DNA of 46,482 nt, from the IMG/VR virus record IMGVR_UViG_3300028388_001949, positions 1-46,482 of that record; one strand, 5' to 3'. A program made the position numbers and the translations under genes. Each line of letters opens with the position of its first letter. The first letter of the stretch is position 1. Under the pieces are notes generated by a model that saw only the letters and a program-made list of their open reading frames with translations, did no database searches and had not been told where the DNA came from. This stretch comes from a virus. Below, one piece after another: positions 1 through 46,482 of this stretch.

Positions 1-481
1 AAAAATCGACTTTATGGTCGAAATGATGAAAAATCCTCGTTTAATGGCCTTAATGCTTAAAACCATAAAAGATGAAAAAGACGCCAAAAATACTTTTGCG
101 GCTATCGACAAAGCTTTAGGCGGAAGCGCGACTCAAGTTGGACGTCGGTTACCGTATGTCGAAAGAGCCGTGGGCGAAGAACCGTTGCCAGAGCCTCCTG
201 CGGAAACTGAAGAAACGCAAGAACCACAAGCCTCGGTCCAAGCACCACAACAGAATCTAATGGCACAGCGGTTTGCTCAACCTACGCCGACGGTGATTCA
301 ACCACGGCCCACGGCTCCTGTAGTGCAACCTGCACCACAACCATCAGCTCCTGTAGTGCAACCTGCACCACAAGGCGGAGCAAATCCACAGCAACGTCAA
401 CAGATGGCGGCCATGTTCCCGAATGATCCGATTATTCAAGCGGCCGGAGGTGGCGGCGGAATCGGAAGCTTGTTCTCATGA
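1..481 (+). CDS. Pro/Gln-rich late-operon protein, 5' end cut by the window edge
   Basis: The frame is open from the first bases of the window, so the true start is probably outside it; an internal ATG lies at 14. The visible part has a charged helical N-terminus, then a Pro/Gln/Ala-rich linker that contains two near-identical copies of a PSAPVVQPAPQ-like unit, and ends in a Gly-rich tail (AAGGGGGIGSLFS). The low-complexity linker suggests a structural or assembly accessory protein; no family is recognised. Its stop overlaps the next start (ATGA). The partial gene at 46442-46482 would join this frame exactly if the molecule is circular, giving a protein of about 173 residues. Confidence 0.7.
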   Translation, partial: KIDFMVEMMKNPRLMALMLKTIKDEKDAKNTFAAIDKALGGSATQVGRRLPYVERAVGEEPLPEPPAETEETQEPQASVQAPQQNLMAQRFAQPTPTVIQPRPTAPVVQPAPQPSAPVVQPAPQGGANPQQRQQMAAMFPNDPIIQAAGGGGGIGSLFS

Positions 482-906
482 TGCAGGACGTTTTGGAACT
501 GATGGACCAGTCGGAGTTTCATCGGCAGTATTCTGTAGACGACATTGAGCGGTTAATTGTTCCGGCCATCGAGAACAATCGATGCGTGGTTTATTATCAC
601 AAAGATATGATAAAACCCGTCGGAATGTTCACATATATGTGGTTAAACCAAGAAGCCGAGCGTGGATATTTAGAAGGCACGCGAAAACTTCAAGCAGAAG
701 ACTGGGCAACAGACCACCTAAATGGCACACTATACGTTATCGACTTTATTGCTCCTTACAACAACGGAGTGACTATTGCTCGTAAGTGCCGCAGATATTT
801 ATCTGCACATACTTACAAGGATAAAGAGGGCCGATTTGTCCGAATGACAAAAGGCGGACGAATTGGAAGGGTAGGACGAGTTCATGCGAAGCCAACGTAC
901 AATTGA
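478..906 (+). CDS. HlyC-like toxin-activating lysine acyltransferase
   Basis: The 142-residue protein resembles the HlyC/CyaC family, which transfers a fatty acyl group from acyl carrier protein to internal lysines of RTX toxins. The catalytic His is matched by H15 in SEFHRQYS and the catalytic Asp by D89 in the VIDFIAPYNNG block; the intermediate AEDW motif (residues 73-76) is also family-typical. Length is slightly below the usual ~170 residues. Start is the ATG of an ATGA overlap with the upstream gene. No RTX toxin is encoded in the window, so the substrate is unknown; neighbours are low-complexity late proteins. Family assignment is by recall of motifs, the role is inferred. Confidence 0.8.
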   Translation: MMQDVLELMDQSEFHRQYSVDDIERLIVPAIENNRCVVYYHKDMIKPVGMFTYMWLNQEAERGYLEGTRKLQAEDWATDHLNGTLYVIDFIAPYNNGVTIARKCRRYLSAHTYKDKEGRFVRMTKGGRIGRVGRVHAKPTYN

Positions 907-1555
907 AGAAAAGATTGAACAGCAAATATTCTGTTTTGGTGGTGACCCCGGCAATGGCGGAGGGGGCGGTGGCCTTGGAGGATCCGGGGCACAAGTTGAC
1001 AAAGTTTTAGGTATTGATCGCAAGACTAGCCGACCCGGAGACAATACTCGGATAGACAGTCGAGGCAACACCGTAAACTTCAATACAAAACCGGCGGAAG
1101 TTCAGAGTACTCCAAACTATACAAAGACGCTACCTAGCGGGGTTGTTGTCGAAGACTACTCACGTCCGTTTGCAGGTCAAGTCAACCTATCTAACCGCGG
1201 TACTCCTGAAGTCACTAATCAAGGTCTTTACGATAATTTAGCGGTCAATGTTCCTACTGTCACAACCGGTCAAACAGTCTCTCGCCCAGACCTTGGCGCC
1301 GTGTCTAACGTGATGGACACGATTAACACCCCAACGACCCCTCAAGAAGCCATGCGACAAGCTTTAGGTGCCGGCCAGTTTGGCGGAGGCCGGATGGGTC
1401 TTGGCGGCGGGCTTTCAATAGGTAAAGTACCCGGAGGTTTCGGCTTTCAGTTTGATAGGGCTTTTGCACAAGGCGGGGCGGTCACAAACCCAGTGAACGC
1501 GGGCATCGGATCACTGGGTCTGCCTCAAGCGATGTTTAAATCAACCAAGTCTTAG
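884..1555 (+). CDS. Gly-rich protein of unknown function
   Basis: A 223-residue protein. After a basic helical N-terminus (about 18 residues) comes a poly-Gly stretch (residues 21-33), then a Thr/Asn/Gln-rich middle and a C-terminal Gly-rich segment with the motif FAQGGAV and NAGIGSLG, the latter resembling the IGSLF tail of the protein at 1-481. It overlaps the acyltransferase gene by 23 bases; AGGA at 873-876 is a plausible ribosome binding site. Its 3' end overlaps the convergent helicase gene by 20 bases. No family is recognised. Its place next to an acyltransferase makes it one possible acylation substrate, which is speculation. Confidence 0.65.
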   Translation: MRSQRTIEEKIEQQIFCFGGDPGNGGGGGGLGGSGAQVDKVLGIDRKTSRPGDNTRIDSRGNTVNFNTKPAEVQSTPNYTKTLPSGVVVEDYSRPFAGQVNLSNRGTPEVTNQGLYDNLAVNVPTVTTGQTVSRPDLGAVSNVMDTINTPTTPQEAMRQALGAGQFGGGRMGLGGGLSIGKVPGGFGFQFDRAFAQGGAVTNPVNAGIGSLGLPQAMFKSTKS

Positions 1556-2990
1556 TGTCTTCGCCTAAGACCTGACCGGCAATGTCAATTTTGTCTCGCA
1601 GAGCACCGAGTATTTTTTCGTCCACCGTATCAGGTGTAACAATATCAATGTAAGTTACGTTGGAATCTTGCCCGATCCGGTGAGCGCGATCCTCTGATTG
1701 CAACCTGATTTCCAAATCGTAGCCGTTGTTGTAGTAAACCATCGTGTTTGCTTCTGTCAGAGTAATCCCGTAACCACCTGTTCTGGGTTGCCCCACAAAG
1801 AAACGTAGCTCGCTGTCAGGATCTTGGAAAGTATCCACGATCTCCTGCCGTTCATCCTGTGGTGTTTCCCCGAAGTAAATCCGCGCACAAGACTCGCCGT
1901 ACTTTTTGACCAACTCGGAGTGGATTGCTTTCAAGTCATGCGTAAACGTAGCCCAAATAATTACCTTCCCCGATGTTTCTTCGATTATGTCCATCAACTC
2001 GGACAAGCGGTTACTTTTCAACGGGTGCAACACACCCTGATCATCTGGCAGGTGACCACAGCATATTTGCTGTAAACGCATAATCTGGGTCAAAACGGAT
2101 GCGGTTGTGGATAACTCGCCCGACTCTAGCTTGGCCAGAGCGAGCTTCTGCATTTGCTTGTACGCCTTCAACTGTTCGTCGGTCAGCTTGACGTTACGTC
2201 GCATGTAAATCTTGTCAGGCAAATCCAAACAATCGCGCTTCAGAACGCGGTTACTAAAGGCGTCAAGCTTTTGATTCAGTTCATCCAAGCGTCGGTAGCC
2301 AGTGATTTCGTTAAACGTCTTGTGGCCCATTGTGCGGCGAGCGACAACGGCGTACCGATTCTGGTACGCATAGAACGATGAGATACCAAGCGCCTTGGGT
2401 GACAAGAACGCGCACTGACTGAATAAATCCATTGGCGACTTGGTGATCGGCGAACCCGTCAAGATGCGGCGATACTTACTTTTCTTCAACAGCGACATAA
2501 TATTCGCGGTCCGCTGTGCTTTTCTGTTTTTTATCGTTGTCGATTCGTCAACAATAATCAGGTTGTTCGGGTTCTTTACGCAGAATTCTTCCGCTAATCG
2601 CGTCCCACGAGGCGTGGAAAATGCCTCGACGTTCACCACTAACACTTTGATTCCATCGAACTTTTCATATACCAATTGAGCTAATTCTTCCTGATACGCC
2701 TTACCAGAGGTTGGCGTCCAACGTATAACGTTGCGCGTTATACGTTCAGGTAGATGGACTTTTATTTCTTTCTGAACCCAGTTATCGTAGACGCCCTTCG
2801 GAGCAATAATGAGCGCCGCGTCGATATGACCCTTTTCATACAACATACCCATCGTATCAATGGCAACTTTCGACTTGCCCGTCCCCATCTCCATAAACAA
2901 CGCGTAGTATTCCGCGGACCACGAATCTTTCAGCGCGGTTAGCTGATGATCATACGGATTGGTCTTGAATTCATAATTTTCAAATTTCAT
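1536..2990 (-). CDS. SNF2-type superfamily II DNA helicase
   Basis: 484 residues from the chosen start at 2990, which is preceded by a strong GGGGAGAG ribosome binding site; the frame is open 20 codons further upstream but that extension runs through the promoter. Helicase motifs are in order: Q-like PYDHQ (12-16), Walker A MGTGKS (35-40), Walker B LIIVDEST, motif III ILTGSPI, motif V GGYGITLTEAN and motif VI SEDRAHRIGQ. ATP-driven translocation on double-stranded DNA is expected. It is the only gene on the minus strand, divergent from the replication operon, and convergent with the late operon (20-base overlap of 3' ends). The role may be in replication, recombination or counter-defence; only the enzyme class is clear. 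Confidence 0.93.
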   Translation of the reverse strand: MKFENYEFKTNPYDHQLTALKDSWSAEYYALFMEMGTGKSKVAIDTMGMLYEKGHIDAALIIAPKGVYDNWVQKEIKVHLPERITRNVIRWTPTSGKAYQEELAQLVYEKFDGIKVLVVNVEAFSTPRGTRLAEEFCVKNPNNLIIVDESTTIKNRKAQRTANIMSLLKKSKYRRILTGSPITKSPMDLFSQCAFLSPKALGISSFYAYQNRYAVVARRTMGHKTFNEITGYRRLDELNQKLDAFSNRVLKRDCLDLPDKIYMRRNVKLTDEQLKAYKQMQKLALAKLESGELSTTASVLTQIMRLQQICCGHLPDDQGVLHPLKSNRLSELMDIIEETSGKVIIWATFTHDLKAIHSELVKKYGESCARIYFGETPQDERQEIVDTFQDPDSELRFFVGQPRTGGYGITLTEANTMVYYNNGYDLEIRLQSEDRAHRIGQDSNVTYIDIVTPDTVDEKILGALRDKIDIAGQVLGEDTKTWLI

Positions 2991-3002
2991 GCAACTCTCC
3001 CC

Positions 3003-3031
3003 TTGACACTTGCTAATGATAAGATTATATA
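3003..3031 (+). promoter_or_regulatory. sigma70-like promoter for the replication operon
   Basis: Perfect -35 TTGACA at 3003-3008, 17-base spacer, -10 TATATA at 3026-3031. Transcription would begin near 3038 and enter the gene at 3080. It overlaps a second promoter on the other strand. Confidence 0.7.
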
Positions 3032-3043
3032 TGTATATGTCAA
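3016..3043 (-). promoter_or_regulatory. sigma70-like promoter for the minus-strand helicase
   Basis: Read on the minus strand: perfect -35 TTGACA (3043-3038), 16-base spacer, -10 TATCAT (3021-3016). It interlocks with the plus-strand promoter, so one polymerase would block the other. Transcription would start near 3009, just upstream of the helicase ribosome binding site. Confidence 0.6.
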
Positions 3044-3079
3044 GGCCCAAACGGTGCCTTTAACAACGGAGAATAGCGC

Positions 3080-3652
3080 ATGAGCGACGACATACTAAGC
3101 ATGATGGAGCAGGACACTGCGACATCTCAAATCGAAAGCCTCGACCAAGAAAGCCTCGGATCTGTGGCAGAACTGGCACGAGCCATTCGGAATAAAGAAG
3201 AGCAGATCGAGACACTGGAGAAAACTCTCAAAGACGAGAAAAAAGCTCTGATTAAGATGACTGACGAAGATTTGCCGACCATGTTGGCAGAGCTGGGTTT
3301 GTCATCAATGACCTTGGACGACGGATCAGACGTGACGGTAAAACAAACGTATGGTGCATCGATTCGGGTAGACGACAAGCCTGCCGCGTTTGAGTGGCTT
3401 CGTGATAACGGTTACGACGATATTATCAAGAATCAAGTCTTGTGTATTTTCGGCCGCGGCGAAGACGATCAAGCATCTGCTTTCCAAGCACTCGCTTCAC
3501 AGCAGGGATATGCCGCAGAGCAGAAGATGGATGTTCATCCACAGACTTTACGCGCTTTTGTAAAAGAGCGTTGCGAGAACGGAGATGATTTTCCAATGGA
3601 GCTTTTCGGAGCTTGGGTAGGACAACGTGCAGTAATCAAGAGGACTAAATAA
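3080..3652 (+). CDS. conserved phage replication-module protein with coiled coil
   Basis: 190 residues. An acidic N-terminus is followed by a predicted coiled coil (residues 30-60, ELARAIRNKEEQIETLEKTL) and a mixed alpha/beta part with the block SSMTLDDGSDVTVKQ and a VHPQTLRAFVKERCENG segment. I recall similar proteins encoded directly upstream of the putative single-stranded DNA binding protein in many phages, annotated as unknown function (possibly DUF7173). First gene after the divergent promoter; ribosome binding site GGAG just before the start. Its stop overlaps the next start (TAATG). Function is unknown; partnership with the next protein is inferred from position only. Confidence 0.8.
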   Translation: MSDDILSMMEQDTATSQIESLDQESLGSVAELARAIRNKEEQIETLEKTLKDEKKALIKMTDEDLPTMLAELGLSSMTLDDGSDVTVKQTYGASIRVDDKPAAFEWLRDNGYDDIIKNQVLCIFGRGEDDQASAFQALASQQGYAAEQKMDVHPQTLRAFVKERCENGDDFPMELFGAWVGQRAVIKRTK

Positions 3653-4419
3653 TGACAGCAGTAGCGAAAAAGAAGACCGGTGAAATCGCCGAATTTGATC
3701 CAACAATGTTCGAAGCCGACGCAGGTGTCGGAACAACAATGGAGCAAGACGATCTTGCCTTACCCTTCCTGAAAATCATTTCAGCACTCGACCCATTACT
3801 CGATGATGAAGATTTCACAGGACGTAAAGGGGATATCTACAACACCGTGTCAGGCACAGTGTACAGCGGTAAAGAAGGCATCACGGTTATCCCGTGTGCG
3901 TATCAGCGCCGCTTTATCCAGTGGGCGCCACGGGGTAGTGGTAGCGGAGCGCCACAAGCGATTTACACGCCGCAGGAAAAGCGACCAGAAACACAGCGCG
4001 ACTCGACCGATAATCGAGAATACGTTGTTGGTGGCAACGGCGAGTACATTGAAGAAACACATCAGCATTTCGTTGTGATTCTCAATGAAGATGGATCTGC
4101 GGAGACAGCATTGATTGCAATGAAGTCTACTCAGCTCAAGAAGTCGCGGAAGTGGAACTCAATGGTGGCCTCGGCAACCATGCAGGGATCGAACGGTCCT
4201 TTCACTCCGCCACGCTTTGCCTACACCTACCATCTCAAGACACTATCTGAGGAAAACTCAAAGGGGTCTTGGCATGGTTGGGAAATGTCACGCATTGGTC
4301 CAGTCTCTGACGGTGGGCTTTACCTGCAAGCAAAACAGTTTGCTGAAAGCATCATGGCAGGGGACGTTGTTGTGAAACACGGGGAAGATGAGGAATCAAA
4401 CACTAACCCTGCGTTTTAA
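3652..4419 (+). CDS. putative phage single-stranded DNA binding protein
   Basis: 255 residues. The central part is rich in beta-strand-like segments (KIISALDPLL, GITVIPCAYQRRFIQWAPRG, HFVVILNEDGSAETALIAM, SRKWNSMVASATM). The last 14 residues are acidic and end in a terminal Phe (GEDEESNTNPAF), a layout typical of single-stranded DNA binding proteins such as T7 gp2.5, whose acidic tail and final aromatic residue recruit polymerase and primase. Position between the coiled-coil protein and the primase agrees. The call rests on tail architecture and synteny, not on a recognised signature; it could be another replication accessory protein. Confidence 0.55.
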   Translation: MTAVAKKKTGEIAEFDPTMFEADAGVGTTMEQDDLALPFLKIISALDPLLDDEDFTGRKGDIYNTVSGTVYSGKEGITVIPCAYQRRFIQWAPRGSGSGAPQAIYTPQEKRPETQRDSTDNREYVVGGNGEYIEETHQHFVVILNEDGSAETALIAMKSTQLKKSRKWNSMVASATMQGSNGPFTPPRFAYTYHLKTLSEENSKGSWHGWEMSRIGPVSDGGLYLQAKQFAESIMAGDVVVKHGEDEESNTNPAF

Positions 4420-4425
4420 CAACTG

Positions 4426-4464
4426 CGAGGATGTATATACATCATGTGTATACATCCTCGTTTT
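4426..4464 (+). terminator. strong hairpin with short U-tract inside the replication operon
   Basis: A 16-base-pair stem (4426-4441 with 4445-4460, one T-G wobble) closes on a 3-base TCA loop and is followed by TTTT (4461-4464). The ribosome binding site GAGG (4465-4468) of the primase begins directly after the T-run. It may act as a partial terminator or attenuator between the binding protein and primase, or as an mRNA stabiliser; the T-tract is short for a full terminator. The inner TATATACATCATGTGTATA could also be an operator. Confidence 0.6.
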
Positions 4465-4475
4465 GAGGACCTGTT

Positions 4476-6005
4476 ATGTCAGTCGAAAAATTCAGCGCCA
4501 TATTCGATGGGTTACAGCAAGCGTATGGCACATTTAAAGTCGAAAAGAAGACGCAAAGCGGCAAGAACGCCGGAAAGGCGGCCGTCATTCGCGAACCACG
4601 GACCACGGGTCTGTGGGAAGGTCATTTATCCGGAAAGGGTAAAGGCATTGGAATTATCCCCATCAATGAAGATAACAATGTCAAATGGGGCTGTATTGAT
4701 ATTGACCAATATCCGCTTGATCACGCGGATCTGGTTTCTAAAATACGTCAAGCAAAATTACCGTTAGTTGTTTGTCGCTCGAAGTCCGGCGGCGCGCATT
4801 GCTATTTGTTTGTAACCGAATGGATTACAGCCAAAGAAATGCAGGAGACGTTGCAACAGTTATCCACAGCACTCGGCTACGGTAACAGTGAGATTTTCCC
4901 GAAGCAGGTCAAGCTCCATCTTGACCGCGGCGACATTGGTAACTTTTTAAATTTACCGTACTACGACGCCGAAGACGGTTTGCGGTACGCCATCAAAGAT
5001 GACGGCACCTCTGCCACACTGGATGAATTTTTTGCGCTTTACGACGCGCATGTACAAACGCCAGAGCAACTCACGGGTCTGTCTAATCCACAAACTGATT
5101 CGATCATCGTCAAAGATGGACCGCCGTGCCTACAGTATTTATGCAAAGAAAAAATCTCAGAAGGGGGACGAAACAATGGATTATTCAATCTGGGCGTCTA
5201 CTTGCGTAAGGCATACCCTGAAGAGTGGGAGAGTAAGATATTGGAGTATAATGCCCAGTATCTGGCTCCGCCCTTACCACTCAACGAAGTTAACATCGTT
5301 GCGAAGCAACTTGAAAAAAAGGATTATGCCTACCGGTGTTCTGACGCGCCAATCTGCGCTCACTGCAACAAGGATCTATGCCAAACACGGAAATTCGGTA
5401 TTGCGATGGCGGCGGCAGGTGCCGCGATTGCGAATCTCCGCAAATACAACTCGACACCGCCTGTCTGGTTTATGGACGTTAATGGGGAGCCTTTGGAACT
5501 CGACACTGACGCGCTCTTATCGCAACCAACTTTTCAAAAAGCGTGTATGGAACAGCTTAACTTCATGCCGCGGACTGTATCCAAGCAAAATTGGGAGAGC
5601 CGGATTAGCACTCTGATGTCCGAAATGCGGGACAATGAAAGTGCTGTGATGGAAGTAGCACAGGATGCATCGACCTCGGGTCAGTTCTACGACTACCTCG
5701 AAGAATTTTGCCGGCATCTACAGCAAGCGCAGGACAAAGAAGAGATCCTACTCCGCCGACCGTGGACCGACGAAGACGCGAACATTACTTATTTCCGGTT
5801 GCGCGACTTTGAAGCGCACCTGCGTAAAAATAAGTTTTTTGAATATAAGTCTCACAAGATCGCACAGCGCTTACGAGACATCAGCGGTGAAAGCACCGTG
5901 CTGAAGATCAAGGGGCGTGCCGTCCGCGTGTGGGCAATCCCGTCGTTTGAATCAGCAGACATCGACCTTAAACCAAAATTCGATCAAGAGGAGGCACCGT
6001 TTTGA
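4476..6005 (+). CDS. archaeo-eukaryotic-type primase (TOTE-like AEP domain)
   Basis: 509 residues. The N-terminal half carries the archaeo-eukaryotic primase signatures: catalytic DxD in WGCIDIDQY (D75, D77), the SKSGGAH motif (S104-H108) and the downstream EIFPKQ block, as in TOTE-system and other mobile-element primases. A Cys cluster near residues 288-302 (CSDAPICAHCNKDLC) looks zinc-binding. The C-terminal ~200 residues resemble no domain I can name and lack a helicase Walker motif. It should make primers for the family A polymerase encoded downstream. Ribosome binding site GAGG sits seven bases before the start; the stop overlaps the next gene by 4 bases. Confidence 0.88.
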   Translation: MSVEKFSAIFDGLQQAYGTFKVEKKTQSGKNAGKAAVIREPRTTGLWEGHLSGKGKGIGIIPINEDNNVKWGCIDIDQYPLDHADLVSKIRQAKLPLVVCRSKSGGAHCYLFVTEWITAKEMQETLQQLSTALGYGNSEIFPKQVKLHLDRGDIGNFLNLPYYDAEDGLRYAIKDDGTSATLDEFFALYDAHVQTPEQLTGLSNPQTDSIIVKDGPPCLQYLCKEKISEGGRNNGLFNLGVYLRKAYPEEWESKILEYNAQYLAPPLPLNEVNIVAKQLEKKDYAYRCSDAPICAHCNKDLCQTRKFGIAMAAAGAAIANLRKYNSTPPVWFMDVNGEPLELDTDALLSQPTFQKACMEQLNFMPRTVSKQNWESRISTLMSEMRDNESAVMEVAQDASTSGQFYDYLEEFCRHLQQAQDKEEILLRRPWTDEDANITYFRLRDFEAHLRKNKFFEYKSHKIAQRLRDISGESTVLKIKGRAVRVWAIPSFESADIDLKPKFDQEEAPF

Positions 6006-6265
6006 CAAAGATGTTGAAGGCAGACGGTTTAGACGAAGCCATTGTTGGCGTGGGACACCGTTGTGGGGAACCCACAGTTGTCATTTATGACATGGATAAA
6101 TGCATCAAAATACTGGAACACGACCTCGACTGCGAGATTTGGGAAGCCATTGAATATTTTAACTTTAATGTATTGGGTTCGTACTTAGGTTCGTACACTC
6201 CAATATTTTTAGAAAAGCTTGATGGCATTGAAGGGTTAGAAGAATGGGTGGAAGCAAATGGATAA
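6002..6265 (+). CDS. small conserved phage protein of unknown function
   Basis: 87 residues starting at TTG 6002; AGGAGG (5989-5994) lies seven bases upstream, whereas the first ATG (6011) is 16 bases away, so the TTG start is preferred. Segments GLDEAIVGVGHRCGEP and YDMDKCIKILEHDL followed by IEYFNFNVLGSYLGSYTPIFL are a pattern I recall from many phage replication modules, with no known function. It is acidic and apparently soluble. It overlaps the primase by 4 and the next gene by 8 bases, so translation is probably coupled. Confidence 0.8.
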   Translation: MTKMLKADGLDEAIVGVGHRCGEPTVVIYDMDKCIKILEHDLDCEIWEAIEYFNFNVLGSYLGSYTPIFLEKLDGIEGLEEWVEANG

Positions 6266-6482
6266 TCGTGAACGCGACTATGAGATTTATGTAATGCGAA
6301 TGCATTACTACATGACACTAACAGCCATTGGGGAGCGAATGAACTTATCCCGTGAGCGGGTACGTCAAATCGTGCTGAAAGTAGAAAAGAATCTAAAGGA
6401 TTACAAAGATGTTCAGAATATTCGGGCCGCCGGGAACAGGAAAAACAACAACACTGCTAAACATGGTGGACAAAGCACTTGA
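6258..6482 (+). CDS. small sigma-70 region 4-like helix-turn-helix protein
   Basis: 74 residues. Residues 18-45 (LTAIGERMNLSRERVRQIV) match the helix-turn-helix of sigma-70 region 4, which recognises the -35 promoter element. There is no region 2, so it cannot be a full sigma factor. The basic, Asn-rich C-terminus (after residue 55) is encoded in the 74 bases that overlap the helicase gene and is probably unstructured. Such mini-regulators may act as transcription switches by binding -35 elements or polymerase; that role is inferred. It overlaps the upstream gene by 8 bases. Confidence 0.75.
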   Translation: MDNRERDYEIYVMRMHYYMTLTAIGERMNLSRERVRQIVLKVEKNLKDYKDVQNIRAAGNRKNNNTAKHGGQST

Positions 6483-7920
6483 TTCAGGTGTGCAACCGCA
6501 AGAGATAGCATTTCTTGCGTTTACCAAAAAAGCGGCGACCGAAGCGAAAGAACGTGCGGCAGAACGGTTCGGCCTTGATGCAAAAAACGACTTGGTCTTT
6601 TTTCGGACACTGCACAGCCTTGCGCTGTCGATGACCGATATTCAGTCCGACCAGATCATGCAGAAAGAGCATTACAAAGAACTCAGTCATGCGATTGGCG
6701 TCGAGCTTTTTGGGCAGTCACAAGTTAGCGATGATTTTATCGAACTGGCAAAAACCAGTGACCCGATACTAGGTTTAATCAACTTAGCTCGTTTGCGGAA
6801 AGTCTCGTTGCGCGAGCAGTACAACGAAAGCGAGATTGATACCGACTGGAATACGGTTAACTATGTCGATCAATCCTTACGAAAGTACAAGCATATGTAC
6901 AATGTTTGCGATTTTACCGACATGTTGGAATTATTTGTCGAACAAGCGCCCACGTTTAAACATCGGTTTAAACTGACGTTTCTCGACGAAGCGCAGGATT
7001 TGTCGCCACTTCAGTGGGACATCGCGCATATTCTGGACGGCATGTCCGATAAGATGTACTGCGCGGGAGATGACGACCAAGCCATTTACCGTTGGGCAGG
7101 AGCAGACGTCGATCACTTTATTAATCTGGACGGCGGCTCTGAGATTTTAGAGAACTCGTTCCGCATCCCACGACAAGTTCACGACGTGGCCGAGTCCATC
7201 AGCAAACGCATCTCGCGACGCTTCCCTAAAAAGTACAAACCGAAAACAGAATCTGGCCGTGTAGAACGCGTCTCGACCATCGATGGAGTGAACATGGCCC
7301 ACGGTTCGTGGCTCATTCTTTCTCAAGCGGGGTATCAGTTGACGCCAGTCGCGCGTGATCTGAAGTCAAACGGCTACCTGTTCAACTACCGCGGACACCG
7401 GTCTATCTCTGAGAAAGTGGCCGATGCGGTGAATGGTTGGGAGACTCTCCGCAAAGGCCGCGAGGTATCTGGCAAAACAGCACGACACATCTACAGTTTT
7501 ATGAGCGGCAAAGAACGCATTGCGCGGGGCTTTAAAAAACTGCCTGCACTACAAGATGAAGACATGGTGGATCTCGATACGCTGATCGCGGACCACGGCC
7601 TGAATGCAGACAAAGAAATGATCTGGCACGTCGCAATGGACAAACTGCCTGAACAAGATCGGGCGTACATCATCGCTCTACTACGTCGCGGCGAAAAGTT
7701 CAATGGCGAGCCTCGCATTACAGTGTCCACGATCCACGGTTCAAAAGGTGGCGAAGCGGACAACGTTGTACTGTTTACAGATTTATCGCCGGCGGCAGAA
7801 AAAGCGGCACGCAACAACCCCGATGATTTGCATCGTGTGTTTTACGTTGGCGTGACCCGAGCGAGAGAGAACCTGTTTATTGTCGAGCCGGAAGATGTAT
7901 CGAGAAGCTACGAACTCTGA
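6409..7920 (+). CDS. UvrD/Rep-like superfamily I helicase
   Basis: 503 residues, short for UvrD/PcrA (about 720). Motifs in order: Walker A GPPGTGKT (6-13), motif Ia AFTKKAATEAKERAAERF, Walker B LDEAQDLSPLQW (D193-E194), motif III GDDDQAIYRWAGAD, motif V STIHGSKGGEADNVVLF and motif VI VGVTRARENLFIV. It should unwind DNA 3'-5' with ATP for replication or repair. The start ATG has AAGGA nine bases upstream. It overlaps the sigma-like gene by 74 bases. With no DnaB-type helicase seen, this or the SNF2-type enzyme may serve the fork. Confidence 0.92.
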   Translation: MFRIFGPPGTGKTTTLLNMVDKALDSGVQPQEIAFLAFTKKAATEAKERAAERFGLDAKNDLVFFRTLHSLALSMTDIQSDQIMQKEHYKELSHAIGVELFGQSQVSDDFIELAKTSDPILGLINLARLRKVSLREQYNESEIDTDWNTVNYVDQSLRKYKHMYNVCDFTDMLELFVEQAPTFKHRFKLTFLDEAQDLSPLQWDIAHILDGMSDKMYCAGDDDQAIYRWAGADVDHFINLDGGSEILENSFRIPRQVHDVAESISKRISRRFPKKYKPKTESGRVERVSTIDGVNMAHGSWLILSQAGYQLTPVARDLKSNGYLFNYRGHRSISEKVADAVNGWETLRKGREVSGKTARHIYSFMSGKERIARGFKKLPALQDEDMVDLDTLIADHGLNADKEMIWHVAMDKLPEQDRAYIIALLRRGEKFNGEPRITVSTIHGSKGGEADNVVLFTDLSPAAEKAARNNPDDLHRVFYVGVTRARENLFIVEPEDVSRSYEL

Positions 7921-7991
7921 AAATCGGGAATGTAATCCCTGATTTGCAGGACTATTAGGAATGCATAGGAATCTTATGCAAGGAGATAGCA

Positions 7992-8156
7992 ATGTTTAAA
8001 TTTTTTTGGGTATTTCTAAACGATCAATATTTGATGTGCGTTAAAGCAACGTCAAAGGAAGACGCCATTAAGCAAGCGTATATGGGACATGGCTCCGCAA
8101 GTAAATACACCGGTCACGGGCCGGATAGTTTTAAAGCAGTACAGGTGAGTTTGTAA
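7992..8156 (+). CDS. small unknown protein (54 residues)
   Basis: An ATG at 7992 follows AGGAGA (7981-7986). The product is 54 residues: an aromatic N-terminus (FKFFWVFLNDQYLMCV), a short charged helix (KATSKEDAIKQAY) and a Gly/Ser/His-rich end. The reading resembles small phage proteins with a strand-helix fold that take a short peptide-sized form; no family is named. Its stop overlaps the next start (TAATG), supporting a real gene. A weak 6-base-pair hairpin lies just before its ribosome binding site. Confidence 0.65.
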   Translation: MFKFFWVFLNDQYLMCVKATSKEDAIKQAYMGHGSASKYTGHGPDSFKAVQVSL

Positions 8157-8422
8157 TGAACCGAGAACAACTACTCAAAGAAGCGTCAGAACTGGTTGCC
8201 GCGGCACGCGATGAAGTGTATGGCGACCCACTGACTAACCATCAACGGATCGCGGACCTCTGGTCAGCCATCTTAGACGTGAACATCGAGCCAGAAGAAG
8301 TGGTGCTATGTATGATCGCAGTCAAAATGAGTCGTTTATGCAACACAAGCGACCATAAAGACTCATGGGTGGACATTGCGGGTTATGCGGCTTTAGGTGG
8401 AGAGATCGCTGATGAAGATTAA
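8156..8422 (+). CDS. DUF6378-family phage protein
   Basis: 88 residues, all helical by appearance. The segments LVAAARDEVYGDPLTNHQRIADLWSAIL and VKMSRLCNTSDHKDSWVDIAGYAALGGE match the pattern I know as DUF6378, a family common in phages, with conserved Gly-Asp-Pro, Asn-His and Asp residues that recall MazG-like nucleotide pyrophosphohydrolases. A nucleotide-metabolism role is therefore possible but unproven. Encoded just before the polymerase, in a tight chain of overlapping small genes. Confidence 0.8.
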   Translation: MNREQLLKEASELVAAARDEVYGDPLTNHQRIADLWSAILDVNIEPEEVVLCMIAVKMSRLCNTSDHKDSWVDIAGYAALGGEIADED

Positions 8423-8660
8423 GCAAGGTGTAATCAAAAGGATACACGTCAATCAGCATAACGTCCGGCACAACAAAAAGAATCCGGACGACCAAAAGCC
8501 TATTTTTACGGTTAAGCATACAAAAGGTAACGAAAAAGGTAATGCCGTGCATATCTACGGCCCATCTGCCGTGGTTTACGAACCAGACAAACCTTTGGAT
8601 TGCGGCGCTCATGTATGGATACAAACAACAGCGGAAGTCGAGGTAATCGAAAATGACTGA
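8412..8660 (+). CDS. small basic phage protein of unknown function
   Basis: 82 residues. The start at 8412 (MKIKQGVIKRIHVNQH) is chosen over an in-frame ATG five codons upstream because GGAGAG at 8400-8405 is well spaced for it. The N-terminal half is rich in Lys, Arg and His and ends in Asn/Lys clusters; the C-terminal half looks like a small beta domain (GNAVHIYGPSAVVYEPDKPL, CGAHVWIQTTAEVEV). Similar proteins occur in other phage replication modules to my recall, without assigned function. It overlaps the DUF6378 gene by 11 bases. Confidence 0.75.
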   Translation: MKIKQGVIKRIHVNQHNVRHNKKNPDDQKPIFTVKHTKGNEKGNAVHIYGPSAVVYEPDKPLDCGAHVWIQTTAEVEVIEND

Positions 8661-8739
8661 ATACGACAACAATAATCGCGGCGCCATCTGGGGCAACAAA
8701 GACAAAACAAAAAAAGACGATGCACGAGACGTGGGCTAA
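8653..8739 (+). CDS. 28-residue peptide, possibly a truncated phage protein
   Basis: A short frame that begins MTEYDNNNRGAIWGNKDK and ends after 28 residues. The opening resembles the N-terminus of longer phage proteins that start with an Asn-rich NNRGAIWGN block and continue with a beta domain; here only that part is present. It overlaps the upstream gene by 8 bases and AGGTAA precedes it. It may be a remnant after a frameshift or deletion, or a genuine micropeptide. Confidence 0.4.
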   Translation: MTEYDNNNRGAIWGNKDKTKKDDARDVG

Positions 8740-8818
8740 TTTTATTTTGTGGACAATTATATTTGTGTCGCCCATTTGGTATTGGTGGCTAAGTAAAAAA
8801 GATCGAGGTGAGAAATGA
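8720..8818 (+). CDS. 32-residue single-span membrane peptide
   Basis: MHETWANFILWTIIFVSPIW opens a 32-residue frame whose residues 5-25 form one hydrophobic, Trp-rich membrane span followed by a basic tail (LSKKDRGEK). Its stop overlaps the polymerase start (ATGA), and the upstream gene overlaps it by 20 bases, as is usual in this operon. GACG-type sequence before it gives only a weak ribosome binding site. A micropeptide coupled to polymerase translation is plausible; function unknown. Confidence 0.5.
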   Translation: MHETWANFILWTIIFVSPIWYWWLSKKDRGEK

Positions 8819-10707
8819 GTTTACAGATGGCGATGTTTACGCCGAAAACCGAATGGGTGCCGCCGGCAGAGCTACCTGACCTAAGTCATGCCAAACAAAT
8901 TGCCATCGACGTCGAAACACGCGACCCCGATATTAAAACGATGGGACCGGGTTGGGCGACTGGAAACGGCGAGGTGGTGGGCTATGCCATCGCGACCGAC
9001 GAGTGGTCTGGCTATATTCCTGTAGGGCATAAAGGCGGGGGTAACTTAGACAAGAGAATTATAAGCAAGTGGCTCAAGAAGGTTTTTGAACTGCCGTGCG
9101 ACAAAATTATGCATAACGCGCAGTACGACGCCGGTTGGATCAAGCGCGAGGGCTTTACGCTCAACGGGCGCATTATTGATACGATGCTCATCGGCAGTCT
9201 GTTAGATGAAAACAGATACAGTTATAGCCTAAATGCCCTATCTTTCGACCTTTTGGGTAAAACTAAGTCCGAAAAGGATTTGGTTGAAGCGGCACGGACC
9301 TTCGGCCTCGACCCAAAAGCAGAGATGTGGAAGATGCCTGCCATGTATGTTGGACCCTATGCCGAGGTTGACGCGCAGTTAGCCTTAGAGTTGTGGAACT
9401 ACATGAGCGTAGAGGTGGGCAAGCAAGGGCTTTGGGATATCGTCAATCTCGAACTGGAGCTACTGCCTTGTCTGGTTGACATGACCTACCGTGGTGTCCG
9501 CATAGACATGGATAAAACCGAGCGTACTCGCGACGCCTTGTTAAAACGAGAAGTCGAGTTACACAAAGAAATCAAACGGCAAGCGGGGTTCGGCGTTGAA
9601 ATCTGGGCGGCACAATCGTTATCCAAAGCGTTCGACAAGATCGGGGTTGCGTATCCTAAAACGGAGAAAGGCGCTCCTTCGTTTACGAAGACGTTCTTGG
9701 CCGAGCAAGCACACCCGTTTGCAAAGCTGATCGTTGAAGCGCGGAACATCAACAAGACCTCCGGCACATTTATTAATAACATTTTAAAATATTGTGCGAA
9801 GGACGGCCGCATACATGGTCACATAAACCAGAATAGGTCTGATGAAGGGGGTACGGTCTCAGGACGGCTGTCAATGGCAAACCCAAACCTGCAACAGATA
9901 CCGGCCCGCGACCCAGAGCTTGGACCGATGATCCGCAGTTTGTTCTTACCAGAAGAAGGAGAGCAGTGGGCGGCAATAGACTTCTCGCAACAGGAACCAC
10001 GGATCTTGGTTCACTATGCTCATGTATATGGCAAATCGCGCGGCATTCCATTGCAAGGCGCTAAAGAGTTCGTACAACGTTATAACGACGACCCAAGCAC
10101 CGACTTCCATACGATGGTGGCCGAAATGGCAAACATTGGCAGAAAACAGGCAAAGACCATCAACCTCGGAATGATGTACGGCATGGGGGTCAACAAATTG
10201 TCCGATCAATTGGACATACCGGTAGACGAAGCGAAAAAGCTAATCAGCCAATATCACGAGCGCGTACCGTTTGTGAAAGGTTTGATGCAGGGTGTGACCA
10301 ACCGATTGAATGAAAAAGATGCGTCCGGCTCGATTCGTTCGATTTTAGGCCGCAAGTGTCGGTTCGATTTATGGGAGCCAGACAGCTTTGCCATGAATAA
10401 AGCCTTGCCTTACCGTGATGCCGTCAAAGAATACGGGGAGACCACGCGACTGAAGCGTGCGTTTACCTACAAAGCGTTGAACAGATTGATCCAAGCGTCG
10501 GCCGCGGACATGACCAAACAAGCGATGGTTAATATTTACAAAACCGGCCGTATCCCACTGGTTCAGGTTCACGATGAAATCGCCATGTCGGTTACCGATA
10601 AAAATGATGCACTGCAAATTGCACAGATCATGGAATCTGCTGTACCTTTAGAAGTACCAAATAAGTGCGATGTTGAAATCGGACCTAGTTGGGGTGAGGC
10701 AGAGTAG
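8815..10707 (+). CDS. polA: family A DNA polymerase with 3'-5' exonuclease domain
   Basis: 630 residues. Exonuclease motifs: Exo I IAIDVETRD, Exo II MHNAQYDAGW, Exo III YAEVDAQLALEL. Polymerase motifs: A in WAAIDFSQQEPR (catalytic D389), B in RKQAKTINLGMMYG (K447, Y455), C in VQVHDEIAMSV (D587). No 5'-3' exonuclease domain is present, as in T7-like phage polymerases. The residue at the position of E. coli Phe762 is Leu451, a variant reported in environmental phage polymerases and linked there to slower or temperate life styles. It is the last gene of the replication operon and is followed by a terminator. The start ATG overlaps the upstream stop; GAGGTGAGAA precedes it. Confidence 0.97.
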   Translation: MSLQMAMFTPKTEWVPPAELPDLSHAKQIAIDVETRDPDIKTMGPGWATGNGEVVGYAIATDEWSGYIPVGHKGGGNLDKRIISKWLKKVFELPCDKIMHNAQYDAGWIKREGFTLNGRIIDTMLIGSLLDENRYSYSLNALSFDLLGKTKSEKDLVEAARTFGLDPKAEMWKMPAMYVGPYAEVDAQLALELWNYMSVEVGKQGLWDIVNLELELLPCLVDMTYRGVRIDMDKTERTRDALLKREVELHKEIKRQAGFGVEIWAAQSLSKAFDKIGVAYPKTEKGAPSFTKTFLAEQAHPFAKLIVEARNINKTSGTFINNILKYCAKDGRIHGHINQNRSDEGGTVSGRLSMANPNLQQIPARDPELGPMIRSLFLPEEGEQWAAIDFSQQEPRILVHYAHVYGKSRGIPLQGAKEFVQRYNDDPSTDFHTMVAEMANIGRKQAKTINLGMMYGMGVNKLSDQLDIPVDEAKKLISQYHERVPFVKGLMQGVTNRLNEKDASGSIRSILGRKCRFDLWEPDSFAMNKALPYRDAVKEYGETTRLKRAFTYKALNRLIQASAADMTKQAMVNIYKTGRIPLVQVHDEIAMSVTDKNDALQIAQIMESAVPLEVPNKCDVEIGPSWGEAE

Positions 10708-10763
10708 CTTAAAAGCTACTGAAGCTACTGCTTCATCATTTCATTGAGACTCCCTTGATTATT

Positions 10764-10785
10764 GCCGCCTTCGGGCGGCTTTTTT
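10764..10785 (+). terminator. intrinsic terminator after the polymerase
   Basis: GCCGCC (10764-10769), TTCG tetraloop, GGCGGC (10774-10779), then six T. A classic rho-independent terminator ending the replication operon. Confidence 0.92.
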
Positions 10786-10796
10786 ATGCATAAATC

Positions 10797-10825
10797 TTGT
10801 ATACTCTTATACGTTCGCATATAAT
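10797..10825 (+). promoter_or_regulatory. sigma70-like promoter
   Basis: -35 TTGTAT (10797-10802), 17-base spacer, perfect -10 TATAAT (10820-10825), directly after the terminator and 21 bases before the start at 10847. The -10 lies in a CGCATATAAT context that recurs at other promoters of this genome. Confidence 0.7.
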
Positions 10826-10846
10826 CGCAGACAAAGAGGAGATATT

Positions 10847-11044
10847 ATGGATACCAAACGTTGGAAAAGTGTCCTCGTACCTCGCGAGGTCTACGAAGAA
10901 ATCAAAGCCATTGCTCAAGAAGATGGCCGGACGATATCCGGACAGTTGCGTCTAATTTTTGAGACCTATGTTGATAACGGGTTCGACAAGAAGCACCGCT
11001 ACGGCGGCAAGAAAGACCCCCGCCGCATGAATGTTTATGATTAA
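10847..11044 (+). CDS. ribbon-helix-helix-like small regulator
   Basis: 65 residues. KRWKSVLVPREVYEEIKAIA followed by QEDGRTISGQLRLIFETY gives a short strand and two helices, the pattern of Arc/CopG ribbon-helix-helix DNA-binding proteins. A basic tail (KKHRYGGKKDPRR) follows. AGAGGAG sits seven bases before the ATG. First gene of a new transcription unit with its own promoter, so it may control this unit; that is inferred. Function could also be as an antitoxin, but no toxin is evident nearby. Confidence 0.7.
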   Translation: MDTKRWKSVLVPREVYEEIKAIAQEDGRTISGQLRLIFETYVDNGFDKKHRYGGKKDPRRMNVYD

Positions 11045-11282
11045 TTTGAAAGTGCAAACGTTCAACTCGGCGCTCGACGCGTTAGACAATGCAAAAGCAT
11101 TACTTCACCGTCGCCGGTTCCTTGTCGATAGAAAACCACACAAATATTCGCGCACCTTGGCCATCGCAAGAAAAGGTGAAAAATATCTGGTTTTTGATCC
11201 CTTGCATAAATCCTGTCACATACAAGGCGCTAAAGTAGTCGGAGAACTAAGCATGGGGGACGCAATATGCTTACTAAGCTGA
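11031..11282 (+). CDS. small basic protein of unknown function
   Basis: 83 residues, overlapping the upstream gene by 14 bases. A helical N-terminus (NSALDALDNAKALLHRRRFLVDRK) is followed by strand-like segments (RTLAIARKGEKYLVFDPLHK, KVVGELSMGDAICLL). The ATG at 11037 is an alternative start; neither has a clear ribosome binding site, so translation is probably coupled. Not recognised. Confidence 0.6.
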   Translation: MFMINLKVQTFNSALDALDNAKALLHRRRFLVDRKPHKYSRTLAIARKGEKYLVFDPLHKSCHIQGAKVVGELSMGDAICLLS

Positions 11283-11419
11283 ATAACTTTTTTCGTCGCA
11301 AATATTTTATATATCTGCACAAAAAATCACGCCGACTCATGCAGAAGGCGTATCAACTTGAGGACAAAGCCATCTGGCTAGAACTCGCACTTCGTGATAG
11401 TCAAACAAAGGGGAAATGA
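11267..11419 (+). CDS. 50-residue basic helical protein
   Basis: MLTKLNNFFRRKYFIYLHKK begins a 50-residue frame, strongly basic in its first half, amphipathic helix in the second (KAYQLEDKAIWLELALRDS). It overlaps the upstream gene by 16 bases and is followed one base later by the next start. Not recognised; too short for a confident call. Confidence 0.5.
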   Translation: MLTKLNNFFRRKYFIYLHKKSRRLMQKAYQLEDKAIWLELALRDSQTKGK

Positions 11420-11420
11420 C

Positions 11421-11684
11421 ATGATTACGATCAATTACACTCGCCAAAATGGCGGTAACAACGGCCTACGCAGTGTTCAATTCGTTCTCGACGAACAGTT
11501 GGGATTGGACGGAATGCTGTACGAACTGACTCACTTCTTGCGTGCTATGGGCTACGCCATCGATTCAGACGAGCAGTTGATGATCGTAACGCCCGAGGAA
11601 ATCGAAGCACTGTACGAGCCAGTCGTCGATGCCGAAGAAATCGAAAACATCATGAAAGACCTTACAGATGACGATAAAGAGTGA
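11421..11684 (+). CDS. acidic small protein of unknown function
   Basis: 87 residues; the start at 11421 is chosen because AAGGGGAA lies just upstream, rather than an in-frame ATG nine codons earlier. MITINYTRQNGGNNGLRSVQ could form two strands; the rest is acidic and helical (EEIENIMKDLTDDDKE). The pattern with a paired hydrophobic helix (LDGMLYELTHFLRAMGY) fits a small phage accessory protein. No family known. Confidence 0.65.
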   Translation: MITINYTRQNGGNNGLRSVQFVLDEQLGLDGMLYELTHFLRAMGYAIDSDEQLMIVTPEEIEALYEPVVDAEEIENIMKDLTDDDKE

Positions 11685-11871
11685 GGAACAACTCGATCTT
11701 AATCCACAGCCTATTGAGTCAGAACTTAGCGACGCGGTGGGCGAACGATTAAGAAATAACCGCTGTCCGCGTTGCGATGGAGACCTTGCGCGGATCGCGG
11801 ATCACGGGTCAGAAAGACGGTACTGTAATCAGTGCCGCATGACGATTATCGATGTCGAATCTGGTGCATGA
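11668..11871 (+). CDS. small zinc-ribbon protein
   Basis: 67 residues. Two CxxC knuckles, CPRC (33-36) and CNQC (53-56), 16 residues apart, make a zinc ribbon. The N-terminus is acidic. Such small ribbons often bind nucleic acid or RNA polymerase, but no target can be read here. It overlaps the upstream gene by 17 bases and the next by 20. Confidence 0.7.
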   Translation: MTIKSEEQLDLNPQPIESELSDAVGERLRNNRCPRCDGDLARIADHGSERRYCNQCRMTIIDVESGA

Positions 11872-12049
11872 CCTCGCGGTCAAAGCCGGTATCGTCAAAG
11901 ATGAAGACAAAACGCAACTCGCCCTGCGGAACGGTTGCCGTGCGTACATTGCAAATCTGGAAGAACTGACAGAATTTGCTCGCCTTGTGGGTGAGATTGC
12001 AAGAGAAAGTGAACGAAAACGTTTGCAAAGCTCTCATAAAGAGATATAG
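11852..12049 (+). CDS. small helical protein of unknown function
   Basis: 65 residues, predicted all-helical (HDLAVKAGIVKDEDKTQLAL, ANLEELTEFARLVGEIARES). No clear ribosome binding site; the 20-base overlap with the zinc-ribbon gene suggests coupling. Last gene before a strong terminator. Not recognised. Confidence 0.55.
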   Translation: MSNLVHDLAVKAGIVKDEDKTQLALRNGCRAYIANLEELTEFARLVGEIARESERKRLQSSHKEI

Positions 12050-12079
12050 TTTGCACAACTATTCCCGTAGTTGACCCCT

Positions 12080-12121
12080 AGCCCCGATGGATCCCTCCAA
12101 TGTCCATCGGGGCTTTCTTTT
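12080..12121 (+). terminator. strong intrinsic terminator
   Basis: Perfect 12-base-pair stem AGCCCCGATGGA (12080-12091) with 12103-12114, 11-base loop, then TTCTTTTAT. Ends the 10847-12049 unit. Confidence 0.93.
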
Positions 12122-12133
12122 ATGTTAGGGGGG

Positions 12134-12162
12134 TTGACATGTATGCGATAAGCGCATATATT
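12134..12162 (+). promoter_or_regulatory. sigma70-like promoter
   Basis: -35 TTGACA (12134-12139), 17-base spacer, -10 TATATT (12157-12162). The spacer contains TATGCGATA, a motif shared with the -10 region of other promoters here. It begins 13 bases after the preceding terminator and serves the gene at 12192. Confidence 0.75.
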
Positions 12163-12191
12163 CCAAATCTCAACTGAACGGGAGAACCAAA

Positions 12192-12455
12192 ATGAATCAC
12201 CAAGACTGGATTGCACAACAAAACGAATTGACGGCAAAGCACAACAAGCGCGTGGAATCAATCCGCGAAAAGCGGTTGCCTAAATCTGCTGTCGAAGCCA
12301 TCGACGAAGCCATTGCAACAATGGACAGCCTTCACGGCTCGCTAATCGACGGCGTTACTTTCGGCTACCACCCACTGACGTTGCAAGACATCGTTATGCT
12401 TGTCGAAACCGTAAATAAACTCAAAGCAGAATTTCAGAAAAGGGAGATGCGGTAA
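12192..12455 (+). CDS. small helical protein of unknown function
   Basis: 87 residues. The N-terminal half is charged and helical (NELTAKHNKRVESIREKRLP), the middle Gly-rich (LHGSLIDGVTFGYHPLTLQD) and the C-terminus a coiled-coil-like helix (MLVETVNKLKAEFQKREMR). First gene of a unit with a clear promoter; ribosome binding site ACGGGAGA. Not recognised. Confidence 0.65.
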   Translation: MNHQDWIAQQNELTAKHNKRVESIREKRLPKSAVEAIDEAIATMDSLHGSLIDGVTFGYHPLTLQDIVMLVETVNKLKAEFQKREMR

Positions 12456-12643
12456 TGAAATACAACCACATGTACGACATCGCTTTCTCTGTCGTGAATG
12501 AAAGCGCGGTTGGTGAAGTCACGCCAACCGAGGTTTGTAAGGCAATACTTAAGCGTCTTACGGAATTAAACGACGATGAAATACTTGAAGCCATCGGGTA
12601 TTGCGACACTTATGAAGTCGAGGAGGATTCCGATGAAGCTTAA
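12455..12643 (+). CDS. small conserved phage protein of unknown function
   Basis: 62 residues, acidic. The layout MYDIAFSVVNESAVGEVTP then a helix (EVCKAILKRLTELNDDEILEA) and a YCDTYEVEE end is one I recall in many phage early regions, without known function. One-base stop/start overlap with the upstream gene (TAATG) and 11-base overlap with the next. Confidence 0.65.
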   Translation: MKYNHMYDIAFSVVNESAVGEVTPTEVCKAILKRLTELNDDEILEAIGYCDTYEVEEDSDEA

Positions 12644-12812
12644 AGATTTGCTGACCCTTGTCCAAGAATTGGAACTCGATCCAGAACTCGAACTGTGCGT
12701 GTACGACACAGAATATGGCGACAGATACTCAGTCGATTTTATCGACGCGACGTTAGTCCAGTACGGGTATATCGACTTCAACACGGCCATCAAAGGAGAA
12801 CCAGACCTATGA
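12633..12812 (+). CDS. small acidic protein of unknown function
   Basis: 59 residues; the start at 12633 follows GAGGAGG at good spacing and is preferred to an in-frame ATG 19 codons upstream. Very acidic (KDLLTLVQELELDPELELCV, DTEYGDRYSVDFIDATLV). The sequence suggests a helix followed by beta strands. Its stop overlaps the next start (ATGA). Not recognised. Confidence 0.6.
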   Translation: MKLKDLLTLVQELELDPELELCVYDTEYGDRYSVDFIDATLVQYGYIDFNTAIKGEPDL

Positions 12813-12985
12813 AAGTCACCATCGATCTGACGCCAGAAGAATTCAAAGAACTGTTCGTGCCGTCAGAAAAACAAACTGAATTCGCGGTCAAAGCATACGA
12901 CGCGTATGTTAAAATGTTCCATGAGTCGATGATGCAAAACATCGACCCTCACAATCTGTTCAGACCCAAAGAACCTCGTTCTTAA
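12809..12985 (+). CDS. small protein of unknown function
   Basis: 58 residues from the ATG in the ATGA overlap; AAAGGAG lies 10 bases upstream. MKVTIDLTPEEFKELFVPSE begins with a strand and helix; the middle is an amphipathic helix (FAVKAYDAYVKMFHESMMQN). No family is recognised. Confidence 0.6.
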   Translation: MKVTIDLTPEEFKELFVPSEKQTEFAVKAYDAYVKMFHESMMQNIDPHNLFRPKEPRS

Positions 12986-13013
12986 CCAGACTTTTAAACA
13001 CGGGAAAACCAAT

Positions 13014-13400
13014 ATGGAAAAGCGACCTCGTCTCGAAAGAGATCACGCAGGATTATTGACTAACAAATCCTGCTACCACTTCTGCAAATTTGTCTCAGAC
13101 GAATACGAATTCAAAGGCGAACATGAACTCGCCCTTGACTGGCTCGCAGAAGCTAACCTCTACAAAATGGAACTCGACCTCGGACTCCGCTCCGTATCGT
13201 CCAATCCAATGATCAACCTCGAACTCCTCAAAAACAAAGATGCGTGGGACGCGGTCACCGAAGACTGGTCTCAGATTCTTGAACGTTGGCAACAAAACCA
13301 ACAAGAATTTGAAAGGAAGTCATTGGAAAACCAAATGCGGCGCGAGAAGGAAGCGAAGGCCGAGAAGGCAAAACAAGCAGAAATCGACGAAGCGGCGTAA
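13014..13400 (+). CDS. helical protein with C-terminal coiled coil, unknown function
   Basis: 128 residues. The N-terminal half has several Cys, His, Trp and Tyr residues (SCYHFCKFVSDEYEF, ALDWLAEANLYKMELDL); the last 40 residues form a highly charged helix (RREKEAKAEKAKQAEIDE). Ribosome binding site ACGGGAAAA precedes it. Last gene of the unit starting at 12192; a terminator follows at 13428. No family known. Confidence 0.65.
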   Translation: MEKRPRLERDHAGLLTNKSCYHFCKFVSDEYEFKGEHELALDWLAEANLYKMELDLGLRSVSSNPMINLELLKNKDAWDAVTEDWSQILERWQQNQQEFERKSLENQMRREKEAKAEKAKQAEIDEAA

Positions 13401-13637
13401 CTTTTACACGGTGGTGTAACAACAGAGAAAGCCTCGCGGGTCACGGCTCACGGGGCTTTCGTCTTTTTGGTTACTAAAGTTACTTGTTACTTATATAGCT
13501 CAGAAATCAAAAAAATATTTTTTGCAAAAAATAGCCGTAACCGGTGTAACCGTGTAACCGAAACGCTCTATCCCTTATATAGTAAGACTTTCAGAGGTTA
13601 CATAAACAGTTACACCATGTAACCACAAATATGTAAC
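13397..13637 (+). repeat. cluster of 12 GTAAC/GTTAC pentamers in a non-coding region
   Basis: Twelve copies of GTAAC or its reverse complement GTTAC occur at 13397, 13416, 13470, 13479, 13486, 13537, 13546, 13554, 13597, 13609, 13619 and 13633. Five are extended to TGTAACC/GGTTACA (13545, 13553, 13596, 13618, 13632). About 0.5 copies would be expected by chance in 241 bases. An AT-rich run (13507-13533) and two CTTATATAG repeats (13490, 13574) lie among them. The rest of the 368-base gap (13401-13768) holds a terminator and a promoter, and no gene. The cluster could be operators for a regulator or iterons of an origin. Confidence 0.7.
13428..13468 (+). terminator. intrinsic terminator
   Basis: Stem AAAGCCTCG (13428-13436) with CGGGGCTTT (13451-13459), one wobble pair, 14-base loop, then TCGTCTTTTT. 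Ends the 12192-13400 unit. Confidence 0.8.
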
Positions 13638-13702
13638 CAAGAAATCAATAAATCAAAAGTGCGTTAGCGGGGGGTCTGTCTGAAAAAAATCTTTTTTGAA
13701 TT

Positions 13703-13731
13703 TTGCTCTATATAAAGAAAAGGGCTATATT
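13703..13731 (+). promoter_or_regulatory. candidate promoter for the small terminase gene
   Basis: TTGCTC (13703-13708), 17-base spacer, TATATT (13726-13731), 38 bases before the start at 13769. The -35 is weak, so an activator or the GTAAC repeats upstream may be needed. Confidence 0.45.
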
Positions 13732-13768
13732 TTAAGTCTGATACGTCCTTTAACTATCGGAGACAGTA

Positions 13769-14359
13769 ATGCCCAGAATCAAAAGAAATCCTGTTGTAGA
13801 CAAGAACAAGCTCGAAGAACTGAAGAACAGAAAGCTGAATCGCAGGCAGGAGCTTTTTGTCAAAGAGCTTGTGAGCAATGATGGTCAGATAACAATGCGA
13901 GAGGCCGCCATCAATGCCGGCTATCCTGCATCGAGCGCACATACCAGAGCGTATGAAATGACCAACCCTTTGATCTGTCCACATGTTGTGGCCGCCATCA
14001 AATCGTATCGAGATGAACTGGACGCAAAATACGCAGTCAACTTTCAACGACACTTGCGAGACCTACAACGTATTCGAGATGAGGCTTTGCAGAACGGAGC
14101 GTACTCTGCCGCGGTTCAAGCTGAGTACCGTCGTGGTCAAGCGCATGGCGATATCTATGTAAATAAATCAGAAATTAGACATGGCTCGATTGATCAGATG
14201 AGCAAAGAAGAAGTCATGAAGGCTTTGAACGAAATGAGAGATAACTATGAGTCCAACATCATCGATGTCACTCCCGTGGGAGGAAGCGACCAAGAAGACG
14301 ACGAATACGAAAGAGAGCGACTTCTACAAACAGATGAAGGAGGGAGCGAAAAGGACTGA
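13769..14359 (+). CDS. terS: small terminase subunit
   Basis: 196 residues. The N-terminal region LNRRQELFVKELVSNDGQIT followed by REAAINAGYPASSAHTRAYEM matches the helix-turn-helix domain of Terminase_2-type small subunits, which bind the packaging signal. A central helical region (KYAVNFQRHLRDLQRIRDEAL) would form the oligomer ring and the acidic C-terminus the contact with the large subunit. Ribosome binding site CGGAGA is ten bases upstream. Unusually, the large subunit gene is 5.7 kb away. The last 113 bases also encode the start of the nuclease in another frame. Confidence 0.9.
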   Translation: MPRIKRNPVVDKNKLEELKNRKLNRRQELFVKELVSNDGQITMREAAINAGYPASSAHTRAYEMTNPLICPHVVAAIKSYRDELDAKYAVNFQRHLRDLQRIRDEALQNGAYSAAVQAEYRRGQAHGDIYVNKSEIRHGSIDQMSKEEVMKALNEMRDNYESNIIDVTPVGGSDQEDDEYERERLLQTDEGGSEKD

Positions 14360-14708
14360 TAAGAAATTAGTTCTGACTCGCTTGGAGACGTGGCTTACTG
14401 CCGGTATCCCCGATCTGCTTATTTGCGATGAGCATGGCCGCTTACACTTAATGGAGCTAAAGGTTACTAAAGGGAACTCCGTTGATCTGCGGCCGCATCA
14501 AGTAGCCTTCTTGAACACACATGCTCACGCTTTGACGTGGGTTGCGGTAAAGAAGCACCCGAAAAACTCTGCCCCTGAGATATACCTGTTCCGCGGCGAA
14601 TCGGCTTTGGACTTGAAGGTTGACGGCTTGTCCGGAGTAGAGCCTGTTCTTTGCATGAAAGAAAAAGCAGATTGGAAATTGTTTTGGGGGTTGATTAGCT
14701 CGACATAG
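14247..14708 (+). CDS. PD-(D/E)XK superfamily nuclease (resolvase/VRR-NUC-like)
   Basis: 153 residues. The core GIPDLLICDEHGRLHLMELK carries D56, E70 and K72, the PD-(D/E)XK catalytic set, with a preceding RLETWLTAG helix (E47) and a following RPHQVAFL helix. The family includes Holliday junction resolvases and phage VRR-NUC-type nucleases; a role in processing branched DNA before packaging would fit its place beside the small terminase. The start at 14247 is preceded by GAGAG and gives a 113-base overlap; homologous-looking sequence (ESDFYKQMK, from residue 23) lies before the next ATG (14334), so a start at or upstream of 14265 is needed. Confidence 0.8.
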   Translation: MSPTSSMSLPWEEATKKTTNTKESDFYKQMKEGAKRTDKKLVLTRLETWLTAGIPDLLICDEHGRLHLMELKVTKGNSVDLRPHQVAFLNTHAHALTWVAVKKHPKNSAPEIYLFRGESALDLKVDGLSGVEPVLCMKEKADWKLFWGLISST

Positions 14709-14719
14709 TCGCATACTAT
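14691..14719 (+). promoter_or_regulatory. sigma70-like promoter inside the end of the nuclease gene
   Basis: -35 TTGATT (14691-14696), 17-base spacer, -10 TACTAT (14714-14719) in the CGCATACTAT context. The leader AACTACGGGAGA (14734-14745), shared with four later cassettes, follows. It serves the genes from 14754. Confidence 0.6.
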
Positions 14720-14753
14720 TCAATCTCGCTAACAACTACGGGAGACTTTAGCG

Positions 14754-14966
14754 ATGTGTAAATTAGTAAAACGCAATGGCACGTTAGTCATTGAAGACCT
14801 TTGGTATCCAGACGATATCCGTATACGGGCGGAAGAAAGGGGTCACCCTGATCTGACTATGGATCAGATTGAATCCATCATGGAAAGAATTTGTCACGAC
14901 TTTGATGCGAACTACGGCATTAACTGGGACTCGATTGATTCGGCTATTGATTGGGAGTTTTTGTAA
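14754..14966 (+). CDS. small acidic protein of unknown function
   Basis: 70 residues, the first gene of a six-gene chain that overlaps throughout. CKLVKRNGTLVIEDLWYPDD looks like a beta hairpin; the remainder is helical and acidic (MDQIESIMERICHDFDANYG, DSIDSAIDWEFL). Ribosome binding site in the shared leader ACGGGAGA. No family known. Confidence 0.65.
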   Translation: MCKLVKRNGTLVIEDLWYPDDIRIRAEERGHPDLTMDQIESIMERICHDFDANYGINWDSIDSAIDWEFL

Positions 14967-15106
14967 TGAGTGATTTGTATTCTGTTTGGGTTGGTGGAAC
15001 TGAAGTCACTGACCATTACGTTGATTTCGATACGGCGTACTATGTTGCGTCTCTTTGGAACGAAGACTACGAAGACGTAGCAATTCTGGAAAAGGAGGCT
15101 GAGTGA
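14966..15106 (+). CDS. 46-residue acidic protein of unknown function
   Basis: MSDLYSVWVGGTEVTDHYVD opens a 46-residue frame that continues with FDTAYYVASLWNEDYEDVAI: a strand, a helix and a strand, the pattern of tiny phage alpha/beta proteins. Overlaps the upstream stop by one base (TAATG) and the next start by one base. Not in any named family that I know. Confidence 0.6.
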   Translation: MSDLYSVWVGGTEVTDHYVDFDTAYYVASLWNEDYEDVAILEKEAE

Positions 15107-15543
15107 TGGAAGTAACCCTCAAGGCTTTCACTATTGAAAGCCACCCGAACAAAGATGCTGTCCTTAACTGGGTGCGGGATAACTGGCATGATTTAGCTGA
15201 CGTAGACATTGACGATGTTGTGGCGTCACTCAAGGCTTTGGCCGAACACGTCAAAGGACATCTTGATTATTCAGTCTCTTGTGTCCCAGATAGGGGCGAA
15301 TTTGTTCGCTTAACTGAATTTGATCCAGAGCTTTTGAAGTCATTAGATGCGGAAAGTTGCCCGTTGACTGGCACTTGGTCAGATTATTGCGTCATCAAAT
15401 CCGCTCAACATGATGAACTGGAGAGCGTTGTATTATCCGTTTGTCACGACTGCGGGGAGTTTCGTTATTCCGATGAAGGGATTTCAGAATTTCTTGAAGC
15501 AAATTCCCTTTGGTTCTTAGAAGATGGGAGATTTTTTAAATGA
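15106..15543 (+). CDS. protein of unknown function with CxxC pair
   Basis: 145 residues. AAGGAGG (15092-15097) lies eight bases before ATG 15106; a GTG three bases earlier is less likely. The N-terminal part is helical and acidic (VRDNWHDLADVDIDDVVASL), the middle has single Cys residues and the C-terminus has CHDCGEFRYSDEGISEFLEA. The CHDC pair and earlier Cys could bind a metal. No family is recognised. Confidence 0.65.
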   Translation: MEVTLKAFTIESHPNKDAVLNWVRDNWHDLADVDIDDVVASLKALAEHVKGHLDYSVSCVPDRGEFVRLTEFDPELLKSLDAESCPLTGTWSDYCVIKSAQHDELESVVLSVCHDCGEFRYSDEGISEFLEANSLWFLEDGRFFK

Positions 15544-15716
15544 AACGTTATTGCGTTGCTGAACGATGGATCGTCGAAGATCGTTATTACGTTGATGCGG
15601 ATAACGAAACTGAGGCGTGTAAAAAGATTCTTGATATTTACTCAGATGAATCTGAGTGCATCGAAGTTATTGAAACAATCGTAGAGGAAATTCCTGATGA
15701 AGTTGCAAATGGTTGA
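15540..15716 (+). CDS. 58-residue acidic protein of unknown function
   Basis: MKRYCVAERWIVEDRYYVDA then DNETEACKKILDIYSDESEC: strand, strand, helix, strand-like, with an acidic tail. It resembles in layout the 46-residue protein at 14966, so both may share a small fold. ATGA overlap with the upstream gene; 20-base overlap with the next. Not recognised. Confidence 0.6.
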   Translation: MKRYCVAERWIVEDRYYVDADNETEACKKILDIYSDESECIEVIETIVEEIPDEVANG

Positions 15717-15945
15717 CACTGGTATTCGTCGCCACGTCGAGACTGATAATTATCAAATCTTTCTTGATGATGACGGCGTGCCGCACGGCTTTGAACATAA
15801 TGTTCATGGAGAGTATGACGGCGGCGGCCTTTGGTTCGATGGGATCAAACTGGTGGATTATGACGGCGTGACTATGCTCGGTGATGAAGTGATCGAGGCG
15901 TGTGAGCGCATGGGCTACAACATGGACTGGGCAAAGGACGACTGA
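15697..15945 (+). CDS. small acidic protein of unknown function
   Basis: 82 residues; GAGGAA precedes the start at 15697. Rich in Asp, Gly and aromatic residues (NYQIFLDDDGVPHGFEHNVH, GEYDGGGLWFDGIKLVDYDG), suggesting a compact beta domain, then a helix (GDEVIEACERMGYNMDW). No family is known. Confidence 0.6.
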   Translation: MKLQMVDTGIRRHVETDNYQIFLDDDGVPHGFEHNVHGEYDGGGLWFDGIKLVDYDGVTMLGDEVIEACERMGYNMDWAKDD

Positions 15946-16040
15946 TGTTTTTAATTCAATGGATAGCCAAGATGCTTTACGGCCAAGACGCTTGGGACAA
16001 AGCTCAAAAGAAACCGGTTAGGCGACGTCGCCGCCGCTGA
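15945..16040 (+). CDS. 31-residue basic peptide with Arg-rich tail
   Basis: MFLIQWIAKMLYGQDAWDKA followed by a Lys/Arg-rich end with six consecutive Arg. A hydrophobic first half and a polybasic tail could bind membrane or nucleic acid. The start overlaps the upstream stop (TGATG); a terminator follows at once. Very short, hence moderate confidence. Confidence 0.45.
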   Translation: MFLIQWIAKMLYGQDAWDKAQKKPVRRRRRR

Positions 16041-16044
16041 CCAC

Positions 16045-16070
16045 AAAGCCCCGCCAGTCGGGGCTTTTTT
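16045..16070 (+). terminator. intrinsic terminator
   Basis: AAAGCCCCG (16045-16053), 5-base loop, CGGGGCTTT (16059-16067), six T in total. Ends the six-gene unit from 14754. Confidence 0.92.
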
Positions 16071-16105
16071 GTACCCAACCCCAGATAACTTTTTAAAAAG
16101 TTAAC

Positions 16106-16134
16106 TTGACAACCGGATTCAGGTATGCGATAAT
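16106..16134 (+). promoter_or_regulatory. sigma70-like promoter
   Basis: Perfect -35 TTGACA (16106-16111), 17-base spacer, -10 GATAAT (16129-16134) in TATGCGATAAT. A structured leader and AACTACGGGAGA (16197-16208) follow before the gene at 16216. Confidence 0.78.
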
Positions 16135-16140
16135 GACCAC

Positions 16141-16179
16141 ATGACTTGGAAATCTAAGTCATCTCGGGAAGCCCCCGAG
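16141..16179 (+). promoter_or_regulatory. two adjacent hairpins in a 5' leader
   Basis: ATGACTT (16141-16147) pairs with AAGTCAT (16156-16162), and immediately CTCGGG (16163-16168) pairs with CCCGAG (16174-16179). Both lie in the transcript of the promoter at 16106, upstream of the ribosome binding site. No T-run follows, so they are not a terminator; a role in mRNA stability or regulation is possible. Confidence 0.5.
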
Positions 16180-16215
16180 AAAGTTAATTAACAATCAACT
16201 ACGGGAGATTTAGCT

Positions 16216-16551
16216 ATGGCTAATCAAAAGCATCGGGAGTGCGTCCGCGACGCATTGAAATGTGAACGGCTCAACGATCAATTGCTCAATGTGATTTGCA
16301 TCGATGACAATTGCACGCCAGATGAATACTCCGACTGGCAACTTGTAAGCGAGGCGGTTTACATGCGCTCTCTCTATTTTGAAAGCGGCACGCTTTCCAA
16401 TAGGGAATACTGCGGCGAAGAAGGTAAAGAACTTCAACGCGATGCGAAACGCGAGGTTCGTCAACTGGATCGATTCATTAAGAAGTGGACACCCGCTCTC
16501 GAAAAAACACCAAACTCTACGGGGTGCGGCAAGCCAGAACTAAAGCAATAA
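16216..16551 (+). CDS. protein of unknown function in its own cassette
   Basis: 111 residues, helical, with several Cys (C9, C16, C28, C33). Charged helices dominate (HRECVRDALKCERLNDQLLN, CGEEGKELQRDAKREVRQLD); the end is basic and probably disordered. A monocistronic unit: promoter at 16106, shared leader, terminator at 16555. No family is known. The arrangement suggests an independently regulated accessory gene. Confidence 0.65.
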   Translation: MANQKHRECVRDALKCERLNDQLLNVICIDDNCTPDEYSDWQLVSEAVYMRSLYFESGTLSNREYCGEEGKELQRDAKREVRQLDRFIKKWTPALEKTPNSTGCGKPELKQ

Positions 16552-16554
16552 ACC

Positions 16555-16587
16555 AAGGCCGGTTGGGGCAACCTGACCGGCCTTTTT
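16555..16587 (+). terminator. GGCCGG-type intrinsic terminator
   Basis: AAGGCCGGT (16555-16563) pairs with ACCGGCCTT (16576-16584); an inner GGTTG/CAACC is possible. TTTTT follows. First of five terminators of this type in the cassette region. Confidence 0.92.
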
Positions 16588-16604
16588 ATTTTTTAAAAAA
16601 TTAC

Positions 16605-16633
16605 TTGCATTACGTTGCGCTTTATAGGAATAT
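16605..16633 (+). promoter_or_regulatory. candidate promoter for the DUF932 gene
   Basis: TTGCAT (16605-16610), 17-base spacer, GAATAT (16628-16633). A GAGCAATTTTGCTC hairpin and the leader GGCCAATAACTACGGGAGA (AACTACGGGAGA at 16662-16673) follow before the start at 16681. Confidence 0.5.
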
Positions 16634-16680
16634 CGCCAGTGAGCAATTTTGCTCGGCCAATAACTACGGGAGATTTTGTT

Positions 16681-17871
16681 ATGGCAACTTATCAAACAAA
16701 CGCCTTTGCTCATGGTATCGGCAACTCTGCTGTTTCATCTAACTGGTTTAATCGCCCTGAAGATGAACGCTTCCTTTCACTCGACGATATGTTGGCTCAC
16801 AAGAAGATCGACGCCGGCCAGATGAAATCGCGGATCGTCGATACTCATAAGATGAATATCGTTGGCACTGTTGATGCTGACAATCCATCGAGAGGTGACG
16901 TGCTGATTGAGTACCGTGATGAGAATGGGATCGAGGGCGAGAACATGCCTACCAACTGGTCTTTTGGTCAGTTAGCGCAACTGGCGGGAGCGCCGGCCGG
17001 TTACCTGAAAGACCTGCCCGCACCAATGGTTGCGGACTGCTTGCAGTGGGGCTTGCAACATAACCGGTCTCGCGACTTGGTTAAGGTGTACAGCCAAGGT
17101 GATCACGGCGAACTGCGCGCCGCGACTGGTGCTGACTACGGCCGTATCTATGATCATGAGATCCTGAAGCCCATCAAAGATTTGGTTGATGCGAGCGGCG
17201 GACGTTGGAAAGTACCGGGCATGATGGTTGGATCAAACAACGGCATGGCGGTTTATGATCCTGAAGTGCCAGTCACCAAAGACACCACGACACTGTTTGC
17301 CAGTGATCGAGATATCTTTGTGTTCTTGGTTGATGATCGGAATCCAATTGAAGTCGGAAAGCTACCCAATGGCGAGCCAGACCTTATGTTCCGCGGGTTC
17401 TATGCGTGGAACTCCGAGACCGGTAGCAAGACTGCCGGCGTGGCGGCAATGTATCTGCGTGGCGTTTGTATGAATCGCAACTTGTGGGGCGTTGAGAATT
17501 TCCATGAGATCAAGATTCGCCACACCAAGTTCGCGCCGGATCGTTTCGCCATTGAGGCGCGCCCTGCTTTGCAGTCGTTTGCAACTGGTGCAACGTCAAC
17601 ATTTGTGGAAGGCGTTCAGAAGGCTAAGTCAGCTAACGTGGCCAAGACTGACGACGATAGACTCGACTTCTTAACCAAGCGTGCCGGACTGTCTCAGCGT
17701 ATGGCTAAGGCCGCAATGCAACGTCATGAGAAAGAGGAAGGCCGGCCGGTTGAATCAGTGTGGGACGCGGCTCAGGCAATTACTGCTATTGCTCGTGATA
17801 TTCCGCACCAAGATAACCGGATCGAGATCGAGCGCCGCGCCGGTAAAATTTTGGACAAAGTCGCCGCATAA
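16681..17871 (+). CDS. DUF932-family phage/plasmid protein
   Basis: 396 residues from ATG 16681, which is preceded by the shared ACGGGAGA leader; an in-frame ATG 22 codons upstream is in the promoter leader. The conserved blocks WSFGQLAQLAGAPAGYLKDL, LVKVYSQGDHGELRAATGADY, GRIYDHEILKPIKDLVDASG and RGVCMNRNLWGVENFHEIKIRH match DUF932, a family in phages and plasmids often next to recombination or anti-defence genes; the reaction is unknown. The C-terminal part is helical. Largest gene of the cassette region and expressed from its own promoter and terminator. Confidence 0.85.
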   Translation: MATYQTNAFAHGIGNSAVSSNWFNRPEDERFLSLDDMLAHKKIDAGQMKSRIVDTHKMNIVGTVDADNPSRGDVLIEYRDENGIEGENMPTNWSFGQLAQLAGAPAGYLKDLPAPMVADCLQWGLQHNRSRDLVKVYSQGDHGELRAATGADYGRIYDHEILKPIKDLVDASGGRWKVPGMMVGSNNGMAVYDPEVPVTKDTTTLFASDRDIFVFLVDDRNPIEVGKLPNGEPDLMFRGFYAWNSETGSKTAGVAAMYLRGVCMNRNLWGVENFHEIKIRHTKFAPDRFAIEARPALQSFATGATSTFVEGVQKAKSANVAKTDDDRLDFLTKRAGLSQRMAKAAMQRHEKEEGRPVESVWDAAQAITAIARDIPHQDNRIEIERRAGKILDKVAA

Positions 17872-17887
17872 TCATCACGACTAATAC

Positions 17888-17919
17888 AGGCCGGCCGGAG
17901 CAATCCCGCCGGCCTTTTT
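17888..17919 (+). terminator. GGCCGG-type intrinsic terminator
   Basis: AGGCCGGC (17888-17895) with GCCGGCCT (17908-17915), 12-base loop, then TTTTT. The next -35 box begins two bases after the T-run. Confidence 0.93.
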
Positions 17920-17920
17920 A

Positions 17921-17949
17921 TTGACCATCGGAAACAGCTATGCGATATT
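17921..17949 (+). promoter_or_regulatory. sigma70-like promoter
   Basis: -35 TTGACC (17921-17926), 17-base spacer, -10 GATATT (17944-17949) in TATGCGATATT, like the promoter at 16106. The leader AACTACGGGAGA is at 17964-17975. Confidence 0.68.
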
Positions 17950-17982
17950 GTCTACTCATTTCTAACTACGGGAGAAACTGAA

Positions 17983-18156
17983 ATGACAACTGTACATACG
18001 ATCCGCACTGGCGATGGGTACATCGTAGAGCATTTATTCTGCGATCTTGAGAGCGCGCTCCGCGAACTAATGGCGTGGCATGAGTACGATCCAGAAACCG
18101 GTTACGTCTTAGATACTGAAACCTTTATGGCGGACGATGATCCGCGGGGAGCGTGA
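17983..18156 (+). CDS. 57-residue acidic protein of unknown function
   Basis: MTTVHTIRTGDGYIVEHLFC begins with two strands and continues with a helix (DLESALRELMAWHEYD) and an acidic end. It has the shared leader ribosome binding site GGGAGA. Start of a two-gene cassette; the next start follows its stop by one base. Strand-strand-helix layout recalls the small proteins at 14966 and 15540. No family known. Confidence 0.6.
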   Translation: MTTVHTIRTGDGYIVEHLFCDLESALRELMAWHEYDPETGYVLDTETFMADDDPRGA

Positions 18157-18157
18157 A

Positions 18158-18346
18158 ATGAACAGACAGCAACTTGAATCACTGTACCGCGTTTTTTGTC
18201 GCGATCCCGATGGTTCACCATCGTTTTTGCATTTCCGCCGCCGTGCTGAACTTGGCGTTGCGTGCCGGCCAGATGAGCGTACCTATCTAATCTTGTGGTG
18301 CGGCATGTGGTTAGGGATCGAACCCGACGGCTATACCCATAGCTAA
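18158..18346 (+). CDS. small conserved protein of unknown function
   Basis: 62 residues; the start at 18158 follows GGGGAG and is preferred to an in-frame ATG seven codons upstream within the previous gene. NRQQLESLYRVFCRDPDGSP and YLILWCGMWLGIEPDGYTHS form a pattern I recall from phage and plasmid proteins of similar size with no known role. Basic and aromatic. The terminator at 18351 follows. Confidence 0.65.
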   Translation: MNRQQLESLYRVFCRDPDGSPSFLHFRRRAELGVACRPDERTYLILWCGMWLGIEPDGYTHS

Positions 18347-18350
18347 CCAG

Positions 18351-18377
18351 AAGGCCGGAATAACTCCGGCCTTTTTT
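18351..18377 (+). terminator. GGCCGG-type intrinsic terminator
   Basis: AAGGCCGGA (18351-18359), 5-base loop, TCCGGCCTT (18365-18373), six T (18372-18377). Confidence 0.94.
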
Positions 18378-18379
18378 AT

Positions 18380-18409
18380 TTGCATTGAGTATTGCGTTTA
18401 TCGCATAAT
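18380..18409 (+). promoter_or_regulatory. candidate promoter
   Basis: TTGCAT (18380-18385), 18-base spacer, CATAAT (18404-18409) in the CGCATAAT context. The -35 lies directly after the terminator. Leader AACTACGGGA is at 18433-18442. Confidence 0.55.
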
Positions 18410-18412
18410 CGG

Positions 18413-18436
18413 GACTGGCCAATACCGGCCGCAACT
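18413..18436 (+). repeat. 24-base direct repeat in a 5' leader, copy 1
   Basis: Starts GACTGGCCAATACC and ends GGCCGCAACT; identical to 19007-19030. It sits between promoter and ribosome binding site and contains a GGCC-AATACC-GGCC inverted element. A shorter GGCCAATA form precedes the DUF932 gene (16655-16662). Confidence 0.85.
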
Positions 18437-18450
18437 ACGGGAATTTAAAA

Positions 18451-18921
18451 ATGACTGATTTAAACGAAATGACTAATGTGTTGAAAGCCGAATTCACTCC
18501 GGACGATCTACGCGCCGAGGTTGAAAAGTATCGCAATAAATTGCACGTTGCCGAGATCGAGATCGAGCGAGAGCGCACCCGTGCTAATTCGTATCTTGAG
18601 AAAAACCAGAACATCACGGCGGGCATGTTCGCATTGCTTGAACCTGAAATATTGGCGGCCTTTACTTCTATGATTGATGAGGCGATGGGTGACGTCATGA
18701 ACGGGAGCGAATTCGAGCGCGCCGTCGAGACGATTGTCGAGGATCGTGTCGAGCGCGAGATCGAAGATGCATTTGAGCGGTCACAATTTATTGACGGCGA
18801 CGATGTAGACGAGCGGATCGGGGACGCCATCGGCGATAGCTCATTTGATGCGGCGGTGCGCGATGTAGTACGCGAGATGATCCGCGATGGTGATATCGTC
18901 TTGTCCATTGATTGCACCTAA
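18451..18921 (+). CDS. acidic helical protein of unknown function
   Basis: 156 residues, strongly acidic and almost entirely helical. An N-terminal coiled coil (DLRAEVEKYRNKLHVAEIEI) is followed by charged helices (VETIVEDRVEREIEDAFERS) and an Asp/Gly-rich part (DGDDVDERIGDAIGDSSFD). Monocistronic cassette with promoter 18380 and terminator 18941. Codon use is unusually rich in GAG and GCG. No family known; acidic helical proteins of this kind can be DNA mimics, but nothing here proves it. Confidence 0.65.
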   Translation: MTDLNEMTNVLKAEFTPDDLRAEVEKYRNKLHVAEIEIERERTRANSYLEKNQNITAGMFALLEPEILAAFTSMIDEAMGDVMNGSEFERAVETIVEDRVEREIEDAFERSQFIDGDDVDERIGDAIGDSSFDAAVRDVVREMIRDGDIVLSIDCT

Positions 18922-18940
18922 TCCGAACCAGTGCAACGCG

Positions 18941-18972
18941 AGGCCGGCCGGAGCGATCCCGCCGGCCTTTTT
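18941..18972 (+). terminator. GGCCGG-type intrinsic terminator
   Basis: AGGCCGGC (18941-18948) with GCCGGCCT (18961-18968), 12-base loop, then TTTTT. Nearly identical to the copies at 17888 and 19412. Confidence 0.93.
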
Positions 18973-18973
18973 A

Positions 18974-19002
18974 TTGCGTTTCTCTTATATCACTGGTTAT
19001 AC
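18974..19002 (+). promoter_or_regulatory. candidate promoter
   Basis: TTGCGT (18974-18979), 17-base spacer, TTATAC (18997-19002), directly after the terminator T-run. Serves the gene at 19046. Confidence 0.5.
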
Positions 19003-19006
19003 TCGC

Positions 19007-19030
19007 GACTGGCCAATACCGGCCGCAACT
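19007..19030 (+). repeat. 24-base direct repeat in a 5' leader, copy 2
   Basis: Identical to 18413-18436. After it the leader differs (TTATAGGGAATAG in place of the ACGGGAA form). Confidence 0.85.
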
Positions 19031-19045
19031 TATAGGGAATAGAAA

Positions 19046-19393
19046 ATGAGAAAAGTTACTCAAGAAATCATCAAGTCATGGGCGCGCGGTGAATCCCGCA
19101 CAATTGGCAACACTTCAACCGATGGCGAAACTATTTGGTTGCACGGCAACTCGATAGTTTGGAAGACCGAAGACGCGGACGTCATCGGGTTGACCTTGCA
19201 CGGTTGGAACACTGTTACCACTCGCGAGCGGTTAAACGGGGTGCTGAATTTCTACGGGATCGGCTACCGATTCGCCCAACGCAATTTCGAGGCCGTGCTA
19301 ATACTTGAGCGCGATATTATCGATATCAGCGAATTCGAGCCGGTGCATTTCAACATTGCAACGCAACGCCTCTTTGATCCCGTGACTGGCTAA
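19046..19393 (+). CDS. conserved phage protein of unknown function
   Basis: 115 residues. Blocks NTSTDGETIWLHGNSIVWK and LHGWNTVTTRERLNGVLNFY match a pattern I recall from phage and plasmid proteins in which a small beta domain is followed by a helix; the function is not known. Ribosome binding site AGGGAA. Monocistronic cassette between promoter 18974 and terminator 19412, the last before the origin-like region. Confidence 0.7.
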   Translation: MRKVTQEIIKSWARGESRTIGNTSTDGETIWLHGNSIVWKTEDADVIGLTLHGWNTVTTRERLNGVLNFYGIGYRFAQRNFEAVLILERDIIDISEFEPVHFNIATQRLFDPVTG

Positions 19394-19411
19394 CCAGTCG
19401 CACCAACCGCG

Positions 19412-19443
19412 AGGCCGGCCGGAGTGATCCCGCCGGCCTTTTT
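19412..19443 (+). terminator. GGCCGG-type intrinsic terminator
   Basis: AGGCCGGC (19412-19419) with GCCGGCCT (19432-19439), 12-base loop, then TTTTT. Last of the series. Confidence 0.93.
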
Positions 19444-19514
19444 ATTGCCGGTAGATAATCAAGCCGCGGAGCGCGGCGCGCGCTCCCTGCCAAACGTACC
19501 GCGGCGCGTGTACC

Positions 19515-19572
19515 GCGCACCGGATCGGCGGATAACTGGCCACAAATTAGCGCACCCAGCGCACCGGATCGG
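19515..19572 (+). repeat. 14-base direct repeat pair
   Basis: GCGCACCGGATCGG occurs at 19515-19528 and 19559-19572, 44 bases apart, each containing a GATC site. Could be recognised by a replication or packaging protein. Confidence 0.7.
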
Positions 19573-19730
19573 GGAACGCGTCCAGCGGTTGTATGTTTCT
19601 TGTATGTCAAAATTAAACGTACACGACGACACCGGCGCGTCGATCCCTGACTATTTGCCCAGAAACGAGCGGAGCGGATCGCGGAGCATGGCGCGCTGTT
19701 TTTAGTAGTGATCAATTGAGCGCGGTTTTT

Positions 19731-19841
19731 TGTGGATAAACTATGCGACTTTTGCAGCTGCCAGGGGTGGTGCTTATCGCATAAAATCAATGACTTAGGT
19801 TGTGGATAAAATCGGAAGTTATCCACAGCAAGTTATCCACA
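19731..19841. other. cluster of four consensus DnaA boxes, candidate replication origin
   Basis: Perfect 9-base DnaA boxes (TTATCCACA) lie at 19819-19827 and 19833-19841 on the plus strand and at 19731-19739 and 19801-19809 on the minus strand. The last three fall within 41 bases. Host DnaA binds this sequence at bacterial origins and many plasmid origins. The AT-rich tract at about 19964-20040 could be the unwinding element. The four sites are direct observation; origin function is inferred. Confidence 0.7.
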
Positions 19842-20053
19842 GAACGGCACGCGGAACGCGGTTTAAGGTTCCCCGCCCAATCGAGGCTATCCGCAAAAAT
19901 CGGCAATCAGCGCGCGATCCGCGGCGCGCGGCCGGCGGCCGTCGAGCACCGCTACAAGGGCCATGTTTTTCACAAATATTCGGTAGAAAAATGATATAGT
20001 CCGTAACTACCGTATATTTACTTATAAACTCGCATACGATAGGGTCCCCCGCT

Positions 20054-21526
20054 ATGGATTCGACACCGATGGAATTGCTCTCCGATAAAGAGCTAAAGCT
20101 TCGTTTACGTCTTGCTCAGATAGAGAAGACTGAAAAATGTCAAAATGATTTTTTGGCATTTGTTAAGCACGTTTGGCCCGAGTTTATTGCTGGTCGTCAT
20201 CATAAAATCATTGCAGAAAAACTAGAACGCGTTGCAAGCGGTGAACTGAAACGCTTGATCATCAACATGGCTCCACGTCACACGAAGTCAGAATTTGCAT
20301 CGTATTTGTTCCCAGCGTGGTTCATGGGACGCGACCCGCGCAAAAAGATCATTCAAGCGACACACACCACAGAGCTTGCTGTGAATTTTGGCCGTAAAAC
20401 CAAAAACCTAATCGAGTCCGATGATTATCAGGAGGTGTTCCCTGAAGTGCAGTTAGCGGCTGACTCCAAAGCATCTGGCCGTTGGGACACGAATAAGGGT
20501 GGTATGTACTACGCTGTGGGTGTTGGTTCCAACTTGGCGGGACGTGGTGGTGATCTGATTATTATTGATGACCCGCATTCGGAACAGACGGCGATGTCCA
20601 ACTCTGGTTTTGATGATGCGTGGGACTGGTATACCGGTGGACCTCGTCAGCGTTTGCAACCGGGCGGCAGTATTGTTTTGGTTCAGACCCGGTGGTCAGA
20701 AAAGGATATGACTGGCCAGTTGTTAAAGGCGATGGCTAAGGATCCCCTTGCAGACCAGTGGGAAGTCGTTGAATTACCTGCGATTTTTAATTCTGGCGAA
20801 GAGAATGAGGAACCTTGCTGGCCAGAGTTTTGGTCATTAGAGGATTTGAGTCGAGTCAGGGCGTCGATTCCGTCGTCGAAGTGGAATGCTCAGTATCAGC
20901 AGAATCCGACTGGCGAAGAGAATGCGATCATCAAACGGGAGTGGTGGAACGTCTGGGAAAAAGATACAGTGCCTCAACTTCAATTTGTGATCCAAAGTTA
21001 TGACACGGCATTCTCAAAACGCGAGACGGCGGACTATTCGGCGATTACGACGTGGGGCGTCTTTTACCCCAACGAAGGAGCAGAGCCAAACGTCATCTTG
21101 CTCGACTCCAAAAAAGGACGATGGGACTTCCCGGAACTCAAATCCATAGCGTTTGAGCAGTATAGTTTTTGGGACCCCGACACCGTCATCGTGGAAGCCA
21201 AGGCGTCTGGTATGCCATTGACGCACGAGATGCGCCAAACAGGGATCCCCGTCGTTAACTTCACCCCTTCTAAGGGTAACGATAAGGTCTCACGGGTACA
21301 TGCTGTTTCACCCTTGTTTGAAGCCGGCATGGTATGGGCCCCCGACGAACCTTGGGCCGAGGAGCTTGTTGAGGAAGTCGCGGCCTTTCCAAATGGTGAG
21401 CACGATGACCTTGTGGATTCCATGACGCAGGCTTTGATGCGCTATCGGCAAGGTAATTTTATTCAATTACCCACAGATGATTGGGAAGATACCGATCAAT
21501 CTGCTAAAGTTGTCGCGTACTATTGA
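20054..21526 (+). CDS. terL: large terminase subunit
   Basis: 490 residues. The ATPase domain has a variant Walker A MAPRHTKSE (K78), Walker B LIIIDDPHS (D172-D173) and coupling motif LVQTRWSEKDMTG. The RNase H-fold nuclease has D317 in QSYDTAFS, E381 in IVEAKASG and D451 in HDDLVDS. It pumps DNA into the prohead through the portal and cuts it. The start at 20054 has only a weak AGGG upstream; the next ATG is five codons in. It follows the origin-like non-coding region and begins the late operon; the small subunit gene is far upstream. Confidence 0.96.
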   Translation: MDSTPMELLSDKELKLRLRLAQIEKTEKCQNDFLAFVKHVWPEFIAGRHHKIIAEKLERVASGELKRLIINMAPRHTKSEFASYLFPAWFMGRDPRKKIIQATHTTELAVNFGRKTKNLIESDDYQEVFPEVQLAADSKASGRWDTNKGGMYYAVGVGSNLAGRGGDLIIIDDPHSEQTAMSNSGFDDAWDWYTGGPRQRLQPGGSIVLVQTRWSEKDMTGQLLKAMAKDPLADQWEVVELPAIFNSGEENEEPCWPEFWSLEDLSRVRASIPSSKWNAQYQQNPTGEENAIIKREWWNVWEKDTVPQLQFVIQSYDTAFSKRETADYSAITTWGVFYPNEGAEPNVILLDSKKGRWDFPELKSIAFEQYSFWDPDTVIVEAKASGMPLTHEMRQTGIPVVNFTPSKGNDKVSRVHAVSPLFEAGMVWAPDEPWAEELVEEVAAFPNGEHDDLVDSMTQALMRYRQGNFIQLPTDDWEDTDQSAKVVAYY

Positions 21527-21545
21527 CATTCCGGAAATGTGATTT

Positions 21546-23741
21546 ATGGCCGATAATTCTCAGATAGCTGAAGACAGTGCTCAACAATATTTGAGACAGC
21601 AAATGCGGGGTCAGCTTAATCAAAGACGGATCGATGACCTCGCTCCAGCTTTTGATATGCGTCAAGAGCGATATGCCGATTATTTTGAAGACGTCAATTC
21701 TGAGAATCCTTTGATTAGCGGTACGGCACAGCGTGTTTTGGACAAAAACACGCAGGATATGATTGATTATTATAACTATTTGCAGTTTGAGCAGGAGCCT
21801 CAGAACCTTCTGGAACGCCGTGCGACAGAGGAAGCGGTCTATACCGGAACCATACCTTTTGGTTATGAGGACTCGGACTACCTTGGGGCGCGAGGAAGCC
21901 AAGGCGTTTTAGGCACAAGCTTGCGGCCGGAAGTAGCAGACGAGGCTGGAATTCCTCGACAGGTTTACATCGCCGGTAATAATGCCGCTTTTTCTCAGGT
22001 TCCGATCCACGAAGGAACGCATCCTATTATTGAGTTGCCGAAGAAGGTTGAGGAAAACGCCTTGCGTGCTTTGGACTATTATCGGATGCGTCGTCAAGGG
22101 GAAGACACAGAACTTCCGGAAAGGTTGTTGCGTGAACGTGGGTTTGATCTCAACGATCCACAAGAACTTGGATATGTTCGATTTAACGCCTTGCGTGGCG
22201 CCATGTCGATGACCGATGAGGTTTACGACAATTTGTCAGAAGCTGACCGTCAAGAAATGAAAGAACAGGTCGAGCAGTTTAAGCAGGAACCGGGCTTTAT
22301 TGGCAAGCTGTTTGGTGAGGAAGAAGGCGTCAAAGAAATGATGTTTGCTCCATATCACCTAGAAGAAATGAGCGAAGACGAATTTTACAAACTTTTAGAT
22401 GCGGCACCTGCTTTTCGATTTAACGAAGCGGAGTCGTATCGTGGCAGAGGGCGCTTGTATATGAATCCACGGCCCGAGGTCCAAAACTATGAACTGGGAG
22501 GCGGTGTAGGATACTTTGAACGGCAACTATCCGATGCCGGCTTGGAACCGTCTCAGTTTGAACAAGACGTTACGCAACAACCGGGCCGAGAGTACGGAGA
22601 CATTTTGCCATTTAGTCGGCCAGAATCTGTACAACATCCTGTTTACGGTGAGATGGAAGAACCGTCTCAGTTCGACCCTGCTGGCGGAATCATGGGCATG
22701 GCAGGCCGTGCTTTAGCTACTTTTGATCGGAAGCTATCTGGAGTACCGGTTTCAGACGAGCAACTAGCTGGTGCGGCTATGGATATTGTTCCAACTAGCG
22801 CGGGCATTGCTTCTGCCGCTTTTGGCCCAGCACTATCTCCCGGAATGCTTGGAGCGTTTATCACGAAACACGGATCACCGTTTGATTTTGATGTATTTCG
22901 CCGGCCAACCAAAGAGACTTCGGGTTTAACGTCAGCACGAGCAAATTTAGGGCCTGCAATTTATTCTGGAGAAGAGCCTGTAGCCACCGCTTTCGCTCAA
23001 AAATTTGCAAAAAGAAAAGCCGCGGGCGAAGAAGACGAATCGTATGATGTTGCCGTTTTGTTTGGTGACCCAGAAGATCAAGTAGCTCGTCCTCAAATGT
23101 ACGATCTTTCAAACCCCGATGCCGAGGAAGGTCTATCTTTAGTGTTACAAGACGCTAGTGCCCGAGCAAATACGCATGTTCCAGACTTAGAGGGTCAGCG
23201 ATCTTTTTACTTTTTTGATGACGGATCTGCGCTTATTCACAACTATGACCCCAATCCCGGTACTCCTCGGATATTACCTTTGGATAAAGGCGAAGCCTTT
23301 GTCTATACAGCAAAGGTAAATGCTGAGAAAGATCAATACCTCGACTGGTCAGCACCGTTTTTCAAACAAAGCGAGTTTGTTCGTAACACGTTGCGTCCGT
23401 TCCTTAAACAATACGGCATTGACGATAGAAGCACGGGCGAAGAAATGTGGAACACTATCGCCAAAGCAAACAATAGCGATGCGATGACCACTAACGCTAT
23501 CCTTGAACAGGCCGGAATAAAAGGCAATAAAGTCGTACAATCTGGAAATGAAATCCTTGCGACGTTTAATCCTGACGACATGAGTATTCTTGATAAACAA
23601 GAACTGGGCGACGTACTGGGCTACGCCGAAGGTGGTGTCGTATCTTTGAAAGACAGAGCAGTAAACATGACTCGCGGACCACGGTCCAATGGTATTATGC
23701 AATACGTTCCTTATATGACCGGAGCAACGAATGGCTATTGA
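21546..23741 (+). CDS. polyvalent-like protein: HExxH motif plus ADP-ribosyltransferase-like domain
   Basis: 731 residues between terminase and portal. The N-terminal part has a zinc-metalloprotease-like HExxH motif, PIHEGTHPI (H155-H159). Residues about 438-690 resemble the ART-PolyVal domain of polyvalent proteins: KHGSPFDFDVF (H442), AIYSGEEPVATAF (Y473), YLDWSAPFFKQS, TGEEMWNTI, LEQAGIKG and SGNEILATFNP (E669), giving a possible H-Y-E triad. A hydrophobic Gly/Ala-rich stretch lies near residues 380-437, and the end has YAEGGVV. If correct it may be packed in the virion and modify host proteins on entry. Overlaps the portal gene by 11 bases. Domain calls are from recalled patterns. Confidence 0.7.
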   Translation: MADNSQIAEDSAQQYLRQQMRGQLNQRRIDDLAPAFDMRQERYADYFEDVNSENPLISGTAQRVLDKNTQDMIDYYNYLQFEQEPQNLLERRATEEAVYTGTIPFGYEDSDYLGARGSQGVLGTSLRPEVADEAGIPRQVYIAGNNAAFSQVPIHEGTHPIIELPKKVEENALRALDYYRMRRQGEDTELPERLLRERGFDLNDPQELGYVRFNALRGAMSMTDEVYDNLSEADRQEMKEQVEQFKQEPGFIGKLFGEEEGVKEMMFAPYHLEEMSEDEFYKLLDAAPAFRFNEAESYRGRGRLYMNPRPEVQNYELGGGVGYFERQLSDAGLEPSQFEQDVTQQPGREYGDILPFSRPESVQHPVYGEMEEPSQFDPAGGIMGMAGRALATFDRKLSGVPVSDEQLAGAAMDIVPTSAGIASAAFGPALSPGMLGAFITKHGSPFDFDVFRRPTKETSGLTSARANLGPAIYSGEEPVATAFAQKFAKRKAAGEEDESYDVAVLFGDPEDQVARPQMYDLSNPDAEEGLSLVLQDASARANTHVPDLEGQRSFYFFDDGSALIHNYDPNPGTPRILPLDKGEAFVYTAKVNAEKDQYLDWSAPFFKQSEFVRNTLRPFLKQYGIDDRSTGEEMWNTIAKANNSDAMTTNAILEQAGIKGNKVVQSGNEILATFNPDDMSILDKQELGDVLGYAEGGVVSLKDRAVNMTRGPRSNGIMQYVPYMTGATNGY

Positions 23742-26145
23742 AAAAAACGTACCCTCTCAGCTAGATCCTGAAGATTTAGCGGCAGAGATCGAAATCGAGC
23801 TTCCTGACTCGCAAAACAATGTACTCGCCATGATTGAAGGCGAAGATATTGGTGAGATCGAAATTTCTCCAACAGAAGACGGCGGAGTCGAAGTCGATTT
23901 TGAACCACAAGACGGCATGATGGAGGATACGGGCTTTTCCGCAAACCTTGCTGAACAGCTTCCTGATCGTGAGCTGGGTCGCATTGCGGCAGAGATCATG
24001 GAAGAGTTTGATGCCAACAAGGCGTCAAGACAGGAATGGGAAGACGCGTATGCCGACGGTTTGGAGCTACTGGGTTTCAACTACGAAGAACGCACTCAAC
24101 CTTTCCGCGGGTCTTCTGGTGTAACGCATCCACTGTTGGCAGAAGCCGCAACGCAGTTCCAAGCACAGGCGTTTAACGAGCTGTTACCTGCTTCGGGTCC
24201 CGTCCGCACGACGGTTATTGGCGATAAGTCAAAGGAAAAAGAAGCGCAGGCACGCCGTGTTCGCCAGTTTATGAACTATTACATCACCAATGTAATGGAA
24301 GATTACACGCCGGACATGGACCAAATGCTGTTTTATTTGCCTTTGGCCGGTTCTACATTCAAGAAAGTGTACTTTGACGAGGGCTTAGGCCGTGCGGTGA
24401 GCAAATTTGTGCCCGCAGAAAACCTTGTTGTGCCTTACGAGACCTCTGATTTAGATACTTGCCCCAATATTACGCAAGTTGTGCGTATGCCGCTCAACGA
24501 TTTACGCAAAAAGCAGGTATCGGGCTTCTATTTGGACGTCCCGGTCAATCCGGGCGAGAGTCAGAGCGACTCGGTTACTGATGAAATTCAGCGGATTGAC
24601 GGTGTGACACCGTCTCAGATCGATTACGACGCCACGTTGTTGGAGTGTCATATCGATTTGGACCTCGAAGGCTTTGAAGAAGTCGATGAAAACGGCGAAA
24701 TGACTGGAATTAAGGTTCCTTATATCGTCACTTTGAGCTATGACACGGGCGAAATCCTCGCGATCCGTCGTAATTACCAAGAAGACGACGAATTGCGTAA
24801 GAAAATTCAATATTTTGTACATTACAAGTTCTTACCGGGGTTTGGTTTCTACGGTTTGGGCTTGATCCACACCATTGGCGGCCTTTCGCGCACAGCAACC
24901 TCTGCACTTCGTCAGTTGATCGACGCGGGTACGCTCTCGAACCTTCCAGCAGGCTTCAAAGCCCGCGGACTACGGATCAGGGACGATGATGACCCGCTTC
25001 AGCCGGGTGAATTCCGTGATGTGGACGCTCCGGGAGGCGCGATCCGTGACAGCTTGATGCCTTTGCCGTTCAAAGGCCCCGACCCAACGTTATTCCAGTT
25101 GCTAGGTTTTGTTGTAGACGCCGGACAGCGGTTCGCGACCATTACAGATATGAAGGTGGGCGACGGCAATCAAGGCGCCGCTGTGGGCACGACAATCGCG
25201 ATGCTGGAGCAAGGTTCCCGCGTCATGTCAGCGATTCACAAACGCTTACACTACGCGATGCGCGTAGAGTTTAAGATTCTGGCTCGCGTTATGGGCGAAA
25301 GCCTACCGCAAGAATATCCGTATTCTGTTGAAGGCGAAGACGCCACCATCATGGCGGAAGACTTTGACGAGCGGGTAGACGTGATCCCAGTATCGGATCC
25401 AAACGTATTCAGTCAGGCACAGCGGATTGTATTGGCACAGACCAAGTTGCAGTTAGCGGGTGCCGCACCTGAAATTCACAATATGTATGAAGTCTATCGC
25501 GATATGTACGACGCGTTAGGCGTGAAAGATGTAGATCGGATCATGAAGGCGCCACCGGACGACGATTCGCGGCCCACGGATCCTGCACAGGAGAATATTG
25601 ATGCACTCGACATGGGACAGTTGGAAGCCTTCGAGGGACAAAATCACCAAGCGCATATTATGTCGCATATGGTTTTTGGTTCAACGCCGATGGTTGCTGG
25701 TTTGCCTCCTGTGGCGATGGCTCTTCAAAAACACATCATGGAGCACGTTCAGATATCTGCTCGGGAGCGCGCTACGGCTGAGTTTGAGCAAATTACCGCG
25801 CAACAAGGACCTGCGGCAAACCCAGAACAGCGTATGATGCAGTACGAGGGGCTTGTAGCTCAGTACATTGCTGAAGGGATGCAACAAGTCAAGCAGTTGT
25901 CTGCACAAGTATCTGGTCAAGGTCCTGATCCTGTTGTTCAGCTTAAGCAACAAGAGTTGCAGTTGGATGCACAGGAAGCCGAGCGTGATGCACAGTTGGA
26001 TGCGGCTAAGTTACAATTGGATCAACAGACGTTGCAGATGCGGGACCGTCAGTTCTATGACCGATTGCAAGCACAGGCGGCACAAACTCAAGCGCGTATC
26101 GACGCAGGTCGTGAGCGTGAATTGATGAAAATGAGAGGACAGTAA
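23731..26145 (+). CDS. portal protein
   Basis: 804 residues. After an acidic, probably flexible N-terminus (1-65) come blocks typical of long podovirus portals: NKASRQEWEDAYADGLELLG, PFRGSSGVTHPLLAEAATQF, FNELLPASGPVRTTVIGDKS, LPLAGSTFKKVYFDEGLGRA and VPAENLVVPYETSDLDTCPN. The C-terminal 180 residues are Gln/Ala-rich helices (barrel-like), as in P22/SU10-type portals. It forms the dodecameric ring at the capsid vertex through which the terminase pumps DNA. Starts inside the end of the polyvalent-like gene. Confidence 0.92.
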   Translation: MAIEKNVPSQLDPEDLAAEIEIELPDSQNNVLAMIEGEDIGEIEISPTEDGGVEVDFEPQDGMMEDTGFSANLAEQLPDRELGRIAAEIMEEFDANKASRQEWEDAYADGLELLGFNYEERTQPFRGSSGVTHPLLAEAATQFQAQAFNELLPASGPVRTTVIGDKSKEKEAQARRVRQFMNYYITNVMEDYTPDMDQMLFYLPLAGSTFKKVYFDEGLGRAVSKFVPAENLVVPYETSDLDTCPNITQVVRMPLNDLRKKQVSGFYLDVPVNPGESQSDSVTDEIQRIDGVTPSQIDYDATLLECHIDLDLEGFEEVDENGEMTGIKVPYIVTLSYDTGEILAIRRNYQEDDELRKKIQYFVHYKFLPGFGFYGLGLIHTIGGLSRTATSALRQLIDAGTLSNLPAGFKARGLRIRDDDDPLQPGEFRDVDAPGGAIRDSLMPLPFKGPDPTLFQLLGFVVDAGQRFATITDMKVGDGNQGAAVGTTIAMLEQGSRVMSAIHKRLHYAMRVEFKILARVMGESLPQEYPYSVEGEDATIMAEDFDERVDVIPVSDPNVFSQAQRIVLAQTKLQLAGAAPEIHNMYEVYRDMYDALGVKDVDRIMKAPPDDDSRPTDPAQENIDALDMGQLEAFEGQNHQAHIMSHMVFGSTPMVAGLPPVAMALQKHIMEHVQISARERATAEFEQITAQQGPAANPEQRMMQYEGLVAQYIAEGMQQVKQLSAQVSGQGPDPVVQLKQQELQLDAQEAERDAQLDAAKLQLDQQTLQMRDRQFYDRLQAQAAQTQARIDAGRERELMKMRGQ

Positions 26146-26146
26146 G

Positions 26147-26344
26147 ATGTCAAAAGTAAAGATCGTTACAAACACTCCGGGTGCGGCACAAAAAGCTGTC
26201 AACTATGCAGACATTAAGGGTCAGGGCAAGATTCCTTACAAGGGTGGGGAAACAATGCCTGAAGCACCGATGGATGTATCTGGTGGCACAGCGCGCGGAA
26301 TGGGCGCGGCGAAACGCGGCGGTAACTACAAAGGTTGTATGTAA
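26147..26344 (+). CDS. small basic Gly-rich protein
   Basis: 65 residues, basic, Gly/Lys-rich ([40 protein letters not shown]). One base after the portal stop; AGAGGACAG supplies the ribosome binding site. Its stop overlaps the next start. Unknown; small basic proteins in this position may be minor virion components. Confidence 0.65.
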
Positions 26345-26559
26345 TGCCTTTGAAAAAAGGCTCTAGCCAAAAAACTATTAGCAACAATATCAGTAAGTTA
26401 ATGGATGAAGGCTATAAACATAAACAAGCTGTAGCAATTGCGTTATCTAGTGCAGGTAAGATAAAATCTGAAAAACCAGTTATGCGAGCGGCGAAGGGCG
26501 GAGTTGTCCGCCGCTTTAGTAAAATCGCAAGACCGCAGAGGTTTAAAGGAGTGTTCTAG
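26344..26559 (+). CDS. small basic protein with AxGGVV motif
   Basis: 71 residues from ATG 26344 (TAATG overlap); an earlier in-frame ATG is inside the upstream gene. [20 protein letters not shown] then a helix with [11 protein letters not shown] is a pattern I recall in many phage proteins. The C-terminus [16 protein letters not shown] followed by QRFKGVF is basic; the AKGGVV part recurs in other late proteins. Function unknown. Confidence 0.7.
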
Positions 26560-26561
26560 CC

Positions 26562-27011
26562 GTGATCTTTGAAGCCATAGCCGCAATCAAGATAGCAAAT
26601 GAGGCTATTGGCGCGATCAAGGAATTTGCCGGACATGTTCAATCTGTCGGCGAAATGGGTCCGCAACTTACCAAGCTTGCTGACGCCAAAGAAGACATTC
26701 AAGCAAAAGCCAAAGACGGCGATATGGATGCATTTTTTGCGCTAGAAGACATCCGCAAGAAAGAAGCTGAAATAAAACAACTATTTATCTACAACGGTCG
26801 TGCCGGTCTTTGGGACGACTATCAAAAGTTTATCGCAAACCGCAAACAACTTCGTGAGAACGAGCGCAAACGTGCAGAAGCTAAGAAACTGGCTCGCAGA
26901 AAAGCCATTAAGGATGGACTCACTTATGGTGCTGTTGGCATTGCTTTGCTCGGTGTTGTGGGCGGGGCCGTGGCCTTTGTACTTTATCTTATTAGTCTTA
27001 AAGGAAAGTAA
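26562..27011 (+). CDS. membrane-anchored protein with C-terminal transmembrane segment
   Basis: 149 residues with a GTG start at 26562; AAAGGAG is ten bases upstream. N-terminal amphipathic helices (IAAIKIANEAIGAIKEFAGH), a long charged helical region (KEDIQAKAKDGDMDAFFALE; YQKFIANRKQLRENERKRAE), then one strong membrane span near residues 121-146 (YGAVGIALLGVVGGAVAFVL). The block YNGRAGLWDDY is one I recall in marine phage homologues. It starts the lysis-like cluster; it might anchor to the inner membrane as an accessory lysis protein, but no spanin signature is seen. Confidence 0.7.
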   Translation: MIFEAIAAIKIANEAIGAIKEFAGHVQSVGEMGPQLTKLADAKEDIQAKAKDGDMDAFFALEDIRKKEAEIKQLFIYNGRAGLWDDYQKFIANRKQLRENERKRAEAKKLARRKAIKDGLTYGAVGIALLGVVGGAVAFVLYLISLKGK

Positions 27012-27014
27012 TTC

Positions 27015-27335
27015 ATGACAGAAGAAATGCAAAAATACGACTTGAACGGTGACGGTGTTATCGATGCTGAAGAACGTAAAATTATGCTGGAAGACATGCG
27101 TCGCAAGATGTTGGACGATGATGCCCAACGTGACTCGATTCGCAAGATGGCTTGGTTTGCTCTTATTGGTCTTCTTCTATATCCATTTGGTATTTTTCTT
27201 GCTGATGCCTTCTCTATGGGTACGGCCGCTCAACTAATCGCTGACATTGCTCCAACATACTTTGCTTCGATTGCGGTATTGGTAAGCGCCTTCTTTGGTG
27301 CATCAGCTATCTCAGGGAAGAAGAAAGATGCTTAA
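27015..27335 (+). CDS. EF-hand membrane protein, holin-like
   Basis: 106 residues. Residues 9-20 (DLNGDGVIDAEE) form a canonical EF-hand loop, with D9, N11, D13 and E20 as calcium ligands. Two hydrophobic spans follow (MAWFALIGLLLYPFGIFLAD and FASIAVLVSAFFGASAI), and the end is basic. A cytoplasmic calcium-binding loop before two spans is unusual; with the next holin-like and endolysin genes it may take part in lysis. Strong AAAGGAAAG ribosome binding site; it overlaps the next gene by 8 bases. Confidence 0.75.
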   Translation: MTEEMQKYDLNGDGVIDAEERKIMLEDMRRKMLDDDAQRDSIRKMAWFALIGLLLYPFGIFLADAFSMGTAAQLIADIAPTYFASIAVLVSAFFGASAISGKKKDA

Positions 27336-27708
27336 TATGCTACTTGGCCCAGCACTTGAGTTGGGCAAAGATTTTCTTAAAGGCAAGGCCGAAGAAAAGA
27401 AAGCACTGCAACAGCGTAAAATCAATGCAATTCAAAACGACGCTGATTGGGAAAGCAAAATGGCGGATGCCACGAAAAATTCGTGGAAAGACGAATGGTT
27501 TTCGTTGATTTTAAGTGCGCCGTTAATTGCTGTCGCATACTCCGTTGCAATGGACGATTCGCAGATTATTGACCGTATGAATGAAGCGTTTTCTGCACTT
27601 AATGCGCTTCCAGAATGGTATCAATATTTACTGTTTATTGCGGTCAGTGCCAGCTTTGGATTAAAGTCCGCAGACAAATTAATGAGTTTGAAAAATAAGG
27701 GTAAGTAA
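27328..27708 (+). CDS. holin-like protein (GTA 3TM-holin type)
   Basis: 126 residues from ATG 27328; an in-frame ATG 11 codons upstream lies inside the previous gene. An N-terminal amphipathic helix (LGPALELGKDFLKGKAEEKK) is followed by SWKDEWFSLILSAPLIAVAY, a membrane span, then an ALPEWYQYLLFIAVSASFG span. This layout matches the 3TM holin family described for gene-transfer-agent release. It would open the inner membrane for the M15 endolysin that follows at once. Confidence 0.72.
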   Translation: MLNMLLGPALELGKDFLKGKAEEKKALQQRKINAIQNDADWESKMADATKNSWKDEWFSLILSAPLIAVAYSVAMDDSQIIDRMNEAFSALNALPEWYQYLLFIAVSASFGLKSADKLMSLKNKGK

Positions 27709-28091
27709 TGAGTTGGGAATCACCATATTTTAGTAAGGAAGAGATGAAATGCTCTCATACTGGATTGGAAGAGATGGACGCCGCGTTTATGGAGAAGTTA
27801 ACCGAACTTCGTGCGGCCTATGCCAAGCCTATGCAAGTGACGTCGGCATTCAGACATCCAACGCATCCAATCGAGGCAAAGAAACCCGGCGGAAAAGGCG
27901 GAACTCATTCAACGGGACGAGCTGTCGATATTGCGGTGGACCGTGGTGAAGCTTGGGAGCTACTGCATCTAGCAATGGCAATGGGTTTCACAGGCATCGG
28001 GGTTCAGCAGAAAGGCGGTGGCCGCTTCTTGCACTTAGACAACTTAACGGCGGACGAAGGGTTTACTCGCCCAACCGTCTGGAGCTACTAA
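27708..28091 (+). CDS. peptidase M15-type endolysin
   Basis: 127 residues. VTSAFRHPTHPIE and GTHSTGRAVDIAV (H67, D74) with RFLHLD (H109) form the zinc site of M15 L,D/D-Ala carboxypeptidase-type endolysins, which cut peptidoglycan peptides. No signal peptide is seen, so release depends on the holin. The start overlaps the holin stop (TAATG). A complete single-domain lysin of usual length. Confidence 0.92.
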   Translation: MSWESPYFSKEEMKCSHTGLEEMDAAFMEKLTELRAAYAKPMQVTSAFRHPTHPIEAKKPGGKGGTHSTGRAVDIAVDRGEAWELLHLAMAMGFTGIGVQQKGGGRFLHLDNLTADEGFTRPTVWSY

Positions 28092-28107
28092 ACATCGGGG
28101 TGGGTCG

Positions 28108-28620
28108 ATGGAAAGGATACCAAAGACCCACAAGGAAGCTATTCAGCAAGGGTCTCTGTACTACTACACTGGCAAAAAGTGCAAAAACGGACACGTTGCT
28201 AAACGGTTCACAAAAAATAGGAACTGTGAAGAGTGTTTGCGGGCCAGAAACCTAAACCGAACGACCGAGGGGTACTGGTCCGATTATGGATCAGACCCCG
28301 AATACAGGGAAAGAAAACGGGAATACGCCAAGGCTTACTATCAAGAGCACAAAGAACGCAGTTACTTTAGTGGTAAAAAGCGTTGGAATCGGTTACAGCA
28401 AGCAAACGTTGCAACAGAAGCCGGTCAAAAAGAAATGAAAAAAATGTACTTGATGGCTCAGATGATGACATTGGAGTCCGGAGAAAAGTACGAAGTCGAT
28501 CACATCATTCCCCTTCAACATGAAAAAGTATCTGGATTACACGTCCCAGCCAATCTTCAAATCCTCACCGCAGTAGAAAATCGAGAAAAAGGCTCGCATT
28601 TTGATCCCAACGACCAATAA
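28108..28620 (+). CDS. HNH endonuclease, likely homing type
   Basis: 170 residues. The core EVDHIIPLQHEKVSGLHVPA has D131-H132, with N149 in ANLQIL, as in HNH nucleases. The N-terminal part has a Cys-rich zinc element (KKCKNGH, CEECLR) and a basic DNA-binding helix region. It sits between the endolysin and the small gene at 28670 and looks like an insertion: flanking genes are in separate functional modules. GGGGTGGG precedes the start. Free-standing homing nucleases of this kind spread by cutting related phage genomes. Confidence 0.88.
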   Translation: MERIPKTHKEAIQQGSLYYYTGKKCKNGHVAKRFTKNRNCEECLRARNLNRTTEGYWSDYGSDPEYRERKREYAKAYYQEHKERSYFSGKKRWNRLQQANVATEAGQKEMKKMYLMAQMMTLESGEKYEVDHIIPLQHEKVSGLHVPANLQILTAVENREKGSHFDPNDQ

Positions 28621-28669
28621 ACATGATATATATGGGACTATCTAAGATAAAATGCGGTGATATAAGAGA

Positions 28670-28867
28670 ATGAGTGATATATACTTATCAGAAGCTGTGT
28701 TTCGGCTTATCCGGGAACAGCGGACGGCTATTGTTGATTGCCTTCAATACAACGGCGTGAAAACAATGGAACACTATCGTGAAATGATGGGCATGATGAC
28801 TGCCCTCGATCACATCGAACAGGAACTCAAGAGCCTGCTAGATAAACAGGAGCAATTAAATGACTGA
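28670..28867 (+). CDS. small helical protein of unknown function
   Basis: 65 residues, two helices (YLSEAVFRLIREQRTAIVDC; MTALDHIEQELKSLLDKQEQ). AAGAG gives a weak ribosome binding site. It overlaps the GroES-like gene by 8 bases. Similar small helical proteins occur near phage head genes; no function can be read. Confidence 0.6.
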   Translation: MSDIYLSEAVFRLIREQRTAIVDCLQYNGVKTMEHYREMMGMMTALDHIEQELKSLLDKQEQLND

Positions 28868-29279
28868 ACAAGTCGCGACGCTTGAAGAAGCGTACACAGA
28901 GGATCGTAGAACCTTTCTTGATCCAGAAGCCATTGGCAAAACTCTTTTAGACAGACTACCAACCCCTACTGGTTGGAGAATCCTTATCCTGCCCTATCGT
29001 GGTAAAGGGAAGACAGAAGGCGGAATACTTCTGGCGGACAAAACCATCGAACAACAGCAGGTGTCCACCCAAGTCGGCTATGTCCTTAAAGTAGGGCCAT
29101 TAGCATATAAAGACTCTGAAAAATTCCCAGATGGAGCGTGGTGCGAGGAAAAAGATTGGGTAATGTTTGCCCGATATTCTGGCTCTCGTTTCAACATTGA
29201 TGGGGGAGAAGTACGGATTCTTAACGACGATGAGATTCTGGCTCGTATTTCAGATCCAGAAGACGTTTTACATTTCTAA
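28860..29279 (+). CDS. groES: GroES-like co-chaperonin
   Basis: 139 residues. After a 30-residue extension, LPTPTGWRILILPYRGKGKT opens a Cpn10-like beta domain, with the mobile-loop-like GKTEGGILLADKT, then VGYVLKVGPLA and WVMFARYSGSRFNIDGGEVR and ILNDDEILARI at the end. T4 gp31 is the known phage precedent: it replaces host GroES to fold the capsid protein in GroEL. Just upstream of the scaffold and capsid genes, which fits. The family is clear by pattern; client proteins are inferred. Confidence 0.85.
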   Translation: MTEQVATLEEAYTEDRRTFLDPEAIGKTLLDRLPTPTGWRILILPYRGKGKTEGGILLADKTIEQQQVSTQVGYVLKVGPLAYKDSEKFPDGAWCEEKDWVMFARYSGSRFNIDGGEVRILNDDEILARISDPEDVLHF

Positions 29280-29288
29280 GGATAAATC

Positions 29289-30170
29289 ATGGCTGAAGAA
29301 AGAGATGACGATCAGGTCGAACTAGACGTAAGCGGTGCGGAGGAAACCGAGGTTGAGTTTGAGCAACCCGAAGCCCCCGAAGCTTCTGTTGAAGCCGCGG
29401 CTGATGAAGAAGACAATTTTGACCGGGCAAGCAACGCTACGCAAAAGCGTATTGATCGCTTGACCAAAAAGATGCGTTCGGCAGAACGTGAGCGCGAAGA
29501 AGCAATTCGTTATGCACAGCAAGTGCAGACAGAAGCCGAACAGCTTAAGCAACGCATGAATAGCCTGAGTGATAATTACGTCAACGAATACTCTGGACGT
29601 ATTGAAACGCAAACTGCTTCGGCGGAACAAGAGCTTGCTCGCGCGATTGAGATGGGTGACACCAACGGTGTTATCGAAGCACAACGCAAGATTACCGCTT
29701 TGGCTATTGAGGGTGATCGAGCGCGTCAAGCAAAAATTCAACAAGAGCGTTATGCACAGCAAGTTGCGGCACAACAGCAGACACAGGTTCAACAGCCTAT
29801 GCCGGCACAACAGCCGCGTCGGCCAGAGCCTAAAGCAGAAGACTGGGCATCGCGCAATGAATGGTTTGGTTCAGATGAAGCAATGACTTATGCGGCTTTT
29901 GGTATTCACAAAAAACTTGTGGAATCAGAAGGATTTGACCCGCAGTCAGATGACTACTACAATGAACTGGATAGACGTATGGCGGACGAGTTCCCCCATA
30001 AGTTAAAAAATTCGGGTGAAGGCAGACGTCCCGCTCAGACGGTAGCCTCAGTATCCCGCGCGAAAGCAACTGGGCGCCAAGGTAAGGTCCGACTCTCCAA
30101 GACCCAAGTCACTATGGCTAAAAAACTCGGAGTGCCACTTGAAGAATACGCGAAATACGTTAGGAGTTAA
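29289..30170 (+). CDS. capsid scaffolding protein
   Basis: 293 residues. The acidic N-terminus (EETEVEFEQPEAPEASVEAA) is followed by a long coiled coil (KRIDRLTKKMRSAEREREEA), a Gln-rich stretch (YAQQVAAQQQTQVQQPMPAQ) and a basic C-terminus (KATGRQGKVRLSKTQVTMAK), which usually contacts the capsid protein. Its position upstream of the capsid gene is typical. It should guide prohead assembly and leave before packaging. Confidence 0.85.
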   Translation: MAEERDDDQVELDVSGAEETEVEFEQPEAPEASVEAAADEEDNFDRASNATQKRIDRLTKKMRSAEREREEAIRYAQQVQTEAEQLKQRMNSLSDNYVNEYSGRIETQTASAEQELARAIEMGDTNGVIEAQRKITALAIEGDRARQAKIQQERYAQQVAAQQQTQVQQPMPAQQPRRPEPKAEDWASRNEWFGSDEAMTYAAFGIHKKLVESEGFDPQSDDYYNELDRRMADEFPHKLKNSGEGRRPAQTVASVSRAKATGRQGKVRLSKTQVTMAKKLGVPLEEYAKYVRS

Positions 30171-30172
30171 GC

Positions 30173-30646
30173 ATGGCTGAAGAAACGAAAACTGTAAGCC
30201 GGGCTTCCCGCGCTAGTGAAACCAGAGCTAAAACGGCACAGCGTAAGCCGTGGGCTCCACCGTCCATGTTGGACGCACCACCTGCCCCAGATGGGTTTAA
30301 ACACCGGTGGATTCGCGCTGAGACTCGCGGTTTTGATGACCGTAAGAACATCAGTGCAAAGCTAAGAGAAGGATGGGAGTTGGTTCGTGCAGACGAATAC
30401 CCCGACTTTGAAGCACCGGTTATAGATTCAGGTAAGTATGAAGGTGTGTTTGGTGTTGGCGGATTGATCCTCGCAAGGATCCCAGAAGAAACTGTCGAAG
30501 AGCGTACTGCCTACTTTAGTCAGCGCAATCACGATCAGATGGAAGCTGTGGATCATGATATGATGCGAGAGAATCAACATTCGACAATGCGGATCAGTAA
30601 CCCTGATCGGCAACAACGTGTAACTTTTGGTGGCCCTCGTAAATAG
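30173..30646 (+). CDS. conserved head-module protein of unknown function
   Basis: 157 residues. A basic N-terminus (SRASRASETRAKTAQRKPWA), then PPAPDGFKHRWIRAETRGFD and KLREGWELVRADEYPDF and a Gly-rich GVGGLILARIPEETVEERTA segment. I recall this layout just upstream of the capsid gene in other marine phages, without a function. Three bases after the scaffold stop. Confidence 0.75.
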   Translation: MAEETKTVSRASRASETRAKTAQRKPWAPPSMLDAPPAPDGFKHRWIRAETRGFDDRKNISAKLREGWELVRADEYPDFEAPVIDSGKYEGVFGVGGLILARIPEETVEERTAYFSQRNHDQMEAVDHDMMRENQHSTMRISNPDRQQRVTFGGPRK

Positions 30647-30673
30647 GGGTCACCCTGATTAGGAGAAAGCCTT

Positions 30674-31321
30674 ATGGCAAACCAAGATACATCTTTTGGT
30701 CTACGTCCTATCGGGTTGAACGGAAGCGCGACAAACTCTACTGGGGTAACTCAGTATGAAATTGCCGCGACAAACACGAACGCTATCTATCAGTTTTCGC
30801 CGGTTATTCCGACGTCTGGTGGAGTTATCGACATTGTCGGTGACGCGAATGGCGGAACTGTTCCTTTCCTCGGTGTCCTGATGGGTGTGGAATACGTTGA
30901 CTCTTCTACTAAGAAGACAGTCTTCAAAAACTACTGGCCGGGTGCCAATAGCGTAAGTGTTGACACGAACTTTCCTGTCAAAGCTTTCGTTGCGGACAAC
31001 CCAATGCAATTGTACCGTGTAGCGGCTGACGAATCAGTAACAGATCGCGCAACTGCTTTGGCAGACGTGTTCTCAAACTGTTCACTAGCAACTGCAACTT
31101 CTGGTTCTACTGCAACTGGACGTTCAACTGCACAGTTAGACATTAGCACAGCGGCAACTACAGCTACTCTTGCTATGCGTATCGTTGGCATCGTCGATGA
31201 CGAAGCAAACAACGACTACGACGCGGCAGGTGTAAACTTTGTTGTTCGTTTCAACTTCCATTACAACTCGCCAGCAAGTGCGTCTGATTCAGACTCAACT
31301 GCTGATTCAACAGGTATTTAA
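30674..31321 (+). CDS. putative capsid-associated/decoration protein
   Basis: 215 residues, Ser/Thr/Ala-rich with beta-strand patterns (ATSGSTATGRSTAQLDISTA, GVEYVDSSTKKTVFKNYWPG). TSFGLRPIGLNGS at the start recalls phage head proteins of unknown function. The acidic Ser-rich C-terminus (ASASDSDSTADSTG) may be flexible. Directly upstream of the capsid gene and likely a virion component such as a decoration or fibre protein. AGGAGA ribosome binding site. Confidence 0.6.
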   Translation: MANQDTSFGLRPIGLNGSATNSTGVTQYEIAATNTNAIYQFSPVIPTSGGVIDIVGDANGGTVPFLGVLMGVEYVDSSTKKTVFKNYWPGANSVSVDTNFPVKAFVADNPMQLYRVAADESVTDRATALADVFSNCSLATATSGSTATGRSTAQLDISTAATTATLAMRIVGIVDDEANNDYDAAGVNFVVRFNFHYNSPASASDSDSTADSTGI

Positions 31322-31332
31322 GGAGAAGGGTT

Positions 31333-32241
31333 ATGGCAATCTCTCGCGCACAACTAGCGAAAGAGCTTGAACCGGGCCTTAACGCCCTGTTCGGGATGGA
31401 ATACAACCGTTACGAGAACGAACACGCTGAAATCTTCACAGAAGAATCTTCAGATCGTGCGTTCGAAGAAGAAGTAATGTTGGGTGGTTTCTCAACTGCA
31501 CCAGTCAAGGGTGAAGGCACTGCCATCACATTTGACGATGCACAAGAGACTTACACTGCACGTTACACTCACGAGACAATCGCTTTGGCATTCTCTATCA
31601 CTGAGGAAGCTATCGAAGACAATCTGTATGATCGTCTAGCGTCTCGTTACACTAAAGCACTTGCTCGCTCAATGGCTCAGACCAAGCAAATTAAAGCGGC
31701 GTCTATTTTGAACAACGCGTTCAGCACCGGTTCACCTGTAGGTGACGGCGCGGCACTTTGTTCATCATTGCACCCATCTTTGTCTGGTAACCAGCGCAAC
31801 CAACTTTCTACTCCTTCGGATCTCAATGAGACTTCGCTTGAGCAGATCTTGATTGACATTGCTGGCTTGACTGATGAGCGTGGACTTAAGATCGCTGTTC
31901 GTGGCACTAAGCTGATCATTCCAAAGGAACTTCAGTTTGTTGCAGAGCGTGTTCTGAACTCTAACTTGCGTCCGGGTACAGCGGATAACGATGCCAATGC
32001 AATGAAGAACATGGGAATGTTGCCTGAAGGGGCAGTAGTCAACCATTTCTTGACTGACACTGACGCGTTCTTCGTTATGACTGACGCACCAAACGGTTTC
32101 AAATACTTTAACCGTTCACCAATCAAAACTGCTATGGAAGGTGACTTTGACACTGGAAATATGCGTTTCAAGGCCCGTGAGCGTTACAGCTTCGGCGTCT
32201 CTGATTGGCGCGCTGTCTTCGGTACTCCCGGAGCGGCATAA
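31333..32241 (+). CDS. major capsid protein (HK97 fold)
   Basis: 302 residues. The pattern ELEPGLNALFGMEYNRYENE, then the E-loop-like region with AFEEEVMLGGFSTAPVKGEG, then ALAFSITEEAIEDNLYDRLA, LCSSLHPSLSGNQRNQL, ERGLKIAVRGTKLIIPKELQ and PNGFKYFNRSPIKTAMEGDF is that of Mu-like/podovirus HK97-fold capsid proteins, with the C-terminal SFGVSDWRAVFGTPG end. AAGGAGAAGGG precedes the start. It forms the icosahedral shell on the scaffold. A terminator follows. Confidence 0.93.
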   Translation: MAISRAQLAKELEPGLNALFGMEYNRYENEHAEIFTEESSDRAFEEEVMLGGFSTAPVKGEGTAITFDDAQETYTARYTHETIALAFSITEEAIEDNLYDRLASRYTKALARSMAQTKQIKAASILNNAFSTGSPVGDGAALCSSLHPSLSGNQRNQLSTPSDLNETSLEQILIDIAGLTDERGLKIAVRGTKLIIPKELQFVAERVLNSNLRPGTADNDANAMKNMGMLPEGAVVNHFLTDTDAFFVMTDAPNGFKYFNRSPIKTAMEGDFDTGNMRFKARERYSFGVSDWRAVFGTPGAA

Positions 32242-32245
32242 GAAG

Positions 32246-32273
32246 AAGGGGGCGCTAGACGCCCCCTTTTTTT
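32246..32273 (+). terminator. intrinsic terminator after the capsid gene
   Basis: GGGGGCG (32248-32254), 5-base loop CTAGA, CGCCCCC (32260-32266), seven T. Flanking A-T pairs extend the stem. It would lower expression of the genes after the capsid. Confidence 0.94.
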
Positions 32274-32337
32274 ATCTATATTATTCAATAAACTTCTGAC
32301 AGCATTTTGCTGACACTAGCCACGACAGGAGATTATC

Positions 32338-32862
32338 ATGGCAAACACAACTTTCTCAGGCGTAGTACGTTCTGAAAACGGTTTTTCCGTTGTTTCTAAA
32401 AGCGCAACAACTGGCGCATTTACAACTTCTTTTACTTTAGATGCTTCAGGTCTTCAGGTTACACCTGTTTCTGTTAGCGACGGCGATGTAACTATCGCGG
32501 CGGCAACTAATGGTGGACGTATTAACCTTGTCCCTGATCCAACACAAGACAACACTTACACACTCCCAACTCCAGAAGCAGGCGTAGCGTACCGCTTTGT
32601 ATTTGCAGGTGCGGCGGCGGCATCATTTGATGCAATCTTCGACACAGGTGATGACGCTAATTTCTTCATTGGCGGTGTTACATTCCTTGACACAGACAAC
32701 GAAGTATCTGTTGTTGGTTCAGATGGAGATTCAAACAGTATCTTCCAGATCAATGTTCCAGCGGCGTTTGATGTGACATTCCTTGGATTGGACAGCACAA
32801 ATTACCAGATCTTTGGAACAGTAACTTCAGCGACTGCACCAGCATTCTCTGACCAAGCGTAA
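32338..32862 (+). CDS. putative virion beta-protein
   Basis: 174 residues, Thr/Ser/Ala/Val-rich, mostly beta (FSGVVRSENGFSVVSKSATT, GVAYRFVFAGAAAASFDAIF, VSVVGSDGDSNSIFQINVPA). The layout resembles phage decoration or tail proteins with a jelly-roll or Ig-like fold, but none is named. Preceded by CAGGAGAT; follows the capsid terminator by about 65 bases, a stretch that contains AT-rich sequence and no clear promoter. Confidence 0.6.
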   Translation: MANTTFSGVVRSENGFSVVSKSATTGAFTTSFTLDASGLQVTPVSVSDGDVTIAAATNGGRINLVPDPTQDNTYTLPTPEAGVAYRFVFAGAAAASFDAIFDTGDDANFFIGGVTFLDTDNEVSVVGSDGDSNSIFQINVPAAFDVTFLGLDSTNYQIFGTVTSATAPAFSDQA

Positions 32863-32873
32863 GGGGATAGCTC

Positions 32874-33410
32874 ATGGACAACTTGGCTCAGGTATACCAA
32901 GTTAGTCGAAAAGAGAGCGGCTTTGCCGTTCTCGGCGTCCATCGACTAAAAGAGTTTTCGATTGTGGGCACAGCGAGCGCAGGTAAGCTCACTGTTTACG
33001 ATACAGACACCGCTCCTGCTTCTGGGACCTACGGTCAATCAGGTACAACACTAACTGTCACTGATACAGGTCATGGGTTATCCACTGGCGATGTTGTGGG
33101 CATCTGTTTTGAGACAGGTACAGGCGGAACAGGTACTTCGGGTAACTATTCGATTACCGTCACAAGTGCAAATGCGTTCACGATTACGATGTTGAACTCA
33201 GACACCATTACAGGTGACCCCGCTTGTCACTATGTGGCAAATAGCGGAGCCAACCAAGAAACACCAAAAAGATGGTTGATGTGTAAATCTGTTGCCGCAG
33301 GCGATAGCTTTGCCAACACTTTTAACATTCCAAACAGCGGATTCTCTACTAAATTAGGAACTTACTTCTTAATGACGAATCTGTTAGAAGCGGACGTGTT
33401 TTACGAGTAA
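32874..33410 (+). CDS. putative virion protein with FCCH-like beta domain
   Basis: 178 residues. Residues about 60-105 (TTLTVTDTGHGLSTGDVVGI; GNYSITVTSANAFTITMLNS) carry a repeat-like motif common in phage tail and head-surface proteins. The ends are beta-rich (DSFANTFNIPNSGFSTK). AGGGGATAG is upstream. Likely a structural or decoration protein; precise role unknown. Confidence 0.6.
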   Translation: MDNLAQVYQVSRKESGFAVLGVHRLKEFSIVGTASAGKLTVYDTDTAPASGTYGQSGTTLTVTDTGHGLSTGDVVGICFETGTGGTGTSGNYSITVTSANAFTITMLNSDTITGDPACHYVANSGANQETPKRWLMCKSVAAGDSFANTFNIPNSGFSTKLGTYFLMTNLLEADVFYE

Positions 33411-33694
33411 TGGCAAGTACGAAAGATGTAAAACGTTCTCCTTCGGGACGCCTCTCCTACAGAGGCGAAACGTTTTCCGGGTACAACAAGCCAAAGCGTA
33501 CTAGCGGCGGCAACAAAAAGTTTGCAGTTCTTGCGAAAAAAGGAACTGAAGTAAAGTTGGTTCGGTTTGGTGATCCCAACATGAGTATTAAGAAAGATCA
33601 ACCAGATCGCCGCAAAAGTTTTAGGGCTCGTCACAAATGTGACACAGCAAAGGATAAATTTTCTGCTAGATATTGGTCTTGTAAGAAGTGGTAA
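33410..33694 (+). CDS. small basic head-module protein
   Basis: 94 residues, very basic (Lys/Arg). RSPSGRLSYRGETFSGYNKP, AVLAKKGTEVKLVRFGDPNM and RRKSFRARHKCDTAKDKFSA ending in RYWSCKKW form a pattern I recall in many marine phage head modules. Two Cys near the end may bind zinc. The start overlaps the upstream stop (TAATG). Function unknown; nucleic-acid contact in the capsid is possible. Confidence 0.75.
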   Translation: MASTKDVKRSPSGRLSYRGETFSGYNKPKRTSGGNKKFAVLAKKGTEVKLVRFGDPNMSIKKDQPDRRKSFRARHKCDTAKDKFSARYWSCKKW

Positions 33695-33696
33695 TT

Positions 33697-33876
33697 ATGA
33701 AGCCAGAAGAAGTTTTATCGAAGTTAGAGCAACACGAAGCTGAGTGTAACTTGCGCTACAAGCGGATTGAGGAACGTTTAGAGGATCAAAAAGCGTTTCT
33801 TGAGAGGCTGGATTTGCGGATGTGGGGCATTGCGGGGCTAATTGTAGCTACCGCGATTGCGGAGAGGTTTGTGTGA
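33697..33876 (+). CDS. small coiled-coil membrane protein
   Basis: 59 residues from ATG 33697 (a GTG three codons upstream is possible). A coiled coil (LSKLEQHEAECNLRYKRIEE, DQKAFLERLDLR) leads into one C-terminal membrane span (MWGIAGLIVATAIAERF). The next start overlaps the stop (GTGTGA). Resembles small phage hemolysin XhlA-like or spanin-type proteins in layout only. Confidence 0.6.
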   Translation: MKPEEVLSKLEQHEAECNLRYKRIEERLEDQKAFLERLDLRMWGIAGLIVATAIAERFV

Positions 33877-34103
33877 AAAGTCGAGTCAATCTTGGAAACG
33901 GTGCTTGCCCAACTAAGGCATCAAAGACCGTTGTGAGAATGAAAAAAGGTGGGGAAGTCAAGTCTGGCGGAAAGATCTGTCCCGCGGGTAAGGCTTGGGC
34001 AAAGCGCACTTTTGATACATATCCAAGTGCGTATGCAAATATGGCCGCATCAAAATACTGCAAAGATCCAAACTACGCTAAAAAGTCGAAGAAGAAAAAG
34101 TAA
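33873..34103 (+). CDS. small basic protein with Cys pairs and KKGGEV motif
   Basis: 76 residues with GTG start at 33873; GGAGAGG (33861-33867) is well spaced. The N-terminal half has MKKGGEVKSGG; the conserved core ICPAGKAWAKRTFDTYPSAY and MAASKYCKDPNYAKK is one I recall in many marine phage head modules. Basic Lys tail. Function unknown. The stop overlaps the next start. Confidence 0.7.
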   Translation: MKSRVNLGNGACPTKASKTVVRMKKGGEVKSGGKICPAGKAWAKRTFDTYPSAYANMAASKYCKDPNYAKKSKKKK

Positions 34104-34423
34104 TGGGTCAGCTTAAAGAATGGCGTGATCAAGACTGGGTTCGCATAGACAGCTCTGGAAACATTGTTGGTGAATGCGGCACATCTAAAGACAAAAAGAA
34201 TCCAGACCGTTGTTTGCCTCGTTCAAAAGCTCAAAGCTTGAGCAAATCTGAGCGTGCTTCTACTGCTAGAAAAAAGAAGCGCGAAGGGGCCAAAGGGAAG
34301 CAAGTGGTTAAGAACACCAAAAAAGCCGAAGTCAAGATGGCTTGCGGCGGAGCAGTTCGTCGTAACCATAAAGGCTGTGGTGCGGTTATGAATGAACGCC
34401 GTAAGAAGACAAGGTACAGTTAA
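34103..34423 (+). CDS. small basic conserved protein
   Basis: 106 residues. DQDWVRIDSSGNIVGECGTS then DRCLPRSKAQSLSKSERAST and ARKKKREGAKGKQVVKNTKK match a phage family I recall without function (possibly DUF5872/DUF6321-like). The C-terminus has MACGGAVRRNHKGCGAV, containing the AxGGxV motif, and is strongly basic. Likely virion-associated. Confidence 0.72.
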   Translation: MGQLKEWRDQDWVRIDSSGNIVGECGTSKDKKNPDRCLPRSKAQSLSKSERASTARKKKREGAKGKQVVKNTKKAEVKMACGGAVRRNHKGCGAVMNERRKKTRYS

Positions 34424-35022
34424 TGGAACTGGAAGATCAGATCGCACAAGAAATTCGAGACTGGTCTGCTTTTGCTTTAGAACAGCCTTCCGAAGACTTT
34501 GCAAACTTACCTCCGTGTCCTTATGCAAAACGTGCTTGGGCGGATAACAAGGTCACTATTTCTTTTAAATACGACGGCGACATGCAGGATTTGTATTCCG
34601 CCGTATCTCGATTTGATGACGATTATGATCTACACATCATCGTAGATTTAGCGTTTGAAGAAGATCCGGAGCAGTTTCAAGACTATCTGTATCAAATGAA
34701 CGAGGCTATATCAGATGGCATCTTCATAGATAAAGATCTATGGCTAATGGGGTTTCATCCTCATGACGCTCCAAACGAACTCATTGACGACCAGACCTTT
34801 ACCCCGTTAGTCGATGTGGAATATGCGATGATATTTGTACAACGTCTTACCAAGTTACAGCTTGCGGCGGACAAATTGAAAGCAAAGGGGTATTATGATA
34901 AGTATCTAGAAGAGTATGATGCAGAGCATTTGTTCATTCAGAGACGAGATTTATACGAACGTTTAATGGAGAATTCTAATGGCGATGAAACCAAAGAAGA
35001 TGATGCGCGGCGGTCCAGCTAA
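34423..35022 (+). CDS. acidic conserved protein of unknown function
   Basis: 199 residues, acidic. The N-terminal WSAFALEQPSEDFANLPPCP and YAKRAWADNKVTISFKYDGD blocks are familiar from marine phages, with no known role. The middle is alpha/beta (LHIIVDLAFEEDPEQFQDYL) and the C-terminus helical and charged. A single PCPYAKRAW motif could be a redox or metal site. It overlaps the next gene by 44 bases. Confidence 0.7.
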   Translation: MELEDQIAQEIRDWSAFALEQPSEDFANLPPCPYAKRAWADNKVTISFKYDGDMQDLYSAVSRFDDDYDLHIIVDLAFEEDPEQFQDYLYQMNEAISDGIFIDKDLWLMGFHPHDAPNELIDDQTFTPLVDVEYAMIFVQRLTKLQLAADKLKAKGYYDKYLEEYDAEHLFIQRRDLYERLMENSNGDETKEDDARRSS

Positions 35023-35140
35023 GAAAATGCGTGCTGGCGGCATGGTTAAGAAGATGGAAAAAGGCGGCTCGGCAGGTATGTCAGTTGCTGAACTTCGTAA
35101 GATGTGCAAAGACAAAGGCTACAAGCTAGTTAAAGCGTAA
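34979..35140 (+). CDS. 53-residue basic Met/Gly/Lys-rich protein
   Basis: MAMKPKKMMRGGPAKKMRAG opens a 53-residue protein, continuing GGMVKKMEKGGSAG and a short helix. GGAGAA precedes the ATG at 34979. Overlaps the upstream gene by 44 bases and the next start by one base (TAATG). Very similar small basic proteins occur in other marine phage head modules. It may bind nucleic acid; not proven. Confidence 0.7.
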   Translation: MAMKPKKMMRGGPAKKMRAGGMVKKMEKGGSAGMSVAELRKMCKDKGYKLVKA

Positions 35141-35808
35141 TGGCACTTTCTGGAAGCACTGACTTTGAACTTGATGTAGCTGATTACATTGAGGAAGCAT
35201 TCGAGCGTTGTGGTCTTGAGGTTCGTACTGGTTACGACTTAAAGACCGCAAAGCGTTCGCTCAACCTTATGTTAGCGGAATGGGCTAACCGTGGTTTAAA
35301 TCAGTGGACTATCGAACAACGTTCTTTCACCGTAACACAAGGAAGCGGAGAAATAGCTCTTGGTTCAGATGTGATTGATATTTTATCGGTAGTCGTTCGA
35401 CGCAGTAGCACCGACTTTGCGATAGACAGACTTAGTCGAGATGAATTTTTAAATATTCCCAATAAAACAACGCAGGGTCGCCCAACGCAGTTTTTCTTAG
35501 ATCGTCAGATTACGCCAAACTTAAAAATATGGCCCGTTCCCGAAAACAGCTCAGATGTCGTAATATACGACGCTTTGACTCGGATGCAAGACGCAGATAC
35601 TCAAACAAATACAATGGAAGTGCCTTTTCGGTTCTACCCTTGTTTGGCCGCGGGCTTGGCTTATTACATCGCTATGAAACGAGCACCACAACGTCTTCAG
35701 CTTTTAAAAGCGGTCTACGAGGAAGAGTTTGAACGCGCAATGACGGAAGATCGAGATAGAGCTTCGTTCAATGTCGTTCCGCAGTACGAATATTTTAGGA
35801 CGACGTAA
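35140..35808 (+). CDS. head-tail connector / neck protein
   Basis: 222 residues, mixed alpha/beta. DYIEEAFERCGLEVRTGYDL and AKRSLNLMLAEWANRGLNQW open with the helical pattern of podovirus neck proteins (P22 gp4-like DNA stabilisation family). The C-terminal half has FRFYPCLAAGLAYYIAMKRA. It probably docks under the portal. Exact family not certain. Confidence 0.72.
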   Translation: MALSGSTDFELDVADYIEEAFERCGLEVRTGYDLKTAKRSLNLMLAEWANRGLNQWTIEQRSFTVTQGSGEIALGSDVIDILSVVVRRSSTDFAIDRLSRDEFLNIPNKTTQGRPTQFFLDRQITPNLKIWPVPENSSDVVIYDALTRMQDADTQTNTMEVPFRFYPCLAAGLAYYIAMKRAPQRLQLLKAVYEEEFERAMTEDRDRASFNVVPQYEYFRTT

Positions 35809-36113
35809 TGTCTAAGTTTGCTCAGGGCAAGTTTGCTTACGCTACTTCAGATCGATCTGGGGTTCGGTATAAGTACAAAGATATGCGCCGCGAATGGAAC
35901 GGCTTGCTCGTAGGAAAAGACGAGTATGAACCTAAGCAACCGCAACTCGGTCCTTTTCGCCGAGTTGTGGACGCACAAGCTTTAAAAGATGCTCGCCCTG
36001 ACAGGGTAGAGCCCTACAGCGTATATGTGGGAATCCCTACAATCGAGAACCCTAATCCAAGACCTACCGCAGTTTATGGAGCAGTAGGAACTGTACAGGT
36101 AACAACGTCATGA
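35808..36113 (+). CDS. small neck/tail-module protein of unknown function
   Basis: 101 residues, conserved pattern AQGKFAYATSDRSGVRYKYK and EWNGLLVGKDEYEPKQPQLG, then KDARPDRVEPYSVYV. I recall this next to connector genes in marine phages. Stop overlaps the next start by 4 bases. Probably a minor virion protein. Confidence 0.72.
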   Translation: MSKFAQGKFAYATSDRSGVRYKYKDMRREWNGLLVGKDEYEPKQPQLGPFRRVVDAQALKDARPDRVEPYSVYVGIPTIENPNPRPTAVYGAVGTVQVTTS

Positions 36114-36760
36114 GCTTTACATACGCCCAACTTAAACAAGCGATTCAAGATTATACGGAAAATGATGAAACTACTTTTGTAACAAACCTTCCGATATTTA
36201 TTCGTAACGCAGAAGAAAGAATATTAAAAAGTATTCAACTTAATCTATTTCGTAAAAATGTTTCCGCAACTTTTACGGAATCAAACCAGTACCTTGCCGC
36301 TCCTACCGACTTTTTAGCACCTTTTTCGTTGTCTTATACTGATGGAAGTGGCAACAAAGAGTTTCTTTTGTTTAAAGATGTTAATTACATTCAAGAGTTT
36401 AATCCAAACGCCACCACAGAGGGATCTCCGAGATATTACGCTGTTTTTGATATTAATAACTTCATTATTGCGCCTACTCCGGACAGCTCGTATACGGCAG
36501 AGCTACATTATTTCTATAGACCCGCAAGTCTTACTTCAGGTGCGGAATCGGGCACAACGTGGCTTTCTGAAAACGCCTCTATTTGTATGCTGTATGCTTC
36601 TTTAATTGAAGCCTATACTTTTATGAAAGGAGAGCAGGATTTAATTCAAAATTACACTCAACGATTTGTTGAAGCCGCAGGAGGCTTAAAGCTCTTGGGC
36701 GAGGCTGAAGAAACTACGCAAGAGTATCGTGCTGGCCGAATCGTTTTACCAAAACAGTAA
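36110..36760 (+). CDS. adaptor (neck) protein, SU10-type
   Basis: 216 residues. FTYAQLKQAIQDYTENDETT and FIRNAEERILKSIQLNLFRK, with TLPTD-like YLAAPTDFLAPFSLSY and a helical C-terminus (LSENASICMLYASLIEAYTF; YTQRFVEAAGGLKLL), match the adaptor of phage SU10 and relatives, which links portal and tail. Between connector and tail genes, as expected. Confidence 0.8.
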   Translation: MSFTYAQLKQAIQDYTENDETTFVTNLPIFIRNAEERILKSIQLNLFRKNVSATFTESNQYLAAPTDFLAPFSLSYTDGSGNKEFLLFKDVNYIQEFNPNATTEGSPRYYAVFDINNFIIAPTPDSSYTAELHYFYRPASLTSGAESGTTWLSENASICMLYASLIEAYTFMKGEQDLIQNYTQRFVEAAGGLKLLGEAEETTQEYRAGRIVLPKQ

Positions 36761-36770
36761 CGGAAAAAAA

Positions 36771-37469
36771 ATGAAACACGAAAAATTAAAAAATGCAAAA
36801 ATTGCTATTGTCGCAATGGGTAGGTCTCAAATCAATTTTGCGTTATCGTTAGCGCATTCCGAACACTACGATGAAGTTTGGACCATTAACGCGACCGCTG
36901 GAATTTATAAGACAGACCGCATGTTTATGATGGATCCACCTGCGCGATTTCTTGATGACGATGTTGCGGGAACACAGACCGGTGTAGTTTCTAAGGTTAT
37001 CTCACAAGAGCAGGAGTTCCCTATCTATAGTTGCACTGAAGACACTCGATGTCCTTCGGTGGAAAAATATCCGATTTCTGAAGTCATTAAAGACACGGGG
37101 TTGTGTTACTTCAACAACACGGCGGCGTATGCCTTGGCTTACGCTGTTTATCAAGAAGTCGGAGAGGTACACATTTTTGGAGTGGATTTTTCGTATGCTA
37201 GTCAAATTCACTACGCCGAAGCTGGCCGGGCTTGTTGTGAGTTTTGGTGCGGCATACTAACATCCAAGGGAGTAATTCTTTCCGTTGCTCCGGAATCTGG
37301 TTTTATGGATATGAATGTGCCGCCTGAACAAAAGCTATATGGTTATCACCGCTTAGAAGACCCTCCGCACGTTTCGTTTGACGAGGGAATGCTAAAAATT
37401 GTGCCGTTGTCAGAAATAAAAGCACCTCCCGAGCCGAAAGACGGTGTTGGAATATTGTATAAGGGTTAA
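36771..37469 (+). CDS. DUF115/MptE-like Rossmann-type protein
   Basis: 232 residues; start 36771 chosen over an in-frame ATG in the adaptor gene, though only a weak purine tract precedes it. KIAIVAMGRSQINFALSLAH forms a Rossmann-like beta-alpha start; VWTINATAGIYKTDRMFMMD and EVHIFGVDFSYASQIHYAEA resemble the DUF115/6-hydroxymethylpterin pyrophosphokinase-like fold also seen in sugar-modifying enzymes. The substrate is not readable. Enzymes are unusual in a tail module; it may modify virion or host surface molecules. Confidence 0.65.
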   Translation: MKHEKLKNAKIAIVAMGRSQINFALSLAHSEHYDEVWTINATAGIYKTDRMFMMDPPARFLDDDVAGTQTGVVSKVISQEQEFPIYSCTEDTRCPSVEKYPISEVIKDTGLCYFNNTAAYALAYAVYQEVGEVHIFGVDFSYASQIHYAEAGRACCEFWCGILTSKGVILSVAPESGFMDMNVPPEQKLYGYHRLEDPPHVSFDEGMLKIVPLSEIKAPPEPKDGVGILYKG

Positions 37470-37471
37470 AA

Positions 37472-37765
37472 ATGTTTGACGTAAAAGTAAACGTGGCGGA
37501 AACTTTAACGCCTTTTGTAAAAACTACCGATGGACGAGGGCATACTCCCGAGGAAGTCGCTGAAATGTGCGTAGAGCGTTTGATCAAGGTGGGAGACAAT
37601 GCTCATCCACTCCTTCAGGCGCAAGCTCGTGCATTTAGAGAGCAAATGCTTGCAGTCGTGACTCAGTATATTAAAATGGGCATCAAGCAAGATCGTGCTA
37701 CACTATGTGCAGACCTCCGTAAGGCAGGTCAACATGAACTTGCCGATCAACTGAGGAGAATATGA
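37472..37765 (+). CDS. small conserved tail-module protein
   Basis: 97 residues, helical. TEDGRGHTPEEVAEMC-like opening (KTTDGRGHTPEEVAEMCVER) then LLQAQARAFREQMLAVVTQY and KQDRATLCADLRKAGQHELA, a pattern I know from marine phages near tail genes. Function unknown. The next gene follows after one base. Confidence 0.7.
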   Translation: MFDVKVNVAETLTPFVKTTDGRGHTPEEVAEMCVERLIKVGDNAHPLLQAQARAFREQMLAVVTQYIKMGIKQDRATLCADLRKAGQHELADQLRRI

Positions 37766-37766
37766 T

Positions 37767-38201
37767 ATGGCATTTGACGGAAACTTTATGTGCACTTCTT
37801 TCAAGGGGGAACTACTTGAGGGTGTGCATGATTTTACAGCGGGCGGAAACACGTTTAAGTTAGCCCTGTATGACAATAATGCTACTTTTAGAGCTAATAC
37901 AACTGCATACACTACGACTAATGAAGTAGGTGATTCAGGATCGTATTCTGCGGGCGGCGGTACGTTATCAAAGAACGGTGTGACAACTTCTGGAACAAAA
38001 GCGTTCACAGATTTTGATGATCTTTCGTTTACCACGGCAACAATTACTGCTCGTGGCGCGTTGATTTACAACGACACTGCGACAGGTGATCCGTCTGTAG
38101 TTGTTCTTGATTTCACGGAAGATAAAACTTCCACGGCAGGAACATTTACAATCGTTTTTCCAACAGCCAACTCGACTTCAGCGATTATTAGGGTCGAGTA
38201 A
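37767..38201 (+). CDS. putative tail/virion beta-protein
   Basis: 144 residues, beta-rich: HDFTAGGNTFKLALYDNNAT, GDSGSYSAGGGTLSKNGVTT, TTATITARGALIYNDTATGD and TAGTFTIVFPTANSTSAIIR. This pattern occurs widely in phage virion proteins of unknown structure. Stop overlaps the start of the repeat protein. AGGAGAA ribosome binding site. Confidence 0.75.
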   Translation: MAFDGNFMCTSFKGELLEGVHDFTAGGNTFKLALYDNNATFRANTTAYTTTNEVGDSGSYSAGGGTLSKNGVTTSGTKAFTDFDDLSFTTATITARGALIYNDTATGDPSVVVLDFTEDKTSTAGTFTIVFPTANSTSAIIRVE

Positions 38202-41200
38202 TGTCTAGTCCCGCTAACGGCTGGGGCCGTGCGGGATGGGGCCAACTTGCATGGGGCGAAGGCGAGGCTGACGCCACCGTCCCACTTACTGGCTGGGGCC
38301 GTGCGGGGTTTGGCGAACTTGGCTGGAATGAAGGCGATGTTGCAGTTGCAAACGCTTCGGGTCAAGTTGGTTCAGCGACCGTTTTCACCAGTACAAATGT
38401 CTCTGTTAATGTCACAGGGGTCTCTGCCTCCGGACAGGTTGCCGGGGTCACGATCACTGGTGCCTCCAATGTTCCTACAACAGGTTTATCTTCTTCCGGT
38501 CAGGTCGGATCGGTTACCGTTGCGGCCACCGAAAATGTTAATGTCTCAGTAACAGGTCAAAACGCCTCTGGAAATGTTGGATCGGTTACGGTTTCCGCTA
38601 CAGAAAACGTATCTGTTTCAGTAACGGGTCAAAACGCTTCCGGACAGGTTGCCGGAGTTGCAATAACCGGCACGGCAAATGTTTCTGTTACGGGTATTGC
38701 CACCTTAAATAACTTCAATCCTGAATTCGGCTTAACGCTTGCCGGTGCACTGCCTTCCGGTCAGATAGATGGCTCATTTACATCCAGAGTGCAAGACATC
38801 GTATTTGCGGGTGAAGTACAACTTCCCTCTTCATTCAGTCAGACAGAATGTTTGTGGGAACACGGCGGGGGCGGTGTAGGTTCTTGGCTTGGTGTCTCCA
38901 AGATACTTAATACCTATTACCTACGGTTCAGAGCGGGCGAAGGTAGTGACGCTGTACAAGACAATACGCCCGGAGACATTTGCTTAGAAAATGTAGCTAT
39001 ATCTGACATACCAGAATTTGACGGAAACACGCACACCGTAGCATTTGATATACGAGTCAATCCCGGCAGGATACGTCTCTGGATTGATGGCAGAGAAGTC
39101 ATCAACACATCAAAAGCCACTCAGCTAGAAAACGGTAGTTGGTCCGGTGGAGATGTAGGTGGGTGGGGCGCAGGTTATAGTGGAATAGCGGGCGGAACTT
39201 CCACTTACGACTCAGACACTACTCAGTACCAAGCTCAGACCGCATGGTCTGGAACCATCGTATCTGATCTCCGGTACTACGCAGGAGAACTTGCTGACTT
39301 CGGTGCAGATGTAACTGTTACTGGATCCTCAGTTACTTCAGTGACAGGGTTGAACGCTTCCGGTGATGTTGGTGGCGTAGCAATTACAGCCGACTCTAAT
39401 GTATCAGCCACCGCAGTTTCGGCTTCCGTAGTTACAAATGATGTAACTGTCACGGCAGGATCTTCTGTTTCAGTAACGGGACAAAACGCTTCTGGACAGG
39501 TCGGTACAGCAACCACTTCGGGCACCGCCGTTGTTCCAACCACGGGGCTTAATTCTTCCGGACAGGTGGGATCAGTCACCGTTCAAGCAGGCGCAACCGC
39601 TTCGGTTGATGGAGTCTCTGCTTCTGGTGAAGTGGGTGTCGCAACCGGCGCTCCACAAACTAAAATTTTTGTTGATGGAGTCTCTGCTTCTGGGGACGTT
39701 GGCAATTCAGATGTTGAGATTGATGTCTCAACCATTGTCACCGGATCTGCATCTTCTGGTGAAGTTGGTGCGGTTGCAAATGTCACTGGTACTGCGCGTG
39801 TAACGGGTGTCGGGTCATCGGCTTCTGGTGAAGTTGGTGCGGTTGCAAATGTTACCGGCACTTCAAACGTCACGGCTACAGGGTCATCAGCTTCCGGTCA
39901 AGTTGAACCTGTTACAATCACTGGTGCCGCAAACGTACCTACGACAGGGATCAACGCCTCTGGTCAAGCCGGGACCGTTACAGTCCTTGCCGACTCCAAC
40001 ACAGATGTATCGGGAGTATCTGCATCCGGTCAGGTTGACCAAGTTGCCATAAATGCTGATTCAAACACAGATGTAACAGGAATATCTGCATCTGGTCAGG
40101 TTAATTCAGTCACAAACGTCATCGGTGATTCCAACACGGATACGAACGGCGTTTCCGCCAACGCAGAAACCGGTTCGGTTTCAGTTGAGATTGATGTATC
40201 GACAATCGTAATTGGTCAGTTTGGCTCTGGACAAGTTAACTCAGTCGCAAACGTCACTGGTGACGCAAACGTAGATGGAACCGGCGTTTCTGCTTCCGGT
40301 GAAGTAGGATCAGTCACTGTCGAAGGTGCATCCAACGTACCGACAACGGGGCTAGATGCTTCCGGTGAAGTAGGATCTGTCTCTATTCAAGTTGACTCAT
40401 CCAATGTGGTTGTTGGTCAGTTTGGCTCCGGACAAGTTGGCGCGATTGCAAATGTTATTGGAACCGCGAACGTAGACGGGACCGGTTCCTCCGCTTCCGG
40501 TAATACTGGATCTGTTACCGTTGAAGGCGCCTCAAATGTTCCGACAACAGGCTTAGATGCATCTGGTCAAACAGGCGCTGTAACAGTTAGGACAGACGTA
40601 TCCAATGTTGTTGTGGGTCAGTTTGGTTCCGGACAAGTTGGAGATGCCTCGACCAAGAGTGACGTAAATGTACCACCAACCGGATTAAACGCTACCGGTG
40701 ATGTCGGCTCTGTCACCGTAGATACCCGGATTGATGTAGAAGTTGATGGCCTTAGCGGATCAGGGGTTGTTGGAACAGCCACTGCGGGTGCTCAAACCTT
40801 GGTTGACGTTACAGGAGTTAGCGCCTCCGGACAGGTTGGTGAAGCGACAGCAATTATTTCTGCCATAGTTCCGGCGCAGGGATTAAATGCGTCTGGGCAA
40901 GTTGACGCGGTAAGCATTACCACAGATGTAGTGATTGATGTTACCGGATTGAATGCGTCTGGCGAAGTCGGAATTGTAACAGTAGAACAAAGTATTCCTG
41001 TCAATGTCACGGGGGTTAGCGCCTCTGGGCAGGTCGATAGCGTTACTGTACAGGCCGGAGCCTCCGCGCCTGTAACCGGGTTAAACACTGTTGGCGCCGT
41101 GGGTTCAGTCTTTATTTGGGGTGAAATTGTTCCGGACCAAAATGCAAATTGGCAGGGAATTGTTCCCGAAGAAGAAACAACTTATACTGAGGTATCGCCA

Positions 41201-41236
41201 AGTCCAGATACCAACTGGAATGAAATAGCGGCTTAG
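38201..41236 (+). CDS. 1011-residue repeat protein with LamG-like insert
   Basis: A duplicated GWGRAGWGQLAWGEG motif opens the protein. About 30 imperfect repeats of roughly 22 residues follow, consensus VTGxxASGQVGSVTV, each like a short beta strand pair. Residues about 171-367 interrupt them with a LamG/concanavalin-like domain (CLWEHGGGGVGSWLGV; NPGRIRLWIDGREVINTSKA). The C-terminus ends in repeated NW-containing units (DQNANWQGIVP, SPDTNWNEIAA). Likely a long fibrous tail or capsid-surface protein; lectin-type binding is suggested by the insert. Repeats can change number by recombination. Confidence 0.78.
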   Translation: MSSPANGWGRAGWGQLAWGEGEADATVPLTGWGRAGFGELGWNEGDVAVANASGQVGSATVFTSTNVSVNVTGVSASGQVAGVTITGASNVPTTGLSSSGQVGSVTVAATENVNVSVTGQNASGNVGSVTVSATENVSVSVTGQNASGQVAGVAITGTANVSVTGIATLNNFNPEFGLTLAGALPSGQIDGSFTSRVQDIVFAGEVQLPSSFSQTECLWEHGGGGVGSWLGVSKILNTYYLRFRAGEGSDAVQDNTPGDICLENVAISDIPEFDGNTHTVAFDIRVNPGRIRLWIDGREVINTSKATQLENGSWSGGDVGGWGAGYSGIAGGTSTYDSDTTQYQAQTAWSGTIVSDLRYYAGELADFGADVTVTGSSVTSVTGLNASGDVGGVAITADSNVSATAVSASVVTNDVTVTAGSSVSVTGQNASGQVGTATTSGTAVVPTTGLNSSGQVGSVTVQAGATASVDGVSASGEVGVATGAPQTKIFVDGVSASGDVGNSDVEIDVSTIVTGSASSGEVGAVANVTGTARVTGVGSSASGEVGAVANVTGTSNVTATGSSASGQVEPVTITGAANVPTTGINASGQAGTVTVLADSNTDVSGVSASGQVDQVAINADSNTDVTGISASGQVNSVTNVIGDSNTDTNGVSANAETGSVSVEIDVSTIVIGQFGSGQVNSVANVTGDANVDGTGVSASGEVGSVTVEGASNVPTTGLDASGEVGSVSIQVDSSNVVVGQFGSGQVGAIANVIGTANVDGTGSSASGNTGSVTVEGASNVPTTGLDASGQTGAVTVRTDVSNVVVGQFGSGQVGDASTKSDVNVPPTGLNATGDVGSVTVDTRIDVEVDGLSGSGVVGTATAGAQTLVDVTGVSASGQVGEATAIISAIVPAQGLNASGQVDAVSITTDVVIDVTGLNASGEVGIVTVEQSIPVNVTGVSASGQVDSVTVQAGASAPVTGLNTVGAVGSVFIWGEIVPDQNANWQGIVPEEETTYTEVSPSPDTNWNEIAA
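38336..41110 (+). repeat. tandem ~66-base coding repeats
   Basis: About 30 copies of a unit encoding VTGxxASGQVGSVTV, interrupted once (about 38711-39300) by the LamG-like segment. Nucleotide copies have drifted but share stretches such as GCTTCCGGTCAAGTT and TCTGGACAGGTCGG. Confidence 0.85.
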
Positions 41237-41247
41237 AGGATTTCAAA

Positions 41248-42372
41248 ATGCCTAGCACTTACACTACTAATCTCGGTATTGAAAAAATCGCCACAGGCGA
41301 GCAATCCGGAACATGGGGGACAACCACTAACACTAATCTCGATCTGATTGATCAGGCTATAAACGGTGTTATTACTGTAACAGCTACAGGTACAGGAACT
41401 TCTGGATCCCCGAACACCTTACCAATTACTAACGGCTCTGTATCAAATGGCCGAAACAAGTTCATTGAAATCAATGATGGCGGTGACCTTGGCGGCGATG
41501 TGTTCTATCAGCTCACACCAAACGATGCTGAGAAAATCTTGTTTATCCGAAACAGCCTAACATCTCAAGACCTCATCCTCTTCCAAGGAACATACAATGC
41601 ATCCAATGATCTTGTTGTGCCTAATGGAAAAGACATGCTTGTTAAGTTCAGTGGGACAGGTTCAGGATCTACAGTCACGGATGTTTTTAATGATCTCAAA
41701 GCCACAAAGATTGACGCCGCTACGCTGTCGATTAACGGAACAGAAGTTACGGCAACAGCCGCAGAACTTAACATTCTGGATGACGTCACATCAACATCAT
41801 CCGAACTAAATCTCGTTGACGGATCATCCGCCGGAACCATTGTGAACAGCAAGGCTGTTGTGTACGGAGCATCTGGTGAGGTCAACGCAACCACTCTTCA
41901 AATCGGTGGTAGCTCAATTACATCAACTGCCGCTGAACTCAACATCCTTGACGGGGTGACAGCAACCACGGCTGAACTCAACTACCTCGACATTGCTACT
42001 TTGGGTACTTCTGCGGCAAGCAAAGCCATCACTACTGACTCAGACAATGAAACACTTATTTCTGGTGCTGTTCGTGGCACAGTCACGACAGACGATGACG
42101 GGTCGTTTGACATGAATGTGACAAACAACTTTAAGTGTACGCCGGATGGTGATCGCGAATTGACGTTCACGAACATCACACAAGGACAGTCAGGCAACAT
42201 CTGGTTGGACAACTCAGGTGGTCACACAATCACTGCCGCCGGTACAACCTACATTTCCGGTACTGATCTCACAGCGATTAGTGAAGTCGGAGAGTATTTC
42301 TTGTCGTACTACTCAGACGGTACAAATGTCATGGTAGCTTGTTCTTCCGCCCTCACATCAGCAGGTGCTTAA
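41248..42372 (+). CDS. tail fibre protein with AELNxLD repeats
   Basis: 374 residues. GTWGTTTNTNLDLIDQAING near the N-terminus is a common phage-fibre start. The middle has three ITSTAAELNILDGV-type units (residues about 170-250), typical of cyanophage and pelagiphage fibres, and a beta-rich C-terminal domain (NIWLDNSGGHTITAAGTTYI). Probably part of the host-recognition apparatus, between the repeat protein and the large adhesin. Confidence 0.85.
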   Translation: MPSTYTTNLGIEKIATGEQSGTWGTTTNTNLDLIDQAINGVITVTATGTGTSGSPNTLPITNGSVSNGRNKFIEINDGGDLGGDVFYQLTPNDAEKILFIRNSLTSQDLILFQGTYNASNDLVVPNGKDMLVKFSGTGSGSTVTDVFNDLKATKIDAATLSINGTEVTATAAELNILDDVTSTSSELNLVDGSSAGTIVNSKAVVYGASGEVNATTLQIGGSSITSTAAELNILDGVTATTAELNYLDIATLGTSAASKAITTDSDNETLISGAVRGTVTTDDDGSFDMNVTNNFKCTPDGDRELTFTNITQGQSGNIWLDNSGGHTITAAGTTYISGTDLTAISEVGEYFLSYYSDGTNVMVACSSALTSAGA

Positions 42373-42375
42373 TAC

Positions 42376-45300
42376 ATGGCGATTATTCAAGGCAATGCCC
42401 ACAAGAGTTCAGTCAGTGGTTTCTACCCAAAGACCATTGAAGGATCGCTACGGTTTAATGAAGACGATACATCATATTTAACTTGGTCACCATCTGGAAC
42501 ATCTTCAAACGGGAATTTGTTTACATTTAGTTGTTGGTTTAAACCGTCTGTTATAAGTACATATAATATGATTTGGCAACCGTACCAAAATGGTAGCAAT
42601 TTCGGAAATATTGTACTTTCTTCAGACAAAATCACCGTATATAGCCAAGTTGCAGGAAGTGCCAAGGTACAAGTTCAAACAAATGCCGTATATCGTGATC
42701 CTTCATCTTGGTATCACTTAGTCGTCAAATTCAACGCTACATCTGGCAGTGAAGAAATAAAAATTTATATCAACGGTACAGAGCAATCCTTAACAACTAC
42801 GACTGCTATGACAGCGCATACAACATTGTTTGGTCAAAATGGTGTTACTCAATATTTCGGTGATTATTTCAATCAGTCTGGTGGTTTTGACGGCTATATG
42901 GCCGAAGTCCACTTCACAGACGGTACAGCCTACGATGCTGATGCGTTCGGTGAGTTTAAGAACGGTGTGTGGGTGGCTAAGACTCCAGATGTCACCTACG
43001 GTACGAATGGGTTCCATCTACCGTTTACTGGCACCACGGGTTTGTACACCGAAACCACGGGCGGAGCGTTTTCGTTAACGTCTGGCAACGATATACAAAG
43101 AACTCAGGGTAACGATAGTGCGGCATTATTCTCTGGGTTAATTACTGGTGATTTTGATATAGAGTTTAAGTTTAGCCCTGCTTCTTCCTCTTTGACTCCG
43201 GGAGATGCGTTTACTGTTGGTTTCTTCCCTGAATCTGGGTACGACTCTCTAAATTACAACAGTGGATTTGCAGGTCAGTCTACATACTGGGTAATTCAAA
43301 ATGGTGCGAGCGGTGCAAGTGCCATTAACAACACAGATGGGAGTACTGCGTTAAGCTCAACAACTACATCAGATGTTTTTCAACTGACCAGAACTTCTGG
43401 CACATTTAAAATATTTAAGAATGATACATTAGTTCATACGTTTACAACGACAGGTACGGACGATGGTTACATGTTTTTTGGATCGGGCGACAAAAACGAA
43501 ACCATTACTTTGCTAGACATAACCTTCAATGATGTCAACGGAGAGTCGTCATCCACGCCTTTTGAATCTGCTTTAGCAATCGGCGGTGACGCATCTGGGC
43601 GAGGCAACCATTGGACATCTAATAATTTAGAACCTATTGATGTGGTGTTAGATAGCCCGACTGATAACTTCTGTACTTGGAATCCGATTGCAAAACAAAC
43701 AGGGTCAATGGCGGGTACGCCTAATTTATCAGATGGAAACCTGACCATTACTTCAGGTTCAGGTGATATGTCTGCACACGGTACATTCCTTCTATCCAGT
43801 GGTAAGTGGTATTGGGAAATAACTTATGTGTCTGGAAACAGCGCATATGCAGGTATTGCGTACAATGGCTCAAGCACAAATAGGGAAGATGGGGTTGTAT
43901 ATTGGAAAGATGGTCGCAAAGCCATTGACAACGTATTTACCTCATACGGAGCTAGTTATTCAGCAGGTGATGTAATTGGCATTGCGCTAAATGCAGATGA
44001 CAATGAAATAACTTTCTACAAGAACAATGTGTCTCAAGGTGTTATTTCATATACACCACAATCGACAGACCCTACTCCTGCGATTATTCTTGCGGCTTCA
44101 GGAAGCACGACAATCACAGCCAACTTCGGCCAACAAGACTTTGACTACACACCTCCAGAAGGCTACCTCGCACTCAGCACAGCCAACCTACCCGATCCTG
44201 AGATTGATCCTGCACAGGGTGAACTCCCTGCGAAGTATTTCGACACCTTCCTTTACACAGGTAATGGATCGCAATTACAGGTAGGGGATGTTATTAAGAA
44301 ACCTGCTGATACGATTGATATTACTAATTCGTTGATCTTTGACGATGGCAGTAGTACATATCTTTCAAGAACAGTCGGTACTGCCACAAACACTTATACA
44401 GTCTCTCTTTGGTTAAAACGCTCAGACATACCTGATGAATATATGTATCTTTTTTCATCTGGCTCGACCGGTATCGGGATATCAAAAGCATCTTCAACAG
44501 GTGCGGGTACGCTGTATATTTTTAGCGGCAGTACACAATGGATTACTTCAAGCCAAAAATTATTGGATACAAGCACTTGGTATCACATTGTACTAGCAAA
44601 CAATGCCGGATCAGCGAGTGTTTATTTGAACGGTCAGGAAATTGCTTCAGGTCTAACTTTAGGCAGTTTATCTACTAGCGCAAACGCAACACAAATTGGA
44701 AGGTATTCTGGTTCAGGCCTTTATTACCTAAACGGCTATTTAGCTGAAGTTCACTTTGCAACCGGAACAGCGTATGACGCAGATGACTTTGGCAACTTTG
44801 ACGCTAATGGCATCTGGATTCCTAAAGCCGTATCTGGAATTTCATACGGTAATGACGGTGCTTACCTAGACTTCTCTGACGATACAAGCACGACTACGCT
44901 TGGTGAAGATCAGGCAGGTTCTAACGACTGGACGCTGAACAACTTTGCGACAACAGATCAGGTGGAGGATAGTCCGACTGATAATAACTTTGCAACTTTT
45001 GCAACAGATACAAACATGACTTTATCGGAGGGTAATAAAGAAATCAGGTCAACTTCTGATTTTGAATCTGCCCACGTTCATATCCCGTGTTCCGGTAAGA
45101 ATTATTTTGAGATTGAGTATGTAACAAAGTCAGCTAGTAACGACACAATTGGCGTGGTTTCTTACGCACAGACAACACGAAACTGGGGTGCTTCTGTTTC
45201 AAGCGGTACTGGCACGAATGGTCGTTTAGGGTATGCGATGGCATTTGAATACTCCAGAACAGATGCAGGACAAGAATGTGATGAAGGCTCTGTAACATCT

Positions 45301-46428
45301 AGCGTATTCACAGCATTATCCGCAGGAGATGTTGCTCAAATTGCAGTAGACACCGACACAGGTAATATTTGGTTTGGTACGGATGGAACGTGGGAAAACT
45401 CTGGTGATCCTGCGGCAGGAACTAACCCATCAACGACTAAAACGTGGGAAGATTTTACCATTGCGCTTGGGGGTCACCCAACAAACAAGTTTAGAATACG
45501 AGAAGAATCTGAATGGGAGTATACGGCCCCAACAGATTTTGTTGCGTTGACAGAAAACAACATCACAGTCAATGACCAGAATCTAGAGAGTCCTGACTTT
45601 GTGTGGATCAAGAACCGTCAACAAGGTGACAAGCATCACCTGTACGACTCAGTGCGTGGTGTTCAGAAGGCGTTGTACTCAGACGTAAACACAGAAGAAA
45701 CAGATGAGCCTAACGGGTTATTGGATTTCAATGCGAATGGATTTACTGTCGGTTCTGAAGTTGAAGTCAACACAGCAAATGAAGACTACGTTGCTGATGG
45801 TGCTTCAAACGCCACGGTAGGTCACGGGCTTACTGTTGCGCCAGAAATGATACTTGTAAAAAATAGATCTGCTGTTGGATCTTGGTGTGTATATCATTCA
45901 TCACTTCCAAGTTATCAGTATATTCTGAGACTTGACTCTAACGGTGCACAATCAACAAGTAATACGTCTTTTGGGGCCGCACCATCAAGTACCTTATTTA
46001 CGGTAAACCAAAACAGCGGAACTAATAACACAAACATTAACACCAATGACTACATAGCCTACTGCTTCCACAGTGTCGAAGGCTTCTCAAAGTTTGGAAC
46101 ATACACAGGCAACAATAGTACTAATGGTCCGTTTGTATACACAGGATTTAGACCTGCTTTTTTAATGGTAAAAGCGTATAACACGACTTCTAGTTGGGTT
46201 ATTCGGGATACGGAGCGAGACGAAGGTATAAACGATGGAGACATAACACCATTTATGTATGCTGATGCCACTACCGCTGAATCTACAATTAGTACATCTG
46301 GAAGGCACATAGATTTTCTAAGTAATGGCTTTAAAGTCCGTGAAAACTTGGGCATTACTAATTCAACTAACAGTTTTATCTACATGGCCTTTGCCGAAAA
46401 CCCATTCAAATACTCAAACGCTCGATAG
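42376..46428 (+). CDS. 1350-residue modular adhesin (LamG and SPRY domains)
   Basis: Domains in order: LamG-like (about 25-195; FDGYMAEVHFTDGTAYDADA), a beta-sandwich (about 230-395), SPRY/B30.2-like (about 450-590; SSGKWYWEITYVSGNSAYAG), second LamG (about 649-828; YLNGYLAEVHFATGTAYDAD), second SPRY-like (about 872-1054; GKNYFEIEYV), and a C-terminal block (1055-1350; SPDFVWIKNRQQGDKHHLYD, PEMILVKNRSAVGSWCVYHS) of the DUF7483 type. Such lectin-like modules suit receptor binding. Likely the tail spike or fibre that decides host range. AATACATGG start follows the fibre stop by three bases. Confidence 0.85.
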   Translation: MAIIQGNAHKSSVSGFYPKTIEGSLRFNEDDTSYLTWSPSGTSSNGNLFTFSCWFKPSVISTYNMIWQPYQNGSNFGNIVLSSDKITVYSQVAGSAKVQVQTNAVYRDPSSWYHLVVKFNATSGSEEIKIYINGTEQSLTTTTAMTAHTTLFGQNGVTQYFGDYFNQSGGFDGYMAEVHFTDGTAYDADAFGEFKNGVWVAKTPDVTYGTNGFHLPFTGTTGLYTETTGGAFSLTSGNDIQRTQGNDSAALFSGLITGDFDIEFKFSPASSSLTPGDAFTVGFFPESGYDSLNYNSGFAGQSTYWVIQNGASGASAINNTDGSTALSSTTTSDVFQLTRTSGTFKIFKNDTLVHTFTTTGTDDGYMFFGSGDKNETITLLDITFNDVNGESSSTPFESALAIGGDASGRGNHWTSNNLEPIDVVLDSPTDNFCTWNPIAKQTGSMAGTPNLSDGNLTITSGSGDMSAHGTFLLSSGKWYWEITYVSGNSAYAGIAYNGSSTNREDGVVYWKDGRKAIDNVFTSYGASYSAGDVIGIALNADDNEITFYKNNVSQGVISYTPQSTDPTPAIILAASGSTTITANFGQQDFDYTPPEGYLALSTANLPDPEIDPAQGELPAKYFDTFLYTGNGSQLQVGDVIKKPADTIDITNSLIFDDGSSTYLSRTVGTATNTYTVSLWLKRSDIPDEYMYLFSSGSTGIGISKASSTGAGTLYIFSGSTQWITSSQKLLDTSTWYHIVLANNAGSASVYLNGQEIASGLTLGSLSTSANATQIGRYSGSGLYYLNGYLAEVHFATGTAYDADDFGNFDANGIWIPKAVSGISYGNDGAYLDFSDDTSTTTLGEDQAGSNDWTLNNFATTDQVEDSPTDNNFATFATDTNMTLSEGNKEIRSTSDFESAHVHIPCSGKNYFEIEYVTKSASNDTIGVVSYAQTTRNWGASVSSGTGTNGRLGYAMAFEYSRTDAGQECDEGSVTSSVFTALSAGDVAQIAVDTDTGNIWFGTDGTWENSGDPAAGTNPSTTKTWEDFTIALGGHPTNKFRIREESEWEYTAPTDFVALTENNITVNDQNLESPDFVWIKNRQQGDKHHLYDSVRGVQKALYSDVNTEETDEPNGLLDFNANGFTVGSEVEVNTANEDYVADGASNATVGHGLTVAPEMILVKNRSAVGSWCVYHSSLPSYQYILRLDSNGAQSTSNTSFGAAPSSTLFTVNQNSGTNNTNINTNDYIAYCFHSVEGFSKFGTYTGNNSTNGPFVYTGFRPAFLMVKAYNTTSSWVIRDTERDEGINDGDITPFMYADATTAESTISTSGRHIDFLSNGFKVRENLGITNSTNSFIYMAFAENPFKYSNAR

Positions 46429-46441
46429 GAGATAACGAACA

Positions 46442-46482
46442 ATGTGGACTTACACAGGTCTAAGAAAGCGTGAAGGCCAAGT
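46442..46482 (+). CDS. start of a late gene, cut by the window end
   Basis: ATG at 46442 follows AGGAGATAACGAAC, a good ribosome binding site. Only 13 complete codons (MWTYTGLRKREGQ) are visible. Joined to the first base of the window, the frame stays open (Val-Lys-Ile-Asp-Phe) and enters the gene at 14-481 in phase. The product would be about 173 residues. Circular joining is inference. Confidence 0.7.
   Translation, partial: MWTYTGLRKREGQ

What the first reader, a model, noticed from the sequence alone, without database searches (positions are those of the whole stretch)
21546..23741. Polyvalent-like HExxH plus ADP-ribosyltransferase-like protein between terminase and portal
The sequence shows an HExxH motif (H155-H159) and, 280 residues later, an ART-PolyVal-like block order (KHGSPFDFDVF, AIYSGEEPVATAF, YLDWSAPF, TGEEMWNTI, ILEQAGIKG, EILATFNP), giving a possible H442-Y473-E669 triad. 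ART-PolyVal domains are known from polyvalent proteins of phages and plasmids, thought to be delivered into the host. Placing one next to the portal gene, with an 11-base overlap, suggests co-expression with the ejection machinery. A protease and an ADP-ribosyltransferase in one virion-borne protein would be a new effector layout.
Basis: partly seen in the sequence, partly recalled or inferred. Interest (0 to 1): 0.8.

Follow-up and report, generated by a model that had tools for sequence, protein, structure and literature searches.

The report
Swappable ADP-ribosyltransferase cassette in phage
A marine phage gene squeezed between its DNA-packaging and portal genes carries a probable ADP-ribosyltransferase enzyme as an exchangeable cassette; related phages carry other payloads, or none, in the same place, which fits a known class of proteins that phages are thought to inject into bacteria.

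Summary
A 731-aa ORF sits between TerL and an SU10-type portal, with HEGTH at 155-159 and H442, Y473 and E669 in the stated blocks. No Pfam or PHROG model hits it. A profile of 76 phage 'LDWDKPL' ARTs does: P0001 E=1e-9 against 0.42 for the best of 6,000 shuffles, and hhalign 99.5% over 227 columns. Members of that family hit PF18760 ART-PolyVal above its cut-off. The ART reading is therefore supported by homology. Both AlphaFold models were too poor to test the fold. HEGxH is conserved in every relative that covers it, but the domain matches no metallopeptidase profile, so the protease is unproven.

The layout is not new. MPTase plus ART proteins and ARTs beside terminase/portal are published. 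Phages with TerL/portal up to 89%/77% identical carry MPTase-motif polyvalent-type proteins in the same slot. What is new is the anatomy: a ~310-aa carrier, YxxGG junctions, an exchangeable cassette (ART, two unrelated ones, or none) and a near-invariant tail. Carrier and cassette trees disagree (window vs L002: carrier 78-83%, cassette unrelated; vs L001: carrier 49%, cassette 93%). The tail profile picks out other polyvalent-type proteins (8 of its top 8 hits). Packaging and injection are inferred.

The parts
21546..23741 (+). 731-aa modular polyvalent-type protein
   Evidence: intact ORF; homologues in the same slot in IMG/VR contigs; purifying selection
21546..22478 (+). carrier module, residues 1-311 (function unknown, mostly helical in a low-confidence model)
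   Evidence: conserved in 10 relatives at 41-83% identity; stands almost alone in L013/L014, 360 aa, and L022, 358 aa
22008..22022 (+). HEGTH (HExxH), residues 155-159
   Evidence: HEG[TML]H in all nine relatives that cover it; no metallopeptidase profile match
22488..22508 (+). first YxxGG junction, residues 315-321 (YELGGGV)
   Evidence: present in every homologue at the end of the carrier module
22509..22850 (+). spacer, residues 322-435, with an Ala/Gly-rich hydrophobic stretch (378-436)
   Evidence: partly shared with L002/L012 (REYGD[IL]LPF, FDP..AGGI), by inspection
22851..23606 (+). ART-like cassette, residues 436-687
   Evidence: hhalign 99.5%, 227 columns, against the LDWDKPL ART family; hmmsearch E=1e-9
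22869..22871 (+). H442, predicted NAD-binding His
   Evidence: in an invariant KHGS in all three cassette sequences; aligned with H of YHG[TS]
22962..22964 (+). Y473, predicted second triad residue
   Evidence: invariant in three sequences; aligned with Y of GLYFAE
23550..23552 (+). E669, candidate third triad residue
   Evidence: invariant in three sequences; aligns by eye with E of RPP1 GEIMVV; the LDWDKPL family mostly has N there
23622..23738 (+). second GG junction plus near-invariant C-terminal tail, residues 693-731
   Evidence: 82-100% identical among relatives with unlike cassettes; the tail HMM ranks MPTase/ART polyvalent-type C-termini first
23731..23741 (+). 11-nt overlap with the portal gene
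   Evidence: the same overlap in L001, L002, L003, L004, L019 and L023
20054..21526 (+). large terminase (upstream neighbour)
   Evidence: phrog_38 E=3e-110
23731..26145 (+). SU10-type portal (downstream neighbour)
   Evidence: PF23899 1e-10, phrog_1216 2e-51

Best explanation
The gene is a payload slot of the polyvalent-protein kind. A conserved carrier module is joined through YxxGG linkers to an exchangeable cassette and a conserved C-terminal tail. In this phage the cassette is an H-Y-[E] ADP-ribosyltransferase of the ART-PolyVal type. The protein is probably made late with terminase and portal, loaded into the head (carrier and/or tail acting as the loading part) and ejected with the DNA. 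Inside the host the ART would transfer ADP-ribose from NAD to a host macromolecule, to aid take-over or block a defence. Shown here: gene position, modular anatomy, cassette exchange, homology of the cassette to ART-PolyVal proteins, and the shared tail. Inferred: ART activity, head loading, ejection, target.
For: Homology chain from window to LDWDKPL family to PF18760, with clean controls (another domain 2%, reversed query 0.7%, shuffles). The triad candidates are conserved. The same slot in close relatives (TerL 73-89%, portal 67-77% identical) holds LHE[IVLM]QHA[IV]Q proteins, one of them SprT-like above the Pfam cut-off. In other phages ART ORFs lie between TerL and portal (L043, L053, L072, L095, L140), and a PcfJ-like protein does in phage DSL-LC04. 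Cassette exchange: window/L002 carrier 78-83%, cassettes unrelated; window/L001 carrier 49%, cassette 93%, tail 97%; L013/L014 have no cassette. The tail HMM's top 8 of 3,718 C-termini are all MPTase- or ART-motif proteins, P=2e-11. Iyer 2017 and 2022 argue that proteins in this context are head-packaged.
Against: No direct Pfam or PHROG hit for the window protein. The predicted structures failed (pLDDT 39 and 46). The third catalytic residue is ambiguous. There is no virion proteomics, so packaging and ejection rest on gene position and published analogy. Only three distinct cassette sequences of this subtype were found.
Confidence: 0.6

Rival explanations
1. The ART cassette is real but acts inside the producing cell late in infection (for example on a defence that senses terminase or portal, or on host translation). 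It is not packaged into virions.
For: Gene position only says that it is expressed with late genes. Iyer 2022 offers the same alternative for ARTs beside terminase/portal.
Against: The shared tail and the recurrence of polyvalent-type proteins in this slot fit a common trafficking need better. T4 Alt is the published precedent for a head-packaged ART.
Confidence: 0.2
2. The protein is mainly structural (a minor head or portal-associated factor). The carrier and tail are the working parts, and the cassettes are degenerate or ornamental domains.
For: The carrier and tail persist without any cassette in L013/L014, and L022 keeps the carrier alone. The 11-nt overlap with the portal is widespread. 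The LDWDKPL family has N rather than an acid at the third position.
Against: The cassette is under purifying selection (dN/dS 0.08-0.19) with H, Y and E kept. Relatives with near-identical portals have quite different proteins in the slot, so no one slot protein seems essential to assembly.
Confidence: 0.15
3. The HEGTH carrier is an active zincin-like protease that cuts the polypeptide (perhaps at the GG junctions) and frees the ART, as proposed for other polyvalent MPTases.
For: HEG[TML]H is conserved down to 41% identity; a conserved EE pair 10-11 residues on lies in a predicted helix; relatives have a real MPTase motif in this slot; self-processing is the published proposal for MPTase polyvalent proteins.
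Against: No profile match to MPTases (hhalign 1.1%; no Pfam hit at E<=10). HEGTH is flanked by prolines, and the model shows no helix there, at low confidence. No GxE[AV]R third-ligand motif.
Confidence: 0.2

Closest known systems
ART-PolyVal (PF18760) / polyvalent-protein ARTs (type: Roseovarius Plymouth podovirus 1 vRNAP, CBX87992)
   Same: HG[TS]..F strand-1 block, [GA]xxY strand-2 block, LDWxxP block, GIxG block and a strand-5 block in the same order; phage late-gene context
   Different: not hit directly by the Pfam model; about 100 extra residues between the second and third blocks; a loose LDW[SD].P block; strand 5 reads NEILATFNP instead of RNYVVFD
Polyvalent proteins (Iyer et al. 2017, PMC5512222)
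   Same: one polypeptide with unlike modules, at the terminase/portal locus, with architecture that changes between close relatives
   Different: only one module has a supported enzymatic assignment; the carrier module is not one of the described domains as far as Pfam shows; exchange is internal, between a conserved carrier and a conserved tail
MuF-effector fusions (phage Mu gp30, SPP1 gp7; MuF polymorphic toxins, PMC5576092)
   Same: a conserved head-gene module next to the portal with exchangeable effector domains, ARTs among them
   Different: no MuF profile hit; the cassette is internal with a conserved tail after it; no immunity gene was looked for
T4 Alt
   Same: works-like model: a head-packaged ART ejected with the DNA
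   Different: R-S-E clade ART; unrelated context; proven packaging

Membership tests
ART-PolyVal (PF18760) | direct match to the Pfam profile | tested here: not met
   no hit at E<=10 or E<=1 in the genome search
ART-PolyVal (PF18760) | homology to proteins that are members | tested here: met
   hhalign 99.5% over 227 columns; hmmsearch 1e-9; four of five family members tested pass the PF18760 cut-off
ART-PolyVal (PF18760) | His in strand 1 and Tyr in strand 2 | tested here: met
   H442 and Y473, invariant in three sequences and aligned with YHG[TS] and GLYFAE
ART-PolyVal (PF18760) | acidic residue in strand 5 (Asp in Iyer 2017; Glu in the type sequence as read here) | tested here: inconclusive
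   E669 kept in three sequences, aligned by eye with E in RPP1, but N in the LDWDKPL family with a one-residue shift
ART-PolyVal (PF18760) | ART fold with clustered triad | tested here: inconclusive
   AlphaFold pLDDT 38.8 with a 3-sequence alignment; Foldseek found no match at E<=0.001
ART-PolyVal (PF18760) | NAD-dependent ADP-ribosylation | not testable with these tools
   needs an assay
Zincin-like metallopeptidase of polyvalent proteins | conserved HExxH | tested here: met
   HEG[TML]H in nine of nine relatives covering it
Zincin-like metallopeptidase of polyvalent proteins | profile similarity to MPTases | tested here: not met
   hhalign 1.1% against 99 LHExQHAIQ sequences; no Pfam hit
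Zincin-like metallopeptidase of polyvalent proteins | Glu ligand in the following helix | tested here: inconclusive
   invariant E169/E170 in a predicted helix 166-183, low confidence, spacing of only 10-11 residues
Polyvalent proteins | two or more unlike domains in one chain, one enzymatic | tested here: met
   carrier plus ART cassette plus tail, shown separable by exchange
Polyvalent proteins | encoded with virion or transfer genes | tested here: met
   between TerL and portal
Polyvalent proteins | carried in the virion and delivered to the host | not testable with these tools
   no virion proteomics for this phage
MuF proteins | MuF domain profile | tested here: not met
   no Pfam or PHROG MuF hit

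The most novel reading that the evidence does not exclude
The GG junction plus C-terminal tail is a portable tag, for head loading or for site-specific processing. Marine phages of this group put it on otherwise unrelated injected proteins (zincin, ART, GNAT, unknown cassettes) encoded in the TerL-portal slot, and payloads are swapped behind a common loading signal. No such tag was found described in the papers searched.
Probability: 0.3. Interest if true: 0.75.

Novelty: new variant of a known kind. Interest (0 to 1): 0.45.

Why it matters
It places a probable phage ADP-ribosyltransferase that the curated domain libraries miss, and shows that one late-gene slot in marine phages is a payload bay whose contents change while carrier, tail and neighbours stay. 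If the tail is a loading tag, it gives a direct handle on an open question: how phages choose which proteins to pack and inject.

Tried and rejected
Direct family searches found nothing. tblastn of the window protein, of the full-length L007 relative, and (against plasmids) of its ART part found no credible relative in the phage or plasmid collections. Two genome-contig scans found none. The ART HMM PF18760 found nothing in this phage or nine related records. AlphaFold models of the cassette and of the carrier were too poor to use, and Foldseek on them gave only noise. MPTase homology of the carrier was tested and failed. MuF membership was rejected for lack of a profile hit. An ART reading of the L194 slot protein (NEILTVF) looked good by eye but failed the profile test. 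phrog_873 ('endolysin') matches the L007 cassette weakly (E=0.003) and LDWDKPL ARTs strongly; its name probably comes from another part of that 1,277-position family. Searches were rejected by the tools (query too short, term too short, too few fixed bases, wrong frame).

Full report
OBSERVATION. The ORF at 21546-23741(+) encodes 731 aa, starts 19 nt after TerL and ends 11 nt inside the portal gene. TerL matches phrog_38 (3e-110). The portal matches PF23899, the SU10 portal (1e-10), and phrog_1216. The window is a 46,482-base virus record. The nearest named phages by portal are DSL-LC04, HTVC027P, 023Pt_psg01 and HTVC023P (53-54% identity).

RELATIVES. No relative of the whole protein was found among 50,697 phage records. 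IMG/VR gave distinct versions in L001, L002, L003/L004/L006, L007-L010, L011, L012, L013/L014, L019, L022 and L023. Translating them shows a modular protein. A carrier of about 310 aa ends in V[QRK][AN]YxxGG. A variable part follows, and then a near-invariant tail, A[DE]GG[VI]VSLKD[RK]AVNMTRGPRSNGIMQYVP[YF][MI]TGATNGY. L013/L014 (360 aa) go straight from carrier to tail with no cassette. Cassette A (ART-like) is in the window, L001 and L007-L010. Cassette B (FIA[SG][YF]SPVYSHNIP...) is in L002, L011, L012 and L019. Cassette C is in L003/4/6 and L023. L022 (41% identical carrier) has only a short tail, ending FFKKIRGPRA.

EXCHANGE. Module trees disagree. Window and L002 share 78-83% of the carrier, but their cassettes are unrelated (28%, background). 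Window and L001 share only 49% of the carrier, but 93% of the cassette and 97% of the tail. This is direct evidence that cassettes move between carriers. Selection keeps the cassette: dN/dS is 0.08 against L001 and 0.19 against L007, the latter with saturated dS.

THE ART READING. Pfam and PHROGs miss the domain. The LDWSAP...Q block recalled a phage ART subtype, so a degenerate DNA pattern for LDWDKPLxEQ was scanned in IMG/VR. An alignment of 76 of them reads YHGSPHKFDKF...GHGLYFAENEEVAKEY...lYeVdi...LDWDKPLSEQ...TGEELY..L...AS..L..aGIpGIrYLD..SR...RNYVVFD...I. The HMM scores L007 at 3e-11, L001 at 1e-10 and P0001 at 1e-9; the best of 6,000 shuffles scores 0.42. hhalign of the three-sequence cassette alignment gives 99.5% over 227 columns (window residues 436-687). 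The carrier alignment gives 2% and the reversed query 0.7%. Five members of the family were scanned with Pfam: all five hit PF18760 ART-PolyVal, four above its curated cut-off, and some also show weak PARP similarity. The chain window to LDWDKPL family to ART-PolyVal is therefore solid. H442 and Y473 align with the family His and Tyr. E669 is kept in all three cassette sequences, and by eye aligns with Glu in RPP1, the type sequence of the family (GEIMVV). The LDWDKPL family has Asn there, and the profile alignment puts E669 one residue off.

THE HExxH READING. HEG[TML]H is conserved in every relative that covers it, including L022, where the flanks differ. The carrier matches no Pfam metallopeptidase. 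hhalign against 99 LHExQHAIQ zincin-type sequences gives 1.1%, although the best local alignment does superpose the two HExxH motifs. The protease is possible but unproven.

THE SLOT. Contigs with the LDWDKPL ART often carry TerL or portal relatives. The ART ORF lies between them in L043, L053, L072, L095 and L140, or after the portal in L045, L047, L134, L143, L151 and L158. L053 and L144 also carry LHE[ML]QHA[IV]Q upstream of the ART, so HExxH plus ART at this locus is an existing layout. In phages with TerL 73-89% or portal 67-77% identical to the window's (L176, L178, L194, L210, L219, L249, L257, L259, L275, L280), the slot holds an LHE[IVLM]QHA[IV]Q protein. The one from L176 is SprT-like just above the Pfam cut-off. 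L280 and L178 also have a GNAT-like region by inspection; for L280 the Pfam score is weak, E=0.15. DSL-LC04 has a PcfJ-like protein in the slot. Published work predicts MPTase and ART domains combined in virion-borne polyvalent proteins and notes ARTs beside terminase and portal (PMC5512222; PMC9503650).

THE TAIL. A profile of only the last 42 residues of the window family was run against 3,718 ORF C-termini from the ART and MPTase contigs, 175 of which belong to ART- or MPTase-motif ORFs. All eight top hits were of that kind (P=2e-11 over all ORFs; 4e-7 against ORFs of at least 250 aa; rank test p=4e-8). L210 was best at E=1e-4 (AEGGIVSLLDVARNTGRGPMG) and L280 next at 0.002. Only two hits pass 0.01 individually, and L249, L257 and L275 are close relatives of one another, so the P-value overstates independence. 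The tail looks shared beyond this carrier, but the claim is statistical. GG motifs near the C-terminus are also enriched in ART/MPTase ORFs compared with other ORFs (31% against 15%, p=3e-6), and [YFM]xxGGx[VIA] occurs 7 times in the window ORFs against 1.6 expected.

HOW IT MOST LIKELY WORKS. Made late with TerL and portal, loaded into the head, ejected with DNA, and ADP-ribosylating a host target. Anatomy, exchange and ART homology are shown; activity, loading, ejection and target are inferred. Confidence is 0.9 for ART homology (E values and controls above), about 0.6 for the payload mechanism as a whole, and 0.2 for a working protease.

VERDICT. The novelty claim should be lowered, since polyvalent proteins at this locus are a known kind. 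The cassette exchange and the shared tail are the parts worth following.

Noticed in passing
window 478-906, 884-1555, 30173-30646, 33822-34103, 34103-34423: [YFM]xxGGx[VIA] motifs recur in other ORFs of this genome, in several near the C-terminus and followed by a basic tail; 7 matches against 1.6 expected, never more than 5 in 1,000 shuffles.
   Followed up: partly
L266, L173, L199, L203, L217, L279 (C-termini): Many MPTase-containing phage proteins end in KKMKRGGLASRK-like tails, a second kind of GG-plus-basic C-terminus.
   Followed up: partly
L002, L011, L012, L019 and L003/L004/L006/L023: Two further cassettes (B and C) in the same carrier with no Pfam hit; both follow a shared linker FPD[AT]IKEGIGTLVEYAPKV.
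   Followed up: no
L013/L014 (and L168/L169): Cassette-less carrier (360 aa) running straight into the tail, a natural empty form.
   Followed up: partly
L280:3746-5260 and L178:1252-3150: Slot proteins of close relatives that seem to pair an LHEVQHA[VI]Q motif with a GNAT-like region (weak Pfam hit for L280, E=0.15) and the shared tail.
   Followed up: partly
L194:2590-6114: MPTase-motif slot protein with an ART-like look (FHGT..., NEILTVFD), but no significant profile match.
   Followed up: partly
L025:4319-6574 and L024:3906-6584: HTVC027P and 023Pt_psg01 have two large unannotated proteins each between TerL and portal; one has HEAAH, another an HNH-like VDHFDKV...NLRVI stretch, both by eye only.
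   Followed up: no
window 28860-29279: A phage-encoded GroES-like co-chaperonin in the head-gene region, also found in relatives.
   Followed up: no
window 42376-46428: 1,350-aa tail-fibre-like protein with laminin-G/SPRY-type lectin domains and a C-terminal DUF7483.
   Followed up: no
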